The notes under the pieces are model-generated. The model was not told the origin of the DNA. It searched no databases and saw only the letters and a list, made by a program, of their open reading frames with translations. A DNA stretch of 64,000 nucleotides from Malacoplasma penetrans HF-2 (GTDB taxonomy: Bacteria; Bacillota_I; Bacilli_A; Mycoplasmatales; Mycoplasmoidaceae), in NCBI RefSeq assembly GCF_000011225.1, contig NC_004432.1:992001-1056000 (forward strand). Reading direction: 5' to 3'. Made by a program: the position numbers and the translations under genes. Below are positions 1-64,000 of the stretch, in pieces; position 1 is the stretch's first letter, and each line of letters begins with the position of its first letter.

Positions 1-241
1 TCATATGTTTAGCAATTACAAAAGTTCTTCTGAACTGTCTGTCATTTAGACCATACAAGTACATCATTTTTTGTTTTTCTTGTAATTGTTCACCATAACC
101 TGATAATTTAACTCTTTTGTTACCATGTTGACCTGGTGCATAAGTTCTTTTTTTACCTTTAATAAACTCTCTTTCAGTTTCTAATAAAGAGAATCCATAT
201 CTTCTTGATTTTTTAGTAATACTTCCTAAGTATCTTGACAT
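1..241 (-). CDS. rpsD: 30S ribosomal protein S4, N-terminal part (cut by window edge)
   Basis: The first 80 residues of ribosomal protein S4 are visible; the rest lies beyond the left edge. The protein starts [20 protein letters not shown] and continues with the family hallmarks YAPGQHG and a basic RRTF segment. S4 is a primary 16S rRNA-binding protein that nucleates the small-subunit body. The ATG at 241 follows a good ribosome-binding site (TTGGAGAT, about 7 nt upstream), which fixes the start. It is transcribed away from the neighbouring membrane-protein gene, so the two share the divergent 300-bp gap. Confidence 0.95.
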
Positions 242-542
242 AATTAATATCTCCAATAATTTAAAATATAAAAACTTATTTTTTATAAAAATTTAAAAAC
301 AAGTAAAAAATAAAATACATAATAAGGTTCTTGATTCTTTAAAGATAATTTAATGTAGATATGTTCAGTATTTCAGCATACTTACTAATAAAGCTTAATA
401 GCCATTAAATTATTTATTTAAATATCAAAATGCTGACTATGCAAAAATAATTATACAATAAAAAGCTTTTTTAATTTATTTAAATTGATTTATTTAATAT
501 GTTAAAATTCCATATTATTTTAATGATTTAATTATCATAACT
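242..542. other. Divergent intergenic region / rpsD leader
   Basis: This 301-bp AT-rich stretch between rpsD (-) and the membrane-protein gene (+) has no ORF. It must hold the rpsD promoter and leader. On the minus strand a small hairpin (AGTAT-GCTGAA-ATACT, near 380) lies about 130 nt before the rpsD start. In other Firmicutes rpsD is autoregulated through an S4-binding leader RNA; I cannot show that the known fold is present here. On the plus strand, weak TATTAT and TATCAT boxes lie just before the membrane-protein start. Confidence 0.4.
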
Positions 543-1472
543 ATGATTACAAAAAGAGAAAGAATTAATAAGGTAATTTCTTTTATTAAAAAACCATCTA
601 AAAGTTTTCAAATTATTTGAACTGCTTTAACATTTGCATTAGTTATAACATCTATTTTAATAGCTATATTTTTAGATACTAAGATTCTTAATTCTATTAT
701 TTATGGTTTTACTTGTTTCTTTTTTATATATTTTTTATATTTATTTTTTAACCATTATAAAAAATATATCAATCAGTTTATATCTTCAAAAATAAAGAAT
801 ACTAATACTTATACAAAGTTGTCAAATTCAAAACTATTTAATCATTATGATAGGAAAATTTTATCTTATATACTATCAATTATTTATTCAGTGATTTATG
901 TATTGGTTCTAATTACTTTTGGAATTATATATAGTTCAAAATATTATGGAATCTTTTCTGCTTATTATTTGTTATCAATATGTATAAAAATATTAATTAT
1001 TTTAGGAATTTTAAAATTTAAAAATAGAGAAGATGTACAAAAAAGGATTCAATTAATATCCTCATTACTATTATTGTTATTAAACATTGTTATATGTCTT
1101 TTTATTACACTTATAATTTTTCAACCTAATAAAGTTCAATATGACAATTGAGTAATTATAATTTTTAGTTCTTTAACAACAATAAGGTTAATTACAATAA
1201 TTGTTTCTTTAAAAAAATGAAAAACAAAAGAACCATTAAAATTAATTTTAAAGAAAATAAGGTTTATTGAACTTTTAGTAACAGTTGTTATTTTACAAAC
1301 AACAATGCTTGCATATTATGGGGCAACTCAGTCTATGGAAATATTAAACTACACAATAGGGTTTGTGGTCTTTGTTTCAATTGTTATTTTAGTAGGATGA
1401 ATTTTAATAAGTTCTATAATCCAATATGTTAAATTTAATAAAAATAAAAAAGATCAACTATTAAATAATTAA
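543..1472 (+). CDS. Multi-span membrane protein of unknown function
   Basis: This gene encodes 309 residues when TGA is read as Trp; one such codon sits at 1149-1151. About eight hydrophobic segments are visible, for example around residues 24-45, 50-68, 105-130, 135-155, 165-190, 203-220, 238-255 and 268-292. They are separated by short Lys-rich loops, and the C-terminus is basic and cytoplasmic-looking. I see no catalytic motif or transporter signature and do not recognise the family. The start is the first ATG of the open frame; no clear Shine-Dalgarno sequence precedes it, so a leaderless or weakly initiated mRNA is possible. It ends in a shared bidirectional terminator. Confidence 0.7.
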
Positions 1473-1485
1473 GTTGATCTTTTTT
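1446..1485. terminator. Bidirectional terminator
   Basis: A perfect 13-bp stem (AAAAAGATCAACT / AGTTGATCTTTTT) with an AT-rich loop overlaps the end of the membrane-protein gene. The A-run on one flank and T-run on the other let it stop transcription from both the + gene and the converging lipoprotein gene. Confidence 0.85.
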
Positions 1486-1491
1486 ACATTA

Positions 1492-4405
1492 TTAGTTTTT
1501 TCAACCAAAGTCTCTATAGTTAGTACCTTGAGTACCAGTTCTTGCTATATAGTTTGGATTAACCAATGAATAAGTAATGTTATTTAGTCCAGATTCAGAT
1601 CTTGGAACATAACTGTAATCACTGTCTAAAACTGTTGTTTCATATAATGCTTGTGCAGTTCCTTCCCCTGCATATACACCAACTCATTTAGAGAAGTCTG
1701 AAGATTTTCTTTGTTTAAAAATATCATGACCAATGTATAGTTGTTGATATGAAGTTGGAGCAGTTGCTGAGTACACAAGTTTAGAGGGGTTAGTGACATA
1801 TTCAGCAAATTTAGTTTGATCAAAAACATCATTTGCAAACAATTTATTCAATAAACCTATCGCTAATAAACCGTATCTGTTTCCAGGAGACATATTAGTT
1901 TGAGTTATGCTATTTTCATCATAGCTTCCAGTAGATGTTCCATTAATAGTTAAACCCATTGCTTGTAGAGTTTTGTCATCAAAAGCAGCTGCGATTCTTG
2001 CATCATCATCAAATTTGTTTTTTGAAGGCGTTCCATTAGCAGTAGAAGAACTGCTATTACTTGCCAGTGTTGAAACTGTATATTTTTTGGCATTACTATC
2101 CCAATTAGCACCCATTACTTTAACAGCAGAAACCATGCTTGATAAGAAAGTAATAAATGAGTTGTGAGCATTAGTTCCAGGAACTGCTTCAATATATGAA
2201 TCACCATTTCTAAGACTTTGTAAAGTAGTATCAGCTTCTAACCAAGTACCAACACCATTATAATCTGGTGATCAGTAACTGAATCCTAATGGAGATGATT
2301 GCTTGTTAAATCAAACAGAAGCACTTGGAGTTGTCCCAAGTCTAGGGATTGCAGTCATTTGTAATAAACCATCACTAATATCATTAATCACTTGTTGCAT
2401 TCTGTTAAGTAAGTTTTGATAGTTAGATGTAAATGTTTCTCCAAACTTAATTGAGAACTGTAAAGGATTTCTAGCATTTGCTCCATATTTTTCTAAAGCA
2501 GATTTTAATGCAGCTTTATCTATAGTTATATTTTCAACTGTCACATCTGAAGAACTATAGTTGTAGTATGGTACAGTAAAAGTTTCTAAAGTTTGTTTTA
2601 CTTGATTTTTGTAGTCATTATATTTTCTAGGTAATCCACCATATAAGTTTTCATTTGAAACTTGTTCATAGTATCCACTAAATACACCATATGGAGTTGC
2701 ACTTAATTGGAAATCACCAGAAGATGGTAAGTTAATTAAACTTAATTGATATCAGTTTATCAATCCTGAAATTGCAGCTCTTATAGTATATGATTCTTTA
2801 GAATTTCACTGGTAAATAAATTGAGCCATATTACCTAAATAATCATTTGCTCTCACTGTTGTTCCATCCAATACATATGGATTTGGAGTATAAGCAATAT
2901 AGTTAGATTGACTAACTTGAACAACTTTTTCAAGAACTAAACCACTACCTCTAAATAATGAAGCAGCTTCACTCATTTTAGTAGAAGGAACAGAAGCTAA
3001 GAAATCATTTTGTTTAGATTTAAATAATTCAAAATATGTGTCTGCAGTTCCACTACCATAAGTTATAGAAACTGTTTTAATTCTAGATTCATTAGTACCA
3101 TTTTTATTTGTTGAGCCATTAGAATGATTTAATAAATCTTTTCCAGCAGTTTCCATATAAGTGTTATTTAATTGGAAAATTAAATTAGCTGATGTGAAAG
3201 AAGAAACATAGTAAGCACCTGCAAATCACACATCTTGTGTAAATTCACCCAATCCACCAGAACCATAAATTCTAGATCAACTAGTTCCACTTTGGTCAAT
3301 GCTGTATTCACCTGAATCATTTGAATATGAAATTGGAGTTCCACTTTGTAAATGAATGTTTTTAATTTTTTGGTTATCATGTGGTAATGCAGCAAAGTAT
3401 TCTTTTGTTAACATACCAAAAGTGTAAGGGTAAGCACCATTTATATAAAAAGTAAAAATATTATCATTTTTGTTAGCATAGTTATCAATTCTAAAGTTTT
3501 CTCATTCAAGATAACCTTTAGATTCATAAGGAGCACTAGAATCAGAACTACTTGTTGTATATCCTGCAGTTTTATTAAAATCTAAACCTATTAAATCCAA
3601 GAAATAACCATTTCTGTTGTAACTTAAACTTGCTGCTAAATAATATATCTCAATAGCTCTTTCAAAATCTTTGCTAGATATTTTCCTTTTTTGATTTCCT
3701 TTGCTATCTACTCAATGGTTGTCTGTATCAACAATAAATTGATATACTGTTCCATCTGAAATAGCTTTTTTATAAATAGTCAGTTTGTGTGTTTGTAGTA
3801 ACACCACTACTTGTTGGTTCTAAAGGAGATTCACTTAATTTATTTTGTAACTGTAAAATCCCTTTTGATCTTTGAAAAACTCAGTAATCTGTACCTTCAT
3901 TATAAGTGGTTGCAGAAGAGTTTCCGTTTGTAGTAGTTGTAACACTAATAGTGTTTTTTAAAGCATCAATAACATTGTTATATGTACTATCATTTCAATT
4001 TGAATTTTCTAAAGATACATCAAATTGAGATTCTTTTGATTTTAAATATTCTCCAATTGCTTTTGCAGTTGTATCATCTTTAAAAACTATTACAGCTTTT
4101 GCACCATCTAAAGTTAAAAAATCTTTTGTAGTACTTTGTGTGTTTCCTTGACTATCAAAAGAAAACTCTCCAACTGTTTGATAAGAAACTAAATTGTACA
4201 ATGCAGATTGAGCATAAGTACTAATTGGAGAATTACTAAAAGCACTATTTAATGGACTATTATTGTCAGCTAATATATCTGTTGGTGAATAAGTTTGAAA
4301 TACACCACTTGACTGATATGGAATAGCACAAGAAGATAATCCAATAGTTACTGCAGATGCTAATGTTGCAGAACCAAATATCTTAAAATATCTACTCTTT
4401 TTCAT
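1492..4405 (-). pseudogene. OppA-like lipoprotein, family 1 copy A (frameshifted)
   Basis: This is the downstream-most of five tandem paralogues. The N-terminus has a lipoprotein signal, MKKSRYFKIFGSATLASAVT, with lipobox GLSSC (Cys 26). Reading breaks after residue 211: one extra A among positions 3773-3776 turns the conserved TQTDYYKKAI into TQTDYL-stop (TAA at 3770-3772). The frame that resumes there runs without other stops to TAA at 1492 and matches the paralogues throughout, ending GTNYRDFGWKN. Either the gene is recently broken, or it is switched off by slippage, or the assembly has a 1-nt error. Intact copies look like extracellular solute-binding lipoproteins of the oligopeptide type. 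Confidence 0.8.
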
Positions 4406-4477
4406 ATTTATTACCTTTTTTTAAATAATAAGTCACATTTAAATTAAATAATTATTAAATTAATTTACAGAGTAGAT

Positions 4478-4512
4478 AAAAAAAGATTAATTCCTAATTG
4501 AATTAATCTTTT
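4478..4512 (-). terminator. Terminator of lipoprotein copy B
   Basis: Hairpin AAGATTAATT / AATTAATCTT with an 8-nt loop; on the minus strand it is followed by a T-run. It lies just downstream of copy B and before the leader of copy A, so the two genes are separate transcription units. Confidence 0.75.
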
Positions 4513-4517
4513 GTAAA

Positions 4518-7436
4518 TTAATTATTATTTCAACCAAAGTCTCTATAATTTGTTCCTTGAGTACCTGCTCTTGCAACATAGTTTGGATTAACCCAAGCAT
4601 ATATGATGTTGCTTAGTCCAGATTCTGATCTTGGAACATAACTATAATCACTATCTAAAACTGTTGTTTCATACAATGCTTGTGCAGTTCCTTCTCCTGC
4701 ATATACACCAATTCATTTAGAAAAGTTTGAAGAAGCTCTTGATTCAAAAATATCATGACCAATATAAAGTTGTTCAGCTGATGTTGGTTTGTTTTGTGAA
4801 TACATTAGTTTTGATGGGTTTGCTACATATTCGTCAAATTTATCTTTTTTAAATACTTTGTTTTCAATTAATTTGTTTAGTAAACCAATAGCTAATAAAC
4901 CATATCTATTCCCAGGAGTCATATCTTGTTGAGTAATATTTTTTTCATCATATGTACTGCCGCTAGCCGCTCCATTCAATGTAATTCCCATAGCTTGAAG
5001 AGTGTCATTACTGAAAGCTGATTTAATTCTAGAGTCTTTATCAAATTCATTGTCTTGTTTCACATTTCCGTTTGTTCCAGACCCACTTGATGTTGAAGAA
5101 ACACTATACTTATTGCCAGTAGAATCTCAAGTTGCATTCATTACTTTAACTGCAGACACCATACTAGATAAGAAAGTAATAAATGAGTTATGTGCATTAG
5201 TTCCTGGAGCCCCTTCATATGTTTTACCATCTGATGTTTGTAAAGTTTGAAGAGTAGTATCAGCTTCTAATCAAGTACCAACACCATTATAATCTGGTGC
5301 TCAGTAACTGAACCCAAGAGGAGAAGATTGTTTATTAAATCAAACTGTAGCACTAGGTGTTGTTCCAAGTCTTGGCACAGCAGTCATTTTTAGCAATCCA
5401 TCACTAATATCAGAAATTAACTGTTGCATTCTGTTAAGCAAGTTTTGATAGTTTGAAGTAAATATCTCACCAAACTTAATTGAGAATTGTAATGGATTAG
5501 ATATTGTTGCATTATATTTAGCTAAAGAGGCTTTTAAAGTTGTTTTATTAATATTTATTGTTTCAACTGTTACTCCAGTAGATTCATATTTATAATATGG
5601 AACAGAAAAATCACCTAATGTAGAATTAACATTTTTCTTATAGTCATCAAAACTTCTAGGTAAGCCACCACTCAATTTTCCTTGTGATACTTGTTCATAG
5701 TATCCATTAAATACACCATAAGGAGTTGCACTTAATTGGAAATCTCCAGAAGATGGTAAATTAATTAAACTTAATTGATATCAGTTTATTAATCCAGCAA
5801 TTGCAGCTCTTATAGTATATGAATCTTTAGAGTTTCATTGGTAAATAAAATCTGCCATATTACCTAAAAAATCATTTGCAACTACACTACTACCATTTAA
5901 TACATATGGATTTGGAGTATAAGCAATATAGTTAGATTGACTAGTTTGGACAACCTTTTCTAACACTAATCCATTACCACTAAATAGTTGAGCAGCTTCA
6001 CTCATTTTAGTAGAAGGTACTGAAGCTAAAAAGTCATTTTGCTTAGATTTAAATAACTCAAAGAAAGTATCAGCAGTTCCACTTCCATAAGTTATAGAAA
6101 CTGTTTTAATCTTTGATTCTTTTACATTGTTTTTCTCAGTTGACCCATTTGCAGGATTTAATAAATCCTTTCCAGCACTTTCCATATAAGTGTTATTTAA
6201 TTGGAAAATTAAATTAGCAGAAGTAAATGCTGAAACATAATATGCTGCTGCAAATCAAACATCTTGAGTAAATTCTCCTAATCCTCCTGAACCATAAATT
6301 CTAGATCAGTTAGTGCCACTTTGATTAATACTATATGAACCATTAGCAGATTTTTCATATGCAATTGGAGTACCACTTTGTAAATGGATATTTTCAATCT
6401 TTTGATTAGTATGTGGTAATGCAGCAAAATATTCTTTTGATAACATTCCAAAAGTATATGGATATGCACCTGTAATATAGAATGTGAAAATATCATTGTT
6501 TTTATTAGCATAGTTATCTATTTTAAATTTTTCTCATTCTAAATTACCATTAGATTCATAAGAAGAAGATCCATTTTCTTTATACCCTGCAGTTTTATCA
6601 AAATCCAAACCAATTAAGTCTAAGAAATAACCATTTCTGTTATAACTTAAACTTGCAGCTAAATAATATATCTCAATTGCTCTTTCAAAATCTTTACTTG
6701 AAACTGGTTGTTTTACATTACCTTTACTATCAACTCAACTATTATCTGTATCAATTATGAATTGATATACAGTTCCTTGAGAAATTGCATCTTTGTAGTA
6801 TTGAGTTTGGCTATTTGTAGTGACACTTGCTTCAGTTGGTTTTAAATCACTTGTGCCTCCTAATTTATCTTGAAATTGCAAAACCCCTCTTGATCTTTCA
6901 AATACTCAATAATCTGTTCCTTCAGTAAATGTTTTACTTGTTGTACCATTACTTCCATTATTAGATATATTTGCAGTTATAGGACTTTTTAAATTAGTAA
7001 TTAAATTACTATATCCATTTTCACTCAAATCAGAAATAGTACCACTTATATCAAAACTTGATTCTTTACCTTTTAAATATTCATCAATTGCATTTGCAGT
7101 TGCTTCATCTTTGAAAACAAAAACTGCTTTTGCACCATCTAAAGTTAAATAGTCACTTGTAGTACTTTTTGTAGAACCATCAGTATTAAATTCAAAATCA
7201 CCAACAGTTTGATAAGTTACCAAATTGTATATAGCAGATTGTGCATATGTACTAATTGGGGAGTTATTGAAAGCACTATTTAATGGGCTGTTATTATCAG
7301 CTAAAATATCTGTTGCAGAATAGGTTTGAAAAACTCCATCAGATTTATAAGGGATTGCACAAGAAGACAATCCAACAGTTACAGCAGATGCTAAAACTGT
7401 AGAACTAAAGATTTTAAAATATCTACTCTTTTTCAT
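4518..7436 (-). CDS. OppA-like surface lipoprotein, family 1 copy B
   Basis: An intact paralogue of 972 residues. A signal peptide ends in lipobox GLSSC with the lipidated Cys at 26, so the mature protein should be anchored on the outer face of the membrane. I infer a family-5 solute-binding (OppA-type) fold from the order of diagnostic pieces: SSKDFERAIEIYYLA near residue 240, KTVSITYGSGTAD with FELFKSKQNDFLASVPS near 430, SNYIAYTPNPYV near 500, and YWAPDYNGVGTWLEAD near 710, which matches the W-x-x-DY-x-D region of OppA proteins. The role would be peptide capture for an ABC importer, but no permease or ATPase genes are in this window, so adhesion or decoy functions remain possible. The start is set by AAGG upstream of ATG and by paralogue alignment. 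Confidence 0.7.
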
Positions 7437-7506
7437 TTTTCATTACCTTATATTTCCTTAAAAATAAAACAGTAATTTAATAAATGGTTATTTAATTTTT
7501 GGGAGT

Positions 7507-7550
7507 AAAAAAATAAAAGACAAATTTAGAAAGCACTAAATTAATCTTTT
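7507..7550 (-). terminator. Probable terminator of lipoprotein copy C
   Basis: Imperfect hairpin (AAAAGA-C-AAATTTAG / CTAAATT-AA-TCTTTT) followed on the minus strand by seven T. It sits between copy C and the leader of copy B, as in the other spacers of this array. Confidence 0.55.
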
Positions 7551-7562
7551 AATTTTTATAAA

Positions 7563-10460
7563 TTAGTTTTTTCAACCAAAATCTCTATAGTTTGTACCTT
7601 GAGTACCAGTTCTAGCAATGTAGTTAGGGTTTACTAAAGAATAGATAATATTGTTTAATCCAGATTCAGATCTTGGCACATAACTGTAATCACTATCTAA
7701 AACAGTAGTTTCATATAATGCTTGAGCAGTTCCTTGTCCTGCATATACACCAATTCATTTAGAGAAAAGTCCAGAAGCACCTGCTTTTATAACATCATTT
7801 CCAACATAAAGTTCATTGTAATCTTTTGGGGTATTTGTTGAATACATTAATTTAGAAGGATTTTGAACATATGCATCAAACTTAGTTTGATCAAATACAT
7901 TGTTAGCAATTAATTTATTTAATAATCCAATTGCTAATAAACCATATCTATTTGTAGCAGACATATTTTCTTCTGTAATCCTACTTTCATCATATGAAGA
8001 AGAACTATTACTTCCATTATTAGTTGTTAAACTAACACCCATCGCTCTTAATGTGTCACTAGAGAATGCCTTTTGAATTCTTGTGTCATTTTCTAAAGAA
8101 GATCCATTTGATGTTGATGAATTAGGTAAAGTTTTTACTTCATATTTATTCTCACCTTGATTTCATGTTGCACCCATTGCTTTAACAGCTGCAACCATAC
8201 TAGATAAGAAAGTTATATAAGAGTTATGAGCATTAGTACCAGGAACACCTTCTATTGTTGTAGAATCATTTATTTTTAAACTTTGAACAGTAGTATCAGC
8301 TTCTAATCAAGTACCTACACCATTATAATCTGGAGATCAGTAACTAAATCCAAGTGGAGAGGATTGTTTATTAAATCAAACAGAAGCACTAGGTGTTGTT
8401 CCTAGTCTTGGGATTGCAGTCATTTTCAATAATCCACCACTTACTGAATCTATAACTTGTTGCATTCTATTTAATAGATTTTGATAGTTAGAAGTAAATG
8501 TTTCACCAAACTTAATAGAAAACTGTAATGGACTATTTCTTGCACCATATGATTCTAAAGCTTGTCTAAAAGTAGTCTCATTAATCTTTAATTTTTCAAC
8601 AGTTACTCCAGTACTTCCATAATTGTAATAAGGGACTTCAAACTCTCCTAAAGTAGAACTTACTGAACCTTGGTAATCATTTAAAGATCTTGGTAAACCA
8701 CCATATAAATTATTTTGAGATACTTGTTCATAGTATCCACTAAATACACCATATGGAGTTGCACTTAATTGGAAGTCACCAGAAGAAGGTAAATTAATTA
8801 AACTTAATTGATATCAATTGATTAATCCAGCAATTCCAGCTCTTATAATATATGAGTTCTTAGAATTTCATTGGTAAATAAATTGAGCCATGTTTCCCAA
8901 ATAATCATTTGGTACTACACTTGAACCAGATAATACATAAGGATTTGGAGTATAAGCAATATAGTTAGACTGACTAGTTTGAACTACTTTTTCCAAGACT
9001 AAACCATTACCACTAAATAACTTTGCAGCTTCACTCATTTTAGTAGAAGGAACAGAAGCTAAGAAGTCATTTTGTTTAGATTTAAATAATTCAAAATAAG
9101 TATCTGGTGTTCCACTACCATAAGTTATCGAAACTGTTTTAATTCTAGATTCTCTAGTCCCAGATGAAGTAACATTACCATTTGTATGGTCTAATAAGTT
9201 TTTACCAACAGTATCCATATAAGCATTGTTTAATTCAAAAATTAAATTAGCTGAAGTAAATGCAGAAATATAATATGCACTAGCAAATCAAACACCATCA
9301 GTAAATTCACCTAATCCACCAGAACCATAAATTCTAGATCAATTAGTTCCACTTTGATCAATTGCAAATTCGCCTGAATCAAAAGTATAAGAAATTGGAG
9401 TTCCACTTCTTAAATGAATGTTTTTAATTTTTTGGTTAGTGTGTGGTAATGCAGCAAAGTATTCTTTTGATAACATTCCAAAAGTATAAGGATAAGCTTC
9501 TGTTATATGCAAAGTGAAAACACTATTATTTACACTTTTATAATTTTCAGTTTCATATTGTCTTCAGTCTAGATAACCAGAAGATCTATATGATGGAGAT
9601 CCATTAGTGTATCCTGCAGTTTTATAAAAATCTAAACCAATCAAATCTAAGAAATAACCATTTCTGTTGTAGCTTAAACTTGCTGCTAAATAATATATTT
9701 CAATTGCTCTTTCAAAATCTTTACTAGATATTTGAGCTTGCTTATTCCCTTTACTATCAACTCAAGAATTATCTGTATCAACTATAAATTGATATACAGT
9801 TCCATTAGAAATAGCACCATTATAATATTCAGTTTGAGTGTTTGTAGTTACACCTGAATCTGTTGGTTTTTTATCAGTGCTACCCAATTTTTCTTGTAAT
9901 TGTAAAACACCTCTAGATCTTTCAAATACTCAATAATCGGTTCCATCAGTATAAGTTTTTTTAGTTGTAGAAGAACCACCTGTGCCATTGTTAGTTTCAG
10001 TTCCTTCTATACTAGTTTGTAAATTACTAATCATGCTATTATAAGCATCAGTACTTAAATTTGTTGCAGATAAATCAAAAGCAGAATTTTTTGTTTTTAA
10101 AGCTTCATTAATAGAATTAGCAGTTTCTTCATTTTTAAAAACAACAACAGCTTTTGCACCTTCTAAAGTTAAAAAATCTTTAGTAGTACTTTGTGTATTT
10201 CCTTTATCATCAAATGAAAATTCACCAACAGTTTGATAAGTTACCAAATTATATATAGCAGACTGAGCATATGTACTAATTGGAGAGTTATTAAAAGCAC
10301 TGTTTAATGGACTATTATTATCAGCTAAAATATCAGTTGCTGAATAAGTCTGAAAAACCCCACTAGACTGATAAGGGATTGCACAAGAAGACAATCCAAT
10401 AGTTACAGCACTAGCTAAAGTTGCAGAACCAAATATCTTAAAATATCTACTCTTTTTCAT
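7563..10460 (-). CDS. OppA-like surface lipoprotein, family 1 copy C
   Basis: An intact paralogue of 965 residues with the same lipobox as copies A and B (Cys 26). It is closest to A and B: long blocks such as the SPDYNGVGTWLEAD region and the ETTVLDSDYSYVPR C-terminal region are nearly the same at DNA level. Differences cluster in Ser/Asn/Gly/Thr-rich loops (for example GGSSTTKKTYTDG near residue 165 and NNGSNSSSSYDES near 825), the pattern expected of surface-exposed variable loops. The ATG at 10460 follows AGGTAACTAAAA. Solute-binding is inferred from fold-level motifs; no transporter partners are adjacent. Confidence 0.7.
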
Positions 10461-10548
10461 TTTTAGTTACCTAACTATTTATTTTTTAATAATAAAACAG
10501 TTTTAGACTAATTGACTATTAAATTAATTATTAAAATCTTGGAAAAAT

Positions 10549-10583
10549 AAAAAAAGATTAATTAGTTAATTCTAATTAATCTT
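10549..10583 (-). terminator. Terminator of lipoprotein copy D
   Basis: Perfect 12-bp hairpin (AAGATTAATTAG / CTAATTAATCTT) followed on the minus strand by a T-run. It ends the copy D transcript before the leader of copy C. Confidence 0.75.
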
Positions 10584-10602
10584 TAAAAAAGTATTTGTTT
10601 TA

Positions 10603-13600
10603 TTAATTATTTCAACCAAAATCTCTATAGTTTGTTGATTGAGTACCAATTCTTGCAGTATAGTTTGGATTTACTAAAGAATAAATAATATCAGTTAATC
10701 CAGATTCAGATCTTGGCAAGAAACTGTAATCACTATCTAATACTGTTGTTTCATATAATGCTTGTGCAGTTCCCTCACCTGCATAAACACCAATTCATTT
10801 AGAGAAATATCCAGAAGCACCCGCTTTAATAACATCATTGCCTATATATAATTCATTGTAATTAGTAGGAGCACTAGTTTTTGTGTTCAGTTTAGAAGGA
10901 TCATTTACATATTCTTGGAATTTAGATTGATCTATAACATCATTTTCAATTAATTTATTTAATAATCCAATTGCTAGCAATCCATATCTATTCCCTGCAG
11001 ACATTGATGAATCTGTAATATTACTAATATCATATGAAGAAGGAGTTGATGAAGCAGCAGAAAGAGAAATTCCCATGGCACTTAAAGTATCATTCTTAAA
11101 AGCTGTAGCAATTCTTGTATCACTATCAAAAGTATTATTAGTACTTAAATTTCTAGTTGTGCCATTTGTTGTAGAAGTAACTGTATATTTGTTAGGTGTT
11201 GAACTACTATCCCATGTTGCACCCATAACTTTAACAGCAGACACCATACTGGATAAGAATGTTAAATATGAATTATGAGCATTTGTTGCAGGAATTGCTT
11301 CAACAGTTGTTTCTCCAATTTTAGAACTTTGAATAGTAGTGTCAGCTTCAATTCAAGTTCCAACACCATTATAGTCAGGACTTCAGTAACTAAACCCCAA
11401 TGGAGAAGATTGTTTATTGAATCAATCACTGGCAGAAGGAGTTGTGGCTAATCTTTGAATTAATGAAACTCTAATTAAACCACCACTAAGTCTTTCTATA
11501 GTTTGTTTAACTCTATTTAAATAATTTTGGTAATTTGAAGTAAAAGTTTCACCAAATTTAATAGAAAATTCTAGAGGGTTGTTTCTTGTTGCTCCAAAAT
11601 TAGTTAATGCTGTTTGCAGCGAAGATTGACTAATTGTTAGTTGTTTTACTGTAACCCCAGAATTATTGCTGCTACTTCCAGAAGAACTAGAACTATAAGT
11701 ATAGTAAGGAATAGTAAAGTCTCCTAACATATCATTTGTTGTACTAGTGTAAGTTGTGTATGTTCTTGGTAAACCACCATATAAATTCCCAGCAGCTACT
11801 TGTTCATAATATCCATTAAACACTCCATAAGGAGTAGCACTTAATTGGAAATCACCAGAAGAAGGCAAATTAACAGAACTTAAGTTTTTTCAATTAACTA
11901 ATCCTGAAATTGCTGCTCTTATAGTATAAGAATCTTCTGAGTTTCATTGATAAATGAAATCTGCCATATTTCCTAAGTATTCATTTTTAATAACTGAAGT
12001 TCCAGACATTACATAGGCACTTGGAGTATATGTTATATAGTTTGATTGGCTAGCTTGTACAACTTTTCTAGGAGTTAAACCTCTGCCTTTAAATAATCCA
12101 GCAGCTTCACTCATTTTATCTGATGAAACAGCAGCTAAGAAATCATTTTGTTTAGATTTAAATAATTCATAGAAAGTATCTGTTGTACCACTACCATGTG
12201 AAACTGAAATTGTTTTAATTCTAGATTCTCTACTAGTTTTATTTGTGCTTCCAGTAGAAGAATCTAATAAATCTTTGCCAGCACTTTCCATATATGTATT
12301 ATTTAATTGAAAAATTAAGTTAGCTGAAGTAAATGCTGAAATATAGTAAGCACCTGCAAATCATACATCTTGAGTAAATTCACCTAGTCCACCTGAACCA
12401 TAAATCCTAGATCAATTAGTGTCACTTTGATTAATAGCATAACTACCATCATTTACATCATAATCAATTGGAGTCCCACTTTGTAAATGGATGTTTTTTA
12501 TTTTTTGATTAGTGTTTGGTAATGCTGCAAAATATTCTTTTGTTAACATTCCAAAAGTATAAGGATAAGCTTCTGTTATATAAAATGTAAAAACACTGTC
12601 ATTCAAGTTTTTAAAGTTGTTCACATTATAGTTTTCTCACTTTATATAAGTGTGTCCTTCACTATCTGTTTCTTGATAAGAATAAGTACTTGAATTTGAT
12701 GTGCTTGTATATCCTGCAGTTTTATTGAAATCTAAACCAATTAAATCTAAGAAATATCCATTTCTGTTGTAATTTAAGCTAGCTGCTAAATTATAGATTT
12801 CAATTGCTCTTTCAAAATCTTTACTAGATACAGTTTGTTTTACATTCCCTTTGCTATCTACTCAACTATTATCTGTATCAACAATAAATTGGTATACAGT
12901 TCCATTTGAAATTGCATTTTTATAATATTCTGTTTGAGAATTTACAGTTACTTCATTAGGTTGAGTTTCTGCAGTAATTCTAGATTGTGAATTAGAGCTA
13001 CTATTTTTTCTTGGGTCTCAAGGAGTATTACCAATTCCATTTTGAAATTGTAAAGCACCATCTTTTCTTTGAAAAACTCAATAGTCAGTTCCTTCTTTGA
13101 ATTTTGTAGAACTAGAAGATTGACCACTAGATGTGCTTCCATTTGTATCTAATTCTTCAACTTTTAATTCTTCAAGAATTTTTTCATATGAATCATTACT
13201 TAAACTACCTAGTTTTGTCAAATCAAAATCTGAGTGCTTAGATGTTAAATAATTATTAATTGCAGTAGCAGTTGTATCATCTTTGAAAATGAAAACTGCT
13301 TTAGCTGCATCTAATTTTAAATAATCACTAGTAGTACTATTTGTAGTGTTATTAGAACTAAAAGAAAAATTACCTACAGTTTGATAAGTCACTAAATTAT
13401 ATAAAATAGATTCAGCATATGTACTAATAGGAGAATTGCTGAATGCACTATTTAAAGGACTGTTGTTATTCTCTAGTAAATCTGTAGCAGTATAAGTTTG
13501 AAAAACACCACTATTTTGGTATGGTACATTACAAGAAGTTAAACCAACTGTTACTGCTGTTCCTAAAACAGAAGCACTAGCAAACTTAAAAAACTTACTT

Positions 13601-13608
13601 TTTTTCAT
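10603..13608 (-). CDS. OppA-like surface lipoprotein, family 1 copy D
   Basis: An intact paralogue of 1001 residues. Its signal is MKKSKFFKFASASVLGTAVT with lipobox GLTSC (Cys 26). I chose the ATG at 13608, not the in-frame ATG nine codons upstream, because AAGGAG lies 7 nt before it and the paralogues start there. It is more diverged than copies A-C and carries longer low-complexity insertions: SSTKFKEG preceded by a Gly/Ser stretch near residue 165, and a Ser/Gly/Asn-rich run near 620-635. The core solute-binding motifs are kept (SKDFERAIEIY, TISVSHGSGTTD, SPDYNGVGTWIEAD). Its promoter differs from A-C but resembles that of copy E. Confidence 0.7.
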
Positions 13609-13688
13609 TTTAGACTCCTTAATTTCTAATGTCATTTTTGTATTAAATTTTAGTTTTTTAGTTTTTATGATTTTTTAATCAAGTTTAA

Positions 13689-13695
13689 GTATAAC
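13689..13695 (-). promoter_or_regulatory. Putative -10 box of lipoprotein copy D
   Basis: On the minus strand TTATACT lies in a context (AAGTTATACTTAAACTTGAT) that is repeated almost exactly upstream of copy E. Conservation between two diverged paralogues supports a promoter; no good -35 box is visible, which is common in mycoplasmas. Confidence 0.45.
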
Positions 13696-13717
13696 TTACT
13701 TTGAATATAAATAATAC

Positions 13718-13765
13718 AAAAAACAAATTAATAAACTTTGTTAAAAGTCATTAATTTGTTTTTGT
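13718..13765 (-). terminator. Terminator of lipoprotein copy E
   Basis: Long stem AAAAACAAATTAAT / ATTAATTTGTTTTT with a 17-nt loop lies between copy E and the promoter of copy D. The A-rich outer arm gives a T-run on the minus-strand RNA. Confidence 0.7.
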
Positions 13766-13789
13766 TTTTTTAAAAATTAAATGTTTGAA

Positions 13790-16762
13790 TTATTTTTTTC
13801 ATCCAAAATCTCTATAGTTTGTACCTTGTGTACCAACTCTAGCTGTATAGTTAGGATTAACTAATGAATAGATTTTATCTGTTACACCAGATTCAGATCT
13901 TGGAATAAAACTGTAATCACTATCTAATACTGTGTTTTCATACAATGCATAAAGAACATCTTCACCAGCATATACACCTAATCATTTAGAGAATTCTTGT
14001 GATTTACCTGATTTAATTACATCTCCACCAACCCAAACTTCAGAATAAGTTGAAGGTCTTTCTTTACTATAAAGAAGTTTTGATGGATTAGTTACATAAT
14101 CAGCGAATTTAGCTTGATCTATTACACCATTTGCAATTAATTTGTTTAGTAATCCAATTGCTAATAAACCATATCTATTACCTGGACTTACACTAGTTGT
14201 AGCAGCATAAGTTTCATCATATGTAGTTGTACCACTAGTAGTAGAATTAGTTTTTAATGCAATTTTCATATCTTCTAATGCTGTATTACTAAAAGCAGCT
14301 TGTATTCTTTTATCATCTTTAAAAGGATCATTTGTTGTTTCTAGTGTTGAAACAGTATATTTACCTGGTGTTGTAGTTGTACCACTAGTTGTGCCATTAT
14401 TATAATTAGCATTCATTTTCTTAACTGCTGTTACCATACTTGATAGGAAAGTATTGAAACTATTATGTGCATTAGTTGAAGGAGCACCTTCAACTGATTG
14501 GCCACCAATAGTTTTAGTTTCAATAGTAGTATCAGCTTCTACTCAAGTACCAACACCATTATAATCTGGAGATCAGTAACTAAATCCTAGTGGTGAAGAT
14601 TGATTATTATATCAAACTGTAGCACTTGGAGTATTTGCTAATCTCTGTACTATAGTTACTCTTATTAAATTATCACTTAAATCCTCAATAACATTTTTCA
14701 TAGCATTTAAAAAGTTTTGATAATTTGTAGAGAAAGAACTTTCACCAAACTTAATAGAGAAGTTTAATGGATTGCTTGTTGTAGCTCCATATTTTCTTAA
14801 AGCATCAATAAAAGTAGATTTGTTAACATTGATGTTTTTTATATTGATTCCACTAGTTGTGTATTCATAATAAGGTAATGTAAAGCCACTAGATAAAACC
14901 CTTTCATTTGATGAAGTATATTCACTTAGATTTCTAGGTAAAGCACCAAACATATTGCCTTTTTCAATTTGTTCATAGTACCCACTAAATACACCATATG
15001 GAGTTGCACTTAATTGGAAATCACCTGAAATTGGTAAATTAATTAAACTTAATTGGTATCAATTTACTAACCCAGCAATCCCAGCTCTAATGGTATATGC
15101 ATCCTGATTATTTCATTGATATAAGAATTTAGCCATATTACCTAAGAATTGATTTTCAGTAACTGCACCATTTGATGAAACAACATAAGGGTTTGGAGTA
15201 TATGCCATATAATTAGATCTAGTTGATTGAACAATCTTTTTAGGAACTAATCCATTGTCTTTAAATAAACTTGCAGCATCACTCATTTTATTAGATGGGA
15301 CAGCACTTAAAAAATCATTTTGTTTTGATTTAAATAATTCATAGTAAGTGTCATCATTACCACTACCAAATACTACTGATATAGTTTTAACTTTTGACTC
15401 TTTAGAAGTTTTTGTTTTAGCACTACCAGTTTCTGAATCTAATAAATCTTTACCAACTGTGTTCATATAAACATTATTTAATTCAAAGATTAAGTTAGCT
15501 GAAGTGAATGCTGAGATGTAGTAAGAACCTGAATATCACACATCTTTTGAAAATTCTCCAAGACCACCAGAACCATAAATTCTAGTTCAATCAGTTAGAC
15601 TCTGGTCAATTGAATATGTGTTACCAAGTTTTACATAAGAAATTGGTGAACCACTCTTTAAGTTAATTGAAACAACCTCTGGATTTGTATGTGGTAAAGC
15701 TGAGAAGTATTCTTTTGAAATTAAACCAAAGGTATATGGATATGGAGTATCTATATATAATGTGAAAATACTATCATTTTTGTTAGCTCAATTTGTAGTG
15801 TCAAAATTTTCTCAATTCATTACACCATTATTATCTCTATATGAAGATGTGCCTCCATTATTGTCTGTATAGTCCAGTGTTTTATCAAAATTTAAACCAA
15901 TTAAACTTAAGAAATATCCATTTCTGTTGTACCCTAGATCTGCTGCTAAACTATAAGATTCAATTGATCTTTCATAGTCTTTACTTGAAACTGATTGTCT
16001 AACATTTCCTTTACTATCAACTCATTTATTGTCTGTGTCAATAATAAATTGGTATACAGTTCCTGAAGAAATCGCATCTTTATAGTAGTCAGTCTGAGAA
16101 GTGATTGTTAATTCACTTGGTTGTCCATTACTTGTGTTATTTGTATTAGCAGGATCTCATGCCTCTTTATCTAATCCATTTTGAAATTGAAGAGCACCTA
16201 AACTTCTCTGAAAAACTCAGTAATCTGTACCTTCTTTTAATTCTGAAGTTGTTGATGAAGATGACCCCGATGAACTAGAACCACTACTAGTAGCAGAATT
16301 CTCCAAACTTTTTGTATCAGTTTTTAAAGAACTCATAACATTTTTATATGCATCTTCTGTTACTGCAGTATTAGTAGTTATATCAAAGCCTTTATCTTTC
16401 AATAAATTATCAATTCTCTCTGCTGTGTTTTGATCTTTGAAAACCAATACAGCTTTTGCACCATCTAAAGTTAAAAAGTCTTTAGTAGTCTCATCATCTC
16501 CTCCGTTGCTACTAAATGAAAAATCACCAACTGTTTGATAAGTAGTTAAGTTATTTAAAATTGATTGAGCATATGTGCTTATTGGAGAGTTATTGAAAGA
16601 ATTATTCAATGGACTATTATTATCTGCTAAAAGATCTGTAGAATTATAGGTTTGAAACACTCCATTACTTTTATATGGCAAACTACAAGAAGATATACCA
16701 ATTGTTATAGCTACACCTAAAATTGATGAGCTTGCTAGTTTAAAAAATTTATTTCTTTTCAT
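13790..16762 (-). CDS. OppA-like surface lipoprotein, family 1 copy E
   Basis: The first-placed and most divergent copy, 990 residues. Signal MKRNKFFKLASSSILGVAIT is followed by lipobox GISSC (Cys 26). The ribosome-binding site AAAGGAGG is the strongest of the array (8 nt before ATG), so this copy may be the best translated. The fold motifs remain (KTISVVFGSGNDD, SNYMAYTPNPYVV, SPDYNGVGTWVEAD). Ser- and Thr-rich runs near residues 165-178 and 785-800 are family-typical variable loops. The same caution about function applies: substrate binding is inferred from motif order only. Confidence 0.7.
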
Positions 16763-16808
16763 GTTAACCTCCTTTGTTACTTTGTAAAAAAATTTTTTAT
16801 TAAATTTA

Positions 16809-16814
16809 AGTATA
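16809..16814 (-). promoter_or_regulatory. Putative -10 box of lipoprotein copy E
   Basis: TATACT on the minus strand, followed by TAAATTTAATAAAAAA, matches the copy D promoter context. A start about 40 nt upstream of the ATG would give a short leader carrying the strong Shine-Dalgarno sequence. Confidence 0.45.
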
Positions 16815-16960
16815 CTAAACTAAATGACTAATTTATATAAAAACAAATGAAAAGATATTTTGATAAATAATTTGTTAATAAAACAAAATATAGTTTTTAT
16901 TTTCTAAAAACACTATTTGGAAATTAAAAATAATTTTTGTATTTATTATTTATTAATTTA

Positions 16961-17533
16961 TTAAATTAGATAAATTGTTGAATGTTTTAATAATGAAATT
17001 GAATCTTGTAATTTTAATTTACCCAATGTAAACATAAGATAGTACTGATACAAAATAGTAAACTTCATTACAACATTAATATCAAAATTAATATTAATTT
17101 GATCTTTTATTTTTCCTATTAAGGTACACATATCCAAAAGCGTTTTTATTTTATTTTTTCAAATTAAGAAACCTAAAATTGAAATTATAATAATCTGTTT
17201 TTTATAATCCAAAGTTTCACTAGTGTATTTATCTTCCATGCAAATAATATCAGATAGATATTTATCTCAAGATTTGATAGCACATCAATCAAAAGTTGTA
17301 ATTTTATTACCTAGAAAAATAATAGGTTGGGTAGTCATATAAAGATTTGTATTATGGTTACAATATTCAAATGAAATAATTTCACTTGGTGTTTTAATTC
17401 TGTTAATACTAGGAATGTTGATAATAGAAGAATTTTTAATTTCATTACTAAAGACAAGAAAAACCATTCCTGCTTTAATACTTAAAACAGAATTTATTAT
17501 TAATAAAGATATTCTTTTAGATATTTTATTCAT
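16961..17533 (-). CDS. Hypothetical protein, possibly membrane-associated
   Basis: This gene encodes 190 residues with in-frame TGA-Trp codons. I start it at the ATG at 17533 (MNKISKRISLL) because AAGGA lies about 10 nt before it, while the in-frame ATG four codons earlier overlaps that site. The N-terminal ~25 residues could be an uncleaved signal, and QIIIISILGFLIW near residue 115 is a possible membrane segment; the C-terminal part is Leu/Ile-rich. I recognise no family. A weak hairpin lies downstream (16883-16920). It is not related to the lipoproteins it follows. Confidence 0.5.
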
Positions 17534-17691
17534 AATAAATCTCATCCTTCTTAATATTTAGTTTTTATTATATTATTCTTTTTATATTTGTAAAAACCTC
17601 ATCCTTATAAAAGTTATTTAATTGTTAACTTTACTAAAATTGTTTTTCCTGTTTATGAATAATAATTAAATCTATTAAACACTAATAAAAT

Positions 17692-17726
17692 GAAAAAAGC
17701 AAAGTTTATGTAAAACTTTTGCTTTT
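17692..17726 (-). terminator. Terminator
   Basis: Hairpin AAAAGCAAAGTTT-atgt-AAAACTTTTGCTTTT just downstream of the 245-residue hypothetical gene, with a T-rich 3' flank on the minus strand. Confidence 0.7.
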
Positions 17727-17739
17727 AAATTCTTTCTTT

Positions 17740-18477
17740 TTAAAAAATATCTAGTATTGGTTTTTCAAGATTCTGCTCATTATATTTTGTAATGATTTCT
17801 TTTAGTTTACTAAAATCAGAATACTCTTTTTTAAAGTTAGGATTCTTTTTAGAAAGGTTATCTATCATTTCTTTAACTGTTTTCTCATTACCCTTTGAAA
17901 ATGTATTTATAGTTTTTCTAATTATTTTTGGATAAGGAGCACAATAATAATAAGTAATTATATGATCACGCTGCATATATAAAGGAGAAACATTGCCCTT
18001 ATATAATCCTTTATCTTCCCAATGCAATATGATTAATTCAATCAAATTATATAATTGCTTTGCAGCTTCATGTCACTTTAGTTCTTCTATATTTTCACCA
18101 TTAGATCTTATTTCATTTTTAGTTCTATGTTTCTTACCAATACCAAAAAATCTTCTTTTTGCACTTTCTAATGGGTTTTCATAAAATCTAACAACACTCT
18201 TAGGATCTAAGCCATATTTTTCTACTAAAGATTTAAAACTATCTTTACCAAAAATAAAATTCTTAATTTTTTTGTCTGTTTTATCTTCAAGTAAAAAAAC
18301 ATAAAAAACATCTGTAATTACTGCACCTGAAAAACTCTTCATTTCTTTGTCAGCTATTACTTTATGTTTGTGAACACTTTTAAAAATATATCTTTCTATA
18401 AATTCTTTTTGTTCCTTATCTCCTCTTATATATTTTTCATCAAAGTTAATAGAATTATTTTCATTAAACATTCCCAT
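17740..18477 (-). CDS. Hypothetical cytosolic protein
   Basis: This gene encodes 245 residues, read through one TGA-Trp codon near 18070. The protein is Lys/Glu-rich and hydrophilic, with no signal peptide or membrane span. Visible features are a basic segment (SAKRRFFGIGKKHRTK, about residues 106-121) and a likely amphipathic helix (EAAKQLYNLIELIILHW, near 138-154). I do not recognise the family. The start ATG at 18477 follows AGAGGATAAACT. It lies 75 nt downstream of the ATPase gene on the same strand without a clear terminator between them, so the two may be cotranscribed. Confidence 0.6.
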
Positions 18478-18552
18478 AGTTTATCCTCTTAAATTAAGAT
18501 TATTACAAATGCAAAAAGTTATTAAATTAATTCAAGAAAATTATTAAAGAAT

Positions 18553-19935
18553 TTACAAACTATATAAATCATTTAAATCTATTAGCACATAATCTTTTTT
18601 ATCTTTTAAATCAAATCCAGACTTACTTACAAAACCCAACTTATAATCTTTTTCATTTAATTTATCTAATTGAGAAATCATGTGATTAACTACCTTTTCA
18701 TCAATTGGTTTATTTGTATATTTAACTTCATAAAAGTAATATAAATCTTTAATGTCTTTATATACTACATCAAATTCTGCATTAACTATTTTATTTGGAT
18801 CATCATATCAGTACTTACCAATATTAAAAAATGGGCTTGGTAATTTATCTTTAAAATTCATTAAAATCAAAGCTTGTTTTGCAATTTTTTCAAATTTTTT
18901 GGGAATAAAAAACTTTTCCAAATCTTCTTTTATATAGTTGTTGAAAAAAGCTTTGTGTTGACCATTTAATAATTTGAAATCTTTTAAATGGATATAGTGA
19001 TAATAAAAATCTAAGAAATTATCTTCTAAATAATAAAATATTTTTTTATCATTATTAAGCATGTTGATAGGAAATTCTTTTGTGATTAAACCCATATCAA
19101 ATAGTGGGTTTAAAATATTAGGTAGATTAGATGAAGAGACTGTAGTATTAATCAAATCAATGTATTTATGGTTATCATTACTGATTTGAGTAAAAATAGT
19201 ATTAGTTGCTGGTAAATTTTTGATCTCATTTGAATACACATTTAATGGTGTTTCTATCAAATAATTATTATTTAATATTTTCTCTATAATATTTTCTTCA
19301 ATTGTTAAGTTTGGATTAATCCATGATAAATAAAAAGGATTGCCACCAAATACTGAGTAAGCTTTAACTTTGTCTTCTAATGAATAGTTGCTATAAAATT
19401 TGCTAGCATGCAAATAATCCAAGTCACTTAAAATAATCTTATAAGTAAACCTTCCATATAGTGGAGCACTATAATAGTTTAGTTGATTCATAGCAGTTAC
19501 ATTAGAACCCATTATGACTAGTTTTAATTTTGACTCCCTATGATACTTATCAATAACTCTTTGTAAAATACTATCAATTGAGGGCATATCATTTTGTAGA
19601 TAAAGGTATTCATCAATTATTAATAAAATTTTATGATTAATCCCAATTTCAAAAATTAATTCCAATAATGATTCAAAAGTGTCAAGTGTATTACTATCTT
19701 TAATGAAACTATCTAATGCTGAAAAAACTAATTCAGAAAAACATTTTAAATTAGTTTTTATATCTTGGTTAATACATTGATAATAAATCTTATATCCATC
19801 AAAATCTTTTAATGATTCTATTACAAATGTACTTTTCCCTATTCCTCTTCTACCTGTAATTAAAATGTTTTCAAACTTTTCAGATTGATAACATTTTTTC
19901 AAATCTATTAATTCCTTTTCTCTTCCTACAAACAT
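18553..19935 (-). CDS. AAA ATPase with C-terminal nuclease-like domain (archaeal-ATPase/DUF234 type)
   Basis: A 460-residue protein. It opens MFVGREKEL, typical of this ATPase family, followed by Walker A GRRGIGKST (about residues 28-36) and Walker B ILLIIDEYLYL (near 100-110). A winged-helix-like middle follows. The C-terminal ~70 residues contain an acidic residue in EFDVVY and EVKYTNK near residue 415, which fits the D...E-x-K core of a PD-(D/E)XK nuclease-like fold. Proteins of this kind are common in archaea and gut bacteria; their cellular job is poorly known and often proposed to be linked to mobile DNA. The start is supported by AAGG 7 nt upstream of ATG. A second, differently built ATPase of the same broad group lies at 59.5 kb. 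Confidence 0.8.
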
Positions 19936-20054
19936 AAAAACCTTTTTTACAACTTTAAGTTTTTACTCAATTTTTTTGAGTCAAAATTTCTGAGTAATAA
20001 TATTTAATTTAATCCTTTTTTAAATATCTTAATACTATTCAAAACTTACTAAAC

Positions 20055-20093
20055 AAAAAATGTGAGACAAGAATTTCTTATCTCACATTTTGA
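20055..20093 (-). terminator. Terminator of family 2 copy 1
   Basis: Stem AAAATGTGAGA / TCTCACATTTT. Nearly the same hairpin follows all four family 2 genes, so it is part of the duplicated unit. Confidence 0.85.
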
Positions 20094-20110
20094 TTAATAA
20101 ATTATTAAAA

Positions 20111-23100
20111 CTATTTTAATAATCTTCTAATTTTATTTCTTCTAACTATATATAAAGCAATTGCTAAAGAAACTAAAGTAATTCCAACCACACTTGTAAT
20201 TACCGCAACTGATAAACTCATGTTTCTAATACTTGCAAATTTTGGACTTCAGCTAACTCCAAAAGTTTGGGTAGTACTAATAGAATCATATGTGCTTGAT
20301 TTTGCGTAAACAGTAAACTCAAATGTTTCACCATTTCATCTATAGTCAAAGATTGTAATAGTGTCACCTTGTGAACTATCATATCCATTAATAGTTAAGA
20401 TACTCAATATATCTGTTGAAGATAGTGCAGCATTAACATTATTGTTAGCAATTAATGATCTATAGCTAGTGCTGTTTCTATCAATTGAAATATTATATGT
20501 GCTTCCAATTGGTAACAACCCTGCATATCTTTGATAAATTACACCATCTTTTAAACCTAATTGGTTAGCAAAAGGAGTTTCAGAGAATGGAATATATTCA
20601 TCTTTTGCATTTAATAAGTTACTAGAAACTGATTTACTAAAATCTATTTTTAATAAGAATGAACCATATTCACTATCATATGTTGTAGTACCTTCACTTC
20701 CATTTTGTTCTTGAACAAAAGTAACTTCAGGAGTGAATCCCATATAGTTAATTAAGTTTGAACTATATAAAGTAGAGAATTCATTTGGACTTACATCAGA
20801 AACTAATTTTGTACCATAATCAGAAAAACCACTAACTGTAGTTACATCTAAAATATTGTTTTGTTCAGAAGGGAATGGAGAAGTTCCAGAAGGTGTTAAT
20901 AAATCTGTTTTTCTAGAACCTTGGAATCTAACACTACTTTTAGCATAGTTTGTAATTCCAGTATATCTAATAGCAAATTTACTAGGAGTATTGTTAGACA
21001 AGTTGTTATATTGAACTACAATCACAATATTTCCATTTTCATCATCTGGGAATAATGTAATAGTAGGATTATTTGGATACTTATCTTTAGTAGTAATAAA
21101 GTAATCGTTTACTGAATTTGGATTTCATAATGATGGTAATACATTAGCATATTGAGTTAAATTTCCTTCTAATGTCCCAACATCTACTGTTAAGAATTTT
21201 TCAGAACCATTTGTTAAAACACTTTGAGCTTCTGCTAATAAATCAGTAATACTAGAACTAGATTTATCTACTTTTGGTTTATCTGCATCTGTTTGACCAG
21301 CAAATGCAAAAGCATAAGTTGCAGCTGCTTTTTTAACAGTATATTGTTTATCATTAGCCATTGCATAACTAACAATTGAACCATATGCATTTTTATAAGT
21401 AACAGTAGCTTTTAGAGTAATTTGTCCAGCATTGTCATTTTTAGTAACAATAGCAAAGTTTATATTTAAATTACTATTTTGTAATGCCAATACACTTGAT
21501 GGAATAGAAACAATTGAAGTTGCATTTCTTTTTAAAATATCTGTACTAATTTGAGATGGTTCTAATCTTGCAATATCAGCAGGTAAATTAGAAGCTCAAG
21601 TTGTTGCAGTTTGAATATTTGTAAATGTAAATTTACCAATTAAGAAACCTCTTGAGTTAAATTCTGAAGTTTGAGATCCATTACCATATCAAGAACCTAC
21701 TAAAGTATAAGGAACTTTTACATATAGAGTTCCTGAAATATCATCAGCAATTAAAATAGCATTTGAAGTTTCTAAAGTTACATTAGATAAGCTAGTGTTG
21801 TTTTTAGTAATGTTAGTACTATTTACACCACTTGGAATTGAACTACTTCCAGCATTTGAAACATTGAAAGATGGAGCACTTGATTGTGAAGTAAATTGAT
21901 TTGAAATCACACTACCATTTAAAAATCCTGTTCCAATAAAACCATTAGAACTTAATAAATAACCTGTATAACTTCTAGAAATTAAGTTGTCACTACTAGA
22001 AGAAGCAGAACTTAAAACTGGGAAAATCTGAGTTGTTTTTGCATTCTCTTCTTTTCCAGCAAAAGTTGCTCCTAAAGTTGTTGGAATATCCATTTTATTA
22101 AATGAATTTGAAACCAACATTGTGTTAACTTCTTTAGATTCTGTGGTTTTAAAATAAATTTGATTATTTACATCAATAAATGCAGAGTTAATACTTCCTG
22201 TAGTTATTGAGAAACCACCTAAATTACTATTAGAAGAACTTAATAAATCTGTAAAAGTAGAGTTAGACATTAAAGACTTATTTAAAGAAACACTGTAAAT
22301 TTTGTTTTGAATAAAAATTACATAATCACTATTTCTTTTAAAACCATTAATATAAATATCACTAGCTTTAGTGCCTGTTAAAGATACAGATTGTGTTTTA
22401 GAACTAGTTATTTGATTCAAATCATCATTAACAAAATCCAATGAAAAATTTACATTACCATTTGTATCAGTAACTTGTGAAGTACTGGTTACAGCAATTG
22501 TGTAGTTAACATCTAGTGGAATCAAAGCAAATAAATGTTTAGAAGACAAAAAAGTAGATGTAATTTTAGCTGAATTAACCATACCTGTTTGTGGTTCAAT
22601 TGTTAAGACTTGAGGATTAGTAGTTTTACTATTTCACAAATAAACAGAATTATTAAAATCAATAATTTGAATTTTGTCTACACTATTCCCCACTTCACTT
22701 GTAGAAACAATAGTTCCAGTTTTAGAAGAAACAATAATTAAATATTGAGTATCTGTTAATACATATAAATTATCAGTTTTATGGTTATAAGCTCAGTCAA
22801 CTACTTTAGTACCTGCTTTTGTGAAATCAATTGCAGAAGAAGTTGATGTACTAAATCATGCAGCAGAATAATATCCATTGTTTTGACCGCTTGCAGAATT
22901 TAAAGTAATATATCAAGCTGGGTTTCCATATCAGTCAGTTGCACCAAATGATCTTGCTTCATCAAATAACAAAATAGGTCCATTATCATTAGATAAGTTT
23001 TTAAAACTATTTTGTTGATAATAACTTGTAGGAATTGAGATTTGTGCATTTTGAGTTTCTGTTGCCAAATTTTTTAACCCACTAGCTGTTGCTTTTGTTG

Positions 23101-23242
23101 AAGCACTAGTAACATCTAAACTAGAATCAGTTTTAGAAATGTTATTGGAAATATTAGAAGTGCTAGCAAGTTGAACAAAACCAACTGCTGATAATGCTGA
23201 TGTTGCAAATACAGAAGCTAATAATATTTTTTTCTTATTCAT
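20111..23242 (-). CDS. Large surface protein, family 2 copy 1
   Basis: This gene encodes 1043 residues. The signal peptide MNKKKILLASVFATSALSAV has no lipobox Cys. A strongly conserved block follows (SYYQQNSFKNLSNDNGPIL near residues 78-97). The next ~350 residues contain repeated hydrophobic-strand motifs such as KVVDWAYNHKTDNLYVLTDT, which look like a beta-propeller. A second half carries three units of an acidic turn plus G-x-[LI]-x-V-x-V (near 500, 610 and 735). One membrane span near 1009-1032 is followed by a basic tail, RRNKIRRLLK. The protein should therefore be anchored by its C-terminus with most of it outside. The ATG at 23242 follows TAAGGG. A G8 tract on the coding strand lies about 132-139 nt upstream. 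The exact role is unknown; adhesion or antigenic variation is plausible. Confidence 0.75.
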
Positions 23243-23538
23243 ATTTATTACCCTTACAACCAAATTAAATATAAATTTGTTTAAAAGAATTTAATTAGGA
23301 TATATCTAATTAAATTCACATTATTTTTTCATAATATTTATATTTTAACTTAAAAAGTACCCAAAATGTAGCGCCCCCCCCTGTTTTAATTAGTGGTTAT
23401 GTTTAGTAAATATATAGAACTAAAAAGAATTTATTTCTGGTTTTTATGACTTAATTAATATCTTAAAAAATATGTAGTATGTTTATTGAAACAATTTGTT
23501 AATTATATTCACTTTATTTAATTTTAATAACAGCAATT
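23243..23538 (-). promoter_or_regulatory. Upstream region of family 2 copy 1
   Basis: No ORF is visible in these 296 bp. A block conserved with the other family 2 copies (minus strand TTGGGTA...TTTTTAAGTTAAAATA, about 23343-23363) probably carries the promoter. A run of eight G on the coding strand lies directly upstream of that block. The rest is very AT-rich. Confidence 0.5.
23374..23381 (-). repeat. G8 homopolymer upstream of a surface-protein promoter
   Basis: Eight consecutive C on the plus strand (G on the coding strand), flanked by GCG, in otherwise AT-rich spacer DNA. The corresponding position upstream of family 2 copy 2 has no G tract. Its place next to the conserved promoter block makes it a candidate slippage switch. 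Confidence 0.8.
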
Positions 23539-23568
23539 TAAAAACACTCCATTAATTTGGAGTGTTTT
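23539..23568 (-). terminator. Terminator of the manA-PTS operon
   Basis: Perfect 10-bp stem AAAACACTCC / GGAGTGTTTT with an 8-nt loop, 20 nt after the last gene of the operon; a T-rich stretch follows on the minus strand. Confidence 0.85.
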
Positions 23569-23587
23569 AAATCTTCATACAAATTAA

Positions 23588-23899
23588 TTAGTTTTCTTCA
23601 AGATTCAATTTTTTATTAAATAATGAATTTCCATATAGTGCTGAAGCTATTGCTAATAATAAACTCATAACTAAAAAGAATATTCCATATATAAAGGCTG
23701 TAATATCTGGTAAATTCCCATTATCACTTGTTTGATTTTCAAACATAGCTTTTGATTGAGTTACAAAGTTGCTATAGTTGTCTATTCCTACTACTAGTAA
23801 AGTTATTCCTATAATTATAGATATTACTAAAAATGTTATAAGTACTGAAAATATTATTTTCTGTTTTGAATTAAATATATTTTTTATAAATTCAAACAT
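23588..23899 (-). CDS. Small membrane protein at the end of the PTS operon
   Basis: This gene encodes 103 residues with two clear membrane spans (about 17-38 and 68-90) joined by a ~30-residue polar loop, plus a charged C-terminus (NKKLNLEEN). The family is unknown. Its ATG at 23899 lies inside the last codons of the EIIABC gene (16-nt overlap, different frame) with AGAGGT upstream. It is therefore probably translationally coupled to the transporter, and a role in sugar transport or its control is possible. No motif supports a specific function. Confidence 0.65.
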   Translation of the reverse strand: MFEFIKNIFNSKQKIIFSVLITFLVISIIIGITLLVVGIDNYSNFVTQSKAMFENQTSDNGNLPDITAFIYGIFFLVMSLLLAIASALYGNSLFNKKLNLEEN

Positions 23900-26013
23900 A
23901 AATTACCTCTAGTTTTATTGATTAAAACTTTTTGATTTTTAAAAAGTTTTTCTTGTTTATATAAATTTGCTTTATTAACATTTTTAGATCTTTTAAAAAT
24001 TTTAAAAACATCTTTAAAATTTTCTTGATTATTATTTTTATCTCTTTTTCTAATTATTCCATATAAGAAACATGTAATTAGCATACCAATAATAATAGTT
24101 ACAAAGAATAATCCAATACCACCTACTAATCCAAATTGATTACTACTAACTGCACCTAAAATTCCAACTATTGGTCCACCATGTGCAGCTGCACAAGTTA
24201 TACCTAAAGCACCAGCAATTCCACCAGTTATTGCACTTCCTATAACATTACATGCAATTGCTCTTTTAGGATCAGAAATTGCAAATGGAATAGCACCTTC
24301 ACTAATACCAATAAAGCCCATTATAAATGCACTTATACCCATTGTTTTTTCTTCTTTATTGAATTTATTTCTAAAGATCATTGTACATAAACCCATTCCA
24401 AGTGGTGCAACCGGAATAGCTGCAGCCATCATTCCCATAGGTTCATTAACATTAGAAGAAATTAAAGCTGTACAAGTTAAGAAAGCTACTTTATTAATTG
24501 GTCCACCCATATCAAAACCAGCCATTGCTCCTATTAGAATTCCAATTGCAATACTTACTCCTAAACTAATATCTTTACTTACTGCATTTGAAGTATTACC
24601 TGAAACAAAAATACTTTTTAAAGCATTAATAAATTGCCCCATTACAAATGCAACTGGAGCACCAATTACAAATATTGCTATTAAACCATAGAATAAACCA
24701 ACACCTAAAGGAATTACAAAAATAGGCATGATAGATGAAATTGATTTAGGAATTTTTCATGTATTAATTCATTTAACTGTATAACCTATTAAAAGCCCAA
24801 ATAATATTGAACCTAAAAAGCCCATTCCCACACCATCATTTTGAATTCCAGCAAATGTATATATTGCATTTGGTGTATTACCTACAATTGAAACTATAAA
24901 TGCTGGGGCAAGTGTTGCTCTTCCTGCAATTGAGTAAGCAATATAAGCACCTAAAACTCCTATCATTAAAGTGAATGCAACACTACCAATTTCATTAAGG
25001 TAGTAAAAGAAGTCTCCTTGAGGCGCTGAGTTATCTTGGCCATATATAGCTTTACCTAATCCTGCAGATAAAGCAATACATATACCACCTAAAATCACAA
25101 ATGGGATCATATAACTTATTCCAGACAGAATATGTTTCATGACAGACATCTTTTTCTTTTCATCTTTATTAAATTCTTTTTGAGAATTATTTGTTTTTGT
25201 TTCTGATGATTTATAAATTGATTTAGAATTCAGTGCTTTATCAATTAATTCACTTGGATTATGAATTGCTTCTTTAATTGGTGTTTGGATTAATACTTTA
25301 TTATTAAATCTTGATAAATCTAGACCTATATCACTAGCAACTATTATTGCATCAGCTTTTTGAATTTCTTCATTAGTTGCTTGATTTTTAATCCCAACAC
25401 TTCCATGGGTTTCTACCTTAATTCAAATATTTTTAGATTTACCAGCTTCTTTTAATTTATCTGCTGCTAAATAAGTGTGAGCAACACCAACTGGACAAGC
25501 AGTTAAAGCAATAATTCTTTTTTGTGAATTGTCACTGACAGTTGAATTGTTAGTTGCAGAATCTTCAGTTGTAAAGTATTTATTTATTTCTTCATAAATT
25601 AAATCTTTAGAGTTTGTTTCTTTAATTTTATTAACAAAATTTTTATCCATTAGTGCAGTTGAAATTTTAGATAAGAAATCTAAATGAACTGAACTAACTT
25701 CTTCTGGAATTAATAAAACAAAAGCACAACTTGTTAATTGTTTATCTAAAGATTTTCAATCAATTGCTTTTTTAAATTTTATAAAAAGTATTGCAGGTTT
25801 TAAGATAGATTTTGTTCTAGCATGAGGTATTGCAAATCCATTTTCAAAACCAGTACTAGATTCTTCTTCTCTTGCTTTTAGTGCATTAGTAACATCAGTA
25901 ACACTACTAATTATTCCTAATTCTTTTGCAAGGTTTGATATCTTTTTTAAAGCATCATTTTTTGAAGAAACTTCTAAGTTTGTTTTTATATATTTTTTAT
26001 TAAATATATCCAT
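23884..26013 (-). CDS. PTS fructose/mannose-family transporter EIIABC
   Basis: A 709-residue fused phosphotransferase transporter. The EIIA domain has its phosphoryl His in GFAIPHART (His 64). The EIIB domain has its phosphoryl Cys in ALTACPVGVAHT (Cys 173). The EIIC membrane domain runs from about residue 290, with the family segments SYMIPFVILGGI, GAMAGFDMGGPINK and GISEGAIPF. It would import and phosphorylate a hexose using PEP via HPr. The neighbouring manA gene and the lack of a 1-phosphofructokinase here suggest mannose or a similar sugar; fructose itself has a second locus. The ATG at 26013 follows TAAGGAGG. The chain ends in a basic cytoplasmic tail that overlaps the next gene. Confidence 0.9.
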
Positions 26014-26102
26014 AATTATCAACCTCCTTACAAATTTATTATTGCTTTATAAAATAAAAAATAAATTTAACTTTTTACTATTTACTTTGCAAAAAGTTAA
26101 AT

Positions 26103-26366
26103 TTAGTACTTTGAGGGATTTTGGATAAAATCATTTAAATCAATTTTTTCTCAATCTTTACTTTTTCATAATTCATCATTTTTAATATTTGTAATTAAGT
26201 AAATTTTTTTATATTGGTTTATTTCTTTAATTTGTTCAAAAGAAGGATTCATTAAAACTTCATAATTTAATGTTTTTAATTTTGTTGTTTCTTCTATTTT
26301 CTTTTTAGCTATTTGGGAAAAAATAAAACCTGATGGACATTTAATAATTATTAGAGTGTCTTTCAT
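26103..26366 (-). CDS. Small PTS EIIB-like protein
   Basis: This gene encodes 87 residues. The N-terminus DTLIIIKCPSGFIFSQIAKK has the layout of a PTS EIIB domain (beta strand, Cys loop, then helix), with Cys 10 as the candidate phosphorylation site. The C-terminal part has two TGA-Trp codons. Its start overlaps the end of the PTS regulator gene by 16 nt, so it is likely coupled to it. It may be a detached EIIB-like domain that relays phosphorylation to the regulator, as in MtlR/LicR-type systems where an EIIB domain is fused. This assignment rests on one motif and the context. Confidence 0.55.
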
Positions 26367-28285
26367 TTGTTTTGAATCTCCTTTAGTATTATTTTAGAAT
26401 CTAAATTTAAATCAACATTTGAACATACAGTAATTAAATTTGAGACATTTTCAATATGTTGAAGAAATAAATCTGGAACCACAAAAATAAAAATTTTAAT
26501 TTTTTCATTTTTATAAGAATAGAATTCTTTCCCTTTAACTATACCCACTGAAATACAATATCCATTTTTAATAACACCTTCATTTATGTTTGCATGCAAA
26601 ACAACAATATTATCTTTCACTTTAACAGTATTCATATTATTTTCTAATCTTTTATAAACATTATTGATATATGTTTCATCAATAAAATTATTTAGAAATT
26701 GTGAAGATAAGATATTTATTACATTATTTATAGAAGTATCATTATCTATTTCATAGAAATTATTAATATCTTTAGTGGATTCTTTTTTACTAATTATTTC
26801 TTTAACTTTTTCTTTAATAATTTCAATATCATGAGAAACTAAAAATTTATTTATATATAAAACCTCTATATTTGAATTTTCATAAATATTTTTAGATGAA
26901 TTTGTAGTTAAAATCAGATCAATATTTTTTAATGAATGAATAAACTTTATATCAAAAAAATTACAATTTTTAATCTGATTATTTAGTTCATTATATAAAA
27001 ATTTATAAACACTATTTATATCATTACAATCAATTGCTACATTAACTGTTGCAACCTTCTCTACAACAATGTTTGATATCAAATGTAAAAGGATGTAGTA
27101 TATTTCAATATCTTGAAATTTAACATCCAATAATTGTTCAACTATATAAATATTCTTTTTTATAGCTAAAAAATAATTATTGTATTTAACAATAAAGTTT
27201 GGAATATTTTCTAATAAAAAAGTAAATTTAATTTTTTCTCTATGGTAAGCACAAGCAATGTGTTTGGTTAAATCTTCAATAACCATATTTTTATTATTCA
27301 AGTATACAAAAGTTTCTTGTTCAAATTTTTCAATCAACTTTTCTATACTAGATGAAATTTTTTCATAATTATCAATTTTCATTTTTTTGATTTTTCAACT
27401 TATATTTCCTGACAAAATGAAATAACAAAAATAGTTGAATTCATCTTTTACATTTTCTTTCTCAAATAATGCAGTATTTTTGCATTCTTTAAAATTTAAA
27501 AATATGTCTTTAAATTTTTCTTGTGAGAAAAATTCATTAAAGTGTTCTTCTATTTCTGAAAAGGTTTTACAATCTCTAAAAATTATTTTTGAATTTTTTT
27601 CATTATAAGAATTGATACCATCAAGACTAACTGGATTTATAAACAAAGATAAGTAAATGGCTTTCAAAAATTTGATGATTACATCTTTTAAATAATTTGA
27701 GATAGTTATTAGACATTTTTCTTCCAGCAAACTTAAAAGCAATAAAAATAATTTTGAATCTATTTCATTTAAAAAATCATTAATGAATTTATTAGAGGAT
27801 TTTATTATTTTACAAAGAATTGATCTTTTATTTATTTCATTTATTTTTTTAATTTGAATATTATTTTTTTGGAATGATAAATCAAATATCCCTTTATAAA
27901 TTTTAGATACTTCTGCAACATCATTTCTTATTGTTATTTCACTAACATTAAGAATTCTTTTTAATTCTTTTGTAGATACGGTTTTATAAATTAAAAGTAG
28001 AAAAATAATAATATCTTGTCTCTCATTGTTTGAGTAATAATAAATATTATCTTTATCTAATATTTCTTCAATGGTTTTTGCTTCTTCAGCAAAAACATAA
28101 TTAAGGTTTTTATCTCTATCAATTGGTTTTAATTTTAATTCTTTTAATCAATCATTTAGCTGTTCAATATATAAATAACAAGATCTTTGTTTTAAATTCA
28201 AAATATCTTGAATTTCACTAATAGTTAATATTTTTTTCTTTAAAAACTGATTTAATAAAATTCTGATATTTTTATTTAATTGCAT
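26351..28285 (-). CDS. BglG/MtlR-type PTS-regulated transcriptional regulator
   Basis: A 644-residue protein read through several TGA-Trp codons. The N-terminus is a helix-turn-helix-like region (ILTISEIQDILNLKQRSC, about residues 23-40), and a second one lies near 120-140 (VSTKELKRILNVSEITIRND). PRD-like segments follow in the middle. The C-terminal ~100 residues look like a mannitol-type EIIA domain with a candidate His in NIVVLHANINEG. Such proteins sense phosphorylation by EIIB and HPr and switch a sugar operon on. It sits between manA and the transporter, in the same direction and with overlapping downstream genes, so it probably controls this operon. The ATG at 28285 has no strong Shine-Dalgarno sequence. 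Confidence 0.75.
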
Positions 28286-28371
28286 TTTTATTACACTTCT
28301 ATTTAATATATATAATAATTTCTAAGCACCTGATTGAAACAATAACTTAATTACAAAAACATATACTTATA

Positions 28372-29289
28372 TTAATCCACTCAACTTAATAATAAAGTTG
28401 CTTTACCTTTAATTTCTAATGCTGTATTAGATTTAGAAACAAAAGATGTTCCTATAGTACATTCATTGCCATTAATAATACAATTACCTTCTATTACAGT
28501 TCCTTGCATTCAAAATTTTTGAGGACTAATTATTTGATGATCTTTAACAATTATTTTCTTTAGTTTAAATAGATTGTTATCAACTAAAAAGTCATTTCTT
28601 TTCTTAACTGATTCTCCACTAGGAATTTCAAAAGGAAACTTAATTACATTCAAAGAATCTTCTATATGTAATTCTCTTTCTTTACCATCACTTTCTTTTC
28701 TATGATAATCAAATAATCTATAAGTAATATCACTTGACTGTTGTAATTCAAAAATTAAATTCCCTTTGTTAATAGCATGTACTGTTCCAGATGGAACATA
28801 GTAAAAATCATCAGGTTTAACAGGAATTTTTATTAAAGTTTCTTCTCATTTATCTTTTGCTATAATTTCACTCATCTCTTCTACACTTAAAGCTTTGTGA
28901 CCATAGATAATAGAAGAATCTTTTAAACAATCTAAAATATATCAACATTCAGTTTTTCCTAATTTATTATGCTTATTTTTTGCATATTCATCATCAGGGT
29001 GTACTTGAACACTTAGGTTGTCATTAGCATCAATAATTTTTGAAAGTAAAGGATACTCATTTGTATATGAACCAAAGAATGTGTCTCTATAGTTATTAAA
29101 AAAATCATAAAAACTCATCCCTTTATATTCTTCATTAATTACAATACTAGATTTATCTTTTAAAGCACTAATTAATCAAGCTTCACCAGTTTTATCACTC
29201 GGAATATCATAACCAAATTTTTTAAGTTTATTACCACCTCAAATTTTTTGATCATAATAAGGTTTTAAAAATATTAAAGTGTTATTCAT
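28372..29289 (-). CDS. manA: Mannose-6-phosphate isomerase, type I
   Basis: This gene encodes 305 residues, read through several TGA-Trp codons. It interconverts mannose 6-phosphate and fructose 6-phosphate. Family motifs are clear: KIWGGNKL near the N-terminus, the metal-binding QVHPDD (95-100) with GKTE (111-114), and SGTVHAINKG (167-177). The length fits the short bacterial ManA form. I place the start at 29289 because AGGA is then 6 nt upstream; an in-frame ATG two codons earlier lies too close. It is the first gene of the operon with the PTS regulator (86 nt downstream) and EIIABC, which points to uptake of mannose or a related hexose. Confidence 0.9.
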
Positions 29290-29419
29290 AATCATCCTAG
29301 AACTTAATTACAAAATTATATTAACTAATTTAAAGCAATTAAGTAATTAAAAAATTACAAATGCTTTTGCATTTTTCTAAATAATTATTATTTCAGTTTG
29401 TTATGTTGCTTTCACTAAT

Positions 29420-29459
29420 AAAAAATGTGAGATAAGTATTTTCTTATTCTCACATTTAT
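29420..29459 (-). terminator. Terminator of family 2 copy 2
   Basis: Hairpin AATGTGAGA-TAAG / CTTA-TTCTCACATT, the same unit as behind the other family 2 genes. Confidence 0.85.
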
Positions 29460-29477
29460 ATAAATAAGGTAATTAAA

Positions 29478-32400
29478 TTATTTAAGTAATTTTCTAATCT
29501 TGTTTCTTCTAATTATATAGAATGCAACTCCTAAAGAAACTAAAGTTATTCCTATCACACTTGTAATTACAGCAACTGATAAACTCATATTTCTTACACT
29601 TGCAAATTTAGGACTTCAACTAACCCCAAAAGTTTGAGTAGTACTAATTGAATCATATGTTAATGATTTTGCAAAAATTTGGAACTCAAACACTTCCCCA
29701 TTTCATCTATAGTTATAGATTGTAATAGTATCCCCTTTTGAAGTGTCATATCCATTAATAGTTAAAATACTTAAAATGTCTGTTGAAGATAAAGAAGCAT
29801 TAACATTATTGTTAGCAATTAATGATCTATAACTAGAACTATTTCTATCAATTGAAATATTATAAGTACTTCCAATTGGTAACAGTCCTGCATATCTTTG
29901 ATAGATTATTCCATTGCTTAATCCCATTTGATTAGCAAAAGGAGTTTGTGAGAATGGAATATATTCATCTTTTGCATTTAATAAATTGCTAGAAACAGAT
30001 TTACTAAAATCTATTTTTAATAAGAACGATCCATATTCACTATCATATGTTGTAGTTCCTTCAGTTCCGTTAGTTGTATCTTGAACAAAACTAACTTCAG
30101 GAGTGAATCCCATTGAACTAATTAAATTTGAATTATAGACTGTTGATAATTCATTAGGGCTAACTTGTGAAACTAATTTAGCCCCAAAATCTGAGAACCC
30201 ACTAACAGTTGTAATATCTAAAATATTATTTTGTTCATTTGGGAAAGGTGAAGTTCCATCTGGTTTTAATAAATCTGATTTTTTAGAACCTTGGAATCTA
30301 ACACTACTTTTAGCATAATTTGTAATTCCAGTATATCTAATAGCGAATTTACTAGGGGTGTCTTTTGATAAGTTATTATATTGAACTACTATTACAATAT
30401 TCCCTGTTTCATCATCTGGAAATAATGAAACAGTTGGATTATTAGGATATTTATCCTTAGTAGTAATAAAGTAATCATTTACTGAATTTGGATTTCACAA
30501 TGATGGTAATACGTTAGCATATTGAGCTAATGTTCCTTCTAATGTTCCAACATCCACTGTTAAGAAATTATCAGAACCATCTTTAACTGCTGCAGCTGCT
30601 TCAGTTAATAAAGTACCAATATCAGAATTATGTTTATTTACTTTTGGCTTATCTGCAGTTGTTTGACCAGCAAAAGCAAAATCATAATTAGCAGCTGCTT
30701 TTTTAACTTTATAAGTTTTATCAGTTGCCATTGCATAACTTACAATTGATCCATATGCATTTTTATAAGTAATAGTAGCTTTTAGAGTAATCTCACCATT
30801 ATTATCATTTTTAGAAACTATTACAAAATTAATATTAAGATTACTATTTTGTAATGCCAATACACTTGAAGGAATTGTAACAATTGAAGTTCCATTTCTT
30901 TTTAAAAGCTCAGGATTAATTTGAGAAGGTTCTAATCTTGCAATATTTGCTGGTAAGTTAGTTGCTCAAGTAGTTGCTGTTTCAATTTTTTGAAAGTTAA
31001 ACTTTCCAACTAAATATCCTCTAGAAATTACAGAGTTATTACCATTACCATATCAAGCACCTACCATTGTGTATGGAACTTTTACATATAATGAACCTGA
31101 AATATCATCAGCAATTAAAATGGCATTAGATGTTTCTAAAGTGACATTAGATAAACTATTGTTATTCTTTGCAATGTTTGTACTATTTACACCGCTTGGA
31201 ATTGCACTGATACCAGCATTTGAAACATTAAATGATGGTGAGTTTGATTGCGTTGTGAATTGGTAATTTATAACACTACCATTTAAAAATCCTGTACCTA
31301 TAAAACTGTCATAACTTAATATGTATCCTGTAAAACCACGAGATACTACTTGATTGTTTGAACTTGAATTTAACACAGGAAAAACTTGAGTATTTTTAGC
31401 ATTTGCTTCTTTGTTAGCAAAAGTAGTATTTAATGTTATTGGAATTTCCATTTTATTAAATGAGTTAGAAACTGATAATGAATTAACATCTCTAGATTCT
31501 GAAGTTTTAAAATAGATTTGATTGTTTGCATCTAAAAAAGCTGAGTTAATAATACCACCACTTGGTAATGTGAAACCACCTAGATTAGTGTTGCTTGATC
31601 CTAATAGATCTGTAAATTTAGAACTAGACATTAATGACTTGTTTAAAGAAACACTATAAATTTTATTTTGAACAAAAATTACATAATCACTATTTCTTTG
31701 AAAACCATTAATGTAGATATCACTTGCTTTTGTACTGTTTAAAGTTGTAGTTTCAGAAACTGCACCACTTATCTTTTTTAAATTATCATCAACAAAATCC
31801 AAAGTTATAGAAACAGTAGAATTTGTATCAGCTTGTTTAGTAGTTGAAGTAACAGCAATAGAATAGTTAACATCCAAAGGGATTATTCCATACAGATATT
31901 TACCTGAGAATTCAGTTGTATTAATTTGAGAAGTATTCAATTTACCAGTTTGTGGTTCAACAGTATAAATGACAGACATAGTATTTTTACTATTTCATAA
32001 ATAAACTGAACTATTGAAATCAACAATTTGAATTTTATCTACACTATTTCCAATTTCACTAGTAGATACAATAGTTCCTGTTTTTGAAGAAACTATTATT
32101 AAAAATGATTTGTCTGTTAACACATATAAATTATCTGTTTTGTGATTGTATGCTCAATCAACTACTTTAGTACCAGCTTTTGAAAAATCAATTGCAGAAG
32201 AAGTTGAGGTACTAAATCAAGCTGCAGAATAGTATCCATCATTTTTACCATCAGCAGAATTTAAAGTAATATATCAAGATGGATTGCCATATCAGTCTGT
32301 TGCACCAAAAGTTCTAGCATTATCAAATAACAAAATAGGTCCATTATCATTAGATAAGTTTTTAAAACTATTTTGTTGATAGTAACTTGTAGGAATTGAA

Positions 32401-32606
32401 ATTTGTGCATTTTGAGTAGTATCAGTAGATAGATTTTTTAAACCACTATTAGATGTTGCTCTACTAGAAGCATTTGCATCTAAACTGGTTTCTTTTTTAA
32501 AAATATCATTTGAAACATTAGAAGTATTAATAAGTTGAGCAAACCCAACAGTAGATAATGCAAAAGTTGCAAATACAGATGCTAATAAAATCTTTTTCTT
32601 GTTCAT
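29478..32606 (-). CDS. Large surface protein, family 2 copy 2
   Basis: This gene encodes 1042 residues. It begins MNKKKILLASVFATFALSTV with AGGAGG upstream, the best ribosome-binding site of the family. I prefer this ATG over an in-frame one 22 codons earlier. The architecture equals copy 1: signal peptide without lipobox Cys, the NSFKNLSNDNGPILLFD block, a propeller-like first half, LIADDISGSLYVKV near residue 505, a KNAYGSIVSYAM unit near 620, and a C-terminal span plus RRNKIRKLLK. It lies directly downstream of family 2 copy 3 in the direction of transcription and upstream of manA, with its own terminator. Differences from copy 1 are scattered substitutions and small Ser/Asn/Gly indels. 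Confidence 0.75.
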
Positions 32607-32835
32607 AGTTGTTACCTCCTGATTAATAAAGATACAAACTATTAAAAATTTAATTATGGTTTTATTAATCAAATCTAAATTGTGTAGTTTAAAAACAATG
32701 TTATTCTAACTTAAAATAATATCCAATAATGGTGACTGGGAAATTTAGTTATTCATAAGTAATAATTTTTAATAATCAAAAGAAAATATTTTAGATTATG
32801 TTATTAATTAAGTAATTGTGCAAAATTTATAAAAA

Positions 32836-32875
32836 TAAAAAATGTGAGACAAGAATTTCATATCTCACATTTTTT
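32836..32875 (-). terminator. Terminator of family 2 copy 3
   Basis: Stem AAAAATGTGAGA / TCTCACATTTTT, as behind copy 1. Confidence 0.85.
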
Positions 32876-32894
32876 GATTAATAAATTATTAAAA

Positions 32895-35800
32895 CTATTT
32901 CAGTAATCTTCTAATTTTATTTCTTCTAACTATATATAAAGCAATTGCTAAAGAAACTAAAGTAATTCCAACCACACTTGTAATTACAGCAACTGATAAA
33001 CTCATGTTTCTAATACTTGCAAATTTTGGACTTCAGCTAACTCCAAAAGTTTGTCTAGTACTAATAGAATCATAAGTAGCAGAATGAGCAAAGACACTAA
33101 ACTCAAACACTTCACCATTTCATCTATAATTTTCAATTCTAATAGTGTCACCTTTTGAAGTATCATAACCATTAATAGTCAAGATACTTAAGATATCAGT
33201 TTCAGATAATGAAGCATTAACATTATTATTTGTAATTAATGATCTATAGCTAGTACTACTTCTATCAATTGAAATGTTATATGTACTTCCAATTGGTAAT
33301 AATCCACCAAATCTTTGATAGATTACACCATTTGTTAATCCCATTTGGTTAGCAAATGGAGTTTGAGAGAATGGAATTAAATTACCAGTACTATCTCTAA
33401 AATATCTAGAAACAGATTGAGAGAAATCAATTTTTAATAAGAATGAACCATACTCTTCATCATATGTAGTAATTCCATCTGTTTGATTGTTAGCATCACT
33501 ACTTGATACAAAACTAACTGTTGGTTCAAATCCCATGGTAGTAATAAGTTGAGAATTGTATAAAGCTGATAATGAGTTTGGATCAAGTGAAGAAACTAAG
33601 TTTTCATCATAATCTGAAAATCCACTAACTGTAGTAATGTTGAGAATTTTTTGATCTGGGAAAACATCCTCATTTGGATTTCTGTTACTTTTAATAGTCA
33701 TTTCAGAACCTGAAAATCTAATAGCACTAGTAGAATAGTTTGTTATCCCATTGTATCTAATTGCAAATTTACTAGGAGTGCTATTTGATAAGTTATTGTA
33801 TTGAACAATGATAATAATGCTTCCAGTACTATCACTTGGTATTAAAGTAATTGTTGGATCACTTGGATATTTATCATTTTTAGCAATGAAATAACTTTTA
33901 ACAACTTCTGCACTTCATAATGATGGCAACACATTAGTGTATGTATTAAAGATAGTGTTAACAGAAGATAATGAACCAACATCAACATTTAAAAATTCTG
34001 TTTGACTCTCATCACTTACTAAAGATTGTGCTTTAGTAATTAGTTCTCCAATAGCTTCAGTTCTTTGAACTTTATTTTTATCAGCTGTACTATCAGTTTG
34101 TCCAGCAAATAAGAATGCATAGTTTGCTGATTCTTTTTTAACATTGTATTGCTTATTGGTTGTCATTGAATAGTTAACAATTGAACCATATGCATTTTTA
34201 TAACTAATTGTTGCAAATAAAGTAATAGTACCATTAGCACCATTAGAAGATTCGATTACAAAATTAATATCTAATTGACTATCAGTTAAAACCAAAATAC
34301 TTTGAGGAATAGTAATAATAGAAGTAGCATTCTCTTTTAACATTGTTGTAGTTATTTGAGAAGGTTCATAATTTCTAATAGCTTGAGGTAAGTTAGTAGC
34401 TCAAGTTGTAGCTTGTTTAATATTTAGGTACTGAAATTTACCAATTAAATATCCTCTAGATCTTACAGTTGCACTACCATTACCATATCAAGCACCAGTT
34501 ATAGTATATGGAACTTTTACAAATAATGTTCCTGATAAATCATCAGCAATTAAAATAGCATTTGAAGTTTCTAATGTTACATTTGATAAACTACCATTAT
34601 TTGTAGTTATGTTCGTAGAGTTTACACTACTCGGTATTGAGCTAGTACTACTACTTCCTGTAATTGTAAATAAAGGTGAAAGTGATCTTGAAGTGTATGT
34701 GTTTGTTAAAATACTTCCATTTGTAAAACCAGTTCCTGTAAAATCTGTAGAACCTAAGATATAACCAGTATATCCTCTAGATATTATTTCATTTTGAGAT
34801 TCAACTGGTACTGCAAATACTTGAGCAGATTTTGCTGAAGTTTCTTTACTAGCAAATACAGATCCTAATGTTGTAGTACTGATTTGCATATTATTAAAAC
34901 TATTATTAACAGATAAAGAAGTAATGTCTGTGGAGTTTGAAGTTTTAAAATAAATTTGATTGTTACTATCAATAAATGCAGAGTTAACTTTTTCAGTTAG
35001 AGCAGTAAAATTACCTAAAGATGAGTTTGAATTAGCATCTAATAAATCTGTAAACTTAGAATTTTGCATTGCTGATTTATTTAAAGAAACACTATAAATT
35101 TTATTTTGAATAAAAATTACATAGTCACTATCTCTTTTAAAACCATTTAAATAAATATCTGCAGCTTTAGTATTATTTAAAGAAATAGTTTGAGTAGTGG
35201 GTCCTGTAATATTATTTAAATTGTCATCAACAAAATCTAAAGATAAACTAACTGTTACATCAGTTTCAGATGGTGCAGTAGTAGAAGTTACTGCAATTGA
35301 ATAGTTAGTATCTAAAGGAATAATCCCATATAAATATTTTGAATTCAAAAAACTTGTAGAAGTAACATTACTTTTTACCATCCCAGTTTGTGGCTCTATT
35401 ACATAAATAGTAGGTTTTGCTATTTTATTATTTCATAAATATACTGAACTATTAAAATCAATAATTTGAATTTTATTAACATCATTACCCACTTTATTAG
35501 TTGATACAATTGTTCCGGTTTTTGAAGCAACAATAATTAAATACTGAGTGTCAGTTAAAACATATAAGTTATCAGTCTTATGATTGTATGCTCAATCAAC
35601 TACTTTAGTACCAGCTTGGGCAAAGTCGATTGTAGAAGAAGTAGAAGTACTAAATCAAGCAGCTGAATAATATCCATCAGATGCACCTAAAGTAATATAT
35701 CAAGATGGATTACCATATCAATCATTTGCACCGAATGTTTTAGCATCATCAAATAACAAAATAGGTCCATTATCATTAGATAAGTTTTTAAAACTATTTT

Positions 35801-36020
35801 GTTGATAATAATTTGTAGGAACATTAATTTGTCCATTTACAGTTGTATCAGTTGATAAATTAGTTAATCCACTAGTAGTTGCTTTTGTAATAGCACTAGC
35901 ATCTAATTCAGAATCAGTTTTAGTAATATTAGATGTATTTTTACTTAGTTGGACAAATCCAACTGAAGATAAAGCAGATACTGCAAATAAAGATGTTAAT
36001 AATATTTTTTTCTTATTCAT
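32895..36020 (-). CDS. Large surface protein, family 2 copy 3
   Basis: This gene encodes 1041 residues. The signal peptide MNKKKILLTSLFAVSALSSV lacks a lipobox Cys. It is the most divergent of the four: the variable third-quarter segment differs clearly (for example SSSTSSIPSSVNST near residue 465 and ESSNGANGTITLFATISYKN near 590), while the SYYQQ... block, LIADDLSGTLFVKV and the C-terminal anchor are kept. This mix of constant ends and variable middle suits surface antigens exposed to selection or recombination. Its upstream region (minus strand, 36021-36170) does not align with the copy 1 and 2 promoter blocks, so it may be controlled differently. Confidence 0.75.
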
Positions 36021-36172
36021 AAATAATTACCTTACATTTATTTACTTCTTTTAGAAAAGGCATTAAAAAAAGATAAGTTTTCTCTTACCACATTTTTTGC
36101 TTTTTCAAACATAAATAATTATAATTTAAAAATTTTTAAAAATATAGTGGCACACATTATTAATAAAGAAAT

Positions 36173-36210
36173 AAAAAAATGCGAGATAAGAATTTTCTTA
36201 TTCTCACATT
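36173..36210 (-). terminator. Terminator of family 2 copy 4
   Basis: Hairpin AATGCGAGATAAG-aatttt-CTTATTCTCACATT with an A7 flank (T-run on the minus strand). Confidence 0.85.
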
Positions 36211-36230
36211 TAATAAATAAGGCAATTAAA

Positions 36231-39200
36231 TTATTTTAATAATTTTCTGATTTTGTTTCTTCTAATTATATAGAATGCAACACCTAAAGAAACTAGAGTA
36301 ATACCAACAATACTTGTAATTACAGCAACTGATAAACTCATGTTTCTTACACTTGCAAATTTTGGACTTCAACTAACTCCAAAAGTTTGAGTAGTACTAA
36401 TTGATTCATAAGTTTTAGATTTAGCAAAGATTTGGAATTCAAATACTTCACCATTTCATCTATAGTTAAAGATTGTAATAGTATCACCTTGTGAACTATC
36501 ATATCCATTAATAGTTAAGATACTTAAAATATCAGTTGATGTTAATGCAGCATTAACATTGTTGTTTGCAATTAATGATCTATAGCTAGTACTATTTCTA
36601 TCAATTGAAATATTGTAAGTACTTCCAATTGGCAATAACCCTGCATATCTTTGATAGATTACACCATTACTCAATCCCATCTTATCTTTAAATGGAGTAT
36701 CAGAGAATGGAACAAACTCATCTTTTGCATTTCTTAAGTTAGAAGATACTGATTCAGTGAAATCAATTTTTAATAAGAATGAACCATATTCACTATCATA
36801 TGTAGTTGTACCTTCAGTCCCACTAGTTTCATCTTGTGCAAATGTAACTTTAGGAGTGAATCCCATTGAACTAATTAAAGGAGAGTTATATAGGTTTGAT
36901 AATTCACTTGGAGTAATATCTGAAACTAATTTAGCGCCATACTCTCCAAATCCACTAACTGTAGTAATATCTAGAATATTATCTTGTTCTTGTGGGAATG
37001 CTGGTTGTCCATTTGGTCTAGTTAAATCTGATTTTTTATTACCTTGGAATTTAACTGTACTTTTAGCATAGCTTGTTATTCCAGTATATCTAATTGCAAA
37101 TTTACTAGCAGTAGTAGCTGCTAAATTATCATATTTAACGACTATGATAATATTCCCACCATCATCATCAGGAAATAAAGTAATAGTTGGATTATTAGGA
37201 TATTTGTCTTTTGTAGTAATAAATGAATCATTCACTACATTTGGATTTCATAGTGATGGTAATACATTTGCATATTGAGCTAAGTCACCTTGCAGTGTAC
37301 CAACATCAACAGTTAAGAAATTATCTGAAGTTGTAGTTACTGAATCTTTTGCCTGAGTTAATAAAGTGCTTATGTCTAAACTAGATTTATCAACTTTATT
37401 TTGATCAGCCGTAGTTTGGCCAGCAAATGCAAATGCATAACTAGCTGCTTCTTTTTTAACAGAGTACTCTTTTTCTTGAGACATTTTATAACTAACAATT
37501 GAACCATAAGCATTTTTATATGTAATAGTTGCCATTAATTTAATAGTTCCATTGCCACTATTTTTACTTGTTATTACAAAGTCAATATTCAAATTACTAT
37601 TTTGTAATGCAAGGACACTTGATGGAATAGTAATAATTGAAGTTGCATATCTTTTCAATAATTCAGGGCTAATTTGATTTGGCTCAAGTCTTTTAACAAC
37701 ATCTGGTAAATTTGTTACTCAAGTTGTTGCTTGTTGGATTTGTCTAAAAGTAAATTTACCTATTAGAAATCCTCTAGAATTAAATTCTGAAGATATTGAT
37801 CCATTGCCATATCAAGAACCTGTTATAGTATATGGAACTCTTACATATAATGTTCCTGCAATATCATCTGCAATTAAAGTAGCATTAGAATTTTCAAGTG
37901 TTACATTAGATAAATTACTACTACCTTTTGCAATGTTAGTTGTATTTACACTACTAGGAATAGAACTATTACCTGCATTTGAAACATTAAATATTGGTGC
38001 ACTAGATAGGGAAGTCATTCTTTGAGAAAGAACACTACCATTTAAAAATCCAGTACCTATAAATCCATCTCAACTTAATACATATCCTGTAAAAGCACGA
38101 GATATTACATCTTCACTAGTACTTGAATTTGCAACTGGGAAAATTTGTGTTTTCTTTGCTTTTTCTGCATTACTAGCAAAAGTAGTATTTAATCCAGTTG
38201 GAATTTGCATTGTTATAAATCCATTTGATACAGATAATGTATTAATGTTTTCTGAATTAGTTGCTTTAAAATATATTTGACCATTTGCATCTAAAAATGC
38301 TGAATTAATGTCATCAGAACCGCTAGTTAATGAAAAATTACCTAATGCTGGGTTTTTAGAATTGTCTAATAAATTTGTAAAGCTAGAATTAGACATTAGT
38401 GATTTATTTAAAGAAACACTATAGATTTTATTTTTAATGAAAATTACATAGTCACTATTTCTTTTAAATCCATTAATGTAAATAGAACTAAGTTTAGTGC
38501 TAGATAAAGAAATATTTTCTGTAGGTGACCCAGTAATTTTGTTTAAATTGTCATCAACAAAATCTAAAGATAAAGAAATAGAAGAATCAGTATCAGATGG
38601 TTCACTTGTAGATGTCACAGCTATTGTATAGTTAACATCCAAAGGAATTAATCCATATAAATGTTTATTAGATAAATGTGTTGAAGTGTTACCATTAGTA
38701 TTTGACAATTTACCAGTTTGTGGTTCAACAGAATAAAATTTTCCAGTTTTGTCTTTACTATTTCATAAATAAACAGAACTATTAAAATCAATAATTTGAA
38801 TTTTATTAACATTATTATTGACTTTATTTGTTGATACAACTGTTCCAGTTTTAGAAGAGACAATAATTAAATATTGTGTATCTGTTAATACATATAAGTT
38901 ATCTGTTTTGTGATTGTATGCTCAATCAACAACTTTAGTACCAGCTTGGGCAAAATCAATTGCAGAAGAAGTTGATGTACTAAATCATGCAGCAGAATAA
39001 TATCCATCCGTTTTACTAGTTGCTGAATTTAAAGTAATATACCATGCAGGATTCCCATATCAATCAGTTGCACCAAATGATCTTGCATCATCAAATAATA
39101 AAATAGGTCCATTATCATTAGATAGGTTTTTAAAACTATTTTGTTGATAATAACTTTGAGGAATAGACACTTGAGAATTTTGACTAGCTTCAGCACTTAA

Positions 39201-39359
39201 ATCTTTTAGTCCACTATCTGCAGCTTTGGTATTAGCATCCAATCTAGAACCAATTTTAGAGGAATCTAGACTTGTTGTCTTACTTAACTGAACAAAACTT
39301 ACTGCTGATAAGGTTGATGTTGCAAGTAACAAGGAAGATATTAGTATTTTTTTATTCAT
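36231..39359 (-). CDS. Large surface protein, family 2 copy 4
   Basis: This gene encodes 1042 residues and starts MNKKILISSLLLATSTLSAV; the upstream AGG is a weak ribosome-binding site. The domain layout matches the other copies, including the propeller-like N-terminal half (VVDWAYNHKTDNLYVLTD), LIADDIAGTLYVRV near residue 505, DDDGGNIIIVVKYDN near 735, and the C-terminal span with RRNKIRKLLK. It is the first family 2 gene of the array of three (copies 4, 3, 2 in order of transcription). Its promoter region has its own repeat structure, described separately. Function unknown; surface location is inferred from signal peptide plus C-terminal anchor. Confidence 0.75.
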
Positions 39360-39581
39360 AATTTTACCTATGAATTTAACTAAGAGTTTATTATGTTAAA
39401 GGTTTAAATATAAAAACCCACAAGACATAACTTAGTTAAATCTTTCTTTAACTCATAAGTATTTTAATTTATACAATTATCAAGATATGAAACCCACAAG
39501 CATTAGTAAAAAAATACTTGCTTAAAATTAAGCAAGAAAAATATAAATTAATATTTACTGATAAATTGAAATGAACAAAAT
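39360..39581 (-). promoter_or_regulatory. Upstream region of family 2 copy 4 with short repeats
   Basis: No ORF. The decamer AACCCACAAG occurs twice, about 76 bp apart (near 39415 and 39491). Between them an inverted repeat (CTTA-GTTAAA / TTTAAC-TCATAAG) spans about 39432-39460. A further palindrome (CTTGCTTAA / TTAAGCAAG) lies near 39518-39537. On the minus strand TTGTGGGTTTTTATATTTAAA resembles the family 2 promoter block. Confidence 0.4.
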
Positions 39582-39618
39582 AAAAAAACCTTTGTTAATA
39601 ATTTTATTAACAAAGGAT
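39582..39618 (-). terminator. Terminator of the fructose operon
   Basis: Stem CCTTTGTTAAT / ATTAACAAAGG with a 6-nt loop followed on the minus strand by seven T, directly behind fruK. Confidence 0.85.
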
Positions 39619-39623
39619 AATTA

Positions 39624-40538
39624 TTAATTTATTTTGACTACTTCAATTTTATCTAAATGTTTAGCTAAATCTTCTCTACTAGCAAGTCATTTACTTTTAA
39701 CTGTACCAATTGAAAGTGATGTTGCTTGCTTTAATGAATCTAATACATTATTAGATTTTAAATATAGTGCTGCAAAAGAAGAAATTAGTGTATCACCAGC
39801 ACCTACTGTACTTACTACATCTTTAATTGGTTGAATAGTAGATTTATAGATTTCATTTTTATCATTAATTAAATACGAACCTTTAGCTCCATTAGAAACC
39901 ATAGCATTGATACAACCTTTTTCTTTTAACAATAATAAAGAACTTTTAATTTGTTCTTCATTATTGATTTTGATAGATAAGATTCTTTCTAATTCATCTA
40001 AGTTAGGTTTAATTAAATAAGGTTGGTATTTAATTAATTCAAGCATATTAGAAGAATCAATATCTAAAATGAATTTAATTTTTTTATTATTAAGTTTTTT
40101 AACAATCTCAATTAAATAAGATTCATCACAGATTCCCATGATTAGTACAATATCATCTTGGTTTAAAGAATCTAAGATTGTATTTAATTTATTAAATTCA
40201 TTATTAGTAATTTCAGGTTTTTTACCATTGATTTCAAATGAGTGGTTATTTGAAAACATTTTTACATTAATTCTTGTTGGTTCATTAACATCAATGTTTA
40301 CTAGTTCTAATCCCTCTTTTTTTAATAATTCTAAAAATAGATTTTTAACAGGATCTCCTAAAAAACTAATAGCTTTATTTTCAAATCCAATTCTTTTTAA
40401 AATTACAGAAGCATTAATTCCTTTTCCACCAGGAAACAATTGATAATCACTAACTCTGTTTAAACCATCACTTACAAAATCTTGCTTTGTATTAATAACA
40501 TAGTCTATTGAAGGTGAAAATGTTATTGTGTAAATCAT
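39624..40538 (-). CDS. fruK: 1-phosphofructokinase (PfkB family)
   Basis: This gene encodes 304 residues. It phosphorylates fructose 1-phosphate to fructose 1,6-bisphosphate with ATP. PfkB signatures are present: FPGGKGINAS near residues 36-44, an IKPNLDELE segment near 168, and the catalytic VSTVGAGDTLISS near 245, whose Asp is the general base. Its start lies 47 nt inside the 3' end of the EIIABC gene in another frame and has no Shine-Dalgarno sequence, so translation is probably coupled to that gene. Tagatose-6-phosphate kinase (LacC) is the main alternative in this family, but the fructose EII partner favours FruK. Confidence 0.88.
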
Positions 40539-42708
40539 ATTTTAAATTTAAGCTTTTAACTTCTTTATTACTAAATGTAGTTTGGTTTACTTTGTTTTTC
40601 TTTAGTGATTTGAATCAATTTTTCTTTTGTACTTGTTTAACTTCTTCTACATTTTCTTCTTGTTTAGAATCTTTTTTATAAACTTTACTTAATAATCAGA
40701 TTACTAACATTTCAACAACTGCACCAGCTATTATTGCTAAAATGTAGAAAGTTATTCCAAGACCAATGTTTAATTCATTAGAACCAAATAATGTAGTTTT
40801 AACCAATGCAAAAACAAACACACCACCATGAGGAGCAGCTAAAGTAATTGATAATGCTCCAACTAATAAACCAGTAATAGCTCCACCAATTACATTTGCA
40901 GGAACTAATAGTTTAGGTTTTTTAGTAGTGAATGGAATTGCACCTTCACTAACAAATGATAGTCCCATAATTCATAATGTAATAGTTGTTTGTCTATCTT
41001 CTTTAGTTCAAAGTTTTCTAAAGAATGTTAGAGATAAAGCAATACCAATTGGAGGAACCATACCACCAGCCATACTTGCAGCCATTGCAATTGTAGCTTG
41101 ACTAGAACCATCAGCTGCTGTTAATGAAACTGTTGAGAATACATATGCAGCCTTATTAATTGGACCACCTAAGTCAAATGCCATCATAGCACCAATAACT
41201 AAACCTAGAAGTGCAGAAAGATAAGATTGTCCTTGTAAGATGTTCAAGAATTGTCTAAATCCATAGTTTACATAAATTAAAGGAATGTTAATAATTCAGA
41301 ATAATGCACCAATAATTAAAGTTCCAAATAAAGGGATAAATAAAATGTTTTTAACTCCATTTAATGATTGCGGTAAGTAAACAAATACATATTTAATAAG
41401 AACAATTAAAACAGCAGCCGTTAAAAATGCTCCAATGATACCACCAAAGAATCCACTTTGAGCATCACTTCCAGTAACTTGTTGTAGTCAGTTAATATTC
41501 CCAGTATTAATATCAACTGTTGTTACAAATTTACCAATAGACATAAAACCACAAACAAAACCTGGAAGTAATCCAAACTTACCTACCATTCCATATGCTA
41601 TATAAGCACATAAAATTGGAACTATTACATCAAATGCTAACCCACCAAATAACTTAAATCATTTTGCAATTGGTAGCACTGAACCATAATTTCCGTCCCC
41701 TGCATTTTGGATATCAATTAAAAATGCTAAAGCAATCATAATTCCACCAAACACTACAAATGGAAGCATGTAGCTTACCCCATTCATAATTGCTTTATAT
41801 GATTTTTTACCAAAGCCTTTGAAGGTAATTAAATCTTCTGAACCAATTTCAGTACTATTGCTAGAAGCTTTTTTACCTTCCATCTTCTTTCCTTCTTTAT
41901 TTAAAGATCTTTTTAATTCTTTAATAGGATCTTTAATAACAGCTTTAGTTCCCATTTCTAATACATTTTCTTTACCAGCAAATCTATCTAATTGGACAAC
42001 TTTATCAACTGCAATAATAACACCTTTAGCATTATTAATTTCTTCTTGAGTTAAAACATTTTTAGGTCCATCTGTCCCTTGTGTTTCAACCTTTACTTTA
42101 ATACCTAATTCTTTTGCTCCATCTTCTAATCTTTGAGCTGCCATAAAAGTATGAGCAATACCAGTTGGACAAGCAGTAATAGCTACAACATCATATCCAC
42201 TGCTTTCACTAGTTTCTTTTTTAGATTCTTGAGTAACTGATTCTTTAGATTCAGATTCAGTATATTCATTAATTAATTTAATTAATGAATCATATGAATT
42301 AACTTTTGCTAACTTATCTACAAATTCTTGATTCATAAATAATTTAGAAAGATTTGCAATTACATCCATGTGAGAGTTTTCGCCTTCTTTACTGCTCATA
42401 GCAATAAAGAAAACTTTTTCAACAGGAAGGTTGTCTAAGGATTCTCAGTTAACTGGTTTAATATTTGCAAATAGAATTACAGACTTATTCATCACATCAT
42501 CTCTAATGTGAGGAATAGCTAATCCATTACCAATTCCAGTACTAAATTGGCTTTCTCTTTCTAATGCTTTATTTAAAACTGTTTCTGAATTTTTAGCATA
42601 TTTCTTTTCAACTAATAAGTTTGCAAAGAAAGACAATGCTTCTTTTTTGTCTTTAAAAGATTTATTGGTAACAACTAAATCTTTTTTAAAAAATTCATTA
42701 GTTTTCAT
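40492..42708 (-). CDS. fruA: PTS fructose-specific transporter EIIABC
   Basis: A 738-residue fusion. The EIIA domain carries GLAIPHIRD (His 67). The EIIB domain carries [15 protein letters not shown] (Cys 180) and the GTDGPKN segment. The EIIC membrane part starts near residue 302 with [13 protein letters not shown] and includes [14 protein letters not shown] and [11 protein letters not shown]. It takes up fructose as fructose 1-phosphate. I start it at the ATG at 42708 (MKTNEFF), with AAAGG about 10 nt upstream; this ATG overlaps the 3' end of the regulator gene by 11 nt. A ~60-residue Lys-rich tail follows the last membrane span and runs over the start of fruK. Confidence 0.9.
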
Positions 42709-43462
42709 TTCTTTCGCCTTTCGTATATATGAAAAAAAGATTTTCATTTTCTAAATTAATCAATTTATCATGATCAGTTACTACCAAGATCTTTTTATTA
42801 ATTGGTGTAAAGTCATACAAACTTTGCTGATTGATTTTTTGTTTTTCAGCTAACACAACAACTAAATCACTTTTAGAAGCTAAAATCTTTTTTGTTATTC
42901 CTTCTCTTTTTTCTGGAGTAGTCAAAATCCCTTTTTCATTAATTCCATTAACTCCCATAAAAGCAATTGGAAAGTTAATTTTATTAATGAAGTCCATATC
43001 AATATCTACAATTGATAAAGTTCCTTCTTTAATAGTTCCACCAATTATATTTACATTTTTAAAACCTAAATTAATTGCTCTAGTAGCATTTAAGATTGAG
43101 TTAGTATAGATTACTACATCTTTGTCTAAGTAATCTAATAAGAAATAACAACTAGAACCAGAGTCTAAATAGATGGTTTTATATTGACCAACTAATTTAA
43201 CTGCTTTTTTTGCAATTTCTTTTTTCTGATTTATATTCTCTAATATTTTATTATTAGCATTTGCATCAACATTAGATTTAAGATCATCATTATAGATAAT
43301 TTCACCAAATGTTCTTCTAATCATATTTTTCTCTTCTAACTTTACTAGGTATCTTCTAGTAGTAGAAAGAGTCAAATTAAACACTTGTTCAATCTCTTTT
43401 GGTTTAACAACCTTTTTTTGTTTTAAATACTCTATAATTTTTTGCTCTATTAAAATTGACAT
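42698..43462 (-). CDS. fruR: DeoR-family sugar-operon regulator
   Basis: This gene encodes 254 residues. An N-terminal DeoR winged helix covers roughly residues 1-58 (KPKEIEQVFNLTLSTTRRYL). The C-terminal sugar-phosphate sensor domain shows IYLDSGSSCYFL, IIGGTIKEGTLSI and MGVNGINEKGILTT, all typical of the DeoR family (FruR/LacR/GlpR). It heads the fructose operon and overlaps fruA, so it is most likely a repressor of this operon that responds to fructose 1-phosphate. The ATG at 43462 is preceded by GGAG; an in-frame GTG two codons upstream is less well placed. The specific name rests on context. Confidence 0.82.
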   Translation of the reverse strand: MSILIEQKIIEYLKQKKVVKPKEIEQVFNLTLSTTRRYLVKLEEKNMIRRTFGEIIYNDDLKSNVDANANNKILENINQKKEIAKKAVKLVGQYKTIYLDSGSSCYFLLDYLDKDVVIYTNSILNATRAINLGFKNVNIIGGTIKEGTLSIVDIDMDFINKINFPIAFMGVNGINEKGILTTPEKREGITKKILASKSDLVVVLAEKQKINQQSLYDFTPINKKILVVTDHDKLINLENENLFFIYTKGERNEN

Positions 43463-43555
43463 ATTCACTCCAAAGAGTATTATATATAAACTTTTTTTAA
43501 AAGTGAATAATTATAAATAAATTTGAATAAGTTTAAATAAATTGTTAAGGGGAAT

Positions 43556-43585
43556 AAAAAAACAGGATTCCCGATACATCCTGTT
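43556..43585 (-). terminator. Orphan minus-strand terminator
   Basis: Perfect 8-bp GC-containing stem AACAGGAT / ATCCTGTT with loop, followed on the minus strand by seven T. No intact gene lies immediately upstream on this strand, so it ends either a noncoding RNA or a decayed gene. Confidence 0.7.
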
Positions 43586-43890
43586 AAAAGTCTTTCTTAA
43601 ACAAATAATGTTAAATGCACATTTGTCCTAAATAAATTACATCTTACCATTCATTTAAGTCCAACCGAATTTTATGCGTTCATTACATTTTATTTATTTA
43701 ATAAATCTTCATAAATTTACTTTCAAAAAAATATTTCATCTTTCTTTACTTATTAAACTTTGTTTTACCTTCCTTTTCATCAAACATTTCCTGGTCAGAG
43801 AAATGTCCTTTTACTCATTCTTATAAAATAAGTTACTTTTCATAAATTATGACTAGTATTTAATTTAGAGCCAATTCTTTAGATAAATTA
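43586..43890 (-). other. Gene-free stretch before an orphan terminator: possible ncRNA or decayed gene
   Basis: About 300 bp with no ORF over 40 codons on either strand. On the minus strand the sequence leads straight into the orphan terminator. A local hairpin (CATTTC / GAAATG) lies near 43786-43806, and a TTGTTA...TTATCT promoter-like pair can be drawn near 43880-43910. The longest readable fragment on the minus strand, VKGHFSDQEMFDEKEGKTKF, ends in a stop and matches nothing I know. I cannot choose between a structured RNA gene and a protein-gene remnant. Confidence 0.3.
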
Positions 43891-43941
43891 AACTTTTTAT
43901 TACTTAACAATTCGCACATTTAAATTTTATTAAAATTTTAC

Positions 43942-43979
43942 TTAATAAGCAAGAAAGCAAAAATCTATTTTCAATTAAT
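43942..43979. repeat. 38-bp direct repeat, left of insertion sequence
   Basis: Identical over 38 bp to 45676-45713 and directly abutting the insertion-sequence end. It contains AAGCAAGAAAGCAAAAATC. Read as a target-site duplication of unusual length. Confidence 0.9.
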
Positions 43980-44006
43980 TGTGGATTTTACAAGACTTTG
44001 TCCCTA
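43980..44006. repeat. Left terminal inverted repeat
   Basis: Starts TGTGGATTTTA and contains GACTTTGTCCCTA. TTTGTCCCT recurs at about 44033-44041, which may be a second transposase-binding site. Confidence 0.8.
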
Positions 44007-44072
44007 AAAAAGACTAATCAATTATTTGTGATTTTGTCCCTCTTGGAGTTTAATCTAGTGAGGTGTTTTTTT

Positions 44073-45554
44073 ATGAAAGAAATAATAAAAAACAATTTAA
44101 CAAAATTTGAAAATAGTAGGTTCTGAATTTTAGAAGAAATGGGTTCTTTGAATAAAAAAGGAAAGTTAAATCCAAAAACTTTAAGTAATAAAACAGGATA
44201 TTCAATCAAACAGTCTAGAAGGTTTATAAAAAGTTTTAAAGATAATACTTTTTTGATTAGCCATAAAAACAAAAATAAGGAAAATGTTAACAAAATAAAA
44301 GATGAAGTAAAAAGAGCAATTATAGAGAAATATATTGAAGTAACTACTCCATGCAAAGAAATGAGTGATGGTCATTATGAAATGACTCATTTAGATTTTT
44401 ATTTAGATGAAATAAAAGACAAGTTTAATGTTAAATACGGATTTGTAAATAAACTTCTAAATGAAAATTTTTTACTCACTTCATATTCAAAAAAGACCAC
44501 AAGAAAAACTATGAAGAAAAAACTTAAAGAAGGCAATTTAGCAGAGTTAAAAATCCAGGAAAAAATTTTGGAATTTCTAAGAAAATATAAACCAACGTAC
44601 ACAGAATATTTAAAAACTAAAAATCCCCCTTATGTAAAACACAACTATGATTTTGGTCACATAGTTGAAGTAGATGCTTGCGTTAGTGTTTGAATAGGAA
44701 TTAAAAAATACTACATATACCATGCCATTGATGCTGGGACTGGTAAGTTACTAGGTTTTTGAATTGATGATGAGGAAACAAATTTTGGGTATTGTAAACT
44801 ACTTAAACAGGTCCTAGAAAAGTATGGAGCTCCAAACATTATAAAAACAGATAGAAGAAAAACATTTTGATCTGAAAATTCAGTTACCAATTTAACTTAT
44901 TGTTTAAATAAACTAGAAATACAAGTTAAGTCAGAAAGCCAACCAACTTTTAAAGCTAATGTTGAAAGATCATTTAAAAATGCACAACAAATTTATTACA
45001 AATTATTTTTAAAACATGGTTTGAATACTAAAGAAAAAATACAAAAGAACTATCAGTTAATTGTTGACGCTTACAATCAAAGATATAAAAAGTCTGAAAA
45101 AGGAAAAAGAAACCAATTCATAAAAATAAGTAAAGATGATTTAAAAGACTTGTTCTATACAACTAAGATTTGTAAAGTTCTAAAAGGTTTTTATTTTTTC
45201 CATAATGGGAAGGCTATGGGTTTGTTCACCAAAGAAGATAAAAGAGTTAATATGAAAAATCAAATCTTATTAAGAACCAACATGTTAACGGGTGAAAAAT
45301 TTGTACTTGATAAAAATACAAAATATTTTGCCAGAGAAATAAATGATGATTTATTAAACGAATATATAAATGAGATTCATGATAATGAGTTTTTAAAATT
45401 AGAAAAAATTAAAAGAAAAAGTATAGCTGCTTCTAAAGCTATTTATCAAAAAAATGAAAACACAAGAATAGCTTTAGAAAGATGAAGCGACAGTTTAAAA
45501 GAAAGGGAGGAAAAAATTAAAATTAGAGAAATTGAACTTTCTTTAAATATTTAA
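44073..45554 (+). CDS. DDE transposase (IS1202-like)
   Basis: This gene encodes 493 residues, read through several TGA-Trp codons. The N-terminal third has a helix-turn-helix-like region (NPKTLSNKTGYSIKQSRRF, about residues 32-50). The integrase-type catalytic core follows: first Asp in HIVEVDACVSVW (near 200), second Asp in IIKTDRRKTFW (near 260), and Glu in ANVERSFKNAQ (near 296). The tail is Lys/Glu-rich and possibly coiled. It catalyses cut-and-paste or copy-out movement of the element. The ATG at 44073 is the first in the frame after the left end; upstream AGGTG is a plausible ribosome-binding site. The frame is uninterrupted, so the enzyme may be active. Confidence 0.82.
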
Positions 45555-45590
45555 TTGAGCAATAAAAAGCAAAAACCAAAAATATCAAAA

Positions 45591-45633
45591 AGCAACTAAA
45601 TTATATTTTTCTCATTGATATAATTTAGTTGCT
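45591..45633 (+). terminator. Hairpin inside the insertion sequence, after the transposase
   Basis: A 15-bp perfect stem AGCAACTAAATTATA / TATAATTTAGTTGCT with a 13-nt loop. No T-run follows on the plus strand, so it may be a weak terminator, a barrier to read-in from outside, or a transposase-binding site. Confidence 0.55.
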
Positions 45634-45648
45634 CCAAGCTCTATTTAA

Positions 45649-45675
45649 TAGTGACAAAGTCACATAAAATTAACA
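45649..45675. repeat. Right terminal inverted repeat
   Basis: Read inward on the minus strand it starts TGTTAATTTTA and contains GACTTTGTCACTA, matching the left end at 21 of 27 positions. Confidence 0.8.
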
Positions 45676-45713
45676 TTAATAAGCAAGAAAGCAAAAATCT
45701 ATTTTCAATTAAT
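45676..45713. repeat. 38-bp direct repeat, right of insertion sequence
   Basis: Perfect copy of 43942-43979. Together they bracket the element exactly. Confidence 0.9.
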
Positions 45714-45762
45714 TCATAAAAATAGGTTATTAGAATTTCATCTTCTGTAAAATTAAAAAATA

Positions 45763-45793
45763 AAAAAATGATAGTCATTTAACTATCATTTTC
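45763..45793 (-). terminator. Terminator of family 3 copy 1
   Basis: Stem AAAATGATAGT / ACTATCATTTT with a 6-nt loop and T-run on the minus strand. It is repeated almost unchanged behind the other two family 3 genes. Confidence 0.85.
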
Positions 45794-45798
45794 TAAGA

Positions 45799-48700
45799 TT
45801 AAAAGTTTTTAGTTTTAGCAAGAAGTTGCTGTCTTCTTTGCATTCTTCTCTTTCTTTCTTGCTCTTCTTGAAGTCTAGTAGAAAGTTTTTTAGCAATAGT
45901 TTTCATATCTCTTCTTTGTTGGATATATCCAAATACTACTACTGGAATAATTAATAGAATCATTGGAACAATTGCTGAAGCTGCAACTACTGCTCAATTA
46001 GTTCCAACAGAAGTATCAATTACTCTAGCAAATCCTGTATAAGTTTTTGAGCTTTCTTGTAATACAGTATTTGTAGTTGGATCTAATACTGAAACATTTA
46101 AAGTTAATGTTCCTGTATAGTTATCATATGAATAACTTGTTTTAATTTTATAGTTATCAGATGAGTTTGAGATACTGAATAGTTGAGTAAGTAATGCATT
46201 ATTTTGAGCAGCTTCAGAAGGAATTAATTGTCTTAATGCTGTTAAAGCAGCATTATTACTAGTTCCATCTTCTGCATTAAATGTAATTGTAGGTTGTAAT
46301 AATGAAGTAGTTCCAAGTCCTGAGATTGTAGTTGAGTATTCTACCAATTGACCTTTCTGTAAAATAACTGCAGTTACAACTAATGTTCCTAATGTATCAT
46401 CAGCTTGTAAAGTTACAGCTTTTACTAAACTTGGATCTGCTTCAAGTTCTGCATTTAAGTCACTCGATAGATCTGCAAAGTAAGTTAATCTTCTATATAG
46501 TGCTTCACGAGTACTTGAACTTGTTCCAGTATCATCAAACTCCCCAGAAGTTGCTGTTGTTACTAATGCACTTGGTAATTTTGCACTATTGTTATTTAAG
46601 AAGGCTGAATTTGTATTTGTTTTTCAAACAATCATGTTTGAACTTTGATCACCAGTTGCAAATCCACCAATTGCTCTAGTGAATGTTTTAGTAGATGATA
46701 TTGAACCATTTTCACTGTAGTTTTTTAACACTACTTCAACTTCTAAAATACCATTCACATTTGAAGGTGTTAAAGTTATTGTTGCTAATCCATTAGCAAC
46801 TCAAGTTGATAAGTTGGCATTATTACTCAACAATGCACTAGATATAATTTCACTTTGTGTAACTGATGAAGGCAATCTGTTTGCATCAGCTGAATATCCT
46901 GTTCCAAAACTAAAACTACTTGTTTGGTTATTTGTACTTATGTTTGTAGATCCAGTTGATGTGTTTTGTTGGAATCCTGTAAATGTTGCAGATAAATTTG
47001 TAGAACTAATTCCAGGAAGAGAAGTATTAGTATCAGTTGTTGATAAACTTAAAGTTAAGAAACCTGATCTATCATCATAAGTTGCTTTAACATCTAATTT
47101 CTTTTGAACTATTAAATTAGAATAGTAATCTGAAAAGACCGCAAAATGTTGAAGCATTGCAATTTTATCTTTTGTATTTCCATTAAATGTATTTGCAATA
47201 CTTGAAGCAGATAAGCTTGATATATCTTTTGTATCTATTTGAGTTACTTGGCTAGCTGATTTTCATCCAAAGTAAACACTTTGAGATGCAGAAGCATCTT
47301 TCATGAAAATACTAGGTGTAGTAAATGAAACTGTGTAATCTTCATTTGGATCAATTTTAGGGAAAGTTATACTTACAAAAGCATTCCCATCTTTATCATT
47401 TGGAACAATTGTTACATTATCACTACTTCCATCTTCATTAAAAGTCGGTAATACTATTGAACCATTTGCAACATTTGATGAGTTTAAAAATGCTGATCCT
47501 AAAACCAAGAAATCATCATAGTAGTTTTTAGCTGTAATTTGAGATGGTAGTTTAGTTGAGTATTTGTCAGTTAAAGATTTAACTTTTGCTGAGTTGCTTG
47601 AATTTGCAGCATAAGTTGAATCTACTGGAGTAACTGAAGCATTTGAACTTCCATCACTTGCAAACCCAAATCTATTGTATTTAAAGAATGGACTAGTAGA
47701 ATTTCCATAAGTGAAAATTCAAGTACCTGATGATGCTGATAATGCATTATTTCTTCAGTAATAAGGAACAGCAACATTTATAGTTAATGTTCCAGAAATA
47801 TCATCACCTGATGCAGTAATTGTAGGATTTACAATGTTTTGCATATTTAAGAATGTTGTAATGAAATTATAGTTATCAGAGTCTCCTGATGAAGAACTAT
47901 TAATCAAACTAACAATTTGAGAAGGATACATGTCTAATACATATTGAGGTATTGTTAGTTTTGTAAGTTGTGTATAACTATCATAATCTGTATATGCATT
48001 AGTACCTTCATTTTGGTTATTAATAGTTCCTACACCATAGTAGAAAGTATAAGTGTATGATCCTATCACCATTGTTGTATATTCTTGAGTAACATTACCA
48101 CCAGCACTTATTTTTCTTAAGTTTTGTGTAAATACTAAAGTTATTGTGTTGTTAGTGTTTGGATTTAATGGATTAGTAGCACTATCACCAAAATAATAAT
48201 TGTTATTACTTGGATTAGAACTATCATAATTGTAAATTGATACAGTAACACTAGGGTCAGTTGTTATTTGGCCATCAGTTGAAACTACAGTTAAAAAATC
48301 TTTTCATGATGTAGTTGAGTTAATATAAGAAATGAAATCTGTATCAAAAGAACCACCATTACTATTAACTACTCTTTTGAATAAAACAGAAGAATCAACT
48401 TCATTTTGAGATTTAAAAATAAAGTCTCCAGCTTTTTCATAAGAATCTGATGAATATAATGAATCTCATTGTCCCACTAAATTACTATCATTCATCTTAA
48501 CAAATTTACCATCTGTCATTTGCGCATATCAAACAGAAGATAAGTCACTTCCAGATAATGTGTAAATATTGTAAACTGTACCAACATTATAAATAGAGCT
48601 ACTAAAATCATACATTTCACTAACATATTTAAAATTAGCATCTAATTTCAAAACTTGGTTAGTTGAAGTTAATGCATAGTAACCATAAACATTTTGGTAA

Positions 48701-50142
48701 TCATTTAATGAGTAATATGGAACAATTTGTGAAATGAATCCAGATGTAGAAAATCCACTATATTCATATGCAACTGGTGCTGTAACTTGACTAAAAGCAA
48801 TTGCATCAAAAGATGCATATCCATATTTAGTTTGATTAGGAATACTTACAACAATATTAATAACTGCAGTTGTAGATGATAATTTAGAGTTGTAATAAAT
48901 TAGAGTATTAAACAGTTTAGATCCAGTTGTTAAACCAATACTTGAGAAATCAATATTTTGATAATTGCTTGCCTGACTAATAGCAATATTTGTATTAACA
49001 TTGTTTGTTAATAAATCAGATCTAACTAATAATAGGGATTTACCATCAAGTGTTGTACTATTACTTTGGAAGATAAAGAAAAATCTTGAGTTAATGTTAT
49101 TAACATAAATTGGTTTGTATACTGGTGAAGAACTAGCTCCATCCATAGACTGTACAAAACTAGAAAAATTGCTAAATGTAATAGTATGTGAAGTAGCAGT
49201 TTCTGTTTTACTATTAAATAATGAGTTAGAAACATTAACATAGTTCCCAGTATAATCACTAGTACTATTATTTATATCTCCTAACTGAAGAACTTCCATA
49301 GAGTTAGTAGAAACCCCATCCATAACTAGGAAATTATAATCATTTATATTAGTAGAGTCTTTAGATAAAATAGCTGCTAATCTATAACTTCCTGAATTTT
49401 TATCTCCAGTAATATCATTAGTAGTTACTAGGTTTCAATTAATTTGGAATAAGTAACTCCCTTTTAAATTTTCACTACCTGAAGTCCCATCAATAGAAGC
49501 CAAAACAAAAAGTGAAGGTGGTGAAGAATTACCACCAGCAGAGTGTAACATTGCTTTAAAATTTAAAGTTATACCTGTAGTGTTACTTGCTTCTGTTCCA
49601 GTAACTTGCTTAGTCACTAATTTAATTAAGTCATCAGAAGTTACAACCCATTGAGTTGTACCAGGATTAGTTGTGGTTGATGTATTTCCATTAGTGGTTG
49701 TAACTTGAGTAGACAAAAATTTAGCAACAGCATCCTTATTATCATATTTTACAAAAGTAGCGTATCCAGCACCTGAACTAGTAGAGTCATCTACTGCAGT
49801 ATGCTGAACAATAGAAGGAATTGAAACAGTTGAAGTGTCATAATTTGATTGCCCATTTTGCATAGTCATATCAAATGGATAAACTGTTAATTTGGTATTA
49901 TCAACAGTATTACCATTGGCAACAAAATCATTATTATTATCATTATCTCCCATACCACTAACGGCAGTGTTTTGAGTAGCTAATGAAATAGTCCTAGAAC
50001 TAATATTATTTTGTGAAAAATCCTTTGATTTTGACAAAGTTTTATCATTATTAATAACAAAGGTAGCAGATGCTCCTGCTAAAATTGATGCTCCAGTAAT
50101 CATAGTTGCTTTTAATAATTTAGATTTTTTAAATGCACCCAT
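45799..50142 (-). CDS. Giant surface protein, family 3 copy 1
   Basis: This gene encodes 1447 residues. A signal peptide (MGAFKKSKLLKATMITGASI) without lipobox Cys is followed by a Ser/Asn/Thr-rich stretch. A propeller-like region (residues ~220-540) has motifs such as YRLAAILSKD and FLVMDGVSTNSMEV. From about residue 775 on, a motif of acidic turn plus G-x-[LF]-x-[LV] recurs: GDDISGTLTINVAV, NDKDGNAFVSITF, YDDRSGFLTLSL, VNGILEVEVV, ADDTLGTLVVTAV and YDNYTGTLTLNV. Several units end in a T-[FY]-T-G-F-like strand, as in PF04200 domains. A single span near 1384-1407 leads into a ~40-residue Arg/Gln-rich tail. The start at 50142 is the ATG shared by the family. The role is probably cell-surface; adhesin is a guess. 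Confidence 0.75.
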
Positions 50143-50183
50143 AAATACCAACCCAGAAAAAAGACTTAGGTTTGACCTAATTA

Positions 50184-50211
50184 CTATTATTAAATAATAA
50201 AAAATAGTCAA
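50184..50211 (-). promoter_or_regulatory. Putative promoter of family 3 copy 1
   Basis: On the minus strand TTGACT, a 16-nt spacer and TAATAG, in a block that is conserved upstream of copy 2 (TTTGATTTTGnCT...TTTAATAA). It implies a leader of about 35 nt. Confidence 0.6.
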
Positions 50212-50282
50212 AATCAAATTTCAAAATGCCAATTTTTTACATTTATTTATATTAAATTTTTATTTTTTAAATAAGAGTAAAT

Positions 50283-50314
50283 AAAAAAATGATAGTCATT
50301 TAACTATCATTTTC
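50283..50314 (-). terminator. Terminator of family 3 copy 2
   Basis: Stem AAAATGATAGT / ACTATCATTTT with T-run on the minus strand, identical to that of copy 1. Confidence 0.85.
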
Positions 50315-50319
50315 TAAAA

Positions 50320-53300
50320 TTAAAAGTTTTTAGTTTTAACAAGAAGTTGCTGTCTTCTTTGCATTCTTCTCTTTCTTTCTTGCTCTTCTTGAAGTCTAGT
50401 AGAAAGTTTTTTAGCAATAGTTTTCATATCTCTTCTTTGTTGAATATATCCAAATAATACTACTGGAATAATTAATAGAATCATTGGAACAATTGCTGAA
50501 GCTGCAACTACAGCTCAATTAGTTCCAACAGAAGTATCAATTACTCTAGCAAATCCTGTATAAGTTTTTGAACTTTCTTGCAATACAGTATTTGTAGTTG
50601 GATCTAATACTGAAACATTTAAAGTTAATGTCCCAGTATAGTTGTCATATGAATAACTTGTTTCAATTTTGTAGTTATCAGATGAGTTAGAGATACTGAA
50701 TAACTGAGTAAGTAATGCATTATTTTGAGCAGCTTCAGAAGGAATTAATTGTCTTAATGCTGTTAAAGCAGTATTGTTACTAGTTCCATCTTCTGCATTA
50801 AATGTAATTGTAGGTTGTAGTAATGAAGTTGTTCCTAGACCTGAGATTGTAGTTGAGTATTCTACTAGTTGTCCTTTTTGTAAGATAACTGCAGTTACAA
50901 CTAATGTTCCTAAAGTATCATCAGCTTGTAAAGTTACAGCTTTTACTAAACTTGGATCAGCTTCAAGTTCTGCATTTAAATCACTTGATAGATCTGCAAA
51001 GTAAGTTAATCTCCTATATAGTGCTTGTTCTGCGTTTGAACCACTAGTATCATCAAACTCTCCAGAAGTTGCAGTTGTTACTAATGCACTTGGTAATTTT
51101 GCACTGTTGTTATTTAAGAATGCTGAGTTAGTATTTGTTTTTCAAACAATCATGTTTGAACTTTGATCACCAGTTGCAAATCCACCAATTGCTCTAGTGA
51201 ATGTTCTTGTAGATGATATTGAACCACTTTCACTATAGTTTTTTAAAACTACTTCAACTTCTAAAATACCATTAACATTTGAAGGCGTTAAAGTAATTGT
51301 TGCTAATCCATTAGCAATTCAAGTTGATAAGTTAGAACTACTTAATAATGAACTAGATAAAATTTCACTTTCAGTAACTGATGAAGGTAATCTAGTTGAA
51401 TCTGCTTGATAAGATCCAAAAGTAAAATTACTTGTTTGTTCACTAGAAGTAATATTTGTAGATCCATTAGCAGTATCAGTTTTAAATCCTGTAAATGTTG
51501 TAGATAAGCTAGTTGAACTAATTCCAGGAAGTGAAACAGTGTTATCTTTTGCAGATAAAGTCAATGTTAAGAATCCTGATTTATCATCATAAGTTGCTTT
51601 AATATTTAGTTGTTTTTGTATTAATAAATTAGCATAGTAATCAGAGAAAACTGCAAAATTTTGAAGTGTTGATATTTTATCTCTAACATTACTTCCATTA
51701 AAAATAGAAGCAATACCAGAGGCAGATACATTGTTTATATTGTTTGAATCTATTTGAGTAACTTGGCTAGTCGATTTTCATCCAAAGTAAACACTTTGAG
51801 ATGCAGAAGCATCTTTCATGAAAATACTTGGAGTTGTGAAAGATACTGTGTAATCTTCAGCTGGATCAATTTTAGGGAAAGTTATGCTTACAAAAGCATT
51901 CCCATCTTTATCGTTTGGAACAATAGTTACATTTTCACTACTTCCATCTTCATTAAAAGTAGGAAGTTGAATTGAACCACTTGAAATATTAGATGTATTT
52001 AAGAATGCTGAACCTAAAACCAAGAAATCATCATAGTAGTTTTTAGCTGTAACTTGAGATGGTAACTTAGTTGAATATTTATCAGTTAAAGATTTAACTT
52101 TTGCAGCATTGCTTGAATTTGTAGCATAAGTTGAATCAACTGGAGTAACTGAAGCATTTGAACTTCCATCACTTGAAAACCCAAATCAGTTGTATTTAAA
52201 GAAAGGGCTAGTTGAATTTCCATAAGTAAAAATTCAAGTACCAGATGATGCTGATAATGCACCACTTCTTCAGTAATAAGGAACAGCAACATTTATAGTT
52301 AATGTTCCGGAAATATCATCACCAGATGCAGTAATTGTAGGGTTTACAATGTTTTGCATATTTAAGAATGTTGTGATGAAATTGTAGTTGTCAGAATCCC
52401 CAGAAGAAGAACTATTAATTAAACTCACAATTTGAGAAGGATACATATCAAGTACATATTGAGGAATAGTTAACCCAGTTAATTGACTATAAGTGTTGTA
52501 GTCTGCATATGCATTTGTACCTTCATTTTGGTTGTTAATTTTCCCTTCACCATAATAAAAGGTATAAGTGTATGATCCAATAATCATTGTTGTGAATTCA
52601 TCAGTTACAGTTCCACCAGCGTTTATTTTTCTTAAATTTTGAGTAAAGACTAAAGTAATTGAATTGTTTCCTGATGCTGTAAGTTTATTGGTTGCATTTT
52701 GCCCAAAATAATAAGAATCTTTATTAGCATAATTATAAATAGATACAGTAACACTAGGATCTGTTGTAATTTGACCATCTTTTGAAACTACAGTTAAAAA
52801 GTCTTTTCAAGATGTAGTTGAATTGATATAAGTATTAAAATCTGTGTTGAAATCAGTAGCAGTATCACTATCTACAATTCTCTTGAATAAAACAGAAGAA
52901 TCAACTTCATCTTGAGATTTAAAAATAAAATCACCAGCCTTTTCATATGATTCACTAGTATACAATGAATCTCATTGTCCTACTAAATTACTATCATTCA
53001 TTTTTACAAATTTACCATCTTTCATTTGTGCATATCAAACAGAAGATAAATCACTTCCAGATAGTGTGTAAATATTGTAAACTGAACCAACATTATAAAT
53101 AGAGCTACTAAAATCATACATTTCACTAACATATTTAAAATTAGCATCTAATTTTAAAACCTGGTTAGTTGAAGTCAAGGCATAATAACCATAAATATTC
53201 TGATAATCATTTAATGAATAATATGGAACAATTTGTGAAATAAATCCAGAAGTAGAAAATCCACTGTATTCATATGCTACTGGCGCAGTTACTTGACTAA

Positions 53301-54654
53301 AAGCAATTGCATCAAAAGATGCATACCCATATTTAGTTTGTCCTGGAATACTTACAACAATATTAATAACAGCAGTTGTAGATGATAGTTTAGAGTTGTA
53401 ATAAATTAATGTATTAAATAACTTACTATTGTTTTCAAGACCTAAATTAGAGAAATTAAGATTTGTAAAATTGCTAGTATTTGAAATTGTAATATTAGTG
53501 TTAACATTATTTGTTAATAAATCTGATCTTACTAAAAGCAATGATTTATCATCAATTGATGATGTATTATCACTTTGGAAAATAAAGAAAAATCTTGAGT
53601 TAATGTTATTAACATAAATTGGTTTGTATTTAGGGGATTGATTACTCATTGTTTGAATAAAATTAGAGTATCCGCTAAGAGATATAGTATGAGAAGATTG
53701 AGATTCTGAATTACTATTAAATAATGAATTAGAAACATTAACATAGTGACCTTCATAACCACTGTCTGAAGATATTTCTCCTAACTCTATTACTTCCATA
53801 GAGTTTGTAGACACACCATCCATGACTAAAAAATTGTAATCTATTATATCAGATGTATCTTTTGATAAAATTGCTGCAAGTCTATAACTACCTGCATCCT
53901 TATCACCTGTAATATCATTACTTGTTACCTGATTCCAATTTATTTGGAATAAATAACTACCCTTTAAATCCTGACTATTTGACTGTCCAGTTGCATCTTC
54001 TATTGAGGCAAGAACGAAAAGTGAGGGAGGAGAAGAATTTCCTCCTGCTGAATGTAACATTGCTTTGTATTTTAAACTGTACTTAGCTACATCACTGTCA
54101 TTAAGATCACTATTTTTAACTTTTTTGTGAGCTAATTTTATCAAATCATCAGAAGTAACAACTCACTGTGTTGACCCTGGATTAGTTACAGTTGGTTGTG
54201 TTTGACCACTTGTTGTAGATGTAACTTGTGTAGATAAAAATTTAGCAACCGATTCTTTGTTATTGTATTTTACAAAAGTTGCATAACCAGCTCCTGAACT
54301 AGTTGAATCATCTATTGCAGTGTGTTGGATTATAGAGGGAAATGAAAAAGTTGAAGTTTCATAACTTCCACTACTTTGAGTCATATCAAAAGGATAAATT
54401 TCCATGTTTGAATTATTTATAGAATTATTATTTTTTTCAAAATCATTAGCACTATCAGAATCTGACATACCACTAACTGCAGTTTCTTTATTAGCAGAAC
54501 TTATAGCTCTAATACTAGAATTTTGTGAAAAACTACTTGAATTTGACAAAATTTTGTCATTATTTATAGCAAAACTGACTGAAGAAGCAGTTAAAACTGC
54601 AGCTCCAGCAAAAATAGTAGCCTTTAATATTTTAGATTTTTTGAATATACTCAT
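50320..54654 (-). CDS. Giant surface protein, family 3 copy 2
   Basis: This gene encodes 1444 residues. The signal MSIFKKSKILKATIFAGAAV lacks a lipobox. It is very close to copy 1 over most of its length, including the repeated GDDISGTLTINVAV, NDKDGNAFVSITF and YDDKSGFLTLTL units, the membrane span and the basic tail (RRMQRRQQLLVKTKNF). Differences concentrate in the first 350 residues (for example the IEDATGQSNSQD and SSDSGYEGHYV segments) and in short Ser/Asn loops. Spacing between ATG and the conserved GGGTTGGTG upstream is longer than in copy 1, so translation may be weaker. It is monocistronic by terminator and promoter position. Confidence 0.75.
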
Positions 54655-54699
54655 ATCAAAAACACCAACCCTCTAAAAAAGATTAAACTTAGCACAATA

Positions 54700-54727
54700 T
54701 CTTTATTAAACAATAAAAAAGAGACAA
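54700..54727 (-). promoter_or_regulatory. Putative promoter of family 3 copy 2
   Basis: On the minus strand TTGTCT, a 16-nt spacer and TAAAGA, aligned with the copy 1 promoter. Both boxes are slightly further from consensus than those of copy 1. Confidence 0.5.
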
Positions 54728-54853
54728 AATCAAATAAGCAAACTAATTAGTATATAACAATTTTTAAATTTTTTACTAAAAATTTTAAATTAAATAAATA
54801 ACTAAATCAGTACTAAAACATAGTAAAAATAGGTGATTTCAAATATGTGTAAA

Positions 54854-54885
54854 TAAAAAATGATAGTCATTTAACTATCATTTTC
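54854..54885 (-). terminator. Terminator of family 3 copy 3
   Basis: Stem AAAATGATAGT / ACTATCATTTT with A-run outer flank, the family 3 hairpin. Confidence 0.85.
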
Positions 54886-54890
54886 TAAGA

Positions 54891-57800
54891 TTAAAAGTTT
54901 TTAGTTTTCACAAGAAGTTGCTGTCTTCTTTGCATTCTTCTCTTTCTTTCTTGTTCTTCTTGAAGTCTAGTAGAAAGTTTTTTAGCAATAGTTTTCATAT
55001 CTCTTCTTTGTTGAATATATCCAAATACTACTACTGGAATAATTAATAGAACCATTGGAACAATTGCAGATGCTGCAACTACTGCTCAATTAGTTCCAAC
55101 AGAAGTATCAATTACTCTAGCAAATCCTGTATAAGTTTTAGAACTTTCTTGTAACACTGTATTTGTAGTTGGATCTAATACTGAAACATTTAAAGTTAAT
55201 GTTCCTGTATAGTTGTCATATGAATAACTTGTTTCAATTTTGTAGTTATCAGATGAGTTTGTAATACTGAATAACTGAGTAAGTAATGTATTATTTTGAG
55301 CAGCTTCAGAAGGAATTAATTGTCTTAATGCTGTTAAAGCAGCATTGTTGCTTGTTCCATCTTCTGCATTAAATGTAATTGTAGGTTGTAATAATGAAGT
55401 TGTTCCTAAACCTGAGATTGTAGTTGAGTATTCTACTAACTGACCTTTTTGTAAGATAACTGCAGTTACAACTAATGTTCCTAAAGTATCATCAGCTTGT
55501 AAAGTTACAGCTTTTACTAAACTTGGATCAGCTTCAAGTTCTGCATTTAAGTCACTTGATAAATCTGCAAAGTAAGTTAATCTTCTATATAATGCTTGAG
55601 TTGCTGTTGAGCTACTTCCAGTATCATCAAACTCTCCAGAAGTTGCAGTTGTTACTAATGCACTTGGTAATTTTGCACTGTTGTTATTTAGGAATGCTGA
55701 GTTGGTATTTGTTTTTCAAACAATCATGTTTGAACTTTGATCACCAGTTGCAAATCCACCAATTGCTCTAGTAAATGTTCTTGTAGATGATATAGTAGAA
55801 TTTTCACTATAGTTTTTTAATACTACTTCAACTTCTAAAATACCGTTTACATTAGATGGTGTTAATGTAATTGTTGCTAATCCACTATCAATTCAACTTG
55901 ATAAGTTGCTGTTATCTCTTAATAATGAACTAGATAAAATTTCAGATTGTGTAATTGAAGATGGTAATTTTGAAGAATCAGCTGAATAAGTTCCAAAACT
56001 AAAATTTGTAGTTTGTTCACTTGTTAAAATGTTATTAGTTCCATTATTTGCATCTATTTTAAATCCAGTAAATGTTGTAGATAATTTAGTTGAACTAATT
56101 CCTGGGATTGAAATTGTGCTATCTTTAACTGTTAAAGTTAATGTTAAGAATCCTGATTTATCATCATAAGTTGCTTTAACATCTAATTTCTTTTGAACTA
56201 TTAAATTTGCATAATAATCTGAGAAAACTGCAAAGTGTTGAAGCATTGATATTTTATCTTTTGAGTTAATTCCATTAAATGTATTAGCAATATTAGAAGG
56301 AAGAATATCTGAAATGCTTTTGTTATCAATTTGAGTAACTTGACTAGCTGATTTTCATCCAAAGTATACACTTTGAGATGCTGATGCATCTTTCATAAAA
56401 ATACTAGGTGTAGTAAATGAAACTGTATAGTTATCAGTTGGATCAATTCTTGGGAAAGTTATACTTACAAATGCATTTCCTTCTTTATCATTTGGAACAA
56501 TAGTTACATTTTCACTACTTCCATCTTCATTGAAACTTGGTAACACAATAGAACCATTTGCAATATTTGAACTATTTAAGAATGCTGAACCTAAAACTAA
56601 GAAATCATCATAGTAGTTTTTAGCTGTAATTTGAGATGGTAATTTAGTTGAGTATTTATCAGTTAATGATTTAACTTTTGCTGCATTACTTGTATTAGAT
56701 GCATAAGTTGAATCCACTGGAGTAACTGAAGCATTTGAACTTCCATCACTTGCAAACCCAAATCTGTTATGTTTGAAGAATGGACTTGTTGAAGTTCCAT
56801 AAGTGAAAATTCAAGTACCTGAAGATGATAATACCCCATTTCTTCAATAATATGGAACAGCAACATTTATTGTTAATGTTCCTGAAATATCATCACCAGA
56901 TGCAGTAATTGTAGGGTTTACAATGTTTTGCATATTTAAGAAAGTTGTAATGAAATTGTAGTTATCAGAATCACCAGAAGAAGAACTGTTAATTAAACTC
57001 ACAATTTGAGAAGGGTACATGTCCAGTACATATTGAGGGATGGTTAAATTTGTTTGCTGTCTATAGATATCATAATCAGCATATGCATTAGTACCTTCAT
57101 TTTGGTTGTTAATTTTACCTTCACCATAATAGAAAGTATAAGTATAAGAGCCAATTACCATTGTTGTGAAATCTTGGGTAACAGTTCCACCTGCATTTAT
57201 TTTTCTTAAATTTTGAGTAAAAACTAAAGTTATAGAGTTGTTAGTGTTAGCATTAAGTTTATTTTGAGCATTAGTACCAAAATAATAATCATTACTTCCT
57301 GTAGAACTGTAATTATAAATAGAAACAGTAATGCTAGGATCAGTAGTAATTTGTCCATCAGTTGAAACAACAGTTAAGAAATCTTTTCAAGCAGTAGATG
57401 AACTTATATAAGAAATAAAATCTGCTGCAAAAGAAGTACCACCTGTATCAACCACTCTTTTGAATAAAACTGAAGAATCCACTTCATCTTGTGATTTGAA
57501 AATAAAGTCTCCAGCTTTTTCATATGACTCACTAGTATATAGTGAATCTCATTGACCAACTAAATTGCTGTCATTCATTTTAACAAAATTACCATTAGTC
57601 ATTTGAGCATATCAAACAGAAGATAAATCTGTTCCTGCTAATGTGTATATGTTGTAAACTGTACCAACATTATAAATAGAACTGCTAAAGTCATACATTT
57701 CACTAACATATTTAAAAGTTGCATCTAATTTTAAAACTTGGTTAGTTGAAGTTAATGCATAGTAACCATAAACATTTTGGTAATCATTTAATGAGTAATA

Positions 57801-59245
57801 TGGAATAATTTGTGAAATAAATCCAGATGTAGAAAATCCACTATATTCATATGCAACTGGTGCAGTAACTTGATTGAAAGAAATAGCATCAAATGAAGCA
57901 TATCCATATTTAGTTTGACCTGGGATACTTACAACAATATTAATAACTGCAGTTGTAGAAGATAATTTAGAGTTGTAATAAATTAAAGTGTTAAATAATT
58001 TATTACTGCTGTTAGTTAAGCCAATAGTTGAAAAATCAATATTTTTTAAATTATCAGCTTGATTTATTGTAATGTCTGTATCAACATGGTTTGTTAATAA
58101 ATCAGATCTAATTAGAACTAAAGATTTACTATCTATTGCAGTGCTGCTACTTGAATTTTGAAAAATAAAGAAGAATCTTGAATTAATGTTATTAACATAA
58201 ATTGGTTTATAAGTTTGACCTGTTGTTAAAACTGAAGACATCACTGAATTACTTACTGTAATGCTGTGTGAGGTTGCAGTTGCATTAGAACTTTCAAATA
58301 AAGAGTTTGAAACATTTACATAATTTCCACTATAGTCAGTACTACCACCATTAGTTGTCATATCTCCCAATTGAAGAACTTCCATAGAGTTAGTAGAAAC
58401 ACCATCCATTACTAAAAAGTTGTAGTCAATTACATCAGTTGTATCTTTTGATAAAACTGCAGCCAGCCTATAACTTCCAGCTTTTTTATCACCGGTAATG
58501 TTTGTATTTGAATCTTCTAAAGCATTTCAATTTATTTGAAATAAATAACTTCCATTAATGTCTGTAGAACTTGTGTTTTCTATTTTAGCTAGAACAAAAA
58601 GCGATGCAGGAGAAGAATTACCACCAGATGAATGTAGCATAGCCCTAAAAGTTAATTTGTAATCAGCAGTTACTGAAGATAAATCTGTTCCTTTTACCTG
58701 TTTGTGAGCTAATTTTATTAAATCATCTGATGTTACAACTCATTGTGTTTCTCCGGGATTTTTAGCTGTAGATTGGCCACCAGATGATGTAGACTGTTCT
58801 TTTACAGATAAAAATTTGGCTACTGATTCCTTATTGTCATATTTTACAAAGTTGCATATCCAGCTCCAGGTGTAGTGGTATCATCATTTGCTGTATTTTG
58901 TATTATAGATGGTATGCTATATGTTTCAGTTTGATAATTACCACCTTGTTGGTTCATATCAAAAGGATAAATAACCATTTTACTATGATCTATATTTGTA
59001 TTAGTGTTTGGCAAAAAATCATTAGTAGAATCTGTTGAACTCATCCCACTTGTAGCAGTTTGTTTTTGTGCACTATCAGCACCTCTAGTAGAAGCACCAG
59101 TTGATGAATTTTGTGCTAAAGATGATGCTCTAGACACATTATCATTATTTACATTTAGTCCAATAGATAAACTTGCTGCTGTTAAAACAGAAGCACCAGC
59201 ACATATCATGGTTTTTAAAACTTTAGATTTTTTAATCAAACTCAT
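54891..59245 (-). pseudogene. Giant surface protein, family 3 copy 3 (frameshifted)
   Basis: The paralogue starts MSLIKKSKVLKTMICAGASV and reads for 133 residues to GAGYATL-stop (TAA at 58844-58846). Copies 1 and 2 read GAGYATFVKY here: a T4 on the coding strand has become T3 (plus strand ACAAAG at 58846-58851 instead of ACAAAAG). One base added back restores an open frame to 54891, with the full family layout, membrane span and tail. No second lesion is seen, so the defect is recent, switchable or an assembly error. The promoter region also differs by carrying a 16-nt homopolymer. As encoded, only a short secreted or signal-anchored fragment would be made. Confidence 0.8.
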
Positions 59246-59315
59246 AATTTAAAATACCAATTCCTTAAATGATAAAAAACTATATAAAAGACACTATATA
59301 TATTAATTTGACAGC

Positions 59316-59331
59316 AAAAAAAAAAAAAAAA
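59316..59331 (-). repeat. T16 (coding strand) homopolymer in a surface-gene promoter region
   Basis: Sixteen A on the plus strand, 71-86 nt before the ATG of family 3 copy 3. It follows TTG on the coding strand where copies 1 and 2 have TTGACT/TTGTCT, and an AT-alternating -10-like run lies downstream. Poly(A/T) spacer length controls phase-variable lipoprotein genes in some mycoplasmas. Confidence 0.8.
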
Positions 59332-59480
59332 CAAGACTTGATTTTAAGATTTTAGTAATTTTTTGATAAATTTTAATTATAAACCCAATTAAAAATAATG
59401 ATTAAAAAGTTTTAGTTTTTAATATTTTTAATAAAAAACTAAATATTAAAATTTAAGTAAAAATACTTATAAATTAACAG

Positions 59481-59514
59481 CTCCCGTTTTGCATAATTTT
59501 ATGCAAAATGGGAG
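59481..59514. promoter_or_regulatory. Long palindrome just before the ATPase ribosome-binding site
   Basis: CTCCCGTTTTGCATAA and TTATGCAAAATGGGAG form a near-perfect palindrome (one G-T mismatch) with almost no loop. It ends 3 nt before AAGG and 13 nt before the ATG. No T-run follows on either strand, so a terminator is unlikely; an operator or an RNA hairpin controlling translation fits better. Confidence 0.7.
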
Positions 59515-59527
59515 TTAAGGTAAAAAT

Positions 59528-60781
59528 ATGATAAAAAGAAACATATTAAATACAGTGAAAAATTTATTGGAACTATATCCAATTATTTTACTTACAGGTG
59601 CAAGACAAGTTGGAAAAACTACATTAGTTTCTCAATTCCAAAAAGAAAGTAATTATAAATATATTTCTTTAGATGATAAAGAAATTTTAGAATTAGCAAT
59701 AAAAGACCCAGTTAAATTATTAAGAGATTTTTCTCCACCTTTAATAATAGATGAAGTACAAAAAGCAACTAATCTTTTTGACCATATTACTAGTATTGTT
59801 AATGAAACAAGAAGAACTAAAGGCAATAAAGAAGCTAATGGGATGTTTATATTAACAAGTTCATTAAAGTATCATTCAATGAAAAATGTAACTGAATCAA
59901 TGGCTGGAAGAGTTGCAATTATAGAAATGCCACCACTTAGTCAAAGTGAAATAAATAATCAAATTGAAAATCCCTTTTTTATTGATTCACAATCAATTGA
60001 ACCAATAATAAAAAGATCTTCTTATGAATATAAGATAAATCAAGAAGATTTATTTGAAAGTATTATCAATGGTTTTTACCCCATCAACTGAACTGACCAA
60101 AAAATTAAACCTAGTGTATTTTATAAAAACTACTTAAAAACATATTTAGAAAGAGATGTAAGTCAATTAATTAACTTAAAAGATAAAAATAAATTCAATA
60201 GTTTTATCAAGTTATTAGCTAGCAGCACTGCAAATGATTTTATTCCTGAAAAACTAGCAAATGATATTGGAGTAGATAAGAAAACTATTAGTTCATGAAC
60301 ATCAATATTAGAAGCAGGGGATATCATTTCTTTACTAGAACCTTATAATGAACAATCAATGAGTAAAAGAGTATCTAAAAAGAAAAGAATTTATTTTAAT
60401 GATACAGGTCTTGTTTGTTATCTATTAAATATTTCTAGTCAAAGAAATATAACAAACAAAAATAAAGGAAAATTAGTAGAAACTTATATTTTTAATGAAA
60501 TAAAAAAATCATATTTAAACAATGGAGTTGTATATGATTTTAGCTATTATAGAGATTCAAATCAGAATGAAATAGATTTGATTATTTTTAACTATGATAA
60601 AGGTAGTTTAAATTTAATAGAGTGTAAATCTGGAACTAATTATGGTTTAAAAGATATTAAAGGATTTAAACAATTGCAAACCACAAATTATGAAATTAGT
60701 GGTCAAACAATTATTTGTTTAACTGATGAACCATATCGTTTAAATGGAACAACTATAGTTTTACCAATTACTGCTATTTAA
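59528..60781 (+). CDS. AAA ATPase with DUF4143-type C-terminal domain
   Basis: This gene encodes 417 residues, read through TGA-Trp codons at about 60089 and 60297. The N-terminal AAA_14 module has Walker A LLTGARQVGKTTL (about residues 20-32), Walker B LIIDEVQKA near 77-85, and a sensor-like FILTSS. The middle segment YLERDVSQLINLKD and the helix-turn-helix-like LANDIGVDKKTISSW are characteristic of the DUF4143 group. The C-terminal part has EIDLIIF...LIECKSG, a D...E-x-K nuclease-like core. The cellular role of this family is unknown. It is the only + strand gene in the last 13 kb. The ATG at 59528 follows AAGG at 8 nt. Confidence 0.85.
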
Positions 60782-60800
60782 CATATATAAAAGTAAAAAC

Positions 60801-60836
60801 AAAAAGACCTTCAAATATAAATTTGAAGATCCTTTT
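60801..60836. terminator. Bidirectional terminator
   Basis: Stem CTTCAAAT / ATTTGAAG extended by further A-T pairs, with an A-run before and T-run after. It ends the ATPase transcript and can also stop transcripts arriving from the pyr operon. Confidence 0.8.
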
Positions 60837-61117
60837 GCTTTTTATACAAAAATAGAAGTAATCAAACTTCTAAAATGGAAATAAAAATCTAATTATATTA
60901 TCTCCTTGAATTTAAAATCCATATAGACCCAAAGTTATGGATTTATTGCAAGTAAGGAGCAATCTCACAACAATAACATTATACATTAAGTCTGTATTTT
61001 GAATAATAAAATTTGTTTTTTTAATTGTTAATTTAGATTTATAATGCTGAAACTAAAATATTTTCAACTAGTTCTCAGATTAGTGTATTTAATAAATTTC
61101 ATATTGCAGTTATAGTA
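60837..61117 (-). other. Gene-free region between ATPase and pyr operon with a structured element
   Basis: No ORF. On the minus strand a TATAAT box (60978-60983) is followed by an RNA that could fold from CTCCTT (60954-60959) to AAGGAG (60902-60907), with an inner perfect 9-bp hairpin AAATCCATA / TATGGATTT (60936-60944 with 60915-60923) and loop ACTTTGGGTCTA. No known RNA family is recognisable to me. The stretch 60990-61117 is plain AT-rich DNA behind pyrE without a clear terminator. Confidence 0.35.
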
Positions 61118-61747
61118 TTATTTGTTATTTAAACCATTTCTTCAATCAATTAATAGTTGGTTTTCATTATTATTTAACTGATTAATTTCATTCATATAAT
61201 TAATTAGTTCATCATAATTTGATAAGCTAAATAGTTTTATATTTTCTTGCATAAAAGCATCTTTAGCAATTTCTAAATTATAGCTAAAAATAGCTACAAT
61301 ACCAAGAACATTTACTCCATGTTCTCTTAAACATCTAGCTACATTAATTGAAGATTTACCAGTAGATATTAAATCTTCTATAATAACAACATTTGAACCT
61401 TTTGTTATTAGCCCTTCAATTTGATTAGTTTTACCATGTTGTTTACTGCTGTTTCTAACATATACCATAGGTAAATTCATTAAAGAACTTACTCAAGCAG
61501 CATGAGGGATTCCAGCAGTTGCAGTACCTGCAATTACTTGTACATCTTTAAAATTAGTGTCAATTAATTCTTTAAATGATAATGCTATTTCATTCCTAAC
61601 TTTTGGATAAGAAATAGTTAAGCGATTATCACAATAAATTGGTGATTTAATTCCTGAGGTTCAAGTGAATCATTTTTCTTTATCTTTTCTTACTTCAATC
61701 GCTTTTATTTCTAATAATGATTTAATAATATTATTTTCAATACTCAT
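61118..61747 (-). CDS. pyrE: Orotate phosphoribosyltransferase
   Basis: This gene encodes 209 residues, read through several TGA-Trp codons. It transfers the phosphoribosyl group of PRPP to orotate to give OMP. The N-terminal substrate region [13 protein letters not shown] (about 28-40), the [12 protein letters not shown] segment near 73-84 and the PRPP-binding [14 protein letters not shown] (about 121-134) are all characteristic. It is the last gene of the pyr operon, 16 nt behind pyrF. The upstream ribosome-binding site is weak (AGAGAT). Confidence 0.92.
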
Positions 61748-61763
61748 ATAAATAATCTCTTTC

Positions 61764-62459
61764 CTAAACAAACATTCTTTTAATTTCTAAATATTTTTCT
61801 AATGGGTTGTTATCTTTTGTAATTGGTCTACCAACCACTATAAAATCAGCTAATTGATTTTTAGCATCTAGTGGACTTGCTACTCTTTTTTGATCTCCAC
61901 TATCATCTTTTTCTAACCTTATTCCGGGATTGATAACTAAAAAATTATTACCATTTTGTTCTTTAATTTTTTTAGTTTCTCATACTGAACTTACAACCCC
62001 ATCTATATTTGCTTCTTTAGCTAATTTCGCATAATTTAAAACTGAATCTTGTAATGAAGTTGAAATCTTTTGCTGAGTTTGCATTTCTGTTTCACTTGTA
62101 GAAGTTAGTTGAGTTATTCCAATTATTTTAGTATTTTTGTTTTGATCAAAAACTGCTTGCTTTGCTTGGTTTAACATTGTAAGACCACCTGCACAGTGAA
62201 CAGTTATAATATCAACATCAAATTTCATTAGTCCTTTAACTGCATGATAAACAGTATTTGGAATATCATGTAGTTTTAAATCTAAAAAGATTTTATGACC
62301 TCTATTTTTGATTTCATGTAATACTTGTAAACCATTTTGATAAAACAATTCCATTCCTATTTTTACAAATAAATTTTGATTCTCAAATAAATTTAAGAAT
62401 TTACAAGTTTTATCTAAACTATCAAAATCTAAAGCAATAATAACTTCTCTATTACTCAT
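61764..62459 (-). CDS. pyrF: Orotidine-5'-phosphate decarboxylase
   Basis: This gene encodes 231 residues. It converts OMP to UMP. The catalytic D-x-K-x-x-D motif is in DLKLHDIPNTV (Asp 60, Lys 62, Asp 65). ALDFDSLDKT at the N-terminus and GIRLEKDD...IVVGRPIT at the C-terminus complete the TIM-barrel signature. AGGAG about 10 nt before the ATG supports the start, and the gene begins 1 nt after the pyrD stop. Confidence 0.94.
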
Positions 62460-62460
62460 T

Positions 62461-63384
<924 letters not shown>

Positions 63385-64000
63385 TTAAAACTCTACTTCA
63401 TTACTTTCAAATACAGGACCATCACTGCATATTTTTTTATAATTTTTACCATCTATAGTTGGTTTTTTGGTTTTAGCAACACATGCATAACAAGCACCCA
63501 TTCCACAACCCATTCTTTCTTCTAATGAGATATATCCTTGTTTGTTTTCCATTAATTCAATTAATGCTTTAAGCATCTTATTTGGACCACAAGCATAGTA
63601 TTTATCAAAGTTAATTAATTCACTTTTTATTAAATAATTTAATAGTTGAATAACATTTCCACAATACTTAGTTTTTTTATCATTTGTAGCTATATAAACT
63701 TTGCTTATCTTTTCAAATTCCTCTTTTAAAAAGATATCCTCTATTTTGTTAAAACCTAAAAGAGTAATAACATTTATACCTTTATTATTAAACTGTTTAG
63801 CTAATTCAAAAAGTGGTGGTATTCCTACACCTCCACCTATTAGTACTGCAGTTTGATTTTTTTCTAATGAATTAATGTCATAACCATTTCCAAGTGGCCC
63901 AAAAACATTAATAAATTCATCTGCTTTATAAGTAGATAAAATTTTTGTACCTTCTCCAACTACTTTATAAATTAAAGTAAATTGGTTATTTTCATAGTCA
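63385..64000 (-). CDS. pyrK: Dihydroorotate dehydrogenase electron-transfer subunit (cut by window edge)
   Basis: About 205 C-terminal residues are visible; the N-terminal flavin-domain start lies beyond the right edge. The protein passes electrons from the PyrD FMN through FAD and a [2Fe-2S] cluster to NAD. The NAD-binding VLIGGGVGIPPLFELAK and YYACGPNKMLKAL segments are clear. The cluster ligands are in GCGMGACYACVAKTKK and a later ICSDGPVF Cys, the usual C-x4-C-x2-C...C spacing. The gene is the upstream-most visible member of the pyr operon. Confidence 0.92.
   Translation of the reverse strand, partial: DYENNQFTLIYKVVGEGTKILSTYKADEFINVFGPLGNGYDINSLEKNQTAVLIGGGVGIPPLFELAKQFNNKGINVITLLGFNKIEDIFLKEEFEKISKVYIATNDKKTKYCGNVIQLLNYLIKSELINFDKYYACGPNKMLKALIELMENKQGYISLEERMGCGMGACYACVAKTKKPTIDGKNYKKICSDGPVFESNEVEF

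Follow-up and report, generated by a model that had tools for sequence, protein, structure and literature searches.

A T16 tract in the promoter of a frameshifted, predicted giant surface-protein gene of Malacoplasma penetrans is probably a length-dependent switch

The window analyzed in this work, a stretch of 64,000 nucleotides of the Malacoplasma penetrans HF-2 genome (C1:992001-1056000), carries three minus-strand copies of a giant gene, referred to below as family 3. Copies 1 (45799-50142, ATG at 50142) and 2 (50320-54654) are intact and encode proteins of 1447 and 1444 amino acids, respectively. Translation of copy 3 with genetic code 4 revealed a first open reading frame (58844-59245) of 133 codons, which starts with a signal-peptide-like N terminus, is 58% identical to copy 2 and ends prematurely with a stop at codon 134, while the paralogous frame resumes at about 58856 and continues, shifted relative to the N-terminal part, for about 1320 codons (54891-58856; 82% identity to copy 2). 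The frameshift reported by the first-pass annotation is thus present in the deposited sequence. A Lipoprotein_17 match was found near the C terminus of all three copies (slightly below the curated cut-off in copy 2), and this domain, the signal-peptide-like N terminus and the large paralogous family mark the products as predicted surface proteins. The dN/dS ratio of copy 3 versus copies 1 and 2 was 0.17-0.19 over the 1249-codon open reading frame and did not change whether copy 3 was included or not, which is evidence that copy 3 remained functional up to the recent past. Since the gene is otherwise conserved and carries a single frameshift, this lesion appears to be either recent or a sequencing error. 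Furthermore, no long repeat contains the site of the frameshift; a second, slippage-based switch is therefore not expected there, and the proposal that expression varies at two levels had to be abandoned. Because of the frameshift, the deposited sequence should not yield a full-length product, whichever state the promoter discussed below is in.

The ATG of copy 3 is at 59245, and 71 nt upstream of it, in intergenic DNA, positions 59316-59331 of the plus strand are occupied by exactly 16 A, i.e. by T16 on the coding (minus) strand. The homopolymer described earlier as following a TTG was borne out by direct reading: its 5' neighbor is TTG (59334-59332) and its 3' neighbor is GCTGTCAAATTAATATATATAG, so that the coding strand around the tract reads AAGTCTTG-T16-GCTGTCAAATTAATATATATAGTGTC...ATG. 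Pattern searches across the whole genome (1,358,633 bases, single contig) indicated that 16 nt is the maximum length of any A/T run and that runs of at least 10 nt occur at only six positions (10, 11, 15, 10, 13, and 16 nt). In contrast, a third-order Markov model derived from a 264-kb sample of this genome predicted about 168 runs of at least 10 nt and about 0.7 of at least 16 nt. In the 264-kb sample, A/T runs of 7 nt (n = 327) and 8 nt (n = 47) were found, none of 9-15 nt, and only the T16 was longer. These counts, compared with the Markov null, indicate that long A/T runs are disfavored in the genome, with T16 as an outlier, a pure homopolymer beyond what the genome leads one to expect. 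The T16 run is not a chance product.

Several other repeats were noted in the course of these searches. The second longest A/T run is a T15 on the coding strand (L026 4029-4043; C1:813128-813142), located 10 nt before a TACAAT and 43 nt before a family-2 glycosyltransferase open reading frame (PF13641, E = 6.7e-21); as it forms A10-GGGG-T15 behind glpK, it could be a terminator. G/C runs of at least 8 nt occur at only eight places genome-wide. The longest, C15 (L025 6656-6670), is intergenic and lies beside an open reading frame for an IS-like transposase (IstA-like by eye). A run of 9 (L027 3985-3993) is found in an N6_N4_Mtase DNA methyltransferase gene that is split into two open reading frames at C9, and a run of 11 (L029 4023-4033) in an Eco57I-type methyltransferase gene, where C11 is in frame; both are candidates for phase-variable methylation. 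In three lipoprotein-like paralogs (MLLKKLLLIGGGVVVGS...), G8, G9, and G8 occur within the signal-peptide codons (L028 3951-3958, 9820-9828, and 10791-10798), and translational phase variation is likely in this group, in which the G9 copy is out of frame. Within the window, a C8 on the plus strand (23374-23381; G8 on the coding strand) lies 132 nt upstream of the gene at 20111-23242, and the other copies of family 2 have no G run at that place.

Training of promoter models for M. penetrans by expectation maximization yielded no usable -10/-35 matrix, as the models drifted to terminator T runs or to noise, and a search for further copies of the copy-3 promoter at the DNA level returned weak AT-rich matches only. 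Since a usable -35 signal did not emerge from hexamer and spacing enrichment over 147 upstream regions either, the promoter assignment was based on an alignment of seven family-3 promoters, namely those of copies 1, 2, and 3 and of four sister-species orthologs. The orthologs, which are intact and about 50% identical, have TTGATA-N17-(G)ATAAT upstream of the ATG at a distance of about 42-48 nt, and the conserved family-3 promoter derived from the alignment is TTGAT(T/A)-N17-(G/T)(A/T)TAAT. In both copy 1 (50189-50217, minus strand) and copy 2 (54705-54733, minus strand) it takes the form TTGATT-N17-TTTAAT. The promoter block that these two copies had been said to share is indeed common to them; however, the TTGACT/TTGTCT proposed as their -35 element falls inside the aligned spacer, and the -35 was moved 6 nt upstream to TTGATT because the four orthologs keep TTGATA-N17-(G)ATAAT at this place. 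The homopolymer is absent from the promoters of both paralogs and all four orthologs. In the alignment, it covers the 3' end of the -35 element together with the larger part of the spacer, and copy 3 retains only the TTG (59332-59334, minus strand), a candidate -35 start that reads TTGTTT with the bases of the tract, and the column-invariant TAAT, with T16-GCTGTCAA between them. From the alignment and from spacer arithmetic, the candidate -10 is ATTAATAT (59300-59307, minus strand), which contains the TAAT core. The AT-alternating stretch that had been regarded as -10-like therefore does contain the invariant TAAT, but it has no consensus TATAAT. Measured from TTGTTT, the spacer would be 21 nt to ATTAAT and 23 nt to TAATAT, and a 17-nt spacer leads only to a poor TCAAAT. 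The tract is thus placed between a TTG and a conserved TAAT, with both hexamers weak, and since the spacer would amount to about 21-23 nt at T16, the deposited state is predicted to be weak or OFF if the aligned -10 is used.

T runs upstream of genes are also found at the ends of intrinsic terminators, and in M. penetrans the P35 (MpPF1) genes are switched by promoter inversion (PMC2268961, PMC10502178), with their 12-bp inverted repeats visible at about -245 and -98; T16 might accordingly be a terminator tail or a part of a P35-type invertible promoter. Both readings were rejected and we consider them very improbable. No stem-loop precedes the tract (the hairpin is no stronger than in shuffled sequences, z = 0.58), no terminator was predicted (0), and the nearest upstream gene is divergent. 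Around the copy-3 promoter, unlike in the P35 genes, there is no comparable pair of exact inverted repeats of about 12 bp, only AT-rich partial matches. As a separate observation, positions 59481-59514 form an almost perfect inverted repeat (CTCCCGTTTTGCATAA/TTATGCAAAATGGGAG; 16-bp arms, 2-nt loop) directly ahead of the divergent gene for AAA_14/DUF4143 (59528-60781); this repeat may be an operator or attenuator.

We surveyed all 52 A/T runs of at least 12 nt in five well-assembled Malacoplasma genomes, inspecting their flanks and using 7-8-nt runs from the same loci as controls. Fifty of the 52 runs were intergenic. T was on the coding strand upstream of a gene in 33 cases versus 6 in the opposite orientation (p = 1.4e-5; 49 versus 41 for control runs), the base after the run was G in 34 of 52 (17% in controls), and of the 35 tracts in promoter orientation, 19 had a TTG no more than 6 nt away on their 5' side, as did 3 of the 53 controls. 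Of the 35 downstream genes, 26 code for an N terminus of the lipoprotein or signal type, a contrast that is not clean, as the control loci were enriched for the same genes. In a single-contig relative (G001), seven copies of a module ACTTGC-Tn-GAGTATACT (with wider flanks, agACTTGC-Tn-GAGTATACTttttgtaaatttt) precede tandem lipoprotein genes, with n = 19, 16, 19, 19, 19, 19, and 18, and in a second sister species (G002) three copies of CTTGAC-Tn-GATAAGGT (5' flank acTTGAC), with n = 19, 18, and 16, also precede tandem lipoprotein genes. Counted from TTGCTT or TTGACT, T16 in these modules gives a spacer of 17 nt (optimal), T18 of 19 nt, and T19 of 20 nt. Near-identical flanks combined with different tract lengths among paralogs are the trace that would be expected of a slippage switch. 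An orthologous lipoprotein promoter in four draft sister species had T26, T19, T18, and T23, although tract lengths in these draft assemblies (G004, G006-G008) may reflect assembly error. A family-wide pattern search found runs of T13 or longer before TANAAT in 29 of 95 genomes, the match counts being inflated by overlaps. At the sister loci L141, L142, and L152 (G001, G002), spacer tracts of T16-T19 precede every one of a set of tandem lipoprotein and giant surface-protein genes, among them P35/MpPF1 paralogs, and orthologs of an NTP_transferase (nucleotidyltransferase-like) gene were seen behind T18 (G001, L146 8396-8413) and T15 (G009, L155 2529), where the tracts possibly confer phase-variable modification of the surface with sugar or choline.

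The class that emerges from the genus is TTG(AC/C)-T15-19-G(A)(G)-TANNNT. Copy 3 shares with it T on the coding strand, TTG on the 5' side, and G on the 3' side. By its sequence, however, it is atypical for the class, because the predicted -10 is farther off: it is poor and located 8-17 nt from the tract (the nearest plausible starts 8-10 nt after it), as opposed to 1-3 nt in the clean families, and the short G/GA/GAG + TANNNT that comes after the tract in those families is missing. Since sister species carry many similar length-varying runs before surface lipoprotein genes, the copy-3 T16 probably acts as a switch of a type already described, in which tract length decides between on and off. 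Slippage of DNA polymerase on the tract, which fills the greater part of the spacer as well as the -35 element in its 3' half, would alter the distance and the helical phase between TTG/-35 and -10, and the altered spacing would turn copy-3 transcription up or down.

This is the type of control described for maa2, vlp, and vmm. The maa2 gene of Mycoplasma arthritidis and the vlp genes of M. hyorhinis resemble copy 3 in that the promoter spacer ahead of a surface-protein gene contains a repeat tract; copy 3 differs from these systems in its weak -10, which stands at a greater distance from the tract, in its frameshift, and in that its switching is putative. The promoter repeat of vmm in M. mycoides subsp. 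mycoides SC is a dinucleotide, whereas in copy 3 the AT-alternating stretch 3' of T16 is short and falls within the -10 region. The likeness to vmm consists in indels of the spacer between -35 and -10, which switch transcription of vlp, maa2, and vmm ON or OFF (PMC2268961). The vlp tract is composed of A (PMC10502178), as opposed to the copy-3 tract, which reads T on the coding strand. The analogy with vlp drawn by the first-pass annotation was strengthened by the sister species, in which the same class of T tract, 16, 18, or 19 nt long and giving spacers of 17-20 nt, stands between TTGAC/TTGC and -10 before lipoprotein genes; it was weakened by the 21-23-nt spacer of copy 3 and by the example of vpma. 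In the vpma genes of M. agalactiae, a T tract likewise lies directly upstream of the -10 of surface lipoprotein genes; it was reported not to cause phase variation, and vpma switching is due to Xer1 inversion (PMC2268961). The precedent thus cuts both ways, and a tract alone is no proof of a switch.

The same precedent speaks for a static promoter element, in which T16 would replace the -35 as an AT-rich UP-like or curved segment and set or raise basal transcription with no switching. The M. penetrans glycosyltransferase gene mentioned above and a sister lipoprotein gene, in both of which a good -10 follows the tract after 9-10 nt and an upstream TTG is lacking, would also fit such a role. However, a static element does not require a pure 16-nt homopolymer, and the lengths of 16, 18, and 19 among paralogs with near-identical flanks (G001, G002) point to instability of the class; we therefore hold this explanation to be rather improbable. 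The main rival, unlikely in our view though less so than the static element, is decay: copy 3 would be a pseudogene, and the tract a (near-)neutral slippage expansion in a promoter freed from selection. The frameshift, which stands against the switch since the gene could be simply decaying, the poor -10, and the lack of the tract in paralogs and orthologs all agree with it. On the other hand, one lesion in about 1450 codons and a dN/dS of about 0.18 suggest that the gene is not long dead or that the frameshift stems from a sequencing error, long A/T runs are nearly missing elsewhere in the genome, intergenic regions included, and the copy-3 tract shows the TTG and G borders of the genus class. 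Taken together, we somewhat favor the reading of T16 as a slippage-prone spacer tract of the maa2/vlp kind in the copy-3 promoter.

Antigenic variation of M. penetrans is known through P35 promoter inversion (PMC2268961, PMC10502178). The P35/Mpl genes (MpPF1, PF07668) thus offer phase-variable surface-antigen promoters from the same species as copy 3, but they switch by inversion between 12-bp inverted repeats, where copy 3 has a homopolymer. Pfam MpPF1 ("M penetrans paralogue family 1") had 53 matches in this genome. The repeats that we found at about -245 and -98 agree with the published invertible promoters (PMC2268961, PMC10502178), and none of the 53 matches in the M. penetrans genome adjoins an A/T run of at least 10 nt. 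By contrast, T16-T19 tracts lie directly upstream of MpPF1 genes in both relatives, namely of four of the eight in G001 and of three of the four in G002. Given inverted repeats and no tracts in M. penetrans versus T16-T19 in these two relatives, one antigen family seems to be served by two different switches within one genus. These observations bring us, with evenly divided confidence, to a Malacoplasma-wide poly-T spacer phasome, which would control P35/MpPF1 genes in at least two sister species, while M. penetrans would rely on inversion for its 53 MpPF1 genes and have only two long T-tract promoters, those of copy 3 and of the family-2 glycosyltransferase. The genus comparison predicts that a 17-nt spacer corresponds to the ON state and a 19-20-nt spacer to the OFF state. 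If this is true, the MpPF1 antigen family would have exchanged one switch mechanism for another within a single genus, and a second, slippage-based layer acting on a giant surface-protein family and a glycosyltransferase would widen the variable surface of M. penetrans.
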